Shown here in pieces: positions 1 to 64,000 of a DNA stretch of 64,000 bases. Source of the stretch: Candidatus Latescibacterota bacterium (GTDB lineage Bacteria > JAAXHH01). The stretch is from positions 1,189,045-1,253,044 of the forward strand of contig JAJEAN010000007.1 in assembly GCA_022822725.1 (NCBI GenBank). The letters run 5' to 3'. A model generated the notes under the pieces. That model searched no databases. It saw only the letters and a program-made list of their open reading frames with translations, and was not told the DNA's origin. Both the position numbers and the translations under genes were made by a program. Position 1 is the first letter of the stretch; every line of letters starts with the position of its first letter.

Positions 1-3000
1 GGTCAGGGACGTGAGCATGATCGGCCGGAACCGCCCCTTGGCGCCTTCTATGATCGCCGACCGTGCGGGGTTGCCTTCCTTGAGTTTCTGGTCGATGAAA
101 TCGATCATTACCAGGGAATCGTTTACTACGACGCCACTGAGGCCGAAGATGCCCATGAAAGATACCGCGCTCAGGGCCAGACCCAGGACCCAGTGACCCA
201 GGATCACGCCAATGAACCCGAAGGGGATGACGGCCATGATGATGAACGGCTTGGTATACGAGCGAAGCGGGATGGCAAGCAGCGTGAAGATCATGATCAG
301 GGCGACGGCAAATCCGCGATACAGCGCGTCGAGCGATTCCAGTTGCTCCTGCTGTTCGCCGCCGAACGTGTAGGCCAGGTCCGGGTACGCGGCGGCCAGG
401 TCCGCCAGGATCGAATGCTCCAGGACGTCGTTGGCTTCGTTGCCGGTAATCACCGCGGCGTCCACGTCCGCGGTGACCGTGACGATCCGCTGGCCGTCCT
501 TCCTCCGGATGGCCGGCGGCGACATGCCGGATTTGAGCGAAGCCACGCTGGTCACCGGGACCTCGGCGCCTCCCGGCGTACGGACAAGGTACCGTTCGAT
601 ATCCGCTATGGAATCCCGTTCGTCGTCCGGGAGCCGGGCGTAGACACGAACTTCTTCCCGTCCACGCTGCACGCGAACCGCCTCGGCACCGAAAAACGCG
701 GCCCGCGCCTGTCCGGCAAGGGCGTCGAGTGTGAGCCCCAGCGTCCTCGCTTCCGGCCGCAATTCGAGCTGGATTTCCGGTATGCCCGGGGTGTGATCCG
801 AGCGTACGTCGTAGACGCCGCCCACTTCACGAAGACCGTCGACGACGGAATTCGCGATCTGAACGAGGCGGTCCGGGTCCGGATGGGACAGGACGGCCTC
901 GACCGGATTCCCGAGGTCGATGAGCTCGCCACTGAAGGTAATCCCTCGTACGTAGGGCAATACCCCCACCTCCTCGCGCCAGGCCTGCGCGAAATCCACC
1001 GTGGAAATCTCTCTATGCTGTGCGCCGAGCAACTTGAATTCTATGGTGGCGATGTTGGCTTCCGGGTTCAGGGTCGGGGCGGGATTCAGTCCGCCGCCCT
1101 GTACCCGCGGGCGCTGGCCCACGATCACGATTACGCCGGAAAGCAGTGGTGGCGCGTCCGCGGGCCGGTCGCGGGAGAGGCGCTCGATGACCCGGTGACC
1201 GGCTTCTTCCAGTTGCCGTGCCACCTCGTGCGTCCGCTGGGCCGTTGTGCCGTCGGGCATGTCCAGGGTGACCGTTGCATAGTCCCCCTCCACGTCGGCG
1301 GCCAGCGTAGTGGAGACGATCCCCGCCGGTATCAGCGAGATACTCAGCACGAGCAGGCCCGCGGCCCCCGCCATCGTCACCACGGGCTGATCCGTCGCGA
1401 ATCGCAGCGCCCGGTCCAGGGGGCCCTGCACGAACCGGTCCAGCCAGGCGTTCACGCCTCCCTGAAGCCGTGTGAAGAACCGGTCTATAGGGTTCTTCGG
1501 TGTCCATTCCGGACCGGGCAGGTGGGAAAGGTGGTTCGGCAGGATCAACACCGATTCGATCAGCGAAACCAGCAGGATGGCGATCATGATGATCGGCAGC
1601 GCCCGCCACACCTCGCCCACGCCGCCGGGGATGAACAGCAACGGGACGAAAGCAACCACGGAGGTGAGGACCGCGAAGGTCAACGGCGTCTTGATTCGAC
1701 GTACGCCGCGTATTGCGGCCTGGAGTCCGGGAGTTCCCCGCTTTCTTTCGTACTGGATGTGCTCGGCTACTACAATGGCGTCGTCGACGACGATACCGAT
1801 GGCAAGGACAAAGGAGAACAGGCTCTGGGCATTGATCGCCACGTCGAGGATCAGCATGACCGCGAGGGCGCCGATGCCCGAAACGGCCAGGCCGACGGCG
1901 ACCCAGATAGCGAGCCTGATTTCGAGAAACAGACTGAGGGCGATTAACACCAGCAACAGTCCCAGGATTCCGTTCTTGACGAGAATATCCACGCGTTCCG
2001 CGTAGTCCTGGGATTCGTCGTTCCAGATGGTAATGCCCACGCCGTCGGGGAGGGACGGGATAACCTCGCTGGCCAGGTGCTCCCGGACAGCCGTGGCGAC
2101 CTCTGTCACGTGCTCGCCGCCGGCACGGTAAACCTCGACGAAGGCGGCGGGATGGTTCTGATGGCGGACGATCAGGTCGGATTCCTGGAACCCGTCGTCC
2201 ACCTCGGCGATATCACCGAGCCGCACGACCGTCCCGTCGCCGTCGCTGAGCAGGACGATCTCCTCGAAATCCTGCTGGTCGTAGTTCTGGCCCAGGGTCC
2301 GGACGCGCACCTGGGATTCCTGCGTGTTGATGCTGCCGGAAGACAGCTCCAGGGAACTGTTGCGAATGGTGTTCGCGATTCCGTCGAGGGAAAGACCGAG
2401 GGCGCTCAACCGTTGCAGCGGCACCTCGATGGAGATTTCGTAATTCCGGACAGCGCTGACCTCGACCTGGGACACGGACGGAAGCGTCGTGAGTTCGTCT
2501 TCGACCTGGTAGGCCAGTTCCTTCAGCGAGCGTTCAGACACATCGCCGTAGACGATGAGCCGCATCATGCTCTGGCGGTTGGACATCTCCCTGAACCGGG
2601 GGCGTTCTGCGCCGCCCGGGAAAGACTGGATGCGATTTACCGCGGACTCGATGTCGTTCAACGCCCGGGCCATGTCCGTGCCGGAATCCATTTGAACCCG
2701 GACGGACGCGATGCCCGGTGCCGCCACGGATTTGACCGCCTTCACGTCGTCCAATCCACTGACCTGATCCTCGATTTTGACGACAATCGATTCCTCCACC
2801 TCCTCCGGCGTGGCGCCAGGGTAGGCCATCGAGACTTCGACGTGGTAGAAGGGAACGGTCGGCCACGCTTCGCGCTCCAGGCCGGTCAGCGACACCAGTC
2901 CGAAGGCGACGATTGCAAGCATCAGCAGGTTGGCTGCCACGCTGTTGCCCGCCATGTAGGCGATCGGGCCGGCCGGTTCTCTTGGACTGCCGTGGTCTGT

Positions 3001-3006
3001 AGTCAT
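1..3006 (-). CDS. RND-family efflux permease (AcrB/HAE1-like), C-terminus cut by window edge
   Basis: Inner-membrane, proton-driven efflux pump subunit expected to collect hydrophobic compounds and pass them to the adaptor and outer-membrane channel encoded just upstream. The ATG at 3006-3004 opens 1002 codons that run off the window, so roughly the last 30-60 residues are missing. A first hydrophobic helix covers about residues 18-42, and the proton-relay Asp pair is visible in VVDDAIVVAEH near residue 405 (TM4). Large periplasmic segments follow TM1 and TM7, as in the family. Its ATG overlaps the adaptor's TGA (ATGA), which suggests translational coupling. The substrate cannot be told from sequence. 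Confidence 0.95.
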   Translation of the reverse strand, partial: MTTDHGSPREPAGPIAYMAGNSVAANLLMLAIVAFGLVSLTGLEREAWPTVPFYHVEVSMAYPGATPEEVEESIVVKIEDQVSGLDDVKAVKSVAAPGIASVRVQMDSGTDMARALNDIESAVNRIQSFPGGAERPRFREMSNRQSMMRLIVYGDVSERSLKELAYQVEDELTTLPSVSQVEVSAVRNYEISIEVPLQRLSALGLSLDGIANTIRNSSLELSSGSINTQESQVRVRTLGQNYDQQDFEEIVLLSDGDGTVVRLGDIAEVDDGFQESDLIVRHQNHPAAFVEVYRAGGEHVTEVATAVREHLASEVIPSLPDGVGITIWNDESQDYAERVDILVKNGILGLLLVLIALSLFLEIRLAIWVAVGLAVSGIGALAVMLILDVAINAQSLFSFVLAIGIVVDDAIVVAEHIQYERKRGTPGLQAAIRGVRRIKTPLTFAVLTSVVAFVPLLFIPGGVGEVWRALPIIMIAILLVSLIESVLILPNHLSHLPGPEWTPKNPIDRFFTRLQGGVNAWLDRFVQGPLDRALRFATDQPVVTMAGAAGLLVLSISLIPAGIVSTTLAADVEGDYATVTLDMPDGTTAQRTHEVARQLEEAGHRVIERLSRDRPADAPPLLSGVIVIVGQRPRVQGGGLNPAPTLNPEANIATIEFKLLGAQHREISTVDFAQAWREEVGVLPYVRGITFSGELIDLGNPVEAVLSHPDPDRLVQIANSVVDGLREVGGVYDVRSDHTPGIPEIQLELRPEARTLGLTLDALAGQARAAFFGAEAVRVQRGREEVRVYARLPDDERDSIADIERYLVRTPGGAEVPVTSVASLKSGMSPPAIRRKDGQRIVTVTADVDAAVITGNEANDVLEHSILADLAAAYPDLAYTFGGEQQEQLESLDALYRGFAVALIMIFTLLAIPLRSYTKPFIIMAVIPFGFIGVILGHWVLGLALSAVSFMGIFGLSGVVVNDSLVMIDFIDQKLKEGNPARSAIIEGAKGRFRPIMLTSLT

Positions 3007-4250
3007 GGGGTCGGTTCTGCTGCGGACTGTTCTTCTTCCGTCTGGACGCGCATGCCTTCCGTGGCAAACTGGATTCCGCCCGTGACGACGGCCTGGCCGC
3101 TTTCGAGCGTGCCCGTCACAGTACCCGTCACATAGGCCTTGTCGCCGGTTCGCTGCAGTACCTGTACAGGCACGATGTGCACTGTGCCGCCGTCGCGGAT
3201 GGTCCACACTTCGTTTCCGGCTCGCAGCGCCGCCCGCGGGACCAGAAAATAGTCATCGGGTTCACGACCTTCGATTTCCACGTCCACGAATTTGCCGACC
3301 AGAAGCGGGGGGCTGCCGGACGAGGCCGTGCCGTCCGCCGGGCGTCCGGTTCCTGCCGGGTCCGGCACGCGTACGATCACGTCGATGGTGCGCGTCTGCC
3401 GGTCGAGGTAGGCCTCTCCCCGGTCCACGTAGCCGCTCCAGGTATAAGAGCCTTCGCCGAAGCGGCCTATGACGCGCGCCGTCACGCGCCGGTTACCGTC
3501 CCCGGCCTTAAGCGACCATAGTCCATGGATCAGGTCGGCGTCTGCATCGGACAGGGGGACGACGATCTCCACGGCGTCCGCCGAGAAGACGCGCGCAACG
3601 GACCGGCCAGGCGCCACAACCTGTCCCACGACCACGGATTCTTCCATTACATGGCCGTCGAAAGGCGCGGTTACGCTGGTCCTGGACAGAGCCAGCCTGG
3701 CGTCGGCAACCCGGGCCTCGTCGCGGTCCAGGGCGGCCTGGGCCGCCTTCAGTTGCGGAGCTCTCAGCGCGAGCGGGCTCGCTTCCCCGGGGGAGGTCTC
3801 ACCGTCTCGTCCCGCGGCGTAGAGTTCGTGTTGTGTCCGGGCGATCGCCGCCTGTTCCGTTTCTTTCAGCAGGGCAACCCGGCTGGCCGCCAGATTGGCC
3901 TCCGCTTCCCTCACCCGGTACCTGTAGTCGACCTCCTCGATGCGGAAGAGCGTATCCCCCGCCGCGATCCGGCCGCCGCTCAGGAACCCCGGGTCCACCC
4001 AGACGACTTTGCCGCCCACCTGCGGAACGATCTCCACCTCCGCACTCGGTCTCACGGTGCCCGATCCGTGGACGGGGATGGGGCCCGAACCGGCGGTGAC
4101 CAGGTCCGTCCGGACAAAGGGAATCTGGGGCGGCTGTTCCGTGCGGGTCGGTTCCGGGGCCAGTGAAATCAGCAGGGCGGCCAATGCCACGGAAACCACG
4201 AGAATGCCGCCGGCGACGAGAAAACCGGTTAAACGCGACATGAATTTCAC
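3003..4250 (-). CDS. RND efflux periplasmic adaptor subunit (membrane fusion protein)
   Basis: Membrane fusion protein bridging the RND pump and the outer-membrane channel. An N-terminal hydrophobic segment (about residues 8-30) anchors it to the inner membrane. A barrel-sandwich (lipoyl-like) half motif follows (GKVVWVDPGFLSGG then DTLFRIEE), then a short alpha-hairpin (residues about 110-190), the second lipoyl half (VTAPFDGHV, about 195) and beta-barrel domains. The GTG at 4250 overlaps the TGA of the channel gene (GTGA); an ATG at 4241 (MSRLTGF) is an equally plausible start. Its own stop overlaps the permease start. The three genes are clearly one operon transcribed channel-adaptor-pump. 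Confidence 0.95.
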   Translation of the reverse strand: MKFMSRLTGFLVAGGILVVSVALAALLISLAPEPTRTEQPPQIPFVRTDLVTAGSGPIPVHGSGTVRPSAEVEIVPQVGGKVVWVDPGFLSGGRIAAGDTLFRIEEVDYRYRVREAEANLAASRVALLKETEQAAIARTQHELYAAGRDGETSPGEASPLALRAPQLKAAQAALDRDEARVADARLALSRTSVTAPFDGHVMEESVVVGQVVAPGRSVARVFSADAVEIVVPLSDADADLIHGLWSLKAGDGNRRVTARVIGRFGEGSYTWSGYVDRGEAYLDRQTRTIDVIVRVPDPAGTGRPADGTASSGSPPLLVGKFVDVEIEGREPDDYFLVPRAALRAGNEVWTIRDGGTVHIVPVQVLQRTGDKAYVTGTVTGTLESGQAVVTGGIQFATEGMRVQTEEEQSAAEPTP

Positions 4251-5776
4251 TCCGTTGGAGGACGGGCAGGCAGTCGCCCGTCCGGCTGGGTCTGCCGAAG
4301 CATGAGACGCTCGCTGTCGGTGGCGGTCCAGGTACCGCCCAGTGCGCGATGCAGGGCGAGGCGGGCGTAACCCAGGTCCCGTTCCGCCGCCGCAAGCATG
4401 GCCTGGGCGGCAATTCGGGATTGTTCCGCCGCCAGGAACGATTCATATGCGCCAACACCCGATACGTATCGCTGCTCCTGCAGCGCTGATTCGGCCCGGG
4501 ATTCATCGGAGACAGCGGCCAGCAGCGCATGTCTGCGGCGGCTGGCGTCGAGTCCCGCCAGGGCCGATTCGACTTCGTTTACCGCGGTGACCACGGAGCG
4601 CCCGTAATCGGCCGCGGCCTCGTTCAGCCGCGCCTCCGCGATCGCTATATTGTTCCGGATCCGGGATCCCTGGAATACGGGACCCAGCAGGTTCGCGGTG
4701 AGGTTCCGGAACCATTGATCCGGGTCGAACCATTCATTCGAATCCGTGCTCTGAAGTCCGATAGCGCCTTGCAGAGACAACCTCGGCAGCAGTTCGGCCC
4801 GGCGCGCGCCGACCGAAAACCGCGCCGCTTCCACCCGCTGCAATGCCGCGAGTACATCGGGCCGCTGGACCATGAGATCGGCCGGGATGCCCGCGGGGAC
4901 GGGATCGAGTGACGGTGATGGACCGGTGTCGTCGGACAGCGTATGCGCCAGGTCGGCCCGGAAGCCGCCCATGAGGATCCAGAGCCGACTCTCGGCGTCC
5001 GCGCTCAACGCTTCGATCAGGGGCAATTCAGCCTGGGTTTCACGCAGTCTGCGCCGGGCCGCGTGGAGGTACTCCAATTCGATCAATCCCCGTTCGTATC
5101 GCGACTCGGCTAGCGATGTCTGTTGTTGCAGGACGGCCACGATCTCGCCGGCCAGCTCCCGTTGCCGGCGCAGGCTGGCAATCTCCAGGTAAGTACGGAC
5201 GGTTTCGGCCAGCACCCCCATGCGTGCGCTGAGATAGTCTGCCTCGGTGGCCGCCAGTTCAGCCTCGGCGGATCGCGTATCGTTGCGGTTTCGGCCCCAG
5301 AAATCGAGTTCGTAGGCAAATTCCATGCTCAGGGTATACGTGGTGAGTCCCAGCCGGTCTGGAATCTCCACGCCCGCCGCGCTCAGGGCTTCCGGATCCA
5401 GCCCGACTTCCTCAAGCTGCGCGCCGATGCCCGCGTTCGTCGGACCGTCAAAGTCGTTCACGCCCACCGAAGGCTGAAGAAGGGGAAACGCCGATGCCCG
5501 GGCGACACCCGCCCGGCTCCGGGCCTGCTGTACCCGGGCGACCGCTCCGGCCAGATCGAAATTCGAAGAAAGCACTTCGTCGATTACCCGGTCGAGGGCC
5601 GGATCTTCAAATGACTTCCACCATGCAAGGGGCCGGTACGCACCGGAATCCGCCACGCCGGCGGCAAACGCGCCGGGCGTTTCAGGCACCGATTCGAGCA
5701 CCGGAAGGTTCCGGTTCGGCGCCAGAGAACAGGCCGAGAGGAGCAGGATGGAGGCAAGGACGGAACAACGTACCAT
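4247..5776 (-). CDS. Outer-membrane efflux channel lipoprotein (TolC/NodT family)
   Basis: Outer-membrane factor of the tripartite efflux system. I place the start at the ATG at 5776 because it begins a clean lipoprotein signal, with lipobox LSAC and Cys at residue 16. The frame is open to an upstream ATG at 5836, which would put 20 polar residues ahead of that signal. Two internally similar halves of long alpha-helices with OEP repeats are visible (AVARVQQARS early; RPDVLAALQRVEAARF and NNIAIAEARLNEAAADYGRSV later), typical of NodT-type channels of about 500 residues. First gene of the operon. No transcriptional regulator lies beside it. Confidence 0.93.
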   Translation of the reverse strand: MVRCSVLASILLLSACSLAPNRNLPVLESVPETPGAFAAGVADSGAYRPLAWWKSFEDPALDRVIDEVLSSNFDLAGAVARVQQARSRAGVARASAFPLLQPSVGVNDFDGPTNAGIGAQLEEVGLDPEALSAAGVEIPDRLGLTTYTLSMEFAYELDFWGRNRNDTRSAEAELAATEADYLSARMGVLAETVRTYLEIASLRRQRELAGEIVAVLQQQTSLAESRYERGLIELEYLHAARRRLRETQAELPLIEALSADAESRLWILMGGFRADLAHTLSDDTGPSPSLDPVPAGIPADLMVQRPDVLAALQRVEAARFSVGARRAELLPRLSLQGAIGLQSTDSNEWFDPDQWFRNLTANLLGPVFQGSRIRNNIAIAEARLNEAAADYGRSVVTAVNEVESALAGLDASRRRHALLAAVSDESRAESALQEQRYVSGVGAYESFLAAEQSRIAAQAMLAAAERDLGYARLALHRALGGTWTATDSERLMLRQTQPDGRLPARPPTE

Positions 5777-6054
5777 GTCGATTCCATGCCCGGGGCCCAG
5801 GATCGAATGCCTGACCCCTGCGATGATAACCCGCATGCGATATTCGAATAAGTCTGACAGTTCCCGGAAGCATAGTTAACTTACTATACCGTAGCGATTT
5901 AACAAGGATAAAGGTACAATAGCGCTTTCGCCGATGGCTCCGTAAATGTCGCGGGCCTACCGGAGGAATGGTCTACCCGCCGGTTCCATGCCGTTATTGA
6001 CAAATACCCGATCATCCGCTAACATCCCGCGGTTTACCGACACGGCCATACACG
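5777..6054. other. Divergent intergenic region between the efflux operon and ecfA
   Basis: About 280 bases between two divergent operons. No gene is seen. It is more AT-rich than its flanks around 5860-5920 and holds a near-consensus plus-strand promoter (5997-6025). A TATAGT-like -10 for the minus-strand efflux operon can be read near 5886-5892, but its -35 is weak, so I do not list it as a promoter. Confidence 0.5.
5997..6025 (+). promoter_or_regulatory. Sigma70-type promoter for ecfA-ecfT
   Basis: A TTGACA box at 5997-6002 is followed after exactly 17 bases by TAACAT at 6020-6025 (6/6 and 4/6 matches to consensus). The predicted start of transcription near 6032 leaves a leader of about 25 bases before the GTG at 6055. 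Seen directly in sequence; activity is inferred. Confidence 0.6.
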
Positions 6055-7785
6055 GTGCAATCCTTCCATGAATCAGGTCACTTGAACCAGCCGATCCTCA
6101 CACTCAGCGACCTCGCGTTCACCTACCGCGACGCGCCGAAACCCGCGCTCGACCAGATCAACTACCGTCATCGAAGCGGCGAATTCACCGTAATCGTCGG
6201 CGAGACCGGCGCGGGCAAATCCACCCTGTGCCGCTGCCTGAACGGGCTGATCCCCTCCTTTACGAAGGGCAGGCTCGAAGGAAGCCTGCGGGTATCCGGC
6301 CAACGGGCGTCCGAACGGCCTCACGTCTACGAACTGGCCCGGATCGTCGGCCTGGTCTTCCAGGACTTCGAGGCACAGCTGTTCTCCACCAACGTGGAAC
6401 TCGAGACGGCTTTCGCGCTCGAGAACTTCGCCGTGGAACGCGATCAAATGAAAACCCGCGTCGAACAGGCGCTGAACCGCGTCGGCCTGTCGGGCTTCGA
6501 ACAGCGGGATCCGTCCAGCCTGTCGGGGGGCGAGAAGCAGCGGCTGGCCATCGCCTCGGTGCTTGCGGGCAGTCCCTCGGTGGTCGTCATGGACGAACCG
6601 ACGACCGACCTGGACCCCGCCGGCAAGCGAGACATCTTCAGGCTCGCCCAGGTCATGCGAAGCGAGATCGAGGGCATCCTCCTGGTGGAGCACGAGACCG
6701 AACACGTCCTGAGTGCGGACCGGATCCTGTTGATGCATGAGGGGCATATCGTCCAGGAAGGGCCGCCCGGCGAGATCCTTGCCGATCCCCGGAACGTGGA
6801 ACGGCATGGTGTACGGCCGCTCCAGACCACGGTGCTGCTGTCCGAACTGGGCCTGGAAACTGATGCCCTGACTATAGAGGACGCGGCGGCCCGAATCCGT
6901 TCGGCCGGGTGGCGCGTCAGGGCGTCTGCCCAGGAAATCCTGGACGGCACAAGCCGGCGCGAACGACCGAGTGAACCACGCCAGTCCGTCGTGCATATCG
7001 AAAACCTGGTCTACAGATACGGCGAAGCACCGCCGGCCGTGGACGGGGTCAGCCTGGACATCGCTGCCGGAGAATTCATCGCGCTGGTGGGGCAGAACGG
7101 CTGCGGAAAGACGACGCTCGCCAAGCATCTCAACGGACTGCACACCCCGACGGAGGGCGAGGTCCGGGTCCTGGGGAAATCCACCGCCGACTGGACCCTG
7201 CCCGAACTTGGACGCCGCGTCGGATACGTCTTCCAGAACCCGGACCATCAGATCTTCGCCAATACCGTGCGGGACGAAGTCGCCTTCGGCGCCCGGAACT
7301 ACGGGTTCTCCGAAGAAAAGGTCGTACAGAAAGTGGACGCGGCCCTGGCCGAAACGGGGCTGTCCGGCCGGGACCTCGAGGACCCCTTCAATCTGACCCG
7401 GGGAGAAAGACAGCAGCTTGCCGTGGCGTCGGTGCTGGCCACGGACCCCGAAATCCTCGTCCTGGATGAACCGACCACCGGGCTGGACTATCACGGCCAG
7501 GTCGCCATACTGAACCTGGTCCGGCGGCTCAACGAATCCGGCCGCACCGTGGTCATGATCACCCATTCCATGTGGGTGGTCGCCGAGTACGCCGACCGCT
7601 GCGTCATCATGTCGGGCGGGCGCGTCGTACAGGACGGAGACGTGCGGTCGTGTTTCAGCAATCCCGAACTGCTGGAATCGCTGTACCTGGAAGCGCCCGA
7701 GGCCGTGCGACTCGGCTATGAATTCGGACTCGTGGCGCGTTCCGTCAGCGAAATCGCCGCCTGCCTGGAACGCGTGGAGGAATAA
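6055..7785 (+). CDS. ECF transporter ATPase, two fused ATP-binding domains (EcfA-EcfA')
   Basis: Energy-coupling-factor ABC ATPase that powers uptake of a vitamin, cobalt/nickel or similar micronutrient together with the EcfT protein encoded next. Domain 1 has Walker A GETGAGKST (about residue 50), signature LSGGEKQR and Walker B VVMDEPTTDLD. Domain 2 has Walker A GQNGCGKTT (about 345), Walker B LVLDEPTTGLD, but a degenerate signature LTRGERQQ. The two ATPases are fused in one 576-residue chain, as in many CbiO-like systems. The start is uncertain: GTG at 6055, or TTG at 6082 after AGG. The substrate-specific S component is not in the window. Confidence 0.92.
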   Translation: MQSFHESGHLNQPILTLSDLAFTYRDAPKPALDQINYRHRSGEFTVIVGETGAGKSTLCRCLNGLIPSFTKGRLEGSLRVSGQRASERPHVYELARIVGLVFQDFEAQLFSTNVELETAFALENFAVERDQMKTRVEQALNRVGLSGFEQRDPSSLSGGEKQRLAIASVLAGSPSVVVMDEPTTDLDPAGKRDIFRLAQVMRSEIEGILLVEHETEHVLSADRILLMHEGHIVQEGPPGEILADPRNVERHGVRPLQTTVLLSELGLETDALTIEDAAARIRSAGWRVRASAQEILDGTSRRERPSEPRQSVVHIENLVYRYGEAPPAVDGVSLDIAAGEFIALVGQNGCGKTTLAKHLNGLHTPTEGEVRVLGKSTADWTLPELGRRVGYVFQNPDHQIFANTVRDEVAFGARNYGFSEEKVVQKVDAALAETGLSGRDLEDPFNLTRGERQQLAVASVLATDPEILVLDEPTTGLDYHGQVAILNLVRRLNESGRTVVMITHSMWVVAEYADRCVIMSGGRVVQDGDVRSCFSNPELLESLYLEAPEAVRLGYEFGLVARSVSEIAACLERVEE

Positions 7786-7823
7786 ACCCCGCCTGCCTGG
7801 AACGCGTGGAGGAATAAACCCCG
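7758..7823. repeat. Perfect 32-bp tandem duplication spanning the ecfA stop codon
   Basis: Bases 7759-7790 and 7791-7822 are identical 32-mers carrying the last codons, the TAA stop and the following CCCC. The second copy is outside the gene because translation ends in the first. It looks like a recent slippage duplication. Confidence 0.95.
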
Positions 7824-7849
7824 GCTGCGCCGGACCACGGCCTGCGGCC
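7821..7849 (+). other. Two small GC hairpins with identical TGC loops ahead of ecfT
   Basis: 7821-7833 forms a 5-bp stem (CCGGC/GCCGG) and 7839-7849 a 4-bp stem (GGCC/GGCC), each closing a TGC loop. They lie in the mRNA between ecfA and ecfT, ending 10 bases before the ecfT ATG at 7860. They could affect mRNA stability or ecfT translation, which has no strong Shine-Dalgarno sequence. No T-run follows, so they are not a terminator. Function is inference. Confidence 0.4.
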
Positions 7850-7859
7850 CGATAAGCCC

Positions 7860-8615
7860 ATGGTACTCTACATACCTTCGGATTCCCTGCTGCATCGGCT
7901 TCATCCCTCGACGAAGATCGTGGGACTGGCTCTGTTGCTGATCCTCACGGTGGCCTTCCAGTCTCCCTGGTACCAGCTGGTCATCCTGTCGGGTGTACTG
8001 TTGCTGGCCCGTTCGGCCGGTGCGTTCAGGAACCTTCGCCGGATCCTGCCGCTCATGATCACCGTACTCGTGTTCAGCGTCGTGTCCTGGTCGCTGTTCA
8101 GACGCGTAGGCGATCCGTTCTGGACCTTCGGACTGCTTTCCCTCTCGACGGAATCCATACGGTTCGGGTTCGCCATGGGATTCAGGCTCGAGGCGATGCT
8201 CGTTTCCGGCATGGTCTTCGTTTCCTGCACGAAAGTGGAGGAATTCGCCTACGGGCTGCGGGCCATCGGGCTGCCCTTCGCCGTCAGTTTCGCGCTCTCC
8301 CTTGCCTTTCGGCTTGTTCCCCTGTTTTTTACGCGTATCGGCACGGTCGTCCAGGCCCAGCAGGCACGGGGCCTCGATCTCAAAAGCGGGAACGTATTGC
8401 AGCGGGCCCGCAAGTACGTGCCGCTGATGGTGCCCATATTCGTTTACGCGATCCGGGATACCGACCTGCTTTCCATGGCCCTCGAATCCAAGGGTTTCGG
8501 CATGCAGGGCAGGAGAACGGAATATCTTTCTTTCCCCTTCGTCTGGCGTGATTACGCCATTCTGGGGTTGCTGCTGATCCTGAATATTGCGGGCTGGCTG
8601 ATGCCGGTCCCGTGA
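7860..8615 (+). CDS. ecfT: ECF transporter transmembrane component EcfT (CbiQ family)
   Basis: Integral membrane scaffold of an ECF importer, 251 residues, the usual family size. Several hydrophobic helices are visible (about 20-60, 65-85, 110-135, 225-248). The C-terminal cytoplasmic region carries the family's coupling motifs that contact the ATPases, here as AQQARGLD (about 165) and ALESKGFG (about 208), matching the ARG/SRG patterns of CbiQ/EcfT proteins. It lies 74 bases after the fused ATPase gene, so the two form one operon. Its TGA overlaps an upstream GTG of the next frame, but that gene probably starts later. Confidence 0.9.
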   Translation: MVLYIPSDSLLHRLHPSTKIVGLALLLILTVAFQSPWYQLVILSGVLLLARSAGAFRNLRRILPLMITVLVFSVVSWSLFRRVGDPFWTFGLLSLSTESIRFGFAMGFRLEAMLVSGMVFVSCTKVEEFAYGLRAIGLPFAVSFALSLAFRLVPLFFTRIGTVVQAQQARGLDLKSGNVLQRARKYVPLMVPIFVYAIRDTDLLSMALESKGFGMQGRRTEYLSFPFVWRDYAILGLLLILNIAGWLMPVP

Positions 8616-8668
8616 GCGATCCACAGGGCAAGGCTACCGGAAGGTCGCTGAGACCGCAGGAGCATCGA

Positions 8669-9787
8669 ATGGACCGACGGTACAGGGCGGGCGTCATCGG
8701 ACGCACCGGCCGGGGCAACTACGGCCATGGCCTGGACACGGTGTATCTGGGCATGGATGACACGGACATCATCGCCGTGGCCGACGACGATCCGGACGGC
8801 CTGCGGGAAGCGGGCCGGCGGCTCGGTGTGCGGAACCTGTATGCGGACTACCGGGAAATGCTGCGCAACGAATGGTTCGATATCGTCAGCATCTGTCCCC
8901 GATGGCTCGACCAGCACGCAACCATGACCCTGGCCGTCGCGGAATCGGGCGCGTGCATCTTCCTCGAGAAGCCCATGGCCCGCACGCTGTCCGAGGCCGA
9001 TGCCATGATCGAAGCCTGCGGGAAGGCCGGTGTGATGATGGGCATCGCCCACCAGGGCCGCATGCACGCGGCCGCGTGGCACGCCCGGCAACTGCTCGCC
9101 GACGGCGCCATCGGGGATATCCTTCACGTCCGCATGATCGGCAAGGAGGATCATCGCGGTGGCGGCGAAGACCTTATGGTACTGGGCACCCACCTTTTCG
9201 ACATGCTCCGGTTCCTGCTGGGCAGGAACCCCGTCTGGGTGCAGGCGTCGGTGACCATGGCCGGCGGACGGGCCGCGACCCTGGAAGACGCCGTGGAGGG
9301 TCCTGAGGAACTGGGGCTTATCGCGGGCGACGCCATCCACGCGATGTACGGTTTCGGTCACGGCGTGACGGCCACATTCGAATCGCGGCGCAACCAGGCT
9401 TCTCACCCCCGAAGGTACGGAATGTGGGTTTACGGGTCGGAGGGCATCATGACCGTCCACGAATCCTCCCAGCAGATCAGGATCTACGAATCGCCGGTCT
9501 GGCATCCGGACGACGACGCGTCGGTCCGCGACGTTACCGCGGAAGCCCTTGGACTCGAGCCTTCCAGGCAGCCCTCGATGGGCGCGCTCCAGGCGGCGGC
9601 CAACGTCGCCATCGTCCGCGACGTGTTCGAGGCGAGGCGGGACGGACGCAGGCCGGTAAACAGCGGATTCGACGGGCGCTGGGCACTGGAAATGATCCAC
9701 GGCGTCTTTGCCGCCCACCTGGCGGGAAGCCGCATCGCCCTGCCGCTGGAGAACCGGGACCATCCGTTGTTGCCGAACCTGATCTAG
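8669..9787 (+). CDS. Gfo/Idh/MocA family oxidoreductase
   Basis: NAD(P)-dependent dehydrogenase-like protein, commonly acting on sugars, inositols or their derivatives; substrate unknown. I chose ATG 8669 because AGGAG at 8658-8662 is well placed; the frame is open to a GTG at 8612 overlapping the ecfT stop. The N-terminal Rossmann segment AGVIGRTGRGNYG has a stretched glycine motif, and the family's catalytic EKP motif is present (FLEKPMARTLSEAD, about residue 95). A C-terminal alpha/beta domain follows. Length 372 is normal. Same strand and close spacing to ecfT and the next flavoenzyme, so it may be co-transcribed, but no functional link is evident. Confidence 0.88.
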   Translation: MDRRYRAGVIGRTGRGNYGHGLDTVYLGMDDTDIIAVADDDPDGLREAGRRLGVRNLYADYREMLRNEWFDIVSICPRWLDQHATMTLAVAESGACIFLEKPMARTLSEADAMIEACGKAGVMMGIAHQGRMHAAAWHARQLLADGAIGDILHVRMIGKEDHRGGGEDLMVLGTHLFDMLRFLLGRNPVWVQASVTMAGGRAATLEDAVEGPEELGLIAGDAIHAMYGFGHGVTATFESRRNQASHPRRYGMWVYGSEGIMTVHESSQQIRIYESPVWHPDDDASVRDVTAEALGLEPSRQPSMGALQAAANVAIVRDVFEARRDGRRPVNSGFDGRWALEMIHGVFAAHLAGSRIALPLENRDHPLLPNLI

Positions 9788-9814
9788 GAAGCAAGGCGCC
9801 GACAGAGGTCCGCC

Positions 9815-13229
<3,415 letters not shown>

Positions 13230-13354
13230 CGCGATGCTCCGTGGAAGCGGCCCGGAAATCGAAGGTGTACAAGATAAATACAGGGGGCTTGATCGACAAA
13301 CAAAAAACCGAAGGAAACGCCCTGCGCGACGGCGGAATCAAGACCAAAAACACC

Positions 13355-13383
13355 TTGACACTCCGGGGCCGCATCTCTATCCT
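13355..13383 (+). promoter_or_regulatory. Sigma70-type promoter for citrate synthase gene
   Basis: A perfect TTGACA at 13355-13360, a 17-base spacer, then TATCCT at 13378-13383. Transcription would start near 13390, about 34 bases before the ATG at 13424. This also supports choosing that downstream start rather than the longer open frame that begins inside apaG. Confidence 0.65.
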
Positions 13384-13423
13384 GTCCACGGCAAGAAACC
13401 GCATCCACCGGGGAAGCAGCGGA

Positions 13424-14545
13424 ATGGTCAATCCAGGCCTTGAAGGCGTCGTAGCCGCGCAGACGGCCATTTGTTTCATCGATGGCCAGCAGGGCCGAAT
13501 GCTCTACCGGGGTCACGACATTCACGACCTGGCCGCCCATTCCAATTTCGAGGAGACCGCCTTCCTGCTGTGGCACGGCGACCTGCCCGGGCCGGGCCGG
13601 CTGGCGGAACTCGGCGAGCAACTCCGCGCCGGCAGGACGCTGCCGGGAGAAGTCCTGGACCTGCTGCGGGCTATCCCCCGCCGCACGGCGCCGATGGACG
13701 TGCTCCGCTCGGCCGTGTCGTTCCTTGCCGCCTACGACCCGGACGCGGCGTCCCACACCCGGGAAGCGAACCTGCGCAAAGCCGTCCGGCTGACCGCCCA
13801 GTTCGCGTCCGTTACCGCCGCCTGGCACCGGATCTCGAACGGCGGCGACCCCATCGCGCCGAATCCGGACCTGGGCCACGCCTCGAATTTCCTGTACATG
13901 CTGAACGGTACGATACCGGACACCGAGCATGCGAAGGCCTTCGACATCGCCCTGATCCTGCATGCCGACCATGAACTGAACGCATCGACCTTCGCCGCCC
14001 GGGTCACCGCGGCTACGCTGTCGGACATGCACTCGGCGGTTACGTCGGCCGTCGGCACGCTCAAGGGACCGCTGCACGGCGGCGCCAACAAGGACGTGAT
14101 GGACATGCTCGACGAGATCGGGGAGATCTCACGGGCCGAAGACTACATCCGCGAAAAGCTGGCCGCCAGGGAGAAGATTCCCGGGTTCGGTCACCGCGTC
14201 TACAAGACGGAGGATCCCCGGGCGACGCACCTGCGCCGCCTGTCGGAGGAACTGGGCAGGAAGGCGGGCGACCTGAAGTGGTATGAGATGTCCCGCGTGA
14301 TCGAACAAGCCATGATGGAACTGAAGGGCATCGCCTGCAACGTGGATTTCTACTCCGGCTCGGTCTACGCCGCCATGGGGATTCCGTCTGGGCTGTTCAC
14401 GCCCGTTTTCGCCTGCAGCCGGATCACCGGATGGACCGCCCATCTCCTCGAACAGTACGCCGACAACCGGATCATTCGCCCGGTGGGCGCGTACACCGGT
14501 CCGAAAGAAGCCCGTTACGTGCCCATGGACAGCCGTCCCGCGTAA
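13424..14545 (+). CDS. gltA: Citrate synthase (possibly 2-methylcitrate synthase)
   Basis: Condenses oxaloacetate with acetyl-CoA at the entry of the TCA cycle; the closely related methylcitrate synthases cannot be excluded. From ATG 13424 the protein has 373 residues, the normal length of dimeric bacterial enzymes; GGAAG lies 8 bases upstream. Catalytic signatures are intact: HADHELNAST (about residue 181), HGGANKDVM (about 219), GFGHRVYK (about 256), and the aspartate in NVDFYSGSVY (about 307). The frame is open upstream to 13220, but that stretch is antisense to apaG and contains the promoter. Confidence 0.93.
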   Translation: MVNPGLEGVVAAQTAICFIDGQQGRMLYRGHDIHDLAAHSNFEETAFLLWHGDLPGPGRLAELGEQLRAGRTLPGEVLDLLRAIPRRTAPMDVLRSAVSFLAAYDPDAASHTREANLRKAVRLTAQFASVTAAWHRISNGGDPIAPNPDLGHASNFLYMLNGTIPDTEHAKAFDIALILHADHELNASTFAARVTAATLSDMHSAVTSAVGTLKGPLHGGANKDVMDMLDEIGEISRAEDYIREKLAAREKIPGFGHRVYKTEDPRATHLRRLSEELGRKAGDLKWYEMSRVIEQAMMELKGIACNVDFYSGSVYAAMGIPSGLFTPVFACSRITGWTAHLLEQYADNRIIRPVGAYTGPKEARYVPMDSRPA

Positions 14546-14567
14546 CCGCGCAAACTGGGGAAGTGAA

Positions 14568-15149
14568 ATGACACAGGCTCTACGTACGCTGGTCGTCCTG
14601 GCCGTGCTCGGTGCCATCACCCCCGCGGCCCACGGCCAATTCAATTTCAACCTGGGCGGCGAAGTGGCCCGCCCTTCCTCGGGTCTTGCCGACCTGGTCG
14701 AAGAGGACTACGGTTACGGCGCTCATGCCGCGTTGACGTATTGGTTCAGCTATCGCGTCCAGTTCGTCTGCTCGGGCGGCTACGTCACCTACGGCAGCGA
14801 GAAGATCAGGTCCCGCACCGAAGCGGAGGACCTGGTCGACCAGGGTCTCGATGCCATCGTCGACCGGATCGAGGGCAACTACTCCAGCATTCCGGTGACC
14901 GCCGGCCTGCGATTCTACCCGTTGGAACGGCTGTTCGTGCAGGGCACCGCCGGTGTGGTGTACAAGCGAACGCGACAGACCGGAAACGCGAATACGAAAG
15001 AGGGCTTCGTCACGGAAAGAGACCTGGTCGTGTCCCCCGGAGTCGGACTCCTGCTCGGTCGTTTCAGCCTCCAGGCGCAGTACAACGTGTCCCGCGACGA
15101 CTGGAAGTGGATGAGCCTGGGGGTGTCGATGATTTTTGGGAAGCTGTAG
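14568..15149 (+). CDS. Small outer-membrane beta-barrel protein
   Basis: 193-residue exported protein with a signal peptide (hydrophobic stretch about residues 8-20, cleavage likely after AHG). The rest alternates polar and hydrophobic residues in beta-hairpin style (YWFSYRVQFVCSGGYVTYG, PVTAGLRFYPLERLFVQGTAGVVY, SLQAQYNVSRDDWKWMSLGVSMIFGKL) and ends in a hydrophobic C-terminal strand, as in OmpW/OmpA-like 8-strand barrels. GGGGAAG precedes the ATG. It lies 22 bases after the citrate synthase gene and may share its transcript; function is unknown. Confidence 0.75.
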   Translation: MTQALRTLVVLAVLGAITPAAHGQFNFNLGGEVARPSSGLADLVEEDYGYGAHAALTYWFSYRVQFVCSGGYVTYGSEKIRSRTEAEDLVDQGLDAIVDRIEGNYSSIPVTAGLRFYPLERLFVQGTAGVVYKRTRQTGNANTKEGFVTERDLVVSPGVGLLLGRFSLQAQYNVSRDDWKWMSLGVSMIFGKL

Positions 15150-15212
15150 GTAAGACGCCCCGAATCGGACATGCTTGATCCGGTTCCACAAGACACACCA
15201 TTGATCTTCCAT

Positions 15213-16103
15213 TCAAGGCAGTTCCCCACCGCGGTACTTTTCGATCAGGCTCCAGAGGATGGCCGCGGTTTCCACGTCGGGCACGCCACGATAGTCCGAG
15301 GGGCGAAAATGCAATTGAAACGCGCGTACGGCGAAGCGCGTCTGATGGTCGAGTTCGCCGGTCGGTTCGACCAGGTATCCGAGCCTTAGCAGCGCGGACT
15401 GCAGCCTTTCGACCGTCGGCGGCCGGTTTTCGAATTGCTCCATGTATTGCAACCTGGTTTCCTCGTCATACCAGGCGCCTATGCCTTCGTTGTACAGCCG
15501 TCTCCACGGAAAGAGGGGGCCCGGGTCCGACCGGCGCCTGTGTGGGACCGCTATATCGGAGTGAGCGACGAAATCGAGCGGCCCAATGCGGGGGTGCCGT
15601 TGCTGAATGCTCCGAAGCAATTCGATCAACATCTCGATCTGCGCTTCGCCGAAAGGCGGGAAATCACAGACGAGCGCGTCCGGACCGATATCCTCGGCGG
15701 CGTCCGGACCGATATCCTCGGCGGCGTCCGTATTCAATTCGCAACTAAACTCATTTACGATCTCGATCCCGATGGATCGGGCGTTAAGCCCCGTATCCCC
15801 GGCCCAGTAGCTGACGCCGGCATGCCATGCTCGTTGGCTTTCCTTCACAAATTGATGCAGACGCAACCGGCTGTGACCGTAGGACGGATCGTTTTCGTCG
15901 GGGATCAGGTAGTGCGCGCTGACCGGATACCCGGTCCGGGTGGTGAGCAATCTTACAGATTCCGCGTAATCCACCGAGGTGGTGTGGATCACCACGTAGT
16001 CGACCCGGCTGTTCTGGTTCGCCGATTCTATAAAGATGACGTCCGAACAACCGCCCATAAAAATCGAGAGTATCCATAACCACGCAAAACTCGTAATCTT
16101 CAT
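15213..16103 (-). CDS. N-acetylmuramoyl-L-alanine amidase lipoprotein (AmiD-like)
   Basis: Zinc amidase cleaving the lactyl-amide bond of peptidoglycan or muropeptides, probably lipid-anchored in the envelope. The ATG at 16103 begins a lipoprotein signal (lipobox MGGC, Cys 19); the frame is open further upstream but that sequence is repetitive and unlikely to be coding. The amidase_2 zinc motifs are seen in VVIHTTS and AHSDIAVPHRRRSDPG followed by LFPW. A C-terminal peptidoglycan-binding domain covers about residues 230-290 (LQSALLRLGYLVEPTGELD). A tandem 8-residue repeat AAEDIGPD sits in a loop of the amidase domain. Confidence 0.9.
   Translation of the reverse strand: MKITSFAWLWILSIFMGGCSDVIFIESANQNSRVDYVVIHTTSVDYAESVRLLTTRTGYPVSAHYLIPDENDPSYGHSRLRLHQFVKESQRAWHAGVSYWAGDTGLNARSIGIEIVNEFSCELNTDAAEDIGPDAAEDIGPDALVCDFPPFGEAQIEMLIELLRSIQQRHPRIGPLDFVAHSDIAVPHRRRSDPGPLFPWRRLYNEGIGAWYDEETRLQYMEQFENRPPTVERLQSALLRLGYLVEPTGELDHQTRFAVRAFQLHFRPSDYRGVPDVETAAILWSLIEKYRGGELP
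15676..15730. repeat. 24-bp tandem repeat inside the amidase gene
   Basis: Two perfect 24-base copies (15676-15699, 15700-15723) plus 7 bases of a third. They encode a duplicated AAEDIGPD peptide and keep the frame, so they look like a tolerated slippage insertion in a loop. Confidence 0.95.
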
Positions 16104-16353
16104 GTCTGGTTCCGTTCGCAATACAGGCCGCCGACGTGTTCGAGTTTGAATCACCTGGTGCGAGGTTGCCCATTGATGAGCCGTGTTGCCGCGAAACATG
16201 CGATGTTGGAATTTACAATGTAATGAATCCGGTGTAAAATCCAACCAGGAAGCGGGTTCGTGATATCCTGGTTCGTGATATCCTGGTTCGAATGGGTGGA
16301 TGGGCACGGGGCCGTAGGACCTGACTGAAATTCGCTGCACATCGGAGCACTGA
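16104..16353. other. Divergent intergenic region with tandem repeat
   Basis: About 250 bases between the amidase and the divergent gene at 16354. The frame antisense to the plus strand stays open to 16340 but shows no family similarity and contains the 15-bp repeat. No promoter with good boxes was recognised. Confidence 0.4.
16255..16290. repeat. 15-bp tandem repeat in divergent intergenic region
   Basis: Two perfect copies of a 15-mer (GGTTCGTGATATCCT; 16255-16269 and 16270-16284) plus six bases of a third. It lies 65-100 bases upstream of the plus-strand gene at 16354. Each unit contains GATATC, a palindrome. Confidence 0.9.
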
Positions 16354-17343
16354 ATGAGCCGTTTCAGGGAAGCGCGAGACCGCGGCGGACGATACCTGCT
16401 CGGACAGGTACGTGAGGACGGTGGGTTCGGGGATGCGGCGTTGGGCGTGACCGAGTACTACAAGGTGCCGGCCGCGTTTCTCGTATGTGGACTGTCCCGC
16501 GCCGCAAACGGGTTGCTTGCCTGGATCCGGCACCACGGCATCCTGGCTGACGGCGATTTCGGTCCGAGACCCGCCGGCCAACTAGACAGCTACTACTACA
16601 CCTACCACAACGCCTGGGTGATCAAGGCGGCACACCGCCTGGGTGCCTTTGACCTGGCCCACCGCGGCATGGATTTCCTACTTGGGTTCCGCGATCCTGA
16701 AGGTGGGGGATTCTACGCTCATCCAACGGCCCGCGACGCCAGTACTGAACAGGATCTCTGGGTCGTGAGCGGATGTGGATGGTGCGCCGTATACACCGGC
16801 AGGCTGGACGTGGCGAAAGGCGTCGGCGCGTGGATGCGACGGCTGATGGAGGAACAGCCCGACTTTCCCCGCGAGCTGTGGACAGTATACAGGCGTGACA
16901 GAGGTCTGATCACCGATGTGCTCGACGGCGACGACTTCCGATACGTATTGACGCGGGACGAATCGCGGGACCAGTCCTTCTATCATCCCGGCATCGCGGC
17001 GGGTTTCCTGTGCAGGCTGTACATGGCGACGGGCGAAGCGGAATGGCTGGATCTCGCAAGGGAATACATGCGGTTCTGCGATCACGTGGGCGATTACCAC
17101 TTCAGGCTGCTGCGTGCCGGCAAGGTCGGGTGGGCCGGCGCCATGCTCTACACGCTCACAGGTGAAGAAAAGTATCGGGAAATGGCAGTCAGGGTTGGAA
17201 ACAACCTGGTCGAAGCCCAGATGGGAAACGGGGCATGGGCCTGGCCGGAGATCGGCCATCCGGACCCCCACAACGACATCACGGCCGAGATGGTCGTCTG
17301 GCTGGACGAGATCCACCAGGCGGTCGGCATCGACGATACTTAG
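16354..17343 (+). CDS. Unknown protein with alpha/alpha-toroid features
   Basis: 329-residue soluble protein that I do not assign to a function. Its pattern of helix pairs separated by glycine- and tryptophan-rich turns (GQVREDGGFG, GILADGDFGPR, GFRDPEGGGFYAHP, AQMGNGAWAWPEIG) is that of alpha/alpha-toroid proteins such as prenyltransferase/terpene-cyclase repeats, glycosidases or epimerases. There is no signal peptide or membrane helix, and the DXDD/QW motifs of squalene cyclases are not clear. It is the last GC-rich gene before the AT-rich insert, whose tcmP gene converges on it with one base between the stops. Confidence 0.6.
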   Translation: MSRFREARDRGGRYLLGQVREDGGFGDAALGVTEYYKVPAAFLVCGLSRAANGLLAWIRHHGILADGDFGPRPAGQLDSYYYTYHNAWVIKAAHRLGAFDLAHRGMDFLLGFRDPEGGGFYAHPTARDASTEQDLWVVSGCGWCAVYTGRLDVAKGVGAWMRRLMEEQPDFPRELWTVYRRDRGLITDVLDGDDFRYVLTRDESRDQSFYHPGIAAGFLCRLYMATGEAEWLDLAREYMRFCDHVGDYHFRLLRAGKVGWAGAMLYTLTGEEKYREMAVRVGNNLVEAQMGNGAWAWPEIGHPDPHNDITAEMVVWLDEIHQAVGIDDT

Positions 17344-17344
17344 G

Positions 17345-18481
17345 CTAAGTTCGATTTTGTGGGATGTAGAGTTCCGCTTGATTGTTTAGTTTTTTAGTAC
17401 CTGTCACATCCACAAATGCTAGCTTCCCATGCTTTACGAGCTTTGCTACCACTTTCTTATACTCGCTGGATGTAAATCGCATAAATGCTTTTTGAACGAT
17501 GTCAATCCATAAATCGGACCGACTTTTTTGGGGCAGCTCTCTAATGGTAGCAAGGATAGTATCCTCAAGTTCCTGTTGATCTCGTGTTTCCTGCCAGTTT
17601 GTATTTGAAAACAAAGTGCCATCACTCCAAGCCTCATGCATTCTTGTATTATATGCGGTACACATGAAGTCATTCATCAACAGCATCGCGTCTATGTGCC
17701 GTGAATAGAAGGTGATATAGTATTTTAACCTACCATTCTCATTCTCACGAACCGGGCAGGAACCACTGTAAGCTTGAGGTATATCTAAGCCCAACATTTT
17801 TTCTCTATAAACAGTCATTACCTTTTCGGCCTGCTCCTCGGAATCAATAGAGTCATCCCAAAGTATCTCCTTCCAGTATTCCCCACCAAGAACCTTTGTT
17901 AGCCGTCTATGAAATGCGCGAATACGAGGATCATTTGCTCGTCCTTCTGATACCGCTTTCCGTGATGCTAGGCGAAAAATTGTTGGTATGCTCAAGTTCA
18001 CCACGATTTCTGTACTGAATGATCTGTCACGCCTGAGAAAAGGCTCGATGACCGAAAACTCGCATCCCTTGAGACCAAAGGGATCGAGGTATAGAAAAAC
18101 GGTATGATCAGATAGAACATCGTGCACCTGAGCTAGCAGCGCATCGGCAGAACCGTGTATTGGTATAACTTTATTCTGATCGATAAAATCAGATAGGACA
18201 TACGATAACTGCTTGTGGTGATCGTTCTTTTGATTCACGAAGATTGCCAAGTAGCTATCAGGGACGTGTTTCTTAGCTGCTTGGCAGATTATAAGTGGTG
18301 ACCCTGCAGTATTGTCTTCAAATTTACCCGGACCGGCGAAAGCATCTATGAGTATTATCGGTTTACCTAACTTGGCTACCTTTGATAGATATGCAGGCAT
18401 GTATTGACGAAGTATCTGGTCCTTAATCTTGGACCATGGACGTTTTCCACTAAAGAATGTCTTCTCCGTTTGTTCTAACAC
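17345..18481 (-). CDS. tcmP: Three-Cys-motif partner protein TcmP
   Basis: 378-residue protein of the TcmP family, defined by its habit of sitting beside three-Cys-motif (Gp37/Gp68) proteins, as it does here. The N-terminal half resembles a class I methyltransferase fold: DAFAGPGKF (about residue 47) is like the SAM-binding motif I, and LYLDPFGLKG (about 130) is like the D-P-P/F motif IV of nucleic-acid methyltransferases. The C-terminal part looks like a winged-helix region. Start is GTG 18481, with a weak ribosome site. Transcribed after the three-Cys gene with 137 bases between. Biochemical activity is unknown; involvement in phage or nucleic-acid biology is inference. Confidence 0.88.
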   Translation of the reverse strand: MLEQTEKTFFSGKRPWSKIKDQILRQYMPAYLSKVAKLGKPIILIDAFAGPGKFEDNTAGSPLIICQAAKKHVPDSYLAIFVNQKNDHHKQLSYVLSDFIDQNKVIPIHGSADALLAQVHDVLSDHTVFLYLDPFGLKGCEFSVIEPFLRRDRSFSTEIVVNLSIPTIFRLASRKAVSEGRANDPRIRAFHRRLTKVLGGEYWKEILWDDSIDSEEQAEKVMTVYREKMLGLDIPQAYSGSCPVRENENGRLKYYITFYSRHIDAMLLMNDFMCTAYNTRMHEAWSDGTLFSNTNWQETRDQQELEDTILATIRELPQKSRSDLWIDIVQKAFMRFTSSEYKKVVAKLVKHGKLAFVDVTGTKKLNNQAELYIPQNRT

Positions 18482-18618
18482 AGGCTACAACCCCCATTGG
18501 GCAGTGATATTACTGAAGTGTTTGATCAATATGACCATTTTCGCTAGGCCTCGCTGGCAAACTGGCCAAGGACGTCGGCCTTGCTGCTGCAAAACACGAG
18601 AATAGTCTAATCCATGAA

Positions 18619-19404
18619 TTACGTGAATTGCCCCAATGTGGCGGACCTACAGTTTACCACACGTATTAAGCTATTCACTGAAGCTTGCTTCGGCATTTCG
18701 TTATACTCAATGCCTTCTAGCTTACGACCGCCAGCTTTGGGGGTCCGTCCCCCCCACTGTTTGAAAAAAAACGGTACATTCGAACTTCTGCAACTATCAC
18801 GGATATCACATACCCATGAGGGTTCCATTGGTCTCGCATGTGGACCACTCTCGCCACCAACAATCACCCATGAGATCCCCTCAAGATCAATGGCCCCGAC
18901 AGGACCGAGAAGTGGCTCTAATGAAAGAAACCGCACTCCCACAGGTACATTACGTAGATGGTTGATTCTTGATTTCGCAGTTTTGTCTTCGACTGATACT
19001 CCACACCATATGTGATCAGGGGCTGAATGGTATTTATATCTACTTAGCAAGTAATCTCTCATAAGTGAACTACGCTTTGTCAAGATCTGGTATATGTGCC
19101 AATCTACAGATTCCATAGTATCAAATACTAAATCAATAAACCTGATATCGATGTGTTTGTGGAAAAGGTCACTCATCGAATTCACGAATATCCGACGGGG
19201 TTTTATCCATTGAGATGGTTGCACGAGACGGGACGGCCACAGACGTAGATCGAAACCCTGTTCGTACGGATGATCTTCGACCCCTCGCCATCGTTCTGCG
19301 AATCTCTCCGCATAGCAGTTGTCGCAGCCTTGTGTTATCTTAGTGCAACCAGTCACTGGATTCCAAGTTGCATCAGTCCACTCGATTGCGGTTTTGTTAG
19401 CCAT
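18619..19404 (-). CDS. Three-Cys-motif protein, DUF5131 / phage Gp37-Gp68 family
   Basis: 261-residue protein with the family's opening TAIEWTDATWNPVTGC and the three cysteines C20, C27 and C30 in the arrangement CX6CX2C, followed by YAERFAERW. The cysteines could bind an iron-sulfur cluster as in radical-SAM-like enzymes, but that is inference. Further family landmarks are SMSDLFH, LEPLLGP, VIVGGESGPHARPM and FFFKQWGG. AAGGTG is well placed before ATG 19404. It precedes tcmP on the same strand. Homologues occur in phages and bacterial islands. Composition is AT-rich unlike the surrounding genome. Confidence 0.9.
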   Translation of the reverse strand: MANKTAIEWTDATWNPVTGCTKITQGCDNCYAERFAERWRGVEDHPYEQGFDLRLWPSRLVQPSQWIKPRRIFVNSMSDLFHKHIDIRFIDLVFDTMESVDWHIYQILTKRSSLMRDYLLSRYKYHSAPDHIWCGVSVEDKTAKSRINHLRNVPVGVRFLSLEPLLGPVGAIDLEGISWVIVGGESGPHARPMEPSWVCDIRDSCRSSNVPFFFKQWGGRTPKAGGRKLEGIEYNEMPKQASVNSLIRVVNCRSATLGQFT

Positions 19405-19799
19405 ATTAACACCTTATTTGACCAATGATATATACCCGCCGCCTTTTCACTCCAAATTAGATTACTTCGCTTTCGTTTCATGTTAATCCAACGAGATGAT
19501 TACTTAACTAATGTTTATATAAAAAAGGCAACCAGTCTTATGTGTCAAGAGGCATTAAGTCTATATTACATTAGAATGGATTGAGAGGTGGTGTTAGGCG
19601 TATCGGAACCATATGATATCCTTGTTCTACCGAATCAAGTCGCTCTCGATGTCCACTTGTAGTTACTTAAGCGACGGTAATAAAAAACCACGCAGGTTGT
19701 GTCGTCTATCGACCGTTCTGATTGGTCAAATAGATTCCTTGCTATTTACTTTAAAGCACACAAGCAATTTGTGTAAATGTGAGGTATTGGGCGACTTAA
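19405..19799. other. AT-rich intergenic region upstream of the three-Cys gene
   Basis: About 395 bases with no convincing gene. A 74-codon frame at 19613-19837 has no recognisable family and no good ribosome site. The region probably holds the promoter of the three-Cys/tcmP pair and the right part of the foreign insert. Confidence 0.5.
19427..19455 (-). promoter_or_regulatory. Possible promoter for the three-Cys/tcmP pair
   Basis: On the minus strand TTGGAG (19455-19450) and TATATC (19432-19427) are 17 bases apart, about 20 bases before the AAGGTG ribosome site of the gene. Matches are only 3/6 and 4/6, so this is a weak call. Confidence 0.3.
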
Positions 19800-20522
19800 T
19801 TAAACACGATTCTTGTACGCCATTAGTTGAGGTTTAGCTGACACTGCCGGATGCTCCCGCACGACCACCGCCCTCGTGCCAAGGTCTTCAGCAGACACCT
19901 GGCGCGTGATGCCAGCCCGCAGCAGCGCGATGTCCCCCGAAAGCAGGGACATCCCCCCACCATCTATCTCCACGTCTAGGGCTCCTTCAAGGACCATCCA
20001 GTGCTCGTGCTGCCGCAACTCGGCGATCCTTAGCGCGTTGATGTCCTTGCATCGCTGCAGTCTCCACTCGGATATCGGGCAGCGCGGACCCGGCTCCCGG
20101 ATAGGCCCCGTATTCCGATCACCCGGCACGACGAACCCGGGAACGGTCGGTTCAGGCGGACCGTACTCCTCGACAGTCAGGTGCAGCGGCCGCTGCTTTC
20201 GCTCCAGCCGCGTCACGATGGCGTTGTTCTCGTAGGGCGTGAACATCTGGAACTGGTGTACGCAACCCATGGGCGTGTAGACCAGGGTGTTGGGCGTGAT
20301 CTCGTGCCTGACGCCGTCCAGCCGAACCTCACCGTGCCCCGCGGTGAACAGCCAGATCTCGTCGTTATCGTGGTAGTGGGGTTCGACGCCGGTCCCGATC
20401 CCGCCGTCCGGGAAATGCCGGTAACAATTCAACGCGGTCCATTCTGGAAACACGCCCTGTTCCCAGTAGGTCTGGTTGGCATTCAACGAACGAAACGTGA
20501 AGTGGGGGGCGGTGACGATCAT
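19800..20522 (-). CDS. Bicupin domain protein
   Basis: 240-residue protein with two cupin barrels. The first shows EPHYHDNDEIWLF and a later GCVHQFQMF; the second shows RQHEHWMVLEGALDVEIDGG and SGDIALLRAGITRQV. The His/Glu clusters are likely metal ligands. I use ATG 20522 because GGAG is 7 bases upstream and the protein then begins directly with cupin-like sequence. Substrate unknown; such proteins include sugar isomerases, lyases and dioxygenases. The last codons (MAYKNRV) lie in the AT-rich insert, so the original C-terminus may have been replaced. Confidence 0.8.
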   Translation of the reverse strand: MIVTAPHFTFRSLNANQTYWEQGVFPEWTALNCYRHFPDGGIGTGVEPHYHDNDEIWLFTAGHGEVRLDGVRHEITPNTLVYTPMGCVHQFQMFTPYENNAIVTRLERKQRPLHLTVEEYGPPEPTVPGFVVPGDRNTGPIREPGPRCPISEWRLQRCKDINALRIAELRQHEHWMVLEGALDVEIDGGGMSLLSGDIALLRAGITRQVSAEDLGTRAVVVREHPAVSAKPQLMAYKNRV

Positions 20523-20627
20523 TCGAATCTCCAGTCTCAGGCTCAATCGCCAGCTGACTGTAGCTGGCCGTCGAGCATGTCGAATGCCTGGTTTTCCGCT
20601 GATTGCAATACCGGACAACCCGAACAG

Positions 20628-20642
20628 ACTTGACTCTCAAGT
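20628..20642. promoter_or_regulatory. Palindromic operator-like site between bicupin and GH32 genes
   Basis: A perfect inverted repeat with 6-base arms and a 3-base centre (ACTTGA-CTC-TCAAGT) sits in the 272-base divergent region between 20523 and 20794. It could bind a dimeric regulator controlling both genes. No regulator gene is adjacent. The rest of this region shows nothing I can name. Confidence 0.3.
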
Positions 20643-20794
20643 GTAATGAACTCGTTTGGACAATACAAGGTTCCGCGCTGTCCGGCGTGGGCAAACCGGG
20701 TTTCCCGGTTGACAGTCCACCCGCGCCTCAACTTCATTACCGCGTGTCAGCCCACTGCCTGAAATCACGGACAGCCCAACCTGCGAGCGCGACC

Positions 20795-22321
20795 ATGACG
20801 GCCGACAGTAAAATCGAACGAATGGAAGCTCGGATCCGCGAGGCCGGCGACCTCGCGGCCGCCTTTGCCGGCGATCCGCACAGGCCGGCCTGGCACTTCA
20901 CTCCACCGGCGGCGTGGATGAACGATATAAACGGGGCCCTGTTCTGGCAAGGCCGTTACCACATCTTCTACCAGTACAACCCGGACGGCGCCTACTGGCA
21001 TCTCATTCAGTGGGGACATGCCTCCAGCACCGACCTGGTGCATTGGGTCCATCACCCGGTAGCGCTGAAACCGGATGCGGACGGACCGGACCGAAAAGGC
21101 TGCTATAGCGGCGGAGCCCTGATCAGCAAGGAAGGGATCCCAACGCTGATCTACTATGGCAACCCAGACGGCCTCTGCCTCGCCCGCAGCAGCGACGATC
21201 TCCTGATCGAGTGGACAAAAGACCCGGACAATCCGGTGATTCCCCAGCCTGCAGTAGGGAGCGCCGACTTTGGCCGCTACACCATCCACGACCCCTGCGG
21301 GTGGCTGGACGGCGACCTGTATTACGCCGCCGTCAACAAGAGCGACCCGCAGGACCAGGGTGACGCGGCGTACCTGTTCCGATCGCCGGACCTGCGCACA
21401 TGGGAGTTTGTCGATTTGTTCTACCGGTCGCGGCGGGCGTGGACCGAAGGCGGCGAAGACTGCGCCGTACCGGATTTCTTCCCGCTCGGTGACCGGCATA
21501 TGCTGCTCTTCTGCAGCCATCTGCAGGGAAGCCAGTACTACATCGGCCAGGTCCGGGACGAGTTGTTTTATCCGGAGTTTCACGGGCGCATGAGCTGGGA
21601 AGGGGGTCACCTCGGCGGTCCGCGGACCCTGCTGGACGCTAACGGCCGGCGCATCTTCTTCGACTGGGTCCGCGAGTTGCGCGGGGAGGAGCGTGAGCGC
21701 GCCTCGGGATGGTCGGGTGTCATGACCGTTCCGCGCCTGTTGTCGCTGGGTACCGGCGGCCGCCTGCAGATCGATCCTGTCCCTGAACTCGAAGCATTGC
21801 GATTGGAATCCCGTCGGCACGAGTCCATAGATGTGCCTGCCGATACCGAGGTGGTTATCGAGGGGACCGGCGGCGACTGCCTGGAACTGGCCGTTGAGAT
21901 CGATCCCCGGGAGGCGCGGGAAGTGGGACTGAAGGTGCGTCGCTCCCCGGGGGGCGAGGAGGAAACCGCTGTCTCCTTCGACGTCGCAGCTGGAGTGCTG
22001 CGGGTCGACGTCAGCCGGTCGTCGCTCGACCGGGAGATACGGTACACCCGCTACCGCAGGCCCCAGCCGCATCTGACCGGGCCCGAGCAGTATGTCACCG
22101 CCCAGGAAGGACCGTTCGAACTGGCTCCAGGCGAACTGCTTACCCTGCGCATCTTCCTGGACCGTTCGATCCTCGAGGTCTTCGCCAATGGCCGGCAATG
22201 TGTTACCCAGCGCATATACCCTACGCGGACAGACAGCATTGGCGTCAGCCTGTTCGCACGCGGAGGCGCGTCCAGACTACATTCGCTGCAAGCCTGGACT
22301 CTGGCTCCGACGCGCATGTGA
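20795..22321 (+). CDS. Glycoside hydrolase family 32 (sucrose/fructan hydrolase-like)
   Basis: Predicted beta-fructofuranosidase-type enzyme: a five-bladed propeller followed by a beta-sandwich. The nucleophile block is WMNDINGALFW (family WMNDPNG), followed by FYQYNPDGAYW. The RDP motif appears as HDPCGW and the acid/base block as EDCAVPDFF instead of ECPDFF, so it is a divergent member. The C-terminal beta-sandwich carries FLDRSILEVFANGRQ, typical of the family. No signal peptide from ATG 20795, suggesting a cytoplasmic enzyme; the frame is open further upstream to 20603. No sugar transporter is adjacent. Confidence 0.9.
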   Translation: MTADSKIERMEARIREAGDLAAAFAGDPHRPAWHFTPPAAWMNDINGALFWQGRYHIFYQYNPDGAYWHLIQWGHASSTDLVHWVHHPVALKPDADGPDRKGCYSGGALISKEGIPTLIYYGNPDGLCLARSSDDLLIEWTKDPDNPVIPQPAVGSADFGRYTIHDPCGWLDGDLYYAAVNKSDPQDQGDAAYLFRSPDLRTWEFVDLFYRSRRAWTEGGEDCAVPDFFPLGDRHMLLFCSHLQGSQYYIGQVRDELFYPEFHGRMSWEGGHLGGPRTLLDANGRRIFFDWVRELRGEERERASGWSGVMTVPRLLSLGTGGRLQIDPVPELEALRLESRRHESIDVPADTEVVIEGTGGDCLELAVEIDPREAREVGLKVRRSPGGEEETAVSFDVAAGVLRVDVSRSSLDREIRYTRYRRPQPHLTGPEQYVTAQEGPFELAPGELLTLRIFLDRSILEVFANGRQCVTQRIYPTRTDSIGVSLFARGGASRLHSLQAWTLAPTRM

Positions 22322-22549
22322 ACCCCTCTGTTTCCACCGGGCACTGGGACTGTCCCAAAGGTCGGGAGCCTTCGCGCACCCGGCCGGCAGTACCTTAACC
22401 CGCTTCAAATCCCATTTGACAAAAACACCCGGCTTCAGCTTTTTCATTAGGCTTGAATTCGCTTGTAAACTGATTAGTTGGATGGACCGAAACCAGGCGA
22501 TCCATTCAACCTGATGCTCGGCACCATATTCTTGATCAAGGAATTACGC
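22322..22549. other. Intergenic region upstream of the SDR gene
   Basis: 228 bases without a gene. A TTGACA box at 22416-22421 is present but the sequence 17 bases on (CTTTTT) is a poor -10, so promoter placement is uncertain. The leader after it is AT-richer than its surroundings. Confidence 0.35.
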
Positions 22550-23320
22550 ATGTCCATATTGGATGCATTCAGACTGGATGGCAAAACCGCACTTGTAACC
22601 GGCTGCCGCAGAGGAATCGGCAGGGGCCTTGCCGAGGCGCTGGCCGAAGCGGGCGCGGATATCGTGGGCGTAAGCGCGTCGATGGAGGCGTCCGGCAGCG
22701 AGATCGAAAAAGCGGTCACTGCCCTTGGACGCAAGTTTACCGGTTACAGCGTCGATCTGAACGACCGGGACGCCCTGTATGATTTCATCCGCAAGGTCAA
22801 GGTTGATTTCCCGCATATCGATATCCTCGTCAACAACGCAGGATTGACACTGAGGGCGCCCGCCGAGGAGCATTCCGACGAGTACTGGGACACGGTCCTG
22901 AACGTAAACCTGAACGCGCCGTTCATTCTCAGCAGGGAAATCGGCCGTGACATGGTCGCCCGCGGCAAAGGCAAAATCGTGTTCACCGCGTCCGTGCTGT
23001 CCTTCCAGGGCGGCATTACCGTACCCAGTTACGCGGCGTCCAAGGGTGCGGTCGCACAGCTGGTCATGGCCCTGGCCAACGAATGGGCGTCAAGGGGCGT
23101 CAACGTCAACGGTATCGCGCCAGGATATATCGCTACGGACCTGACCTCCGCCCTGCAGACCGACCCGGAACGGTCCCGGTCCATTTCCGAGCGCATCCCT
23201 GCCGGCCGGTGGGGCGCTCCGGGAGACCTGGGTGGCGCCGTGGTCTATCTCAGTTCGGACGCCGCCGATTACGTCCACGGTGCGATTCTGGCCGTCGATG
23301 GGGGCTGGCTGGGCCGGTGA
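22550..23320 (+). CDS. SDR-family dehydrogenase, KduD/gluconate-5-dehydrogenase-like
   Basis: NAD(P)-dependent short-chain dehydrogenase of 256 residues. Cofactor motif TGCRRGIGRGLAEALAEAGAD, NNAG (INNA block DILVNNAGLTLR), catalytic Ser in TASVLSF and the YAASKGAV catalytic Tyr-Lys pair are all present, and it ends with the usual DGGWLGR. Similarity is closest to 2-keto-3-deoxygluconate or gluconate dehydrogenases. ATG 22550 is preceded by AAGGA. It is the first of a plus-strand run (SDR, PhyH, AhpD-like, TauD) that may act in one catabolic route; that link is inference. Confidence 0.92.
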   Translation: MSILDAFRLDGKTALVTGCRRGIGRGLAEALAEAGADIVGVSASMEASGSEIEKAVTALGRKFTGYSVDLNDRDALYDFIRKVKVDFPHIDILVNNAGLTLRAPAEEHSDEYWDTVLNVNLNAPFILSREIGRDMVARGKGKIVFTASVLSFQGGITVPSYAASKGAVAQLVMALANEWASRGVNVNGIAPGYIATDLTSALQTDPERSRSISERIPAGRWGAPGDLGGAVVYLSSDAADYVHGAILAVDGGWLGR

Positions 23321-23432
23321 CCGCTGCGATTTCTATTTGGCTGCCGGGTGTTTTGGTGCCGCCGTACCGACTGCCCGAAATGAGATGCCGACCGACAGGG
23401 TGATTGCTGACTGAAAGGGTAGCGCACAGTCC

Positions 23433-24281
23433 ATGCCTTCGGACTACGCCCACTTGTTGACCGACGACGAGAAGTGGCATTTCGACCTGCAGGGATTCCT
23501 GCACCTGCGCGGCGTGATCGCGCCGGAACGCCTGGCACACATCCTGGAGGTCGCCGGTCACTGGCTGTCCGCAGACGAATCCGAAATCCCGGCGCCGGTT
23601 TTCAGGCATCGCCAGGAACCCTACAAGACCCACCTGGACCATATCCAGTACGGGCACCGGTTGTTCCAGGACCTGAATGCCGACCCTGAGATCATTCGCG
23701 TGGTCGCGGGCCTGACCATGGGCATGCCCCGGCTCTTCCACTGCAACTTCACGAAGATGGACCGGGCGTCGCCGGGTGACGAGGACCGCCAGGGCTACCA
23801 TCGGGACGACAGCGGCTTCAAGTTTCCCCCGGGCTTCCGGAATCCCCACAATGATTACCAGGCGGCGGGCGGCGAGATCTACTGCAGTCACCTGGCCACC
23901 TGGGTCGCGCTGTCCGGCGTCCCCGCGGGCACGGGTTTCAGCCTGGTGCCCGGCAGTCATAAATCGGCCTTCGGCACGCCGGATGGCCTGAAGGTCGGCG
24001 ACTATCCGCCCGTATCGATCACCGTGCCCATGGACGCGGGCGACGTCCTCGTGTTTTCGACCCACGTGTTGCACGACGCGGCGGTTTGGACGCAGGACGA
24101 ACCGAGGATGAACATCTTCCAGCGCTACCAGCTCAGCGCCTATTTCAATGAAACCGGCAAAGGCGGGTTGCCCCTGGAGGAATACCGCGATCAGATCACC
24201 GAAGAGGAGTACGAACTGGAGTCATTGAGCAAGGAAGAGAAAGCCGCCGTGACCCGCATGCGGCGACACTTCGATCTGTAA
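23433..24281 (+). CDS. Phytanoyl-CoA dioxygenase (PhyH) family protein
   Basis: Fe(II)/2-oxoglutarate-dependent oxygenase of 282 residues. Iron ligands are visible as the HxD pair in GYHRDDSGF (about residue 125) and the distal His in STHVLHDAAVW (about 212), followed by the 2-oxoglutarate-binding Arg in EPRMNIFQRYQ. Substrate unknown. It ends 19 bases before the AhpD-like gene, with AGGGGG between, so the two are probably co-transcribed. Confidence 0.88.
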   Translation: MPSDYAHLLTDDEKWHFDLQGFLHLRGVIAPERLAHILEVAGHWLSADESEIPAPVFRHRQEPYKTHLDHIQYGHRLFQDLNADPEIIRVVAGLTMGMPRLFHCNFTKMDRASPGDEDRQGYHRDDSGFKFPPGFRNPHNDYQAAGGEIYCSHLATWVALSGVPAGTGFSLVPGSHKSAFGTPDGLKVGDYPPVSITVPMDAGDVLVFSTHVLHDAAVWTQDEPRMNIFQRYQLSAYFNETGKGGLPLEEYRDQITEEEYELESLSKEEKAAVTRMRRHFDL

Positions 24282-24300
24282 TCCAATCAGGGGGACCTGT

Positions 24301-24864
24301 ATGGCGTGGATACGCACCATCGATGAATCGGAAGCGGAGGGACAGCTGGCCAGGATTTACCAGGGCTCGATGCGGTCCTGGGGCGGCGTGGATAACATCA
24401 TCAAGGCCCACAGCCTGAACGTGCAGGCGCTACGGGCGCTGATGACCTTTTACAAGGGACTGATGCACGGGGACTGCGACCTCACGCTGGGCCAGCGGGA
24501 GATGATCGCGACGACCGTTTCGGCTTTGAACGAGTGCGAGTACTGAGTCCGCCATCATGGGGAGGGGCTCCTCAGAGAGATCAACGACCGCGAACTGGTG
24601 GATGCGATCAAGAAGGACTACCGCGAGGCGAAACTGGAAGAAGCCGACCGCGCCATGCTGGAATACGTGCGCAAGCTGACCCTGGCGCCGGCGTCGACCG
24701 CCGAGGCGGACATAGAGCAGTTGCGCGCCGCGGGTTTCGGCGACAAGGCGATCCTGGAGATCAACCAGATTGCAGGGTTCTTCGCCTGGTGCAACCGGAC
24801 CGTGGACGGCCTGGGCGTGGAACTGGAAGCGTTCTGGGATGATCCGAACGCGTCGAACGTGTAG
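24301..24864 (+). CDS. AhpD-like/carboxymuconolactone-decarboxylase-type peroxidase with in-frame UGA, candidate selenoprotein
   Basis: 187-codon gene read through one TGA at 24544-24546. Before it the protein reads TTVSALNECEY, after it VRHHGEGLLREIND, which is the active-site block E-C-x-x-C-x3-H of the peroxidase-related/AhpD family with the second Cys replaced by the TGA codon. Both halves are in the same frame, full family length results (about 185), and downstream landmarks (LEYVRKLTLAP, IAGFFAWCNR) are intact. A hairpin follows at SECIS-like spacing. The best reading is selenocysteine (CxxU); a nonsense mutation or base error in a TGC/TGT codon is the alternative. Sits between PhyH and TauD genes; AGGGGG precedes the ATG. 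Confidence 0.72.
24558..24574 (+). promoter_or_regulatory. SECIS-like hairpin downstream of the in-frame UGA
   Basis: A 7-bp stem (24558-24564 with 24568-24574, including one G-U pair) closes a GGG loop at 24565-24567. The loop begins 18 bases after the UGA and has G at its first position; bacterial SECIS models require an apical loop about 16-37 bases downstream with a G near its 5' side. The same bases encode conserved HGEGLLR, so chance pairing cannot be excluded. Confidence 0.5.
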
Positions 24865-24950
24865 GGGCCGATAAACCGCGGGACATGCCAGAACCCAACG
24901 CAGCGAAATCCAGGACCACTTTGAATGCCAGTTCTACGATTGCGGGAACG

Positions 24951-25754
24951 ATGAATCCGTTACAGATCATAACGACCGGCGGCGCACTGGGTGCCGAGAT
25001 ACGCGGTCTCGATCTGCGCCGGGGACTGGACGCGGATACCGTTCGTACACTTCGCGCGGCCTTTCTCGAACACTGCGTGCTGTATTACCGCGACCAGCAG
25101 ATCAGCCAGCAGGACCTGGTACGGTTTACCCGGCACTTTGGAAAACCGGTGGCACACGTACGGCCGCAACCGGACCGTCCCATCGAGGAGATCTTCGTCA
25201 TCTCGAACGTGACCGAGGACGGCAAGCCGATCGGCGCCCTCGGGAGCGAAGAAATCCCATTCCATTCAGATCTGTCCTACCTGCCTGAACCGGGTACGAT
25301 CTCTTTGTTGTACGCGCTGGAGATCCCGGAAGTGGGGGGCGAAACGATGTGGGCCAGTGGGTACGCGGCCTACGAGGCCTTGGATCCCACCATGAAGGAC
25401 CGTATCGACGGCCTGAACGCGGTCCACCGCCATCCCATCGACGCGCTGAACACCCCGGAACCCACGATGCATCCCGTCGTGCGCACCCACCCGGAGACCG
25501 GACGCAAGGTGATCTACGTCAGTCCGCACCTGACCCATCATATCACGGACATGGAAAGGGAAGACGGCCGGGCCTTGCTGGACGAGTTGATCGCCCATGC
25601 CACCGCCGAGCGGTTTGTATGGAAACACCGCTGGCAGGTCGGCGACCTGGTCATGTGGGACAACCGCTGCACCATGCACCGCCGCACGCCCTTCGACGAT
25701 CGCCAGCGCAGGGTCATGTGGCGCACGCAGGTGTTTGGCGCGGGTACGAGATAG
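24951..25754 (+). CDS. TauD/TfdA family Fe(II)/2-oxoglutarate dioxygenase
   Basis: 267-residue dioxygenase. It begins with the family-typical ITTGGALGAEIRGLDL; the iron-binding HxD is in PFHSDLSY (about residue 105) and the distal His in NRCTMHRRTPF (about 245), followed by Arg residues for 2-oxoglutarate. Members oxidise taurine, aryloxyalkanoates, clavaminate precursors and other small acids; the substrate here is unknown. ATG 24951 has GGGA upstream; the frame is open to 24885. Lies 86 bases after the AhpD-like gene on the same strand. Confidence 0.9.
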   Translation: MNPLQIITTGGALGAEIRGLDLRRGLDADTVRTLRAAFLEHCVLYYRDQQISQQDLVRFTRHFGKPVAHVRPQPDRPIEEIFVISNVTEDGKPIGALGSEEIPFHSDLSYLPEPGTISLLYALEIPEVGGETMWASGYAAYEALDPTMKDRIDGLNAVHRHPIDALNTPEPTMHPVVRTHPETGRKVIYVSPHLTHHITDMEREDGRALLDELIAHATAERFVWKHRWQVGDLVMWDNRCTMHRRTPFDDRQRRVMWRTQVFGAGTR

Positions 25755-25878
25755 ACCGCGTGGTACCGTGCCCGGCCCCATGGTTCCCCTTCCGGCCCGC
25801 AACCGGCCAGCAACCGACCCGCGTCCGACCCGTTGAAGGGCGGCCTGGATCAGTAGCGACTCGGACGGACGGCCCGGA

Positions 25879-26718
25879 TCAGCCAGACCGCGGATCCAGC
25901 ACCACCGGTTCGATGGCGTACCCGTCTTCACCCTCGCGCGTAATCCTGCCCGAAGAGACGTCCGCATCGTGATCCAGGACGATGATCCAGCCCTCGTCGG
26001 CCGCCTGCCGGAGCAGGCGCATCTTGGCCACCATCGTATCGTAGGGGAACAGGTCGTAGGCCATGTTGTAGGGTGCGCGCAGGTGGGTCGTCATAGGCAG
26101 TATGTCGCCTGAGTACACGGCTCGTGTGTCGCCGGATTCCACTTTCACCAATTGGTGGTGGCGCGTATGTCCGCCGGTAACCTCCACCCGGATCCCGTCC
26201 TCGATTTCGGTATCGCCTTCCACCAGGGTCAGCACGCCCCGGTCCATCAGGGGCTCGTAGTTCTCGGGACGATAGGTGGTCTTCATGGTGCCGTAGTCGT
26301 TCAGCGCGTCCTCCCACTCGCCTTTCTGCACCACGTACTGCGCATTGGGAAAGGCGGGTACGGCCCGGCCCTCGTCGTCCATCCGGGTCGCGCCGCCCGC
26401 GTGGTCGAAATGGAGGTGGCTCAGGATGACGAGGTCGATGTCCTCCACGGATACGCCCCGGACCGATAATGACCCCAGGATGGTGGATCCCGACATCCCG
26501 TAGATGCCCCGGTCCCGGTCGGTCATCTTGTCGCCGTAGCCCGTGTCGACCAGGATGAGCCGGCCGTCCTTGCGGATCAGGAGGCAGTTGGTATCGTTGG
26601 TGATGCGGTTCTTCCCGTCGGGGGGACAGATCTTCTCCCAGAGCGGCTTCGGAACGATCCCGAACATGCTTCCGCCGTCCAGTTTGAATACGCCGCCGCT
26701 TACGACTGACAGTTCCAC
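25879..26718 (-). CDS. MBL-fold metallo-hydrolase (AHL-lactonase-like)
   Basis: Metallo-beta-lactamase-fold hydrolase of about 280 residues. The dinuclear metal motif SHLHFDHAGG is clear, with further ligands in GGHTRHHQ, YSGDILP and VLDHDAD. The overall layout resembles N-acyl-homoserine lactonase and related esterases, but substrate is unknown. I chose GTG 26718 because AAGGAG sits 6 bases upstream; the frame is open to 26832 but the extra 38 residues look noncoding. Divergent from the adenosine deaminase gene. Confidence 0.87.
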   Translation of the reverse strand: MELSVVSGGVFKLDGGSMFGIVPKPLWEKICPPDGKNRITNDTNCLLIRKDGRLILVDTGYGDKMTDRDRGIYGMSGSTILGSLSVRGVSVEDIDLVILSHLHFDHAGGATRMDDEGRAVPAFPNAQYVVQKGEWEDALNDYGTMKTTYRPENYEPLMDRGVLTLVEGDTEIEDGIRVEVTGGHTRHHQLVKVESGDTRAVYSGDILPMTTHLRAPYNMAYDLFPYDTMVAKMRLLRQAADEGWIIVLDHDADVSSGRITREGEDGYAIEPVVLDPRSG

Positions 26719-26867
26719 TTCGCACTCCTTGCTGATGTGTGATTTGACCCCCACAGTATAGCGCCGCTCATCGAGGTTGTCATGGCAAATGTGCTCGCGC
26801 TTTACGCACACCGGAATTAACGTTACATTCATCTGGAATCGCAGTGCGAGTCCACAGGTTTACCGCC

Positions 26868-27908
26868 ATGTCCCTATACGACTACATCGCTGCCGCGCCG
26901 AAAGCGGAACTGCACGTGCACCTGGAAGGGGCCATTCAGCCTTCCACGCTGCTGATGCTGGCGAAACGGCACCGCGTCGACCTGCCGGCCGACAATGAGG
27001 CAGAATTGCGCAAATGGTACCGGTTCAGGGACTTCCACCATTTCATCGAGGTGTACGTCGCCATCACGAAGTGCCTTCGCACCGTTGAAGATTTCGAGCT
27101 AATCGTCTACGAATTCGGCGCCGACATGGCGCGCCAGAACATCCGGTACGCCGAAGTGACCTTCTCGCCAAGTACCCACCTGTGGATCAACGGGGTCGAC
27201 CAGGACGTGTGGTTCACGGGGCTTACGGAAGGGCGACGCCGCGTAAAGGCGTCATACGGTTGCGAGATCAACTGGGTATTCGACCTGGTGCGCAACGACT
27301 ACCCCGAACTGGCACGGTTCGACTACACGACCAGGGTGGCGGTCGAAGGCAGGGACGATGGCGTGGTCGCCCTTGGACTGGGCGGCATGGAAGCAGGATT
27401 CCCGCCCGCACCCTTTGCGCCCTGGTTCGACCGGGCAAGGGCGGCCGGCCTGCACAGCGCCCCCCATGCCGGCGAGCACGCCGGCCCTGCGAGTATCCGG
27501 GACGCGATCAAGTACCTGGGCGCCGAGCGCATCGGCCACGGCGTCCGGGCCATCGAGGACCCGGAACTCGTCGACTATCTGGCGGAGCATCGTATACTCC
27601 TTGAAGTCAGTCCCACGAGCAACATCAGCCTGGGTCTCTACCCCGACATGGCGTCCCATCCCCTGAAACGCCTCCACGAGTCCGGGGTGCCCGTCACCGT
27701 CAATTCGGACGATCCTCCCCTGTTCAACACCACGCTAACCGACGAACTGGCATTACTCGTCGACCCCTGCGGGTTTGGCAGGGAGACCATCGACGAGATC
27801 CTGCTGAACGGGGTTCGATTCAGCTTCCTGCCGGAAGAGCATAAGCGCCGCCTGGAAGCGGATTTTCTGGATGAGATGCGACTACTGTGGGACGAGACCG
27901 AATCCTGA
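26868..27908 (+). CDS. Adenosine deaminase family protein
   Basis: Cytosolic zinc deaminase acting on adenosine or a related base or nucleoside. Metal and catalytic motifs are complete: ELHVHLEGA near the N-terminus, SAPHAGEHAGP (about residue 205), ERIGHGVRA, LEVSPTSNISLG and VNSDDPPLF. Length 346 is normal. The start ATG 26868 has only a distant AGG; GTG 26844 is possible. Adenine deaminases share the same fold, so exact substrate is not certain. Confidence 0.92.
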   Translation: MSLYDYIAAAPKAELHVHLEGAIQPSTLLMLAKRHRVDLPADNEAELRKWYRFRDFHHFIEVYVAITKCLRTVEDFELIVYEFGADMARQNIRYAEVTFSPSTHLWINGVDQDVWFTGLTEGRRRVKASYGCEINWVFDLVRNDYPELARFDYTTRVAVEGRDDGVVALGLGGMEAGFPPAPFAPWFDRARAAGLHSAPHAGEHAGPASIRDAIKYLGAERIGHGVRAIEDPELVDYLAEHRILLEVSPTSNISLGLYPDMASHPLKRLHESGVPVTVNSDDPPLFNTTLTDELALLVDPCGFGRETIDEILLNGVRFSFLPEEHKRRLEADFLDEMRLLWDETES

Positions 27909-27938
27909 GTTATTCCGCAAACAAGATACAGTCGGACG

Positions 27939-28943
27939 TCAGACCAGGTGACAGGCCGCCAGGTGGCCGTTCCCCTTGTCTTCCAGCACGGGGATTTCGG
28001 TCTTGCAACGGGCCTCCGCCAGGGGGCACCGGGGATGGAAGGGACACCCCGGGGGCAGGTTCGCCGGGTTGGGGACGTCGCCCTTGAGGATGATCCGTTC
28101 CCGCCCGATCGTGGGATCGGGAAGGGGCACGGCCGAGAGCAGCGCCCTGGTGTAGGGGTGCAGCGGCTTTGCGTAAAGCTGGTCCCTGGTTGCGGTCTCG
28201 ACGATCTTGCCGAGATACATGACGGCCACCCGGTCGCTGATGTGGCGTACGACGCGGAGGTCGTGGGAGATGAACAGGTAGCTGAGCCGGAACCGGTCCT
28301 GCAGCACCTTGAGCAGGTTGATGATCTGCGCCTGGATCGATACGTCGAGCGCCGAGACGGGTTCGTCGGCGATGATCAGCTCGGGCCGGACGGCCAGGGC
28401 CCGGGCAATACCGATACGCTGACGCTGTCCGCCGCTGAACTCGTGGGGATACCGGCGGGCGTGGGCGGGATTCAGGCCCACCGTTTCGAGCAGTTCGGCC
28501 ACGTGCTCGCCCGTTTCAGCTCGCGTGCTCAGGCCGTGCACGGTCAGCGGTTCCCTGAGCAGGGCGCCCACGGTCATACGCGGGTTGAGGGAGCCGTAGG
28601 GATCCTGGAACACGATCTGCATCTGGCGCCGCAGCCGCCGGAGATCGCCCTTCTTCATGTCGAAGACCGCGTGTGGCCTGCGCCCCTCCCCTTCTTCGAG
28701 GGCCGTATGGAACGTGGCCGTTCCCGCCGAGGGATCGACCAGGCGCAGAATCGCCCGCCCGATCGTCGTCTTTCCGCACCCGCTTTCGCCCACCAGGCCC
28801 AGCGTTTCGCCCCGTTCCAGGGTCAGGTCGACCCCGTCGACGGCTTCGATGACCGCCCGGTGGCGCCGCATGAGTCCGCCACCCACGGGAAAGTGTTTTT
28901 TAAGGCCCCGGACCTGCAACAGCATTTCATTCGCTTCAGCCAT
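27939..28943 (-). CDS. Oligopeptide ABC transporter ATP-binding protein (OppF/DppF type)
   Basis: Second ATPase of a peptide/nickel-type importer. Walker [10 protein letters not shown], signature [15 protein letters not shown], Walker [14 protein letters not shown]-loop FISHDLRVV. The C-terminal oligopeptide-type extension with cysteines ([15 protein letters not shown]) is present and may hold an iron-sulfur cluster as seen in DppD/DppF. Starts 13 bases after oppD. Last gene of a five-gene operon running from 34337. Confidence 0.93.
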
Positions 28944-28956
28944 ACGTTCAACTCCA

Positions 28957-29967
28957 CTATACCGTTTCCAACTGCGCGAGCCGTTGCCACTCGCCGCAAC
29001 GGACGAGGTGGCGACCTTCAGCGTCCTCCAGTGCCTGCGGCCGGCCGCAGGCTTCCACGGCGAATTCGCATCGCGGCGCGAAGCGGCATCCCGGCGGGAA
29101 GCGCACCGGATCCGGCACCGTGCCTTCTATGGTAGAAAGCTCCTCCGTACCCGTATTCATGGTGGGAACGGACGCGAGCAGCCCACGGGTGTAGGGATGG
29201 CGGGGATTGGCAAAGAGCGTCTTCACATCGGCCTGTTCCACGACCTGGCCGGCGTACATGACCAGAACCTCGTGGGCCATCTCGGCCACGATGCCCAGGT
29301 CATGGGTGATCAACATGAGTCCCATGCCCAGTTCTTCCTGCAGGCGGCGCAGCACATCGAGAATCTGCGCCTGGATGGTGACGTCCAGCGCCGTAGTCGG
29401 CTCGTCGGCGATCAACAGCTTCGGGTCGCAGGAGATCGCCATGGCGATCATCGCGCGCTGGCGCATGCCGCCGCTGAGTTCGTGGGGGTAGCTTCCGGCC
29501 CGTTCTTCCGGCAGCGGGATGTCCACCAGGTCCAGCAGTTCGACGGCCCGGCGCCAGGCGTCCTTCCGGTCCGCGCCGCGGTGCAGGCGGACGGCCTCGG
29601 CGATCTGCTCGCCGACGGTGAATACGGGGTTCAGGGACGTCATGGGTTCCTGGAATATCATGGCGATGTCGTTTCCCCGAATGGAGCGGATCTGGCGGGG
29701 CGAAAGCTGCAGCAGGTCCCTGTCCTCGAAGTAAATCTCGCCACCGGCGATTCGGCCCGGTGGTTGAGGAACCAGGCCCAGTATGGAGTAGGCGGTCATG
29801 CTCTTGCCGCAGCCCGACTCGCCCACGATACCCAGCGTCTTGCCGGCTTCCAGTTCGAAGCTCACGCCGTCGACGGCCCGTACCACGCCGCCGTCGGTGT
29901 CGAAGTAGGTCTTCAGGTCATTTACGCGCAGGATCGTATTCAAATCCGGCCTCTCATGTATCTCCAC
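28957..29967 (-). CDS. Oligopeptide ABC transporter ATP-binding protein (OppD/DppD type)
   Basis: First ATPase of the peptide importer, 336 residues. Walker [10 protein letters not shown], signature [15 protein letters not shown], Walker [14 protein letters not shown]-loop [10 protein letters not shown], and the family's C-terminal Cys-containing loop ([18 protein letters not shown]). It pairs with the neighbouring OppF-like protein as a heterodimer. Lies 31 bases after the oppC-type permease. Confidence 0.93.
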
Positions 29968-29998
29968 GGCCCTTCCCGTAGCGTGTCCACGATGTATC

Positions 29999-31099
29999 TC
30001 ATGCGCTGCCGCGCTGCCTGGGGTCGAGCGCGTCCCGCAACCCGTCGCCCAGCAGGTTGTACAGGGTTACCGTGATAAAGATAGCGAATCCGGGCACGAT
30101 CACAAGCCACCATGCCGCGATGTTGCTCCGTGCCCCGGCCAGGAGCGATCCCCACGTAATGGCTTCGGCTGGTACGCCGATGCCCAGGAAACTCAAACCG
30201 GATTCTGCCAGGATGGCGCCGGCCACGCCGAATGCCGCGGGAATCAGGACAGGCGCGATGGCATTGGGCAGGATGTGCACCGCCATGATGCGCAAGTTCG
30301 AACAGCCCAGGGCCCGTGCGGCCGCGATGTAGTCGAAGGCCCGGACCTGGAGGAACTGGGACCGGGTCAGCCGGGCGATGCCCACCCATCCCGTGAACCC
30401 GATGATGATCATGATCCAGAACAGGCTCGGTGGAAAGAAGGCCGCCGCCGTGATAATCAGGAAGAAGGGCGGGATCGCCGCCCAGAGCTCGAATACGCGG
30501 GACAGGATCAGGTCCGTCCACCCGCCCAGGTAACCGGCCAGCGCGCCGAGTCCCACGCCGATGAGCAGGGATATGCCCACCGAGACCAGCCCGATGGTCA
30601 GCGAATACCGCGTGCCGTGAATGAGTCCGGCCAGCACGTCGCGGCCCAGCCGGTCCGTACCGAATAGATGGGCGCCGCCCGGCCGCTCGTAACGGGCTTC
30701 GAGCTGGATCTCGTCCGGCGCGTAGGGGATGGGCGGAAAGACCGCCGCGCTGGCATCGTATCGTTTGAAGTTCCTCCGCGTGCGCAACTCCTCCGGCCAG
30801 TCCAGCAACCCGGTGTAAACCGCGTACTGGCGAAACGCCGGGAAGTAGGTCTCTCCCTCGTAGACCATGTAGTACGGCTTGTTGCCGGCGATCAGGTCCG
30901 CGGTCAGTGCAAGGACGGCCATGGCCACGAGGACGTACAGGCTGTACAGCGCAGGCCGGTTCTTGCGGAACTCCCTGCGCGTAAGCCGCCAGAAGCTTTC
31001 TCCGCCCTCGTTCGTAACCGCTTCGAACGGCGTGCCGTTCACCGTCGAATTCGCGTTTTCCTCGGCCGGATTCGATCCCACTGCCCATCTCCTATCCAT
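29999..31099 (-). CDS. Oligopeptide ABC transporter permease (OppC/YejE type)
   Basis: Inner-membrane permease. After the first transmembrane helix (about residues 48-68) it has an unusually long periplasmic segment with [14 protein letters not shown] and [15 protein letters not shown], a layout like YejE-type permeases. The binding-protein-dependent transport signature is in [15 protein letters not shown] 31099 overlaps the end of the oppB-type gene by 8 bases and is the natural start, although the frame opens upstream to 31153. Five transmembrane helices follow. Confidence 0.9.
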
Positions 31100-32393
31100 G
31101 CAACTGATCGAAGGTGATCCTTGGATCGACCACCTTGAGCAGAATGTCCGCAACCAGGATGCCCAGCAGCGAAAGCAGGGAGCCGATGGTAAAAATCGCC
31201 ATGACCATCGGGTAGTCCCGGGTCAGTACGGATTCGAACGCGAGCAATCCCATCCCGGGAATGGTGAATATCGTTTCGACGAACACGGAACCCGCGATCA
31301 GCGCCGGCAGCAGTCCGGCGGAGGTGGTTACGATCGGGATCAGGGAGTTCCGGTACACGTGCCGCAGGATAACGACTTTTTCCGTCAAACCCTTGGCCCG
31401 GGCGGTTCGAACGTAGTCCTGGCGCAGGTTTTCCAGCATGCTCGTCCGCATGAACCGGGATATGGTCGCGAAGCTGATGTAGGCGGAGGTCAATACGGGA
31501 AGGAACATGTGATACATGTGGTCCGTGAGGATCCGCCAGGTACTCCAGTCGCTGGAGGCTTCCAGCGATTGTATGCCCGAGGCCGGGAACCAGTAGAAGA
31601 ACTCCCGGTTGCACAGGAAGATGATCAGCAGCATGCCCACCCAGAAGGAGGGCATGGACCAGAGGACGAAGGTGCCGGTGGTCAGCATCCTGTCGGTGAG
31701 GGTATTCTGCTTGACCGCGAGCCAGACCCCGAGCGGCAGTCCGACCAGGTAGGCGATGATGATCGCGATGATGTTGATTTCGAGCGTGACGGGCAACCGC
31801 TCCATGATCCGGCCGATGACGGGCTGGTTGTCCTTGAAGGAACGGCCGAAATCCAGCGTGACGAATCGATAGCCCGACAGCCTGAAGAGTTCGATCCCCG
31901 CGCCCCGGTAACGGTAATTGCCCGCCGCGCTGAAGGTCCTGCCTTCCCAGAAAGAGGACTGCTCCAGCTCGCCCGCCTCCCGCGGCGCGTCGTCGCGCAC
32001 AAGGGCAAGAAACCGTTCCTTCTGGTCCGCTCTGTCCAGCGCCGTCAACGCCTCGCGTTCCGACGCATCGAGCCGTTCCAGCAACCCGTCCGCCAGCAAG
32101 GCGCTTCGGTCGAAGGTGTTGATCGAATCGACTTTCAGGAACAGCGCCGTGACCCAGTTGAAGTACTGAACCTGGACCGGCCGGTCCAGGCCCAACTGCC
32201 TGCGCAGTTCCTCACGGGTTTTCTCGATGTCCCGCTGCCGGTCGGAAGCCAGCCCCTCGCCACCGGCCACGCCGCCCAGGAACAGGTCCACGGGATCGCC
32301 GGGGGCCAGGTGCATGATGAAAAAGGAGATCACCGTGATCCCCACGAGCGTGGGGACCATGAGCAGAGAACGTTGAAGGATGTAACCGAGCAT
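31092..32393 (-). CDS. Oligopeptide ABC transporter permease (OppB type) with large periplasmic insert
   Basis: Inner-membrane permease, 433 residues, about 100 longer than typical OppB. The N-terminus MLGYILQRSLLMVPTLVGIT is classic, so I start at ATG 32393 although the frame runs to 32468. The extra length is a soluble insert between helix 1 and helix 2 (about residues 40-185), expected in the periplasm. The coupling motif is DYVRTARAKGL. Its TAG overlaps the next permease start. Ribosome site is weak. Confidence 0.9.
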   Translation of the reverse strand: MLGYILQRSLLMVPTLVGITVISFFIMHLAPGDPVDLFLGGVAGGEGLASDRQRDIEKTREELRRQLGLDRPVQVQYFNWVTALFLKVDSINTFDRSALLADGLLERLDASEREALTALDRADQKERFLALVRDDAPREAGELEQSSFWEGRTFSAAGNYRYRGAGIELFRLSGYRFVTLDFGRSFKDNQPVIGRIMERLPVTLEINIIAIIIAYLVGLPLGVWLAVKQNTLTDRMLTTGTFVLWSMPSFWVGMLLIIFLCNREFFYWFPASGIQSLEASSDWSTWRILTDHMYHMFLPVLTSAYISFATISRFMRTSMLENLRQDYVRTARAKGLTEKVVILRHVYRNSLIPIVTTSAGLLPALIAGSVFVETIFTIPGMGLLAFESVLTRDYPMVMAIFTIGSLLSLLGILVADILLKVVDPRITFDQLHG

Positions 32394-32474
32394 AGGAGAA
32401 CGTGGACTCCCGCCGGGTTCTGGCCGGTCTGGCGAGTCATCACAGGTACGGGCCGGTGCCGGACACACGCTGCC

Positions 32475-34337
32475 TTACTGGTACATCTGGTCGGTGGGCT
32501 CGACCCACCACTCCTGCGTCACAGTGCCGGCGGGATACCAGTTCACACCTTGATACCGCTTGCTGTACGCGCTGGCTACCCGCGATTTCCACAGAAAGGT
32601 ATAGGGCTGCTCCTCGTGAAGGATTTCCTGGAATCGGCGGTACATTTCGATCCGCTTGTCCATGTCGAATTCCTTCCGGTAGGCCGTAAGGATCGCATCC
32701 GATTCATCGTTCCGGAAACTGATGAAGTTCGATCCGTTCCCCTCGATCTGCGACGAGTGCCAGATCTGGTAGGCATCGGGCGGGAAGCGCAGGCCCGTTC
32801 CGCCGGTCCAGCCGAGGGTGACGGCCGCGAAGTCCTTGTTCTTTACCCTTTCCAGGAAGATAGACCAGTCCAGTTCGCGTACCTGGCAGTCGATGCCGAG
32901 GTCCTCCAGGGCGCTCTGCAGGGTCAGCGCGATATCCTTCCTGAGCTGATTGCCCGAGTTGACGAGAAACTCGAAGCGGAAGGGCGTCCTGACACCGTCG
33001 ATCTCCTTGTCGAGAATCCCGTCGTTGTCGGAGTCCGTCCATCCGGCGTCATTCAGCATCGCCAGGGCCCGGTCGGGATCGAAGGCGTAGGGTTGAAGGT
33101 CGTGGTTGTACTCGGGGCGGAACTTGTGGATTGGACTTTCGACCGTCTCCGCGAGCCCGAAAAGCAGGTTGCTCACCATGGCTTCCCGGTCGGTCAGGTG
33201 GGTCATTGCCTGACGGACCCGCCGGTCCCTGAAAATGGGATGTTCGTTGTTCCATCCGATGTATGTGTAGCCTCCCGCGTACTGAATGCCCTTCATGAAC
33301 CGGTCCACGAAGCCGGGCGACCAGCTCTTCTCCTTGAACTCCAGCGGCTTCAGGCTATGGATATCCAGGTTGCCGTTGGTCAGTTCGATAAAGGCGGCGT
33401 CCTGGTTGTTTATGATCTTGAAAACGACCTTGTCGACGTTGCCGGAAGCGGGAAGTCCGTCTACGTCCCGGCCCCAGTAGTTTTCATTGCGGCTGAGCAC
33501 GACCCGCTGTCCCGTGACCACGTCATCCTCCCAGTCCGCCACGAAATAGGGACCCGAACCGAGCATGCGGCGGTTGAAGTCCTGGTTGAAGCGCTCTCCG
33601 AAGAGACGCACGCGGTCCGCGTGTTCCCCTGATTCCCAGCTGCCGTCAATCAGGCTCTCGATCGGCACCGGGTCCAGCAATCCGTCCGGGTCGTAGAAAT
33701 GCCGGGGCAGGATGTCGAATCCGCCCAGGAAGAGATCGTTCAGTATATAGGGTTCATTGCATTCGAAACTGATCTCGTAGTCGCCCAGTTTCCGGACGTT
33801 GACAACGGATGCGTAGTAGTTTCGCAAATGCGGCGCCCGGACGGTCGGCGCCTGGATGACCTTCATGCTGAAGAGCACGTCGTCCGCCGTAAGGGGTACG
33901 TCATCGGCGAACCGGACATTCTGGCGCAGCGTGAAGGTATAGGTGAGATAATCGTCCGACACGACGGGATAATCCGCGGCGATGAATCCCTGCTGGGCGT
34001 AAGGCGGATCATAGTCCGGCTCCAGCAGGGACTCGAAGACGTAGGTGTGTACCTGGGTGGCGCCCTGGTCGCTGGAAGTATACGGGTTGAAATTCTCGGG
34101 GTCGGAAAGCGCGTGGCGCACCATCCAGTCGCCGAATACGGGATCGTCCATCCCATCGTACTTGAGCGCTGCCCTTTCCGTGCCGTCAAGCACGACGATA
34201 TCCTTCGATTCCGCCAGGATCGTCTGGACCCTGTTCCAGGGATCTTCTGTCGTTTCGCCGCCGCCGCCACAGACGACCTGGGTGGCAAACAGACAAATCA
34301 CGGCGGTTTTTGTCGCGGTACCGATGGTCTTCTGCAT
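32475..34337 (-). CDS. Peptide ABC transporter substrate-binding protein (family 5)
   Basis: Periplasmic or lipid-anchored ligand-binding protein of 620 residues and first gene of the transporter operon. It has an N-terminal export signal with Cys 23 (QVVCGGGG), an imperfect lipobox. SBP_bac_5 landmarks are visible: YTFTLRQNVRFADDVPLTADDVLFS, FDILPRHFY, DRRVRQAMTHLTDREAM and a C-terminal YRRFQEILHEEQPY. Large size and family fit oligopeptides or glycosylated peptides; ligand unknown. Confidence 0.93.
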   Translation of the reverse strand: MQKTIGTATKTAVICLFATQVVCGGGGETTEDPWNRVQTILAESKDIVVLDGTERAALKYDGMDDPVFGDWMVRHALSDPENFNPYTSSDQGATQVHTYVFESLLEPDYDPPYAQQGFIAADYPVVSDDYLTYTFTLRQNVRFADDVPLTADDVLFSMKVIQAPTVRAPHLRNYYASVVNVRKLGDYEISFECNEPYILNDLFLGGFDILPRHFYDPDGLLDPVPIESLIDGSWESGEHADRVRLFGERFNQDFNRRMLGSGPYFVADWEDDVVTGQRVVLSRNENYWGRDVDGLPASGNVDKVVFKIINNQDAAFIELTNGNLDIHSLKPLEFKEKSWSPGFVDRFMKGIQYAGGYTYIGWNNEHPIFRDRRVRQAMTHLTDREAMVSNLLFGLAETVESPIHKFRPEYNHDLQPYAFDPDRALAMLNDAGWTDSDNDGILDKEIDGVRTPFRFEFLVNSGNQLRKDIALTLQSALEDLGIDCQVRELDWSIFLERVKNKDFAAVTLGWTGGTGLRFPPDAYQIWHSSQIEGNGSNFISFRNDESDAILTAYRKEFDMDKRIEMYRRFQEILHEEQPYTFLWKSRVASAYSKRYQGVNWYPAGTVTQEWWVEPTDQMYQ

Positions 34338-34406
34338 TGCTAAGTTCCTCCAAGCGTCTCCGGCGCAGGGTACAAAGCCCGCGCATCCCGGCAGACTTCC
34401 GGACTA

Positions 34407-35396
34407 CTACCTGCCCAGGCCCTTTTCCACGAAATCGATGACGATCTTGATGCACTCGCCCTTGCGCTTCGTGGCCATTTCGAAGCCTTCCTGTACCCGG
34501 GCGAAAGGCAGTTTATGAGAGATCATGGGGGCAAGATCCACGCGTCCTTCCCCGATCATTCGCATGGCGCTGGCAAAGTCGATATGGATATCCGGCCCTA
34601 CGGATGTCGTCAACTGTATGTTCTTGCGAAAGAGATCGAAAATGTCAGCCGTGTACTGCGCAGTCTTCGGGACGCCGAAGTTGATGAACCGCGCATTGCG
34701 GCGGGCCAGCTTCACGCACAGGTTGAACGTCTCCTCGACGCCCACGACCTCGATCACTACGTCGGCCATCCGTCCGTCGGTGATCTCGTTCACGGCCTCC
34801 ACCGGATCGGTACCTGCCGTGTTCACCGTGTGGGTCGCCCCCATCTCCCTCGCGGAGGCAAGCCGGTTGTCGTGCTGGTCGATACCGACGATCAGCGCCG
34901 CGCCCAGGTTGCGCATCATGGCCGTGAAGAGCAGCCCCATGGGGCCCTGGCCGACCACGGCGACCTCGGCGTTGAAGAAGTGGCCCAGCTTCCGCAGGCA
35001 ATACAATACGGTACCCAGGGGCTGGGCCATCAAAAGCTGTTCCTGGGGCAGTGCCTCCGGCAGCGGTGTCACGGAACTGCCGAGACCAAGGAAGTATTCG
35101 GCCATGGCGCTCGAGCCCCTTGGCAGGGCCAGGACGAGGTCCCCTTCCCGGCAACCGTTCGACCAGGATTTTTCGATGACGCCTATGCTTTCATGGAGGG
35201 AAACGCCCGGCGGTGCTGGAAAGTTCGCCGGACCCGTGAAAACCGGATGGTCGCTGCCGCAGATGGCGGCGTTGACGGTCCGAACGAGCACGAGGTCCTT
35301 CAGCCCGTCCGGATTGGTCTTTTCCAGTGCAAGGTCCGGACGTTCGGCTTCCACGATTTCAATCTGTTCCTTCGCGACGACTTGTCCCGCTTTCAT
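34407..35396 (-). CDS. Medium-chain dehydrogenase without structural zinc loop
   Basis: Zinc-dependent alcohol/sorbitol dehydrogenase-like protein of 329 residues. Catalytic metal residues can be seen in AAICGSDHPVF and LHESIG (usual form GHE). The NAD-binding motif is VVGQGPMGLLF (about residue 150). The four-cysteine structural zinc loop is missing; only NGCREGD remains. ATG 35396 follows AAGGA; the frame is open to 35450. Located between two solute-binding protein genes on the same strand. Confidence 0.85.
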   Translation of the reverse strand: MKAGQVVAKEQIEIVEAERPDLALEKTNPDGLKDLVLVRTVNAAICGSDHPVFTGPANFPAPPGVSLHESIGVIEKSWSNGCREGDLVLALPRGSSAMAEYFLGLGSSVTPLPEALPQEQLLMAQPLGTVLYCLRKLGHFFNAEVAVVGQGPMGLLFTAMMRNLGAALIVGIDQHDNRLASAREMGATHTVNTAGTDPVEAVNEITDGRMADVVIEVVGVEETFNLCVKLARRNARFINFGVPKTAQYTADIFDLFRKNIQLTTSVGPDIHIDFASAMRMIGEGRVDLAPMISHKLPFARVQEGFEMATKRKGECIKIVIDFVEKGLGR

Positions 35397-35518
35397 CGGT
35401 ATTCCTTTCTGGCCTTCGGCGTGATCCCGCGAATCAGGAACCGGACGCATCTTCCTGAATGTACCGGACCGGCTGGTATTGTCAAACCGAAACGGTCGGT
35501 GAGACGCGGGGCGGCCCG

Positions 35519-37204
35519 TTATGGTCCCGCGTCACCGATGTAGATGTCGAAATAGCCCGTGTTGTTGCCCCAGAAAGGGTATTCGCCGTCACGGTCGCGC
35601 TTGATGCCCTTGAGCCAGGGTTTCCGCAGCGATGCCTTCTTGCCGTAGTAGAGGAACACGGCGCCAACGTCCTCGGAGAGGATCCGCTGGGCCTGATCGT
35701 ACAACCGGAATCGCCGGGCCGCGTCCATTTCCGATGCCGCCTCGTCGACCAGGCGGTCGAATTCGGCGTTGATCCAGGGATGGCGGCTGTATCCGGCCGG
35801 CTGGGACCGCCACACCATGGCGAGCATGTTGTTCGGGTCGGGATAGTCGTAGTGATACTGGATGAGGCTGAAGGGGATCTTTCGCTGGTACTGGGCGGTA
35901 CGGTAGGAGATGTTCTCCACGACGCGTATCGTCATTTCGATCCCCAGATGGGATTTGAGCATCTCCTGTATGGCCTGTCCGACCTGCTGCCTGGCGATGT
36001 TGTTGATCCACATCTCGATCCTGGGAAACCCGCGTCCCTCCGCGTATCCAGCCTCGCGAAGTCGCTGTCTCGCCCGTTCCGGGTCGAAGCGCTGGATGTC
36101 CCGGTACTTTCCGCCCGCATAACCCGGGAATCCGGGCGGCAACATGGACCAGGCCGGCATGCCCATGCCCTGGAGCAGTACGCGGCAGATGGCCTCCCGA
36201 TCGATGGCATGGCTGATCGCCTGGCGCACCATCAGGTTGTCGAAAGGCGGAAAGTCCGCATTGAAGAAGAGAAAATGGGTCATGAAATCCTTACTCACGT
36301 GCAGTTCCCTGGAGAGCTCGGGATGGCTCCGGATGCGCGGCAGGTCGATGGGGGTTACGTCCTGCTGGTCGATCTCGTCGTTCTCGTAGGACAGCGTGCC
36401 GCCCGCCATCATGCGGGTATCCAGGAATTTCCCGATGATCCGCTCCACGTATCCTCTGTGGGGACCGTTGTAGTTGGGGTCCAGGACGAACTCGAAACGT
36501 GCGCCGTGATCCCAGGCTGCCAGTTTGAAGGTAGAATTGGTCACGAATCGGCCGGGTTCGGACCACCCGGGACCGTACTTTTCCACCTGCCAGCGGGGTA
36601 CCGGGACGGACGTGGGAAATGAGGCGATATAGGGGAGGTAGGGACAGGGCAACGTGGTCCGGATTTCCAGCGTGTAGTCGTCGATGGCCCGGACGCCTAC
36701 CGTATCCGTGTCCCGGGTCTGTCCCTGGTTGAAGGCCTTCGCGCCTTCGATTTCGTAATAGAAGGAAGCGTTACGGTTCGCGCTGGCCGGATCGACCATC
36801 CGCTTGAAGGCATACTCGAAATCGTGGGCCGTGACGGGCCGGCCGTCGCTCCACTTCGCGCCTCTGCGCAGGTGGAAGGTCCAGCGCGTGCCGTCGGGTG
36901 AGGACTCCCATCGGTCGGCCGCCGCCGGCATGAGTTCGTTGTTGTGATCCAGCCGGGTCAGGCCTTCGAAGGAAAACACCGCGCCCGTCGCTTCGTAGAC
37001 GGCGATCCCGATATCGAGCGTCGTGGGTTCAGGCAGATGAAAGGAATAAACCTGCCGCGCGAGCGGCGCCGCGTCCGGGGGCATGGCCTTGCCCACCGTA
37101 TTGACAGACTGCGCGGGAGACGCCGGATGCGCTACCTGGACCTGAGCGACTTCAAAAACCGGCAGGAAGATCAGGAGAAAACACAGGAGGAGGCCGGGGT
37201 TCAT
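35519..37204 (-). CDS. Second peptide-type ABC substrate-binding protein (family 5)
   Basis: 561-residue exported solute-binding protein with a signal peptide (LLLCFLLIFLPVFEV) but no lipobox. Family landmarks: WTFHLRRGAKWSDGRPVTAHDFEYAFKR region, VRQAISHAIDREAIC, and LYDQAQRILSEDVGAVFLYY near the end. It lacks its own permease and ATPase genes here, so it may feed the transporter encoded downstream at 27939-32393 or another one elsewhere. Separate from the first binding protein in sequence. Confidence 0.9.
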   Translation of the reverse strand: MNPGLLLCFLLIFLPVFEVAQVQVAHPASPAQSVNTVGKAMPPDAAPLARQVYSFHLPEPTTLDIGIAVYEATGAVFSFEGLTRLDHNNELMPAAADRWESSPDGTRWTFHLRRGAKWSDGRPVTAHDFEYAFKRMVDPASANRNASFYYEIEGAKAFNQGQTRDTDTVGVRAIDDYTLEIRTTLPCPYLPYIASFPTSVPVPRWQVEKYGPGWSEPGRFVTNSTFKLAAWDHGARFEFVLDPNYNGPHRGYVERIIGKFLDTRMMAGGTLSYENDEIDQQDVTPIDLPRIRSHPELSRELHVSKDFMTHFLFFNADFPPFDNLMVRQAISHAIDREAICRVLLQGMGMPAWSMLPPGFPGYAGGKYRDIQRFDPERARQRLREAGYAEGRGFPRIEMWINNIARQQVGQAIQEMLKSHLGIEMTIRVVENISYRTAQYQRKIPFSLIQYHYDYPDPNNMLAMVWRSQPAGYSRHPWINAEFDRLVDEAASEMDAARRFRLYDQAQRILSEDVGAVFLYYGKKASLRKPWLKGIKRDRDGEYPFWGNNTGYFDIYIGDAGP

Positions 37205-37264
37205 GCATGCCTCCCCCTGGTTATGAGGGTCTGAACCGCTTTTCCGGGGCCGTACATTGCCGCC

Positions 37265-38461
37265 TTACCCGGCGAAAATGGCACGGTTCGAAATGCCGGA
37301 TGGGTAGGACGCCTGCTGGATGCCGCCGATGAACTGGGCAGTGCGGCCCGCCGGCGCCGTGCCTTCGTACCAGGCGCTGAAGGACGCGTTGAAATCCTGT
37401 ATCCAGGCCCTGTTCGCGGCCGAGTCCGCGCCGGCGACCACGTAGGCGTTGTTGAAGATGCCGTCCTCTTTGAGTCCGTTTCCGCCCGCCGCCTTGATGC
37501 GCGCGTCCAGCGTGGAAAGCTGCCGGCCGGCGTCATCGCCGCCCACGGCGCTGGTCATGACCTCGGTGATGCCGCCGTAATGAATGGAGGTCCACGTGCT
37601 GAAGCCGTCCTCGATTTCGCCGGAGCGCGTTATGCTCACATCTCCCGAGACCACGCGGGGCTGGGGCTCCACGATGCCGTCCAGGTTCGGGATGCGGGAA
37701 ACCGGGTAGATCAGCCCCGCCGGCCGGTCGTCGCCGAAATAGTCTTCGAAGACCCGCCGGACCGTATCGATTCTTTCCCAGGTTTTCTCCGGGGCGTCGT
37801 CGACGGCGACCAGGATTTCCATCCACACGGTCTGTTTCCTGAAGTCGACACCCGCTTCGGCAAAGGGCTTCAGGTAATGCTCGTCGAGCACGAAGGCCGT
37901 TTCCTCGGCCAGGTCGGATCCCAGTGAGGTGATAACCTCGCCGTCTCGGGTATGCATGACCGAGGCGCCGCTCGGCTGGTGGTCCTGCCAGTATCCGTAA
38001 TCGATTACGCCGTCGCCGATAGAGACGTGCTCGCCGGCCACCGCCTTGACCTGGACCTCGAAGAGCGCCACCGGGTCCGGGAAGCCTTCGGGATGCGTGA
38101 ACCGCGCCATGCGGTTGGACCGAAGCGGACCGCCGGCCACCGCGTCGATCATCGGTGCGTAAACAGCGTTGTAATCATCCTTCATCCTGTCGCAGACGTC
38201 ACGGTCGCCGGATGGCGTGGTCCACAGCACGTCCGTCTTGTAGACGTCGGACCAGCTGACCCCGCAGATGACCAGGTTCTTGTTCAGGTTTTCGATCGTG
38301 CCGAACCACTCGGAGCCAATGTCGTTCGGGTATTGCGTGCCGACGTTGCCGCTAGGTTCGATGAGACGGAAGACCTGGTCGTGGTCGTCCTTGACGATGA
38401 CTTCCGTGGGATTGGAAAAAATGGCGATTGGATTATGCCTGACGATGCTGACCTGTGCCAT
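37265..38461 (-). CDS. Unknown protein with RidA/YjgF-like features
   Basis: 398-residue soluble protein I cannot name. The segment YFGDDRPAGLIYPVSRIPNLDGIVEPQPRV (about residues 240-270, shown in part) resembles the RidA/YjgF pattern of a YF..RPA strand followed by a hydrophobic strand and acidic residues, and an earlier part may be a second such domain. It starts at ATG 38461 with AAAGGA upstream. There is no signal peptide. Neighbours are a solute-binding protein and an aminotransferase; a role with reactive enamine/imine intermediates is possible but is only inference. Confidence 0.5.
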   Translation of the reverse strand: MAQVSIVRHNPIAIFSNPTEVIVKDDHDQVFRLIEPSGNVGTQYPNDIGSEWFGTIENLNKNLVICGVSWSDVYKTDVLWTTPSGDRDVCDRMKDDYNAVYAPMIDAVAGGPLRSNRMARFTHPEGFPDPVALFEVQVKAVAGEHVSIGDGVIDYGYWQDHQPSGASVMHTRDGEVITSLGSDLAEETAFVLDEHYLKPFAEAGVDFRKQTVWMEILVAVDDAPEKTWERIDTVRRVFEDYFGDDRPAGLIYPVSRIPNLDGIVEPQPRVVSGDVSITRSGEIEDGFSTWTSIHYGGITEVMTSAVGGDDAGRQLSTLDARIKAAGGNGLKEDGIFNNAYVVAGADSAANRAWIQDFNASFSAWYEGTAPAGRTAQFIGGIQQASYPSGISNRAIFAG

Positions 38462-38661
38462 GCGGTGAAGTCCTTTCAAATCGTTATAGGGTGATCTGGT
38501 CGTGCACGCTGCGGATGACCGCGAACCGAAAGTTCCGGGTTATTACCCGCGAATCCCGACACGGACGTAAAGGGACTGCGGATCCTCCATCAATTCAAGC
38601 CGAGGAAATTAAACTGTTCATCCGGTGAAGACAAGCGGGAAATGGATACGGCGGTCCCACT

Positions 38662-39876
38662 CTATCCCTGGCAGAATCTTGCGAAAACCGCCACGTGGTC
38701 GCCGGCGACGGCCTTATCTTCGGGAAGGCCGGTTATGTTGAGCCGGCAGCGTCCCGGCGTAAACACCGGATAGAGGTGGGCGTCGTAGATCGCCGCCCGG
38801 GCCTCGTCACCGACGGGGGGATTGCGGAACAGGCCGGCGTAGCTGTCCGTGAACTGTCCGGCAAGCGTCGTGCCGGCGGATCTTTCCTTCCACGTATGCT
38901 CCGCGGTGGCGACGCGCTGAAGTATTGCTTCATGTTCGCGCTCCAGCCGCACAAGGTCGTGGACAAGGGCCGACACAAAGGCCCGGGTGACAGGATGTTC
39001 GAAGGACGAACCCCGGGCGCGCGTCACCGTGTTGGCCAAAGCCGCGATCTCTTCGGCGCGGGACGAGTCGGGGCAGTGTACCAGGAGCATCCCGCAGGGG
39101 CGAAGCGCGAAAGTACCGAAGGACTTGGTGGGACTGACAGACACCCAGAAGGGCACGTCGTTTTCGATGAAGGGCCTGATCTGGTCGTCGTAACTCATGG
39201 TCATGATCTCGTCGTACCCGCGGGAATCGAGCGCACGGGCGTACTCGAATCCGGAATAGGCCCGGTCCAGCAGTACGGGGCGGCCCTTCGCCGCGGCGGC
39301 CCGTTCGCCCATGGTCTCAAGGGACTGGACGCGGCCGGTCGTGTTCATCGGGCCCGCCTGGTAGATCTTCAGGATATCCGGGGCGTCCATCACGTCGCCG
39401 ATGGGAAACTCGCGGCACGAGATCCTGCTCATCCGGGCGATGGCCTTGTACGCGGGCCAGGAAAGCTCCTCCACGCCGATCGCCCGCAGGTCGGGGTACA
39501 GCTGCAGGGCCATTTCGACCGCCGTCTTCACCGCGCCGGTACCGGCGTCCGAGGGAATCAGCAGCGAGAAGCGGTCCCAGTGCTCCTTCGGAATGCGCTG
39601 CCAGCGCAGCACGGCTTCCTTCAACGGATCGGCGAGGGACGCGGTGCTCATGTATTCTCCGAGCAGGCTGTGGTCGATCTCGGTCCTGGCATGGTCGAGC
39701 AGGGTCTCTGAAGTGGGCCATGCCTTGCCCCGCCCGTCCACGACGATACCGATACCGTAGTTGTGCCCTTCGGGGTCCTGGTCGCATACGATCTTCGCGA
39801 TCTGGTTGGCATCCTTGCCCTGGGCGCTCAACGCATCCGCCGTTCGCTGTACGGCGGTGCCGAATGTGGATTTCAT
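38662..39876 (-). CDS. PLP-dependent class I/II aminotransferase
   Basis: 404-residue fold-type I aminotransferase. The PLP lysine is in SVSPTKSFGTFALRPCG (about residue 252), with the cofactor Asp/Tyr in LLDRAYSGFEYA and a substrate-binding Arg in GRCRLNITGLP. It resembles aspartate/aromatic aminotransferases but is divergent, so substrate is open. It lies about 200 bases downstream of no gene on its 5' side except the oxidase subunit at 39929, and upstream of the RidA-like protein gene; both follow the same strand. Confidence 0.85.
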   Translation of the reverse strand: MKSTFGTAVQRTADALSAQGKDANQIAKIVCDQDPEGHNYGIGIVVDGRGKAWPTSETLLDHARTEIDHSLLGEYMSTASLADPLKEAVLRWQRIPKEHWDRFSLLIPSDAGTGAVKTAVEMALQLYPDLRAIGVEELSWPAYKAIARMSRISCREFPIGDVMDAPDILKIYQAGPMNTTGRVQSLETMGERAAAAKGRPVLLDRAYSGFEYARALDSRGYDEIMTMSYDDQIRPFIENDVPFWVSVSPTKSFGTFALRPCGMLLVHCPDSSRAEEIAALANTVTRARGSSFEHPVTRAFVSALVHDLVRLEREHEAILQRVATAEHTWKERSAGTTLAGQFTDSYAGLFRNPPVGDEARAAIYDAHLYPVFTPGRCRLNITGLPEDKAVAGDHVAVFARFCQG

Positions 39877-39928
39877 GCGCGCTCCGTTTTCTCTGTAAAA
39901 TGGCTGTCGGTTTGCAGGAAAGAGAAGC

Positions 39929-40753
39929 TCACAACAGGTAGACGAAATCGAATAGAAAGGGCCAGACGAGCACGACGAATCCCCAAAACATCCCTCCCAT
40001 GGTCAATCCGTCGTGCGCTTCGGGGGTATACGCCCCCTGGCTGAACCTGTGCGACACGTAGAGCAGCCCCAGGACGGCGATGAAGACGTGCAGCGCGTGC
40101 ATTCCGATCATTACGTAGAAAACCGCGCCATAGATGTTCTGGGTGACGGTCAGGCCGAATTCGATCAGCCGGACCCATTCCACGCCCTGCACCACCAGGA
40201 ACAGGATACCGAGCAGCGTGGCCGTTTTCAGCAGACGCCTGGAAGACGGCACCAGTCCGCGCCGGATGGTCCGCCAGGCACCGAACATGACCGCGCCGCT
40301 GCCCAGCAGGACAAAGGTGTTGAGAAAGGACACCATCACCGGAAGCCTGGGCTGGTCCGATGGCGGCCATTCCGGGTAGCCGGCACGTACAACGGCGAAC
40401 GTAACGATCAGCGTCAGGAAGAGGACGGCCTCGCTGGCAATGAATACCAGCATGCCCAGTACGTTCGCGCCCATGGCCGATGGCACCGCGGGAGGGGAAC
40501 CGGGCAGACCTTCGTCACCCCGGTCGCCGCCACCACCCCGGCCGCCGCCCCGACCGTCATCTTCCCGGCCGCTGCCCCGGCCGCCGCCCCGGCCGTCATC
40601 TTCCCGGCCGCTGCCGTTTCCGGTGTCGCGTCGATCTGAACCCGTATGCCCGCCGGAGCCAGGGACACGTATCCTTTCCCGGTCCATTACGTCCGGTTCC
40701 AGCAGTTCGGTCTGCGGTTCGGATTGCGTACCGGGTTGTGTCACGACAGACAT
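39929..40753 (-). CDS. Heme-copper (cytochrome c) oxidase subunit III with Gly/Arg-rich N-terminus
   Basis: Membrane subunit III of an aa3/caa3-type oxidase, 274 residues. Residues about 94-274 form the five-helix core of short subunit III proteins, with FIASEAVLFLTL, the family's GMHALHVFIAVLGL and a terminal FWGFVVLVWPFLFDFVYLL-type helix. Residues 1-93 are a hydrophilic low-complexity extension with two 13-residue repeats (GREDDGRGGGRGS). No subunit I or II gene is nearby. A shorter start at residue 94 (MGANVLGM) is possible but would lack a clear ribosome site. Confidence 0.88.
   Translation of the reverse strand: MSVVTQPGTQSEPQTELLEPDVMDRERIRVPGSGGHTGSDRRDTGNGSGREDDGRGGGRGSGREDDGRGGGRGGGGDRGDEGLPGSPPAVPSAMGANVLGMLVFIASEAVLFLTLIVTFAVVRAGYPEWPPSDQPRLPVMVSFLNTFVLLGSGAVMFGAWRTIRRGLVPSSRRLLKTATLLGILFLVVQGVEWVRLIEFGLTVTQNIYGAVFYVMIGMHALHVFIAVLGLLYVSHRFSQGAYTPEAHDGLTMGGMFWGFVVLVWPFLFDFVYLL
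40541..40618. repeat. 39-bp tandem repeat in oxidase subunit III gene
   Basis: Two nearly perfect 39-base copies starting at 40541 and 40580, encoding the 13-residue repeat GREDDGRGGGRGS. The repeat is in frame and confined to the N-terminal extension. Confidence 0.9.
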
Positions 40754-40784
40754 GTTTCGAGACTCCCGCCGTTCCCGGCGTCAT

Positions 40785-41627
40785 TCACCCCAGACGGTAA
40801 AAACCGCGGGCGTTGTCGTGAAACAGCTTGCGACGGTCCTCGTCGGAGATGCCTTCCATCGCGTCGACGAGGGTGTCGAACCATCCTCTGTACGAGGCAC
40901 CGAGCGTACAGACCGGCCAGTCGCTGCCGTACATCACCCGGTCGAACCCGAATATATCGAGCAGGTGATCGATGTAGGGCCTCAGGTCGTCCGCGGTCCA
41001 GTCCGCCTTCGCCCGGGTCACGAGACCGGAGATCTTGCAGACCGTGTTGGGAAACCCGGCCAACTGGTTCATGTAGTCCGCCCATGGCGCGAATCCATCG
41101 CCCGCGATATCAGGTCCGCCGCAGTGGTTGATGGCGTGGGTGACGTCGGGCGTCGCGCGCACCAGGGTCACCGCGGCGTCAAGTTGCGTGACGTTGGCAC
41201 ACAACTCGAAGGTGTATCCGTACCGGGGCAGGGACCTGACGCCCTCGATCAGGGACGGCCAGCTGTAAAACGAGGGGTCTTCGTGGTGCCAGGCCATGCG
41301 CCGGATGCCGACCACCGTGGGATAGTCCGCTGCCAGCTTTTCCAGCGTAACTTCGCGGTCTTCCGATTCCAACGGCGCCGTGGCGACGATCGCGCCGATC
41401 ATGCCGTCCTCGGCGGCGATACGCACGAGCCGGTCCACCTCGGCCACCTCCGCGCCCGGCGCGGGGTCCGCTTCGATATGGACGGACTTTACGATGTCGA
41501 TGCCGTCGATCGCCTCGCGGTAGTCTTCCGGTCCGTACCGTTGACGCAGGGCGTCGAAGCCCTCGAGCCAGGGATAGGGCAGTTCAGCCGTATCCCAGAG
41601 ATGCTGATGACCATCGATGATCTGCAA
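40785..41627 (-). CDS. Amidohydrolase, fuconolactonase/PDC-lactonase-like
   Basis: TIM-barrel metal hydrolase of about 281 residues of the amidohydrolase_2 group that opens sugar or aromatic lactones. Visible landmarks: the N-terminal DGHQHLWD, GIRRMAWH, INHCGGPD, CKISGLV and the C-terminal MYGSDWPVC. I start at TTG 41627 because GGAGG lies 6 bases upstream and the protein then begins directly at QIIDGHQHLWD. The frame is open to 41684. The last codons are 31 bases from the oxidase subunit gene. Confidence 0.88.
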   Translation of the reverse strand: MQIIDGHQHLWDTAELPYPWLEGFDALRQRYGPEDYREAIDGIDIVKSVHIEADPAPGAEVAEVDRLVRIAAEDGMIGAIVATAPLESEDREVTLEKLAADYPTVVGIRRMAWHHEDPSFYSWPSLIEGVRSLPRYGYTFELCANVTQLDAAVTLVRATPDVTHAINHCGGPDIAGDGFAPWADYMNQLAGFPNTVCKISGLVTRAKADWTADDLRPYIDHLLDIFGFDRVMYGSDWPVCTLGASYRGWFDTLVDAMEGISDEDRRKLFHDNARGFYRLG

Positions 41628-41917
41628 TGAACACCTCCCGTCGTGCCTGGATTCCGGTTGCAGTTGGTGCTTAATCGGTGACATGTCGGGCTGCCGGGGT
41701 CGGTGGTCCGGAACCTGTGCCGCTGGTCCGCTATCAGGGTCGGTGGTCCAGAATCGGTACAGATGGTCCGTGACCGGGAATCACGTGCGTATCAGGCCCG
41801 AACAACTCCAGCACATGCCCAATGTTCCGGATCAATCCGGCAACCCTCGCGACCGGATTTCCGGCATAACGAGTATACGTCCCACTCATCGGGCTGTCAT
41901 GGGTATTCTACCGCTTG
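41628..41917. other. Intergenic region with spaced GGTCC repeats
   Basis: About 290 bases between two minus-strand genes. No gene is seen; it contains the 20-base periodic repeats at 41701-41780 and otherwise nothing recognisable. Confidence 0.4.
41701..41780. repeat. Four degenerate 20-bp direct repeats with TGGTCC core
   Basis: TGGTCC(G/A) recurs at exactly 20-base intervals (41704, 41724, 41744, 41764). The intervening bases are only partly conserved (copies 1 and 3 are closest). A spacing of about two helical turns places each core on the same DNA face, as in iteron-like or multi-operator sites. It lies upstream of the amidohydrolase gene. Confidence 0.7.
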
Positions 41918-42223
41918 TCACCCGGGACGGTTGTAGAACACTTCTGCCGTCTTGCAGGTGACGAGCAGGTTGCCGAGGAACAGGACGATGAAAAGGTACA
42001 TGGGCCATCCCGGCGCGAACCACCAGGCCAGGCCGCAGAAGACCGTACCCAGCAGCGTGCCGGGAAACACCATCTTGTTGTATGCAACCTTGAGCAGTAT
42101 GAGGACACATAGCCCGGTGAATCCCTTCAGTATCAACCCAAGCGGCGTACCGGGCGATTCGAGGAACAGAACGACGAAGACGCAAATGAACGCCTGAAGC
42201 ACGATGGGCAGCGTAAGGTTCAT
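41918..42223 (-). CDS. Small hydrophobic membrane protein
   Basis: 101-residue protein with about four hydrophobic helices (residues 4-21, 27-44, 51-70, 72-90) and no recognisable family. The start ATG 42223 overlaps the stop of the collagen-like protease gene (4-base overlap), so the two are co-transcribed. It may assist its neighbour in the membrane, but that is inference. Confidence 0.65.
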
Positions 42224-43392
42224 TGCTTCTGACCAGAGTAAGCCTTGTAAAATGCATCGGCGTCCAGGTGCAGTCCGGAAACACTACCAAACCACGATGA
42301 ACCACTTTCCGCGATGGTCGCGGTCCGGTCCGTCTGTTCCAGCCAGTCGACGAACTCCCAAACGGCCCGAACGTGGATCCCGTAGTCTTCGTGCGTATCG
42401 ATCCTGCCGATGACCACCTCGTCGTCGCTGATCTCCACCGTGAGTCCGGCATATTGGACGGCCACGATGTAGCCATGGTGGTCGAATACCGGACTGCCGC
42501 TCGTCCCCCCGGGCAGCGCCATGTTGTAATGTACGACGCGGCCGGTGTTCCGGGGATCCCGGTCAAACGCCGCATCGTAGAAGGGCCGGAGTGAACTGAG
42601 CGTGCCTTCCCGGAAGGTAGCCAGCGGCAATACGTCATTCTGCAAGGGGGCATAACCCGGAAAGCCGAGTGTTCCCAGCGGTTGGCCTACACGCAATCCA
42701 TCAGCCAGGTCCCTCGGCAGTAACGTGGGGAGCGCATGAGGAAGTTCTTCTTCGAGGACGATCAACGCCACATCGGACGATTCGAGCGAGCCATCGTAGT
42801 CCGGGTGGGTGAAGTGCCGGCTCCAGGTGTAGGTTTCGCTTCCGCCGACCAATGTACCGGTCCGGGTGGCGAAGGGCCGTGGATTACGACTCCGCAGCCT
42901 GGGGTCGGACAGCAACTCGTCGATCCGCTCAGCCACGTGCGCGGCGGTCCACAGCCTGTCCGTGAAGTACGCGCTGAACGCCGTTCCGAGCACCCGGTTT
43001 CCGTCGTTCATCATGATGCCGACGGCATAGATCGCGTTGTAGAGGTTACCCTCTTCGATCACGTCCGCCCAGTTCAGCGTCTCGCCTTGTGGGCCGACGG
43101 GACCCTGTTCTCCCTGGATTCCTGGCTCGCCCCGCGGACCGGCCGGACCCTGTTCTCCCTGTTGTCCCTGTTGTCCCGGTTCGCCCGGCTCGCCACGTGC
43201 TCCCTGGGGTCCGGGAATACCCGGTTCGCCCTGGATGCCCGGTTCGCCCTGGGGTCCCGCGATCCCCTGCGGACCGGAAATGCCCTGCGGACCCGGTGTA
43301 CCCTGGCCGCCCGCCGGACCGACCGGACCCCTTTCTCCCTGGCATGCGACGGCCAGAAGCAACGCCGTCAACAGGAACGCTCTAAGCGACAC
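42220..43392 (-). CDS. Lipoprotein with collagen-like stalk and trypsin-like protease domain (copy 1)
   Basis: 390 residues. The lipoprotein signal ends at Cys 17 (LAVACQG). From Gly 19 to about residue 105 there are about 29 uninterrupted Gly-X-Y triplets rich in Pro, Glu and Gln. A chymotrypsin-fold domain follows: His in WTAAHVAE, Asp in SSDVALIVL, Ser in [10 protein letters not shown]. The likely picture is a membrane-anchored trimeric stalk presenting a serine protease in the periplasm or at the surface. The gene is followed by the membrane protein gene and preceded by a paralogue. Substrate unknown. Confidence 0.85.
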
Positions 43393-43425
43393 CCGGTTTT
43401 CCTTGTTTCGTCCTGCTACACCGCG

Positions 43426-44652
43426 TTACGGAAGCCACGTTTGCCCGTTCCAGTTCTTGGGGAAGGCCTGGTACTCCGTGTGTGGGGACTGCGCGCCGGC
43501 TTCGACGGTATCGGTATCGTTCAGCCCGCCGTAGGTAACGGTTGCATCCACGCTGGCCAGAAAGTCCAGCAGATCCCATGCAACGGAAATGTTGATGCCG
43601 AAGTTATCGAGCGTATCTATGGACGCCAGGTACTCCGGCTCTTCATCCTCCTCCCCTTCGCCTCCACCTTCGCCACCACCCTCACCTTCGCCTTCACCCT
43701 CACCTTCACCCTCACCTTCGCCTTCACCTTCCCCTTCGTCCTCTTCTCCCTCTCCCCCACCTTCTTCCCCATCCGGGTTCTCACCCTCTTCCTCGTCTTC
43801 AGGATAGGGTATAATATGGTTGATCCCGGCGTGGTTTATCGCGATGACGAGCCCCTGGTGATCGAAGACCGGGCTGCCGCTCGTTCCACCGCGCGTCGCC
43901 AGGTTATAGTGGACCAGATGGCCGGTATTTACGGGGAAATTGATAAAGGACTCGTTGTAGAACGGCCGAAGCGCACTGATCGTCCCTTCCTTGAAACTGG
44001 CCAGGGGAAGCAGGGCGTCGAAAATCCTGGGAAATTCCGGAAAACCGAGCGTTCCCACCGGCTGACCGACACGCAGTTCGTCGGTAAACTCCCTGGGCAG
44101 AAAAGACGGCATGGCATGGGTGATCGTACCATCGATTTCGATGAGTGCGACATCCGCGGACATCGGGGTACCGTCGTACTCGGGGTGTATGATGTACGGC
44201 CTCCAGAAATAAGTTTCATCTCCGCCAATGAGCGTGCCCGTACGAGTGACGAATGGGACCGGGTTCAGTTCCGCGAATTCAGGGTCCCTCATGGCATCCA
44301 GGGTTGCTGTGACCACGTGGGCATTCGTCCACAGCTTGTCAGTGAAATACGCACTGAAAGCGGTTCCTCCCGTAAACGGTCCTTCGTCCGTCAACAAACC
44401 GACGACGTAAACGGCCTCCTGCAGGTCGCCCGTCTCGATGACATCCGCCCAGTTGAGCGTCTCACCGGGATCGCCCTGTTCGCCTTGCTCACCCTGTGGT
44501 CCCTGGGAACCCTGCGCGCCCTGGACACCCTGGACGCCCTGGACGCCCTGGGCCCCCTGAACGCCCTGGTCGCCCCGTGGACCCAGCGGCCCCTGATCGC
44601 CTTTGCATGCAACCAGGACGAATGCAAATGCCACTATCGTTGAAATCCGCAC
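43426..44652 (-). CDS. Lipoprotein with collagen-like stalk and trypsin-like protease domain (copy 2)
   Basis: 408-residue paralogue of the next gene. Lipobox LVAC with Cys 16, then about 16 Gly-X-Y triplets (residues 18-65, many GVQ/GAQ), then the same junction [11 protein letters not shown] and protease domain: His in WTNAHVV, Asp in SADVALIE, Ser in [11 protein letters not shown] Glu/Gly-rich insert of roughly 55 residues (about 290-345, including eight consecutive EG pairs) interrupts the last part of the protease fold and is absent from copy 1. Gap to copy 1 is 33 bases. A tandem duplication with divergence of the stalk length and insert. Confidence 0.85.
43640..43785. repeat. Purine/pyrimidine-asymmetric simple repeat tract
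   Basis: The coding strand is almost all G and A (the plus strand almost all C and T) across roughly 145 bases, in hexamer-like steps such as CACCCT/CACCTT on the plus strand. It encodes the Glu/Gly-rich insert of protease copy 2 in frame. Such tracts are prone to slippage and to triplex formation. Confidence 0.85.
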
Positions 44653-44985
44653 GAACCCTTCCTTTCTGGTTGAAATACAACATTTCCAAATAACATCACG
44701 TCTTCAAGTGACAGGAGCCGGCCGTATCTTAAAGCCGACCGCTTCCTAAAGCCGGCCGCTTTCTAAAGCGAGTCACTTCATGAATTGCCAAACAGTTTGA
44801 TTTTACAACAATTCACGGTTATTGCAATGATTTACCGTGTGACCGGCGATAATCTGTTAGACACGTAGCGCGCTGAGAATAGATTATCCAGAACCTGAAA
44901 CTCGTGCATGATACCGGCGACACACGTGCCACGCGGCCAATTTCAGCCGTGGTGGATCACTGAACCTTTTTCGAGGAACTCCTCA
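44653..44985. other. Divergent intergenic region with 17-bp repeats
   Basis: 333 bases between the protease copy 2 and the SelA-fold gene. It holds three 17-base repeats (44727-44777) and an AT-rich part (44790-44880) that probably contains promoters; no pair of boxes matches well enough to list. Confidence 0.4.
44727..44777. repeat. Three tandem 17-bp repeats
   Basis: Units at 44727-44743, 44744-44760 and 44761-44777 share T(C/T)(C/T)TAAAGC; the first two differ at two positions and the third is more diverged. A partly similar block precedes them at 44710. They lie 75 bases upstream of protease copy 2's start. Possible regulator sites or plain slippage. Confidence 0.75.
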
Positions 44986-46104
44986 ATGGCTACTCCGGAT
45001 TACCCCACTTACGAGCGTGTATGCGTCCGGCCCCTGATCAACTGCAAGGGCACGCTGACCATGTATAGCGGGTCGGTCATGCTGCCTGAAGTCAGACAGG
45101 CGATGGCCGAAGCGTCTAAAAAGTATGTGCATATCGAGGAACTGATTGACGGGGTCGGCCGGCGCATCGGGGAGATCATGCAAACGGAATTCGGGCTTGT
45201 GACCAATGGCTGCGCCGCGGCGCTCTGCCAGGTGACCGCAGCGTGCGTGGCGGGAACGGACCCGGACCGTATCGCCAGGCTGCCCGATACCACGGGCATG
45301 AAGAATGAAGTCGTCACGCTCAGGACCCACCGGCATGTGTATGATCACGCAATTCGCATGGTCGGGATCACGCTCGTGGAAGTGGACGACGACCCGGACA
45401 GCCTGCGGGCCGCCTTCAACGAACGTACCGCCATGGTCGCCCTGTTCGGTGACCGCGCGGGCGACGGCGCCATGACCGTTGCCGAGATCGTCGACATCGC
45501 CCATGGTCATGGCGTTCCCGTCTTCGTGGACGCGGCCGCGGAACGGCCGGATGTGCCGAACCCGTACCTGACCGATGGCGTGGACGCCGTGGCCTACAGC
45601 GGCGGCAAGTGCCTGCGAGGGCCCCAGGCTTCCGGGCTGATCCTCGGCCGGCGCGACCTGCTGTGGACGGCCTTCATGAACGGCGCCCCGCACCATTCCA
45701 TCGCGCGGCCCATGAAGGCCGGCAAGGAAGAGATCATGGGGTTGCTCGCCGCCGTGGAGCAGTGGGTGCAGAGAGATCACGATGCGGAGTGGAAGGCATG
45801 GGAAGGATATCTCCAGACCGTAATCGATGCGATCGGGGCACTTCCATCCATGCGAACGTCGATTCGGCAACCGGGCCGGTCCAACGTGGCGCCGGTATTG
45901 CACATTTCGTGGGACACGTCGGCGATCGGGATCGATCCGAACGAAGTCGTGCGGCAACTTTCAGAAGGCGAGCCCCGCATCGAAATGGGCGGGGGCGACG
46001 GCCTGTCCATCATGCCCTATATGATGGAGCCCGGCGAGGACGCCCAGGTGGCCGCGCGCCTGCGTGAGATACTCGAATCAGGGGTAACTTTGGGTAACGG
46101 GTAA
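44986..46104 (+). CDS. PLP-dependent enzyme of the SelA/DgaE-like fold
   Basis: 372-residue fold-type I PLP enzyme. The cofactor lysine is in YSGGKCLRGPQASGLI (about residue 208), like the SGDK-GGPQAG block of SelA-like proteins, with VFVDAAAERPD as the Asp cofactor motif. It is too short and lacks the N-terminal part of true selenocysteine synthases, so a role like D-glucosaminate-6-phosphate ammonia-lyase or another amino-acid lyase is more likely. ATG 44986 follows GAGG at moderate distance; the frame opens upstream to 44908. The thiamine-binding protein gene follows after 22 bases. Confidence 0.82.
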   Translation: MATPDYPTYERVCVRPLINCKGTLTMYSGSVMLPEVRQAMAEASKKYVHIEELIDGVGRRIGEIMQTEFGLVTNGCAAALCQVTAACVAGTDPDRIARLPDTTGMKNEVVTLRTHRHVYDHAIRMVGITLVEVDDDPDSLRAAFNERTAMVALFGDRAGDGAMTVAEIVDIAHGHGVPVFVDAAAERPDVPNPYLTDGVDAVAYSGGKCLRGPQASGLILGRRDLLWTAFMNGAPHHSIARPMKAGKEEIMGLLAAVEQWVQRDHDAEWKAWEGYLQTVIDAIGALPSMRTSIRQPGRSNVAPVLHISWDTSAIGIDPNEVVRQLSEGEPRIEMGGGDGLSIMPYMMEPGEDAQVAARLREILESGVTLGNG

Positions 46105-46126
46105 CGAATAATCAAGGACTACCATC

Positions 46127-46441
46127 ATGAAAGTCATCGTCGATCTGTGCGTGGTGCCCATCGGGGTCGGGGTATCGGTTTCCAGGTACGTGACGGCCTG
46201 CGAAAGGATTCTCCGGAAGGCGGGACTCAAGACCTTCCTGCACGCCTACGGTACCAATATCGAGGGTGAGTGGGAGGAGGTATTCGAGGCCGTGAAGCAA
46301 TGCCACGAGACCGTGCACGAAATGGGCGCGCCGCGGATATCCACGACCATCCGCCTGGGTACGCGAACCGACCGCGCACAGACCATGGAAGAAAAGATCG
46401 AAAGTGTCGAGGACCAGTTGAAAGAAGGATCATCGTCCTGA
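46127..46441 (+). CDS. MTH1187-family thiamine-binding protein
   Basis: 104-residue protein of the YqgV/MTH1187 (DUF77) family, a ferredoxin-like fold that binds thiamine or related metabolites as a tetramer. The landmarks are VDLCVVPIGVGVSVSRYV, GLKTFLHAYGTNIEGEW and PRISTTIRLGTRTD. Same strand and 22 bases after the SelA-fold gene, so probably co-transcribed. Confidence 0.9.
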   Translation: MKVIVDLCVVPIGVGVSVSRYVTACERILRKAGLKTFLHAYGTNIEGEWEEVFEAVKQCHETVHEMGAPRISTTIRLGTRTDRAQTMEEKIESVEDQLKEGSSS

Positions 46442-46444
46442 CAC

Positions 46445-46499
46445 GGCCAGGGCTGACTCGACCAGGGCTGACTCGGCCAGGGCTGACTCGGCCAGGCCG
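46445..46499. repeat. 15-bp tandem repeat between convergent genes
   Basis: Three copies of GGCCAGGGCTGACTC (the middle copy has one change) at 46445-46459, 46460-46474 and 46475-46489, with a partial fourth. It starts 4 bases after the thiamine-binding gene's stop. Confidence 0.92.
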
Positions 46500-46530
46500 G
46501 CCAGGTCGGCCATGTTCATCGCGGCGACCA

Positions 46531-47496
46531 CTAGTTTCCGACGGCCTCGCTGATGTGACCGAACAGCTGCCGAATGCGTCTAACGTGCATGTCCGGGAGA
46601 GGTCCCTTCGCTATGCTGTGGATGTTCTGCTCGATCTTGTCCAGGATAACCGCGCTGCACACGGCGGTGGAGACGCCCTCGGTGTAAACGACGAACCGGT
46701 AGGCCGCTTCGACCAGCGTGTCGATTTCCGGATCCTCGAGCAGGAAGTCGTAAGGCGCGTTGGGATCGATGGACTCGTCCAGCAATTCCTGCCGCTGCAG
46801 GTCTTCGATCGTCGCCCTGAGACGCGCCGAATCCTTGAAGATGTTCCGGACCGAGAAGATGTTCATGACCCCCACATCGTGCTCCCTGCAGTAAGGGAAG
46901 ATCGTGTGACGCGCGGATTGGTTGAGCATGCTGTAGGCGATCATGATGACGTCCAGCTTTCCGGTTGGTACCGCGGCCTGCAGCCATTCATGGGCGCCGT
47001 CGGTCAACGCGGTCTCACTGGATCCGAGGAAACGGATCTTGCCCTGCTGGCATAGGCGTTCGAGCACGGGGAACAACTCGTTGATCATATAATCGAAGTC
47101 GGCTTTTTCCGTCGCGGCGATCAGCGCCACGTCGATCTCGTCGACACCCAGGCGCCGAAGACTGGTCTCGATGGATTCCGTGATCTGTTCCGGTGTCTTG
47201 TGGATGGGCCCGCTTTCCTCGTCGAAATGAGAGAGTACAACCCTTGTGGCGACGTAGTACCGGTCGCGCGGTATACCCCGAAAGGCCCGCCCGAGAATCG
47301 CCTCGGCTTCCAGGTAGCCCGGAGAGGTATCAAAGAGATTGATGCCCAGGTCCAGGACCCCGTGGACGAGCCGGTGCATCTCCGGTTCGGTCAGCGTAGG
47401 GTCGCTGGTCTGGCCCAGCCGGTTGTAACCGCCGGATCCCATACTCAGCGTAGAAACGTTCAGTCCGGTGCGGCCGAGGGGACGGTATGAAACCAT
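46531..47496 (-). CDS. Aldo/keto reductase family protein
   Basis: 321-residue NADP-type (beta/alpha)8 oxidoreductase-like protein. Landmarks: LGRTGLNVSTLSMGSGGY, NLFDTSPGYLEAEAILGRAF (catalytic Asp/Tyr), YVATRVVLSH (Lys of the tetrad replaced by Arg here), and the helix ETSLRRLGVDEIDVALI. The catalytic Lys change may mean altered activity. ATG 47496 (MVSYRPLGRTG) is favoured over 47526. Convergent with the preceding gene. Confidence 0.87.
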   Translation of the reverse strand: MVSYRPLGRTGLNVSTLSMGSGGYNRLGQTSDPTLTEPEMHRLVHGVLDLGINLFDTSPGYLEAEAILGRAFRGIPRDRYYVATRVVLSHFDEESGPIHKTPEQITESIETSLRRLGVDEIDVALIAATEKADFDYMINELFPVLERLCQQGKIRFLGSSETALTDGAHEWLQAAVPTGKLDVIMIAYSMLNQSARHTIFPYCREHDVGVMNIFSVRNIFKDSARLRATIEDLQRQELLDESIDPNAPYDFLLEDPEIDTLVEAAYRFVVYTEGVSTAVCSAVILDKIEQNIHSIAKGPLPDMHVRRIRQLFGHISEAVGN

Positions 47497-47649
47497 AGCT
47501 GCTCCCGCAGGTGTCGAACGAGGCAAGAATCGCCTTTACAAAAAGGTGCGTCCTGAATATCGATCTTGCAGTATATTCAAATGTCAGATTCCGTATCAAC
47601 TGACCCGCACTTAACGTTCATTGGCTCACATTAAAAGGAAGAAACGGGC

Positions 47650-48480
47650 ATGTCAACCGTCGAAGATCTGGTTAAACGGATCAAAATCGAGGGCTGGTGT
47701 GTTGTAGACGAGGTGATTCCACCCGGCCAGGTGGCGGAGGTCCGTGAAAGCTTGATCGCCACGGCAGACGGCCGGCCCGAGGACCAGGTAAACGGTCGAC
47801 ATGCGGTCCGTGGGCTGATTGCCTTTGACCAGGCGATCGCCCCGTACCTTTCGGACGATCGGATCATGGGCGTCACCGAAGCGTTTTTCGGCAAGCACGT
47901 CCGCATATCCATGACCACGGGCGTCATCCTCCACCCCGGATATCCCCGATCTGAAGAACCGGGCGGAGGCCTGCACTCGGACTGGCCCTTCGGACAGAGC
48001 TACGACTATCGCATCCCGGCGCCCTATCCCGACGCACCGCTGCTGCTGACCAGCCTCTGGATGCTTACGCCCTTTACCAGGGAGAACGGCGGCACGGTAC
48101 TGGTGCCCGGAAGCCACAGGGCGGGTAACAATCCGACGGGCGACAGCTGCCTGGTTCCGGGAACGACGCACCCGTCGGAAATCCATGCCGAAGGGAAGCC
48201 GGGAAGCGTGCTGCTTTTCGATAGCCGGACCTGGCACATAAACGGACACAACAACAGCGACGAGACCCGCATGGCCATCATCGCCCGTTACGCGGCGTGG
48301 TGGTTCAACCTCAACCCGTTAATACCCGGCCTTTCGGACTTCGAACGCGATGCGGCCAACCGGGGATTCAGGCCGGACGACGTCGTGCCGCTCACACCGG
48401 AGCAATACGACGCGCTGCCCGAGCGCACAAAGCCCCTGTTCCACCACATCGTCCTGGGTCAGAAAGTGCTTCCGTCCTAG
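47650..48480 (+). CDS. Phytanoyl-CoA dioxygenase (PhyH) family protein, second copy
   Basis: 276-residue Fe(II)/2-oxoglutarate dioxygenase. Iron ligands HxD in GGLHSDWPFG (about residue 107) and distal His in RTWHINGHNNSDETRMAI (about 200) with the 2-oxoglutarate Arg. It is only distantly related to the PhyH at 23433. AAGGAAG precedes the ATG. First of a plus-strand run with sulfatase, hydrolase, desaturase and enolase-superfamily genes. Confidence 0.9.
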   Translation: MSTVEDLVKRIKIEGWCVVDEVIPPGQVAEVRESLIATADGRPEDQVNGRHAVRGLIAFDQAIAPYLSDDRIMGVTEAFFGKHVRISMTTGVILHPGYPRSEEPGGGLHSDWPFGQSYDYRIPAPYPDAPLLLTSLWMLTPFTRENGGTVLVPGSHRAGNNPTGDSCLVPGTTHPSEIHAEGKPGSVLLFDSRTWHINGHNNSDETRMAIIARYAAWWFNLNPLIPGLSDFERDAANRGFRPDDVVPLTPEQYDALPERTKPLFHHIVLGQKVLPS

Positions 48481-48587
48481 GCGCTATTCATCGAAGCGAA
48501 CCCCTATCCGGACACCATCCGCTGCAACGGGCCACGGTCCAGCCAGCGCATTTCCGGACCGGACAAACATCGCGGCACGAGGAATCC

Positions 48588-50051
48588 ATGAAACGCAGCA
48601 ACCGCCCCAACGTCGTCCTCATCTGCGCCGACCAGCTTCGCGGCGACACGCTCGGTGTCGCGGGCCATCCCGTGGTCCACACGCCCGGCATCGACGCCCT
48701 GGCCCATACCGGACACTACTTTCCCCGCGCGGTATCGGAGGTGCCCTCCTGCGTGGGCGCCCGCAGGACGCTCTTCAGCGGCCAGTGGCCGGTCACCCAC
48801 GGCATGGTCGGTTTCGACGACATGGCGGCGTGGGACGAGCCCGACACGCTCTGCCGGGTATTCCAGCGCAACGGCTACAAGACCTACTGTATAGGAAAAA
48901 GACATGTCTACCCACAGGATGAACCCTACGGCTTCGACCGCATCGTCGCCCACGAGGAAGGCCGGTTCCTTTCTCCTGGATACCGCGACGACTACCTGGA
49001 CTGGCTTGCCGATCAGGGATGGGGCGACTTCGGCCTCTTCAACGCGGGCGTGACCAACAACGGGTACACCTCGCGCCCGTGTGTTTTCCCGGAGGAATAC
49101 CACGTGACCACCTGGACGGCCACGCAGGCTATCCGCATCATGGACGAACACGTGCGGGATCACGGCCGGGACACGCCCTTCTTCCTGTTCGTTTCCTTCA
49201 GCAAGCCCCATCCGCCCTGGGACCCGCCCGCGTTTTTTTTCGAACGGTACGCTAACGACCCCGACCTGCCCGATCCGGTCATCGGCGATCCGTCCCGCTA
49301 CGTGGGTGGACGCATGTCCTTCGTCAAGGCCCACGGCCCCTTTCCGGAAGCCGAGTATCTTCCCCTGTCTCTCAAGAATATCCGGCGGGCCCGGGCGGGC
49401 TACTACGGATGTATCGATCACGTGGACACCCAGATCACCCGGTTTACCTATCACATGTGGCGCATGCTGCGGCTGCGCAATCTCGTCTTCGCCTTCGTCG
49501 GAGACCACGGCGACATGCTGGGCGACCACCATTACTGGGCCAAGTCCTACGGGTACGAGGGGTCGATCCGCGTGCCCTTCGTCCTGAACTTTCCCGCGCA
49601 GATGGATCTTCCCGCCGGCCGCCGGTACCCCGACACGACCGTGGGCCTGGCCGACCTGATGCCCACGCTGCTCGACGTGTGCGGCCTGCCCGCACCAGGG
49701 CGCATGGACGGCCTTTCGCTCATGCCGCTCCTGCGGGGCGAGATAGACCGGTTGGAGCGGGAGTACCTGCACGCCGAACACCTCGAATTCGGTCATTACC
49801 TGGTCGGCCACAGGGACAAGTTCATCTGGCATTACCGGACCGGGCAATTCGAGTACTACGATCTCCAGGAAGATCCGCTCGAATGCCGTAACCTGTACGG
49901 GGAAGATCATCCCGGGGCCCGTGCCCTTCGCGACCAGCTGCGTGGCCTGATCGCGGACCAGGGCCGTGAGTGTGATTTCATGCGTGATGGGGCATTGAGC
50001 AACGAAGTCGCACAAAGACACACCCACGAATTCCCGCCCTACGCGGTGTAA
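48588..50051 (+). CDS. Sulfatase family protein (formylglycine site CVGAR)
   Basis: 487-residue alkaline-phosphatase-fold hydrolase. Metal-binding start NVVLICADQLRGDTL; candidate formylglycine Cys 55 in SCVGARRTLFSG, where the usual C-x-P/A-x-R has Gly at the third position; second metal site GDHGDMLGDHHYW. No signal peptide, so it may be cytoplasmic or act on imported sulfated sugars or lipids. GAGGA precedes the ATG; the frame is open upstream. A run of eight T at about 49234-49241 encodes PPAFFFERY and is in frame. Confidence 0.9.
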   Translation: MKRSNRPNVVLICADQLRGDTLGVAGHPVVHTPGIDALAHTGHYFPRAVSEVPSCVGARRTLFSGQWPVTHGMVGFDDMAAWDEPDTLCRVFQRNGYKTYCIGKRHVYPQDEPYGFDRIVAHEEGRFLSPGYRDDYLDWLADQGWGDFGLFNAGVTNNGYTSRPCVFPEEYHVTTWTATQAIRIMDEHVRDHGRDTPFFLFVSFSKPHPPWDPPAFFFERYANDPDLPDPVIGDPSRYVGGRMSFVKAHGPFPEAEYLPLSLKNIRRARAGYYGCIDHVDTQITRFTYHMWRMLRLRNLVFAFVGDHGDMLGDHHYWAKSYGYEGSIRVPFVLNFPAQMDLPAGRRYPDTTVGLADLMPTLLDVCGLPAPGRMDGLSLMPLLRGEIDRLEREYLHAEHLEFGHYLVGHRDKFIWHYRTGQFEYYDLQEDPLECRNLYGEDHPGARALRDQLRGLIADQGRECDFMRDGALSNEVAQRHTHEFPPYAV

Positions 50052-50074
50052 CGTTTTCCTCGGCGAGGCACGCC

Positions 50075-51076
50075 ATGGAACAACCTTTCGAGCCCACCTA
50101 TGATCGCAAGGGGCTGCGCCCCCGGTTTCCCGAGTCGATTCCGCTCGATAAAACCCGCGAAAAGCTGCTGGAGCTGTTCGGCATGGCGGACGTCCCGGAG
50201 CAGGTCGATTATTCGGAGGGCGATTCCCGGGTGGAAGACGGCTTGCGGCTCACGGACCTTACCTACGCCAACTCCCTCGAGGAGACGGTACCGGCGATCC
50301 TGATCGAACCCCTGGACAACCCGGCCGAACACCTCCCCGGCGTGGTCTGCGTGCCGGGAACAGGCGGATCGGCCGAGCGCATGGCCCACGAACGTTTCTA
50401 CAAGGACGGTCCCAACGACCCGCCGCTCTATGGATGGGCGCGGGAGCTAGCGCGGCGGGGTTTCGTCACGCTGGCCATTTCGCCCAAAGGTTGCCACGGT
50501 CGGGGCACGAACGAGGTGTCCTGGTACATCGAGCTCAAGCACCTGCTGGCCTACGGCATCTCGCAGATGGGACTGCTCGTGGAGGAAGCGCTCAGGGGCG
50601 TTCGCGTGCTCGAGGTCCAGGACCGGGTCGGGAGGAACAAGGTGGGATTGACGGGCATGTCCCTGGGAGGCAACGCGACCTGGTACTCCATGGCCTGCGC
50701 CCCGTGGCTGGCGGCCGGCGTGCCCATCTGCGGCGGCGTGGGACAGTTGGAGAGCGTCATACGGGGTGGCGATCTGTACCGCCACAGCGCCTACTTCTAC
50801 GTGCCTCACATGCTCCGCTACTTCGACCATCCGGAGATCGTCGCGAACTGTATCGCGCCGCGCCCCTTCATGATGGTGGCGCCCACGTCGGACGAGGACA
50901 TGCCGAAGTCCGGCGTCGACGAGCTCATTCGCGTGGTGGCCCCGGTTTACCGGGACGCCGGGGCAGGTGACCAGTTCCGCGTGTACCAGCCCGAGGGCAA
51001 CCACGTCTTCAGAATCGAGTACTTCGAATGGATGGTAGATTGGTTCGACCAGTTCCTCAAGGGAGATAATGCTTGA
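50075..51076 (+). CDS. Alpha/beta hydrolase, acetylxylan-esterase/dienelactone-hydrolase-like
   Basis: 333-residue alpha/beta hydrolase. Nucleophile Ser in GLTGMSLGGNATW (about residue 196), acid Asp in PTSDEDMPKSG and His in PEGNHVFRIEYF complete the triad. An N-terminal cap precedes the fold. No signal peptide. It starts 23 bases after the sulfatase gene and probably removes ester groups from the same substrate class; that is inference. Confidence 0.83.
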   Translation: MEQPFEPTYDRKGLRPRFPESIPLDKTREKLLELFGMADVPEQVDYSEGDSRVEDGLRLTDLTYANSLEETVPAILIEPLDNPAEHLPGVVCVPGTGGSAERMAHERFYKDGPNDPPLYGWARELARRGFVTLAISPKGCHGRGTNEVSWYIELKHLLAYGISQMGLLVEEALRGVRVLEVQDRVGRNKVGLTGMSLGGNATWYSMACAPWLAAGVPICGGVGQLESVIRGGDLYRHSAYFYVPHMLRYFDHPEIVANCIAPRPFMMVAPTSDEDMPKSGVDELIRVVAPVYRDAGAGDQFRVYQPEGNHVFRIEYFEWMVDWFDQFLKGDNA

Positions 51077-51142
51077 CGGCCCGCACGATCCGGACTTACT
51101 TTTAATGTGTTCCCTTCAACATGTTTCAGGCAGGATGACACC

Positions 51143-52342
51143 GTGAGCAAAACTGCCAGAGACCCCATCGAATCGGGCGACTCCCCGGAAATCGTCGGTC
51201 CGGACCACACCGCGTTGACCGACGAGGAAGTGCTGACCGAGGGCCCCGAGTACAACAAGCCGCTCCCCAAGACCCGCGTGAAGTGGTACCGTTGCCGCGT
51301 GACGCGGGAGCAGTTGGCCAGCCTCAACAAACGCAGCGATTTCCTCGGATTTGTCCAGTCCGTGGGCTATCTGGCCGTCCTCGCCGTCGCGGCCGGCGCC
51401 GCTATCTATTCGTCCCTCAACTGGCCGTGGTACGTTACGCTGCTTCTGGTGTTCATCAACGGACACTTCTGGCATTTCCTGGTCAACGGGTTTCACGAAC
51501 TGGTCCATGATTCCGTTTTCAGGACGCGGTGGCTGAACCGCTTCTTCCTCCGCGTGTATTCTTTTCTGGGATGGCACAACCACCACCATTTCTGGGCGAG
51601 TCATACCGAACATCACAAGTACACGCTTCACCATCCGGACGACCAGGAGGTGGTCCTTCCCCAGAAGATCGACATGCGGAACATGTGGAAGTGGTCGATC
51701 ATCAACTACCGTTACCCCTACGACCTGGTGAAAGGAAGGCTGGCGGCCGTCGCCGGTAAAATCCCGGGCGATCGCTGGTCGCAGGAGCTGTTTCCTGAAA
51801 GCGACCCGGACCGGCGCAGGGCCTACACCAACTGGGAACGCGTCATGTTCACCGGCCACGTGCTGATCGCGGGCGTATCGCTGGTCTACGGCCTGTGGGT
51901 TGTTCCCCTTGTCTTCACCTTCCCGAAGATGATCGGCGCGTGGTTGCAGCACCTGTGCAACGCGACGCAGCACGCGGGATTGCAGGATGAGGTTCCCGAC
52001 TATCGACTGTGCTGCAGGACGTTCTATATCAACCCCATCCTGCAGTTTCTCTACTGGCACATGAACTACCATACCGAGCACCACATGTACGCGGCGGTGC
52101 CATGCTACAGACTGGGCCGGCTGCACCGGCTCATCAAGCACGAGATGCCTTACTGCACCAGTGGTTTGTGGGAGACGTGGAAGCAGATCATCCAGATCGC
52201 GGACCGCCAGGAAAAGGAACCCGGTTACCAGTTCATCGCCGAACTTCCCGAGACCGCGCCATCACCCGCACTCGCGAGCTCTTCCACACCCGCGACCCCT
52301 TCCGCCCCCGCGAGCTCTTCCGCACCCCGGAATTCCACATGA
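51143..52342 (+). CDS. Fatty-acid desaturase-type membrane di-iron oxygenase
   Basis: Integral membrane oxygenase of 399 residues. The three histidine boxes are intact: HELVHD (about 120), HNHHHFWASHTEHH (about 145) and NYHTEHHMY (about 310), between hydrophobic helices. The GTG at 51143 (VSKTARD) is preferred; the frame starts at GTG 51107. A low-complexity Ser/Ala/Pro tail (from about residue 370) contains a 36-base near-repeat and ends in an ATGA overlap with the next gene. It may act on fatty acids, carotenoids or a sulfated lipid. Confidence 0.87.
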   Translation: MSKTARDPIESGDSPEIVGPDHTALTDEEVLTEGPEYNKPLPKTRVKWYRCRVTREQLASLNKRSDFLGFVQSVGYLAVLAVAAGAAIYSSLNWPWYVTLLLVFINGHFWHFLVNGFHELVHDSVFRTRWLNRFFLRVYSFLGWHNHHHFWASHTEHHKYTLHHPDDQEVVLPQKIDMRNMWKWSIINYRYPYDLVKGRLAAVAGKIPGDRWSQELFPESDPDRRRAYTNWERVMFTGHVLIAGVSLVYGLWVVPLVFTFPKMIGAWLQHLCNATQHAGLQDEVPDYRLCCRTFYINPILQFLYWHMNYHTEHHMYAAVPCYRLGRLHRLIKHEMPYCTSGLWETWKQIIQIADRQEKEPGYQFIAELPETAPSPALASSSTPATPSAPASSSAPRNST

Positions 52343-53466
52343 AAATCACCGCCATCCGGCTCTTCATCCTTGAAGACCCGGACCAGCCGCAGTACTACCA
52401 TGAGCTGAGGCGGGTTCCCGGCCTGAGACGCATTCAGTACACCCACGGCAGTAAATCTCATCCCAGGGCCGGCGGACTGCACCAGCACTTCATCCGGGTG
52501 GAGACCGACGAAGACATCGAGGGCACGTGCACGACCACGATGGACCGGGAGCAGGTTGAGATCCTGCGGACGCAGGTACTCGGCAAAAATCCTTTGAACC
52601 GCGAAGAACTCTTCCAGATGCTCCACAAGGGCACGCGCTGGCTGTACCAGAAACCCGGTTGGTTCGGCGATTTCGACAACTGCCTGTGGGACATCGCGGG
52701 CAAGAAGGCGGGCCTGCCGGTCTACGCCCTGATCGGCCGGGTCCGGGACCGGTTCCCGGTGTATCTGACCGGTGGCGATTCCGACCTCGGGACCTACCTG
52801 CAAATGATCGAAGACGGCAGGGCGTACGGCGTAAACGCCTACAAATTCCACACCTACAAGGGCGGCAAGGCGGACATTCCGATCTTCAGGGAAGTCCGGA
52901 GGATCGTCGGTCCCGATTACCTGCTGCTGAACGACCCGGTCTGTTCATACACGCTGCAGGAAGCCATCGAGGTGGGTCGGGTCATGGAGGAACTGGACTT
53001 CGTCTGGCTGGAAGAACCGATGCATGAACAGAAGGAGCATCAGTACCGGGAACTGTGCCAGGCGTTGACCATACCGGTGATGGGGAACGAAACGCTGATG
53101 CACGACCTGGGCATTTCGACCCAGCGGCTGATTTCAGGGGCGACCGACCTGCTGCGCGCCAACGCGCGGTTCGGGACCACGCAGGTGCTCAAGATGGCCC
53201 ATTTCGCCGAGATGTACGACACCAACATCGAGCTGAACGCCGAAGGCGGCCTGTTCGGACTCGTCCACGCCCATCTCGGATGTTGTATCGACAATACGGG
53301 GTTCTACGAAACCGGAACAAGGGGATTCGTCGACACGGCCAGCACCTGGGGCATGGCCAACAAGCCGCTCATAACGGACGGCCACATCGTACCGCCCGAT
53401 GGCCCGGGCTGGGGCACGGAATGGAACTCCGAGCGCTTCGAGGCCATGACCGTGGCGGAATACTGA
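52339..53466 (+). CDS. Mandelate racemase/muconate-lactonizing (enolase superfamily) enzyme
   Basis: 375-residue enolase-superfamily enzyme, probably an acid-sugar dehydratase. Metal ligands are Asp in LLLNDPVCSY, Glu in VWLEEPMHEQ and Glu in PVMGNETLMH, with the lysine motif NAYKFHTYKGG. Start ATG 52339 overlaps the desaturase stop (ATGA), so the genes are translationally coupled. Differs from the enzyme at 56782 in all active-site blocks. Confidence 0.9.
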   Translation: MKITAIRLFILEDPDQPQYYHELRRVPGLRRIQYTHGSKSHPRAGGLHQHFIRVETDEDIEGTCTTTMDREQVEILRTQVLGKNPLNREELFQMLHKGTRWLYQKPGWFGDFDNCLWDIAGKKAGLPVYALIGRVRDRFPVYLTGGDSDLGTYLQMIEDGRAYGVNAYKFHTYKGGKADIPIFREVRRIVGPDYLLLNDPVCSYTLQEAIEVGRVMEELDFVWLEEPMHEQKEHQYRELCQALTIPVMGNETLMHDLGISTQRLISGATDLLRANARFGTTQVLKMAHFAEMYDTNIELNAEGGLFGLVHAHLGCCIDNTGFYETGTRGFVDTASTWGMANKPLITDGHIVPPDGPGWGTEWNSERFEAMTVAEY

Positions 53467-53545
53467 CTCCGAATGCGCCGCCTGCCGGCGCTTGCGGTCC
53501 GCGGCCATCCGCCGTCAACCGCCGCACAAAACGAAGACCCGCGCA

Positions 53546-54019
53546 TTAGACTTCCAGGTACTTGATCTCACCGTGTATACACTTTGTAGATACCTGTAGA
53601 CGGGCAACCGTGACGGGAAGACTGAATCGGCGAGGTCCCGCGGAGCCGGGATTGAGCTGCCATACCCCATCGCTGCGTCGGTCCCATATTGGCTGGTGGG
53701 AATGGCCGTAAATGACCACGTCGACACCTGCCGCGACCGGGTCAACGCGCAGGTCCGCGATATCATGCACGACGTAGATGGACCGGCCTCCGACCTCCAG
53801 CAGTTCGGTCATCGGCAGGCGCGCAGCCCATGCCTGGTAGTCGGTGTTCCCCCGCACCACCGTCACCGGTGCGATCGCCGACAGTTCGTCCAGGATATCT
53901 TCCCCGCCCACGTCTCCACCGTGAATGATCCTCTCCACCCCATCCAATGCGTCGACGGCCTCCGGCCGCAACAGGCCGTGGGTATCTGAAATCACCCCGA
54001 TCTCGACGGTCTCTCTCAT
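53546..54019 (-). CDS. YfcE/MJ0936-type metallophosphoesterase
   Basis: 157-residue calcineurin-like phosphoesterase. Metal motifs VISDTHG, HGGDVGG, RGNTD, and GHSHQP near the C-terminus are all present. Family members hydrolyse phosphodiesters; the physiological substrate is unknown. ATG 54019 gives the usual short N-terminus; the frame opens at 54037. Convergent with the preceding gene. Confidence 0.92.
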   Translation of the reverse strand: MRETVEIGVISDTHGLLRPEAVDALDGVERIIHGGDVGGEDILDELSAIAPVTVVRGNTDYQAWAARLPMTELLEVGGRSIYVVHDIADLRVDPVAAGVDVVIYGHSHQPIWDRRSDGVWQLNPGSAGPRRFSLPVTVARLQVSTKCIHGEIKYLEV

Positions 54020-54053
54020 AGGCCTCCGCGCCCGCATCTATGCCACCAGGCCG

Positions 54054-54506
54054 CTAGGACTGGTCTTTCGCGGTGCCCGGCATCAGGCTGTACTTGCCCG
54101 GACCGGTAAACCAAAGGGCTATATAGATCGCACAGAGTTCCATGGCATGAGAGGCGCCGTTGAGCCCGGAAGCCGGGTCGTCTGCGGGCAGTGACAGGTG
54201 ACGCAACATGGCCATCAGCATGGTAAGCGCAAGGAGCGTCGTCGCGGGCCGGAAGAACACGCCGAGTAACACCAGGATCGAGCAGAAGAATTCCGCGAAC
54301 CCGGCCATGAAGCCCCAGAACGCCGGAAGGAAGCTGATGCCGACCAGTTCCATGTTGCCGCCGATGGCGGCCCAGCGCTCGGGATTGGAAATTTTGCCCC
54401 AGCCGTGAAAGGCCGCCATGCTGAAGCCGATCACGATGCGGATGATGAGCAGGCCGAGGTCGGTCATGCCGAGATTCTTCGTTAAGAAGCACACCAGTCT
54501 GTTCAT
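54054..54506 (-). CDS. DoxX family membrane protein
   Basis: 150-residue inner-membrane protein with four hydrophobic helices (about 17-35, 60-85, 88-105, 120-138) and the DoxX-type motif FHGWGKISNPERW after helix 1. DoxX proteins act in redox or quinone-linked membrane processes and often have no defined role. It lies 34 bases before the metallophosphoesterase gene on the same strand. Confidence 0.88.
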   Translation of the reverse strand: MNRLVCFLTKNLGMTDLGLLIIRIVIGFSMAAFHGWGKISNPERWAAIGGNMELVGISFLPAFWGFMAGFAEFFCSILVLLGVFFRPATTLLALTMLMAMLRHLSLPADDPASGLNGASHAMELCAIYIALWFTGPGKYSLMPGTAKDQS

Positions 54507-54628
54507 GTTGTTATCCTCGTGGGTTGGGTGATTTCATGCTCAACTGCTAAAAAGCAAGCGAGTAAATGCAACGACGGGTGAGACGACGTGAATGCACTGT
54601 CCGGGCCGGGACAGGCCGGGCCGGGACG

Positions 54629-55627
54629 TCACGTCCAGACCACTTCCCGCGCTTCTCCTCCAGGTCCGGCCTGCAGGATCGTATCCGCCACGGCGATGGC
54701 CTTGACCGCCTCCGTGCCCGGCGACAGACAGGTGACGTCTCCGCGGACGCAGGACAGGAAATGCGCTGCCTGGAAGGCGTACATGTCCGGATCCGATTTT
54801 GCCTTGATCAAGGTCTGTTCGCCTTCCCGGTCCGTGAAGCAACAGTACTGGTGGGGTTCGGCGTCTTCCGGGTCGGGCAGATCCCCGGTGCCGAACTGAA
54901 TGAACCCCTTCGGACCGATGATGTCGTGCAGCCCGTTGCCCCGGGCCACCCAGCTCCATGACATGAGCAACTGGTTGCCGTTCCCGTAGCGTACGATGGC
55001 GGAACAGGTGTCCAGGGCGGATGACTCGGGTTCCAGGTCGATCGAACTGGACAGGACGCTCTCGGGATCGCCGAAGAGGAAGTTGGCGAAGTCGTAGTTA
55101 TGGACGGCGCCGTCCATCAGCGGTCCGCCCCCCATGTCGTGGTCCATGTACCAGCGTCCCGGCCCGAACCCGGCCATCGCGTTGCGCCAGAGGATGGGCG
55201 ACCCCAGCTTTCCCGAGGCCACGTACGCGCCCCAGGACTTCCAGTGGGGATCGAAACGGCGGCAATGGGCGACCATGATGAAGGTGTTGTTTCGATCCGC
55301 CGCCTCGTTGAGCCGATTGCATTCCTCCACCGTGCGCGCCATGGGCTTTTCCACCAGCACCGGGATGCCCGCGTCGAGAGCGATCAACGCCGCGGCGCAG
55401 TGCAGCCCGGTCGGCACGGCGATCACAACGGCATCCACTTCACCGCTGTTGACGATGGCTTCCGTGGAATCAAACAGCTTCGTGCCGGGGAAGGTCTCGG
55501 CGAAACGCGCCCGCATATCCGAAGACGGATCGGCGCCCGCGACCAGCCTGCAACCCTCAACCGCGCTGAATGCCCGGGCCTGGTGCGAACCCATGCCGCC
55601 GAGTCCGATAGAACCCACCCTGATCAT
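54629..55627 (-). CDS. Gfo/Idh/MocA family oxidoreductase, second copy
   Basis: 332-residue NAD(P)-dependent dehydrogenase. Rossmann motif VGSIGLGGMGSHQARAF, EKP motif in LVEKPMARTVEECN, and the C-terminal domain with DMGGGPLMDGAVHNYDFANFLFG. Substrate unknown; a sugar or inositol derivative is typical. No neighbour indicates a specific pathway. Confidence 0.92.
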   Translation of the reverse strand: MIRVGSIGLGGMGSHQARAFSAVEGCRLVAGADPSSDMRARFAETFPGTKLFDSTEAIVNSGEVDAVVIAVPTGLHCAAALIALDAGIPVLVEKPMARTVEECNRLNEAADRNNTFIMVAHCRRFDPHWKSWGAYVASGKLGSPILWRNAMAGFGPGRWYMDHDMGGGPLMDGAVHNYDFANFLFGDPESVLSSSIDLEPESSALDTCSAIVRYGNGNQLLMSWSWVARGNGLHDIIGPKGFIQFGTGDLPDPEDAEPHQYCCFTDREGEQTLIKAKSDPDMYAFQAAHFLSCVRGDVTCLSPGTEAVKAIAVADTILQAGPGGEAREVVWT

Positions 55628-55892
55628 GGTCTGTCCTTTCGTGGAATGTCCCTGGATCTACGTCTGCAATTCAGGTTTCCGCAATCGCCGATGAGCTTTC
55701 TAACCGCTGTCGTCGAATCGGGAGGAAACATAAATGCAAATCCGCTTGTCCAATAGATGTCAGGTACTATAACTAAACGGTGGTCAAGTATTCAAGACCT
55801 TATGTAATCTGGTCGCGATGCAATCTGGTCGCGGATAGGGCACTATGCGTACCGTCCGCGACACCGGCCCACAAACCACGGGAGATCATGCT
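55628..55892. other. Intergenic region with 16-bp repeat
   Basis: 265 bases between divergent genes. AT-richer around 55740-55800 and includes the tandem 16-mer at 55804-55835. No clear promoter pair or gene is seen. Confidence 0.35.
55804..55835. repeat. 16-bp tandem repeat
   Basis: Two copies (55804-55819, 55820-55835) of an AATCTGGTCGCG-containing unit, differing at two positions, upstream of the TM2-domain gene. Confidence 0.85.
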
Positions 55893-56216
55893 ATGTCCCA
55901 TGAAACGGAGCTGCGGGAAGCGAACCTGGCTAAAAGTGACCTGGCGAACGGGGAACAGTTGCAGTTCGACGTGCAGTTCGCAACCCGGCGAAAAGACCCG
56001 AGAACCGCCCTCGCGATCAGTATCATTGGAGGTTCGCTTGGGGTCGACCGATTCTATATTGGCGATATTGGCCTCGGCATAGCCAAGTTACTGACCCTCG
56101 GCGGGTTGTTTATCTGGACGATCATCGACTGGTTCCTGATCATGGATGCGGCCCGGCTCAATAACAGCGAGCTCATGCGTCAGGTCCGCGACAGTATAGT
56201 TCAGTCGAGAACCTGA
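55893..56216 (+). CDS. TM2 domain-containing membrane protein
   Basis: 107-residue protein with a soluble N-terminus followed by the TM2 motif: two hydrophobic helices with GGSLGVDRFYIGDIGLGIAKLLTLGG and a DxF motif between them, then WTIIDWFLIM. Function is unknown for the family. ATG 55893 has GGAG about 9 bases upstream; the frame opens at 55845. The stop codon sits in a tandem 18-bp duplication. Confidence 0.82.
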   Translation: MSHETELREANLAKSDLANGEQLQFDVQFATRRKDPRTALAISIIGGSLGVDRFYIGDIGLGIAKLLTLGGLFIWTIIDWFLIMDAARLNNSELMRQVRDSIVQSRT

Positions 56217-56246
56217 TCCGGACTGGCGACCTGATCCGGACTGGCG
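56211..56246. repeat. Perfect 18-bp tandem duplication across the TM2 gene stop codon
   Basis: Bases 56211-56228 and 56229-56246 are identical; the first copy carries the TGA stop. Same arrangement as at the end of the ecfA gene. Confidence 0.95.
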
Positions 56247-56313
56247 GCTGGAAATGGTTTGCCGTTCAGATGCCAACTGCCTGCGTACGGGATTCCTGGA
56301 GAGGACGCGAAGA

Positions 56314-56694
56314 CTACCAGGTCGGAGCATCCTTCGGATCCGGTCCGTATCGATTCTCGCCTCTCGTGCCTTGCAGAATCAAAAACACCAGCAGAACCAC
56401 GACGCCGACAATCGGGATGAACGCGATCAGAATCCACCAGCCGCTGCGCTCTGTATCGTGGAGTCTTCGAAAAATCACCGCGAGATAGGGTACGATTACC
56501 GCTACATAGTAAAGGGTACTCAGGAACCCAAGGCTTTCTCCGTCCATCTCGAACTGCCATCCCATAAACTCGTCAATCACCGCGAGGAATATCGAAATGA
56601 TCGCGGAGAAAAGGAAGAACATCCAGAATTCCTTCCTCCTCGCCCTTCCGCTGAATACGGTGTACTTCTTCAATACATCCATATACCAGTGCAT
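56314..56694 (-). CDS. DUF805 family membrane protein
   Basis: 126-residue inner-membrane protein with the DUF805 signature YTVFSGRARRKEFWMF near the start and FRRLHDTERSGWW in the middle, and three hydrophobic helices. ATG 56694 (MHWYMDVLKKY) matches the family start; the frame opens at 56730. Function unknown; convergent with the TM2 gene. Confidence 0.88.
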   Translation of the reverse strand: MHWYMDVLKKYTVFSGRARRKEFWMFFLFSAIISIFLAVIDEFMGWQFEMDGESLGFLSTLYYVAVIVPYLAVIFRRLHDTERSGWWILIAFIPIVGVVVLLVFLILQGTRGENRYGPDPKDAPTW

Positions 56695-56781
56695 ACGCCC
56701 TCCCCTGCCGTGTGTATCTTCAATCAGCACGAATCATGGTGCCAGACCAATCACGGTACCAGGAATCAAGGGCTGATCGTC

Positions 56782-57903
56782 TCACTGCCATAACGCTTCC
56801 CCATCCGGCATTTGCGACGCCAGAAACGCCTCGTTCAGTTCCACGCCCAGTCCGGGCGCTTCCGTCAATACCACGTGTCCGTCCTGGATAACCGATTCCT
56901 CCGTCGCGAGGACGTCATCCCACGTCGGATCGTCGAAACGATGGAACTCAAGCGCGAGGAAATTCGGTACGCTCGCACAGACATGGGCGTCGCCGACCGT
57001 GCTCAGCGCGCTGGAGTTGTTGTGCGGGGCGAAGGGCACATAGTACATCTCGGCCATGTTGGCGATCTTCCTGCATTCCGACAGGCCCCCGCACTTCGAG
57101 ATATCCGGCATGATGATGTCTGCGGCCTGCTGCTGAAGCAAATCCCTGAATCCATGGCGAAGATAGAGGTTCTCGCCGACGCAGATGGGCGTCCCGGTGG
57201 CATGGGTGATCTTGGCCAGCGCGTCGATATTCTCCGGCGGCACCGGTTCCTCGAGCCACAGGAGGTTCAATGACTCGAATTCATGGGCCATCTTCATGCC
57301 GGCCGTCGCGTCGTACCGGCCGTGGAGGTCTATGGCCAGGTCGAGGGAAGGGCCGATGCCTTCCCGGATCGCGAAGGCCTGGTCCACGAGCGACTTCAAT
57401 TCGTCGGGCGTGACCGACCAGTTCCAGGGGTCCAGCTTGTGGGGGTTCGCCGCATCGTCGAGATCGAACTTGATCGCCGTGAAACCCCGTTCCTCTACCT
57501 CCGCGGCGCGCTCGTTGTAGTCGGCGTGCGCGCTGTCCACGTACAGGCGCACCCGGTCCCTGAACTTGCCTCCAAGAAGGCGGTATACCGGTACGCCCTG
57601 CGCCTTTCCGGCCAGGTCCCAGAGGGCGATTTCAATGCCGGTCAGCGCCGAAATGGCGGCGCCACCCGCGCCGCCCATGAATATGTATCTCCGGCGGATT
57701 AGTTCGAAGCAGGCGTCCACGTCGCGGGGGTCCATGCCGATGATCATCTTCGCCATATGACGGGTTGAGTCTCGCCAGCCGCCGTCGACGTGACTGGTTT
57801 CCCCTGTACCGTATACACCCTCGTCGGTATATACGCGGACGTAGTGGTACGTGTACCCGGACGGAACCTTCACATCGGCGGTTTTTATCTCGGTAATCTT
57901 CAT
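56782..57903 (-). CDS. Mandelate racemase/muconate-lactonizing (enolase superfamily) enzyme, second copy
   Basis: 373-residue enolase-superfamily enzyme. Metal ligands Asp in LAIDLHGRYD, Glu in LLWLEEPVPP, Glu in ICVGENLYLRHG; the catalytic His-type residue in FAPHNNSSALS and the KxD motif AIKFDLDDA. This matches mandelate-racemase-type acid-sugar dehydratases (galactonate/galactarate group). ATG 57903 gives the normal family length. Confidence 0.92.
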   Translation of the reverse strand: MKITEIKTADVKVPSGYTYHYVRVYTDEGVYGTGETSHVDGGWRDSTRHMAKMIIGMDPRDVDACFELIRRRYIFMGGAGGAAISALTGIEIALWDLAGKAQGVPVYRLLGGKFRDRVRLYVDSAHADYNERAAEVEERGFTAIKFDLDDAANPHKLDPWNWSVTPDELKSLVDQAFAIREGIGPSLDLAIDLHGRYDATAGMKMAHEFESLNLLWLEEPVPPENIDALAKITHATGTPICVGENLYLRHGFRDLLQQQAADIIMPDISKCGGLSECRKIANMAEMYYVPFAPHNNSSALSTVGDAHVCASVPNFLALEFHRFDDPTWDDVLATEESVIQDGHVVLTEAPGLGVELNEAFLASQMPDGEALWQ

Positions 57904-58015
57904 TCCTTCTCCTGTCGGTTTTCGGGTTGATCAGGGCTTCCGGACGGGTATTCCGCGTACCGCAATCCATGCCGGCTCGCATGTGCAACGGCCGGCACGC
58001 CGCCGGTCTTCCCGC

Positions 58016-60136
58016 TCAATCACCTATCCGGACGGCCTTCAACCGGTTGTTGCCATGATCGCTCACGAGGAGCACATCGTCTCCATAGAAACAAAGTCCG
58101 TGGGGTTCGTTCAACGGCGAATCCGTCGCAGGCACCGGCCCGTCGCTGTCGCCGTAGTCTCCGCTGCCGACCACCGTCTCGAGCACGCCGCTTTCCGCGA
58201 TGCGGCGTACCCGGTTGTTGCCCGAATCGGAAAAACATACCCGGCCCCGCACGTCCAGGGCCAGGCCCCGGGGCGTGGAAATCTCGGATCGCGCAGCCCG
58301 TAAACCGTCCGGCGAGAAGCCTTCGTCTCCGGTACCCGCCACGGTGGTAATGATCCCAGTATCCCCGTCCACCCGCCGGATCACATGGTACCGGTCGTCC
58401 GCGAAAAAGAGATGGCCGGATCCATCCACCCTGATGGCCGTCGGCGAACCGATCCGAGCGCGGTCCGCCGGACCTCCGTCACCTGAATACCCCGGCAGGC
58501 CAATGCCCGCCACCGTGGTGATGATACCGGTCACGGCATCGACTTTCCTGATGCGGCCGCAGCCGGCATCGCCGATGTAAACGTCGTCGCCGGGACCGTG
58601 GCCCACCGCGAGGACATGCATCAGGCAGGCGCTCAGGGCCGGTCCGCCGTCGCCCATGTCCCACTGAAAGGCCGCACCCGCGACGTTGCGGATCACACCG
58701 TCCCGGTCCACGCGCCGCACGTGGCCATGGCGGGTATCGGCGATGACCACCCTGCCGGAGCGGTCCACGGATACGTCGTGGGGATTGCCGAGATGGGCAT
58801 CTACGGCCGGTCCGCCGTCACCGCCGTAGGCCCGTGCCCCCGTGCCCGCGATCGTCCGGATCACTCCGGTTTCCGGGTCGATGGCCCGGATGCGCTGGTT
58901 CCAGACGTCCGCGACGACCAGCGTGCCGTCGGGGCCGACCGACAGGCCGCCGGGCCCGTTCAGAAAGCCAGCCGTGGCGGCCTCGCCGTCGTGCACGCCC
59001 GTGCCGCCCAGCACCGTGGTTACGATCCCGGTGGCGCCGTCGCAGCGGCGCAGCCGGCCGGAGCAGTCGCCCCAGAACACCGTGCCGTCCGGGTCCGCGA
59101 AGATCCCCGCTTCCACGGAATTGCACCGGGTGACGGAACCGTGCAATCCTTCCTCGCCGAATCCCGGTTCGCCGGTACCGGCCAGCGTCCGCACGAACCC
59201 TGTCTCGCGCTCCACCTTGCGCACCCGGAAACCGTATTTCTCGCCGACATAAAGATTGTCATGGGCGTCCAGGCAGATGGCGTCCGGCATGAGCGTACCC
59301 GCCTCCGCAGCGGGTCCGCCGTCGCCGTTGGATGCGCGCTGTCCGTTGCCCAGAACCGTGTCGATGACCCCCGACCGCATGTCGATCCTGCGCACCCGGT
59401 CGTTGGAATTGTCGCACACGTACAGGTCGCCCCGTGAATCGAAGGCGAGGTGTTCCGGATGATTGAACCCCGCGTCGCGGGCCGGGCCGCCGTCACCATG
59501 GTACCCACCCAGGCTCAGTCCGGGACCGGCGTACGGCCGGCTCTCACCCCGTTCAGAGGGGTAATGCCGGGCGTGATGGCCGAAGACGGTATCGACGATC
59601 CCGGTCCGCGCGTCGATACGCCGGATGTTGTTCGTCCACTCGCTGGACAGGTACACGTTGCCGCCTGCGTCCACGGCCACGCCACAGGTGCAGTCCAGTT
59701 CCGCGTCCTGCGCCGGACCGCCGTCGCCGCCCCGGCCGATCGCCCCGCTGCCGGCGACGCGGGAGACGATTCCGGTCTCGTAATCGATGCGGCGGATCGT
59801 GTGATTGCCCAGGTCGGAGAGATACAGATTGCCGTGGCGGTCCTGGTACAGGTCGTGAGGATGGCGAAACCGCGCCTCGGCGGCCGGACCGCCGTCGCCC
59901 GAGTTGCCCGCGACGCCGTCTCCGGCGAAGGCGTGGAGGATCCCGTCCCTATCGATGCGCCAGATGCGATGCCACTGGTAGTCGATCACCACCAGGTCGC
60001 CGTCGGGCCGGCGCACCACCCCCATGGGCCAACCAGCGTCGGCCTCTTTCGCCGGAACACCCGCGTGCTGGTCCACGCCGGCGATAGCCACGATTTCCCC
60101 GGCGGGCAGGTTCTTGAACCGTTCAACAATGCGCAT
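58016..60136 (-). CDS. NHL-repeat beta-propeller protein
   Basis: 706-residue protein built of about 12 NHL-type blades. The hallmark GDGGPA recurs at least seven times, each followed by a blade with VDxxGNxYVxD and IRxIDxxTG segments. No signal peptide or membrane segment was found at either end. Such proteins bind ligands or partners or act as enzymes (for example lactonase-like); none is indicated here. Its start is ATG 60136 and it stands alone on its strand. Confidence 0.88.
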   Translation of the reverse strand: MRIVERFKNLPAGEIVAIAGVDQHAGVPAKEADAGWPMGVVRRPDGDLVVIDYQWHRIWRIDRDGILHAFAGDGVAGNSGDGGPAAEARFRHPHDLYQDRHGNLYLSDLGNHTIRRIDYETGIVSRVAGSGAIGRGGDGGPAQDAELDCTCGVAVDAGGNVYLSSEWTNNIRRIDARTGIVDTVFGHHARHYPSERGESRPYAGPGLSLGGYHGDGGPARDAGFNHPEHLAFDSRGDLYVCDNSNDRVRRIDMRSGVIDTVLGNGQRASNGDGGPAAEAGTLMPDAICLDAHDNLYVGEKYGFRVRKVERETGFVRTLAGTGEPGFGEEGLHGSVTRCNSVEAGIFADPDGTVFWGDCSGRLRRCDGATGIVTTVLGGTGVHDGEAATAGFLNGPGGLSVGPDGTLVVADVWNQRIRAIDPETGVIRTIAGTGARAYGGDGGPAVDAHLGNPHDVSVDRSGRVVIADTRHGHVRRVDRDGVIRNVAGAAFQWDMGDGGPALSACLMHVLAVGHGPGDDVYIGDAGCGRIRKVDAVTGIITTVAGIGLPGYSGDGGPADRARIGSPTAIRVDGSGHLFFADDRYHVIRRVDGDTGIITTVAGTGDEGFSPDGLRAARSEISTPRGLALDVRGRVCFSDSGNNRVRRIAESGVLETVVGSGDYGDSDGPVPATDSPLNEPHGLCFYGDDVLLVSDHGNNRLKAVRIGD

Positions 60137-60348
60137 GCGTGAGGGGAGTAACCCGGCGATTGCGTGTTATCACTCGGCATTCACGGCAGTGTATACGGCG
60201 GATCGGACAGGCGGCCGCCGAGTCAACATGGTACAGTCTCCAACCACGCAAGGCAACCGGTAAATGCAAATTGACAGCGCTGCCGCGACCGGTTAACATA
60301 CGACGCCGTACGACCCCTTTCCCAACACCCGAGAAACGCCGCCAGCCG

Positions 60349-61593
60349 ATGGAGAATCTTTTCCCGATGAACTATGATTTCGACCAGCGCATCATCCGCA
60401 ACGGAACCAATTCGTACAAGTGGGACTATGTCAAACGGGACGGAGCCATTGTCCCGTGGGACGAGACCGACGCCAGGCGGCACGCGAAACCCGTGCTTCC
60501 GCTGTGGGTGGCGGACATGGACTTTCCGTGCCCGCAGCCGGTGGTGGACGCCGTGTCCGAAATCGCAAGTCTGGGCGTCTACGGATACGCCTTCCCGCCG
60601 CCGTCCTATTACGATGCCGTGGTAAGGTGGATGAAGCGGCGCCATGGCTGGTCCGTCGATCCCGGTACCATCTGCTTCACCCCGGGCATCGTACCCGCCC
60701 TCCACATGCTGGTTTCGGCCTACACAAAACCCGGCGACAAGGTGCTGGTGCAGCCGCCGGTGTACTATCCCTTCTACCATGCCATCGAGCATCAGCAGAC
60801 GCGACCGGCGCTGAACCCGCTCCAATACCGGGACGGCCGCTACTACATGGATTTCGACGATCTCGAAGCCAAATGCGCCGATCCCGAGGTCAGGATGGCC
60901 ATCCTCTGCCATCCCCACAACCCGGTCGGCCGGATCTGGACGCGGGAGGAGTTGCGGCGCTTCGGCCGGATCTGCATGGACAACGACGTGCTGGTCGTAT
61001 CCGACGAGATCCATGGCGACCTTATCCTGGGGAATAGGGGCTTTACGCCGTATGCCACGCTGGGTGCGGAATATGAAGCGCGGTCGATCATCTGCACCTC
61101 TCCCAGCAAGACCTTCAACCTCGCCGCCCTGCAGGCGTCGAACATGATGATTCCCGACCCGGCACTCCGGGAGGCCTTTCAGCATACCGTCCGCAACACC
61201 GGCATCTTTACGCTGAATCCCTTCGGCATCGCGGCCGTCGAGGCCGCCTATGATCACGGCGAGGAATGGCTGGAGCAGCTCCTGGCCTACCTGGAGGGGA
61301 ACTACCGGTTTCTCGAGTCCTTCTTCCGCGAGCGGCTGCCCGGCATACCCGTCATCGAAACCGAGGGCACCTATCTCGTGTGGGTGGATTTCACGAGCCT
61401 GGGGCTGGACAAGGACGCCCTACAGCGCCTCATGATGGAGGAGGCGCGCGTCTTTCTCGACGAAGGCTACATCTTCGGGCCCGAGGGCGAGGGCTTCGAG
61501 CGTATCAACATCGCCTGTCCCCGGTCGATCCTCGCCGAGGCGCTGGAGAGGATCGAGGCGGCGGTGAAGGGGCTGGAGACGACGCTGCGTTGA
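60349..61593 (+). CDS. PatB/MalY-type PLP aminotransferase or cystathionine beta-lyase
   Basis: 414-residue fold-type I PLP enzyme. Landmarks: LWVADMDFPCPQPVVDAV, YGYAFPPPSYYDAVVRWMKRRHGW, HPHNPVGRIWTREEL, VSDEIHGDL and the PLP lysine in TSPSKTFNLA (about residue 255). C-S beta-lyase (cystathionine or cysteine) or aminotransferase activity is typical. I start at ATG 60349 because homologues begin MNY/NFD; the frame runs upstream to 60139 but that part looks noncoding. No operon partners. Confidence 0.92.
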   Translation: MENLFPMNYDFDQRIIRNGTNSYKWDYVKRDGAIVPWDETDARRHAKPVLPLWVADMDFPCPQPVVDAVSEIASLGVYGYAFPPPSYYDAVVRWMKRRHGWSVDPGTICFTPGIVPALHMLVSAYTKPGDKVLVQPPVYYPFYHAIEHQQTRPALNPLQYRDGRYYMDFDDLEAKCADPEVRMAILCHPHNPVGRIWTREELRRFGRICMDNDVLVVSDEIHGDLILGNRGFTPYATLGAEYEARSIICTSPSKTFNLAALQASNMMIPDPALREAFQHTVRNTGIFTLNPFGIAAVEAAYDHGEEWLEQLLAYLEGNYRFLESFFRERLPGIPVIETEGTYLVWVDFTSLGLDKDALQRLMMEEARVFLDEGYIFGPEGEGFERINIACPRSILAEALERIEAAVKGLETTLR

Positions 61594-61619
61594 TTAATTA
61601 TCGAACTGGTGAGCGGCGA

Positions 61620-64000
61620 TTACACCGAATCCGCAGCTGAGATGATGGATTCTGTTATTCCGCCTACGCCTGACGGCCAGCAGGACCGCCAGGGCTTGCC
61701 ATCGCAGGCCTTCCGTATCTCGCGGCCCAGATGCGTACGCATGAAGCGCATCAGCACCAACACGTCGTGCCTTTCCAGCTCCCTTCTAACCCTCTCCAGG
61801 TGCGGCGGCCAGTTGCCGCTCCAACCCGAGAAGACGAATTTCACTTCCACGTGGGGTGCGCGTTCCTTGAGCTGCTCCCGTATCGCTGGCTCCATCTTCT
61901 CCTGGTTTTCGTTTCCACCGACGAAAAGTACCCGTACCTGCCGCGTCTTCCGCCTCGGGGTGCTGCCAACCTTTCCGGACTCGACTGAATCGTACTGACT
62001 TATCACCCCGTCCAGACGGCTCTTCACATCCTGGTACAGCGAATCAGGAAGCCCGTAGGCGCACATGTTCTCGTAGATACTCTTCGCCTCGTCGACGTTG
62101 CCCATCGTCAGCGCTTCATGGAACAGCGGAACCGCTTTCGCCATGGCGTTTTCAAGGTCTCCCCTCGCTTCGAGGCAACGGACCTGGGCAACCACCGCCT
62201 CATTCTTTTCCCAGGCTGGTTGGAGTTTCTCGATATCCATCAGCAGGTCGTGGAAGGTCTCCTCACCGACTCCACCTATAGCCAGCATTTCCAACTCGTC
62301 AAGGGCGTTCCGGGCGTCCTCGTGGCGTCTGGCCTTCATGCAACCCTCGAAACACCTTTGCAGGTCCGCTGCTGCTGCTTCAGTCTTTCCGAGTTTTTGG
62401 GCACGACGGCGAAGCGCCTTTGTAACCGGTTCGGTGGATTGGGCCGAGTCGATGTCCGCGAGGACGTCCAGCGCCGCACCTTGATCCGATTCGAGAACGG
62501 TCGCGCAGAAATCAGACTGCACATCAGCGGTTCCCAGTAGCTCGAACCCCTCTGCGGCCGGCTTGATCAGGTAGGCGGGAATGGGTGTACCTGCAGCCAC
62601 GGCATTCGAAATTATGCGTGCGGCGTAGGACAGGTCTCCAACGGATTCCACCTGCGCTGCCTTGGAGATACCGGCGTACAAATCCGCTCTGCTCGCAAGG
62701 GGCGATCCATAGGACGGCTTTCGACTGTTGAAGAGACCGCGAGCCCGTTCAAGATGGAAAGCTGCCGAGGAATAGTCTCCGTCTGCGAGAGCGAGTACCC
62801 CGAGGCAGTAGTGGCCATGGCCCGAGTAGTGTACGTCATTTCCGATGGACTCCTGAAACATTTCTTCACCCGCCCGAAGTCGCTCTATGAAATCACCTGC
62901 CGCATCCTGCTCAAGGGGAAGGCATACCTCCTCCAACTCGGCGAATCCGCCTTCAAGCAACCCGAGATCCGCGCAAATCATGGCCCGGATTTCCGGATTC
63001 GGGTTCAATTCGAGTATATCCCTCAGGAGTTTCTCGGCCTGTTCGTGCTCGTTCAACTTGCGCAACGTGTGCGCCTGTCTCCGCCGTACCGTAAGAAACC
63101 GGTCATTCCCCTGCGGGAATCCGAGGTTCCGAAGCATGTACTCAGCGTCCATCAACAGGGCAAAGACCACCCGCGCTTCGCCGGGACGCTCCCTTCGAAG
63201 CAAATCCGTGCCGGTATCCAGCAGAACCTCGAAAAGCTTGCTTTCCGGGTCCCGTAGTGCAGCGGTCTTCACGAAATCGGCCGTTTCGGTATGACGGTCT
63301 GCATCCCTCAACGCCTGTACGACGTGTTCGACCGCTTCATCCGAAGCCGCGTCTGTGCCGTCGCCTAGACTCCGTACGATCGGTTCGTCGTCATAGTGCC
63401 GTACAATACCAGCGAAATCCGACAGATATATCCTGCCTCGAATGACGCCCGCCCAGTACCAACGGATGGCTTCCGGTCCAGCACTGCAATTAGGACTTCC
63501 TCCAAACACCGAGTCAGCGAATCCCCTACTAAAATAGGACTGAGGTCGGTCCGAGTTCAGTGCCGCGAGTTCATTCACTATCTCGTCGGTTTGTTCGACC
63601 TGTAGACTACCGGTGACCCCGTTACGCGCGTCGATTATCGCCTTATGAACGAGACGGTCAAGCCCAGACAGGCGGACGGGACGTATTTCGAACTCGGCCC
63701 GGTGTGGAGTTGGGGGAACTCCACCGCTTGTATCGTCCGAGTCACCGTCTTCGCGGCCTTCGTGCGCACCGTTCTCAACCTTTTTCGCCCGATCCGTATC
63801 GTTTTCGATTGATTCAGCCTGATCTGTGCCGGCGTCCCCTTCGGTGTCACCTTCCATTTCAGAGACGGCATCCTTTTCCGTGCCGGCATCCTTTCCGGCG
63901 TCTAAATGCCGTTCAGCAACGCCGTCTCCTTCAGCGACGATCCCACGGGTAGGATTGGTGGTGCTTGAACTTGCAAGGTCGCCAGATACATCGCCCGTCG
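61620..64000 (-). CDS. Large tetratricopeptide-like protein, N-terminus beyond the window
   Basis: The frame is open from its stop at 61620 to the window edge at 64000; the first visible ATG (63857) is inside an acidic Asp/Glu/Gly-rich stretch that continues upstream, so the true start is probably outside. The middle is alpha-helical and TPR-like (EARVVFALLMDAEYMLRNLGF, AHTLRKLNEHEQAEKLLRDILELNPNPEI, YSSAAFHLERARGLF in parts). The last about 110 residues form a separate small domain beginning QVRVLFVGGNENQEKM with a HDVLVLM strand and a GKPWRSCWPSG stretch, a Rossmann-like layout weakly like DUF2325. Function unknown. Confidence 0.7.
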   Translation of the reverse strand, partial: TGDVSGDLASSSTTNPTRGIVAEGDGVAERHLDAGKDAGTEKDAVSEMEGDTEGDAGTDQAESIENDTDRAKKVENGAHEGREDGDSDDTSGGVPPTPHRAEFEIRPVRLSGLDRLVHKAIIDARNGVTGSLQVEQTDEIVNELAALNSDRPQSYFSRGFADSVFGGSPNCSAGPEAIRWYWAGVIRGRIYLSDFAGIVRHYDDEPIVRSLGDGTDAASDEAVEHVVQALRDADRHTETADFVKTAALRDPESKLFEVLLDTGTDLLRRERPGEARVVFALLMDAEYMLRNLGFPQGNDRFLTVRRRQAHTLRKLNEHEQAEKLLRDILELNPNPEIRAMICADLGLLEGGFAELEEVCLPLEQDAAGDFIERLRAGEEMFQESIGNDVHYSGHGHYCLGVLALADGDYSSAAFHLERARGLFNSRKPSYGSPLASRADLYAGISKAAQVESVGDLSYAARIISNAVAAGTPIPAYLIKPAAEGFELLGTADVQSDFCATVLESDQGAALDVLADIDSAQSTEPVTKALRRRAQKLGKTEAAAADLQRCFEGCMKARRHEDARNALDELEMLAIGGVGEETFHDLLMDIEKLQPAWEKNEAVVAQVRCLEARGDLENAMAKAVPLFHEALTMGNVDEAKSIYENMCAYGLPDSLYQDVKSRLDGVISQYDSVESGKVGSTPRRKTRQVRVLFVGGNENQEKMEPAIREQLKERAPHVEVKFVFSGWSGNWPPHLERVRRELERHDVLVLMRFMRTHLGREIRKACDGKPWRSCWPSGVGGITESIISAADSV

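Follow-up and report, generated by a model that had tools for sequence, protein, structure and literature searches.

Gene organization of the locus

The DNA analysed here (referred to as the window) is a stretch of 64,000 nucleotides from a genome of 3.8 Mb in 9 contigs. It contains an open frame of 187 codons, with an ATG at 24301 and a TAG at 24862–24864, in which the sole in-frame TGA is codon 82. The features of the locus are listed in Table 1. With the TGA read as U, the central part of the translation is ...LTLGQREMIATTVSALNECEYUVRHHGEGLLREIND.... Standard ORF calling breaks the frame into two fragments, one of 81 residues (24301–24546) and one of 88 residues (24598–24864, with a GTG start). 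Both observations confirm a preliminary description of this DNA, which held that a single codon is wrong, at the second Cys of a CxxC motif, in an otherwise intact frame, and that gene calling would turn the gene into two fragments or a pseudogene.

A scan of the window identified 42 TGA codons flanked on either side by 30 or more open codons with GC-rich third positions; by inspection, codon 82 is the only one of these in a CxxU context. Together with its conservation in all orthologues, described below, this places the occurrence of TGA at CxxU beyond chance.

Table 1. Features of the locus (window positions) and the selD fusion of the same genome.
Feature	Position	Strand	Basis
SDR oxidoreductase gene, same direction	22478..23320	+	PF13561 189.8 bits; conserved synteny
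Gene for a PhyH-type dioxygenase, 19 nt upstream; operon probably shared	23433..24281	+	PF05721 39.5 bits; conserved synteny
GGGGG, likely Shine-Dalgarno sequence	24290..24294	+	Inferred from position
AhpD-like (TIGR01926) gene, very probably a selenoprotein gene; 187 residues, Sec at 82	24301..24864	+	ORF, TIGR01926, PF02627
Codon of Cys79 (TGC), the Cys of the CxxU pair	24535..24537	+	TGC in each of 13 orthologues
UGA codon of Sec82, which corresponds to M. tuberculosis AhpD Cys133	24544..24546	+	Frame, conservation, alignment
Predicted bacterial SECIS hairpin, 7-bp stem UGGGGAG/CUCCUCA, GGG loop 24565–24567	24558..24574	+	Geometry, bSECIS model
Gene for a TauD/TfdA-type dioxygenase, 20 nt downstream; operon probably shared	24885..25754	+	PF02668 234 bits; conserved synteny
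selD fusion	G000:C9:294246-295187 (L056 1393-3810)		Profile match

The gaps of 19 and 20 nt suggest that the PhyH, AhpD-like and TauD genes are carried on one transcript. The AhpD-like gene is thus flanked by two different genes of the Fe(II)/2-oxoglutarate dioxygenase type, from the PhyH and TauD families, and its product may be functionally linked to those of its neighbors. The gene row is conserved in six relatives, in the order GH32, SDR, PhyH, AhpD(Sec), TauD, metallo-beta-lactamase, adenosine deaminase and Opp.

Family assignment and active site

The 187-residue protein matches the TIGR01926 peroxidase-related (AhpD-like) profile over residues 2–173 (140.8 bits; cut-off 81.8) and also matches PF02627 with 41.3 bits. 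Cys133 is the attacking cysteine in M. tuberculosis AhpD. In the solved relatives 6k40, 2pfx and 2oyo, a Cys is aligned to the UGA position. The proton-relay residues of AhpD are all present in the window protein, as E67-C79-Y81-U82-H86, and have the correct family spacing. This spacing is identical to that of the relays E118-C130-H132-C133-H137 in M. tuberculosis AhpD, where Cys133 is one of the two catalytic cysteines, and E36-C48-Y50-C51-H55 in P. aeruginosa PA0269 (PMC3141380). The three proteins share the pattern E-(x11)-C-x-(H/Y)-C-(x3)-H, except that the other two have Cys where the window gene has UGA. The preliminary description gave the active site as E-C-x-x-C-x3-H; the Glu beside Cys79 is not the catalytic Glu, which maps to E67.

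We note that the window protein has the AhpD/CMD fold and CxxU motif in common with the AhpD-related (seleno)protein model NF041238 (“hypothetical protein 1” of the Sargasso Sea), but it scores only 53.9 bits against this model, where the cut-off is 175, and is approximately half as long as the model. Membership of NF053654, the related AhpD-like model for YciW-related (seleno)proteins, was rejected, at 31.5 bits against a cut-off of 310.

Conservation of the UGA codon

There are 33 homologues (E ≤ 1e-20) in 16 genomes of the phylum, all of which contain exactly one in-frame TGA. In the 32 whose sequences were retrieved, all but G014:C870, the TGA is read at CxxU. Among the 33 there are no Cys forms and no stops other than the single TGA, and the same TGA recurs in the orthologue as assembled in separate MAGs. 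The alignment of close homologues that the preliminary description had proposed as a check therefore comes out in favor of a selenoprotein: close relatives have TGA at the same codon, and none has Cys or a stop elsewhere. The pooled dN/dS among 11 members of the genus is 0.10 before the UGA and 0.15 after it, from which it follows that the part beyond the UGA is translated and constrained.

The close relatives that carry names are MAGs listed as Candidatus Latescibacterota or Gemmatimonadetes; some of these are probably the same assemblies as those in our set of 16, and the two sets are therefore not independent. At larger distance (35–45% identity), homologues with UGA occur in an Oligoflexia MAG, two Planctomycetota MAGs and one further bacterium, and homologues with Cys in Marinosulfonomonas, Bipolaricaulota and Acidobacteriaceae MAGs. 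Such a mixture, in which Sec and Cys replace one another, is what one expects to see in a selenoprotein family. Within the Latescibacterota-like lineage, the Sec form looks fixed.

A predicted SECIS hairpin

The stem of the predicted hairpin occupies positions 12–18 and 22–28 after the UGA, and its GGG loop begins 19 nt after the UGA. The bSECIS model (PMC13188914) describes a stem of 4–16 bp, a loop of 3–9 nt with G in the first two loop positions, a distance of 16–37 nt between UGA and loop, and an MFE of −7.5 or below. The hairpin agrees with the model in all of these respects, the 45 nt after the UGA having a folding energy of −10.4 kcal/mol. The hairpin codons 87–92 show the lowest synonymous variation of any six-codon window (0.03, compared to a gene mean of 0.28). 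They include an invariant AGA, a rare Arg codon that accounts for only 4 of the 224 Arg codons in neighboring genes.

Since the stem is almost invariant within the orthologues, paralogues were compared in place of a covariation analysis. A second paralogue group, which includes the gene at G000:C4:42720-43166, has a strong SECIS-like hairpin, ACGCAGA-GUU-UCUGCGU; a third has the hairpin ACGGAGA-GGA-UCUCCGU, one nucleotide nearer to the UGA. The geometry is retained and the base pairs are changed: comparison by hand of the first two stems shows that six of the seven pairs differ on both sides. When the genes were recoded synonymously to give the same protein, an equally long stem arose in 2% of trials for the window gene (p = 0.02), 4–5% for the second group and 0.1–0.9% for the third. 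The best stems in four Cys homologues are only 4–5 bp long. For the 63 nt surrounding the UGA of the window gene, the folding energy is no better than that of shuffled sequences, and the hairpin is not exceptionally stable; the case for a SECIS element consequently rests on the stem geometry and the constrained synonymous sites. A scan of the window with Rfam found no RNA families, as expected, because an element as short as a SECIS may match no model.

Selenocysteine machinery

A search of the genome for the Sec machinery, which had also been suggested in the preliminary description, found all four components, each above its cut-off. The tRNA-Sec (70.6 bits) has the anticodon TCA, and selB lies immediately upstream of it (344.7 bits, cut-off 242). 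The selA gene is approximately 27 kb from this pair (487 bits, cut-off 268). The fourth component, selD, is part of an 805-residue fusion with an NADH-dehydrogenase-like domain, in which the SelD part scores 260 bits against a cut-off of 125; Ndh-SelD fusions have been described previously (PMC2398784). The fusion also matches the NCBIfam model TIGR04369 (“fusion_not_SelD”) below its cut-off, and its naming needs care.

Across the 16 genomes, tRNA-Sec is found above the cut-off in 14 and selA in 15. No tRNA-Sec was found in G013 and G014, which are both fragmented MAGs carrying UGA-containing AhpD-like genes; G014 has selA, and the only sign of selA in G013 is a weak tail where a contig ends. 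These absences are probably assembly gaps. In G007 the only tRNA-Sec match is weak (47.5 bits) and is the same match that appears as the second one in sister genomes, so that the true tRNA-Sec of G007 may be missing from the assembly.

Proposed mechanism and alternative readings

The reading of this gene as a CxxU selenoprotein, as put forward in the preliminary description, is strongly supported by the Sec machinery, the conservation of the TGA, the selection acting beyond the UGA and the predicted SECIS. We consider it almost certain, on these sequence data, that the gene encodes a full-length AhpD-like selenoprotein of 187 residues with Sec at position 82. Given the anatomy of the gene and the machinery present, SelB with Sec-tRNA-Sec would bind the hairpin just 3′ of the UGA, and the ribosome would place selenocysteine at residue 82 rather than terminating. 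The product would contain a Cys79-x-x-Sec82 redox pair, served by a proton relay of E67, Y81 and H86. Coding, conservation, hairpin and machinery are read from the DNA, while we infer the chemistry and the substrate from the family: Sec82 would be the residue that attacks a peroxide or disulfide, and the selenenylsulfide then formed between Sec82 and Cys79 would be reduced by a cellular thiol system.

A genuine selenoprotein need not be a peroxidase, and this one could instead serve as a thiol–selenol adaptor or as a detoxification enzyme associated with the SDR, PhyH and TauD proteins. An adaptor function for AhpC has been ascribed to AhpD (PMC3141380), and the synteny from GH32 through to TauD in the six relatives is in keeping with such a role; however, neighbors alone do not fix a substrate. 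We regard a role of this kind as possible but less likely than not. We think it rather unlikely, though worth stating, that the AhpD-like family of this lineage has wholly lost its Cys form and has split into a number of paralogues that exist only as Sec forms and have separate SECIS hairpins. One of these paralogues, locked in the SDR–PhyH–TauD row, would then be a candidate for an undescribed selenium-dependent oxidative pathway.

Insertion of a residue other than selenocysteine, either because UGA is reassigned throughout the genome (for example to Trp or Gly) or because it is suppressed by an ordinary tRNA, is formally compatible with a conserved in-frame TGA. However, TGA terminates the neighboring GH32, SDR, metallo-beta-lactamase, adenosine deaminase and OppF genes, which shows that the standard code holds and leads us to reject genome-wide reassignment. 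In addition, the TGA aligns with a catalytic Cys and not with Trp or Gly, and the genome has a dedicated set of tRNA-Sec, SelA, SelB and SelD, making insertion of another residue very improbable. A pseudogene or an error of sequencing or assembly (a true nonsense mutation, or a miscalled TGC or TGT) has nothing in its favor beyond the formal presence of a stop within the frame, and is rejected as a negligible prospect, because the orthologues from separate MAGs all have their TGA at this codon and lack other stops, and because purifying selection persists downstream of it.

Relation to known selenoproteins

AhpD-like selenoproteins are already known, as the preliminary description had correctly stated, which limits the novelty of the window gene. 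CxxU forms were first described in 2005, with 27 sequences (PMC1088965); a count in 2008 gave 299 and 70 sequences in two groups (PMC2398784); and a 2026 review lists the CxxU form under TIGR01926 (PMC13188914). The window gene resembles the known TIGR01926 selenoproteins in its NCBIfam family, its CxxU motif, its one Sec and a bacterial SECIS directly downstream. It differs from them in belonging to a Latescibacterota-like lineage, and in that every homologue found there carries TGA. A literature search found no report on selenoproteins of this lineage, which is weak evidence of absence. The gene is a well-supported addition to a known selenoprotein family and not a new family. It turns a gene split in two by standard calling into a full-length selenoenzyme, and it documents the use of selenocysteine in a little-studied, uncultured lineage. 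The paralogues, with their three different SECIS stem sequences, form a natural test set for SECIS rules.

Other UGA-containing genes of the genome

Other UGA genes of the same genome were sampled by family searches. The second TIGR01926 gene, which belongs to the second hairpin group above (L026), has the motif CVYU and is conserved in the genus. A SelW/Rdx-like gene with an in-frame TGA at CADU (G000:C9:560050-560265; L082, UGA at 1525) is likely to be a selenoprotein gene, as is a Prx-like gene with an in-frame TGA at UPLC, a UxxC motif (G000:C9:1873562-1873960; L077, minus strand). These three genes indicate that the use of Sec is general in the genome.

The genome also encodes a distant SelA-like protein (G000:C6:57696-59093; 155 bits, below the cut-off), adjoining a SelD-like/AIR-synthase-type protein (55753-56520 of the same contig; 103 bits, below the cut-off). 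The SelA-like gene is also present in sister genomes, and together the two may form a paralogous pair of PLP enzymes.
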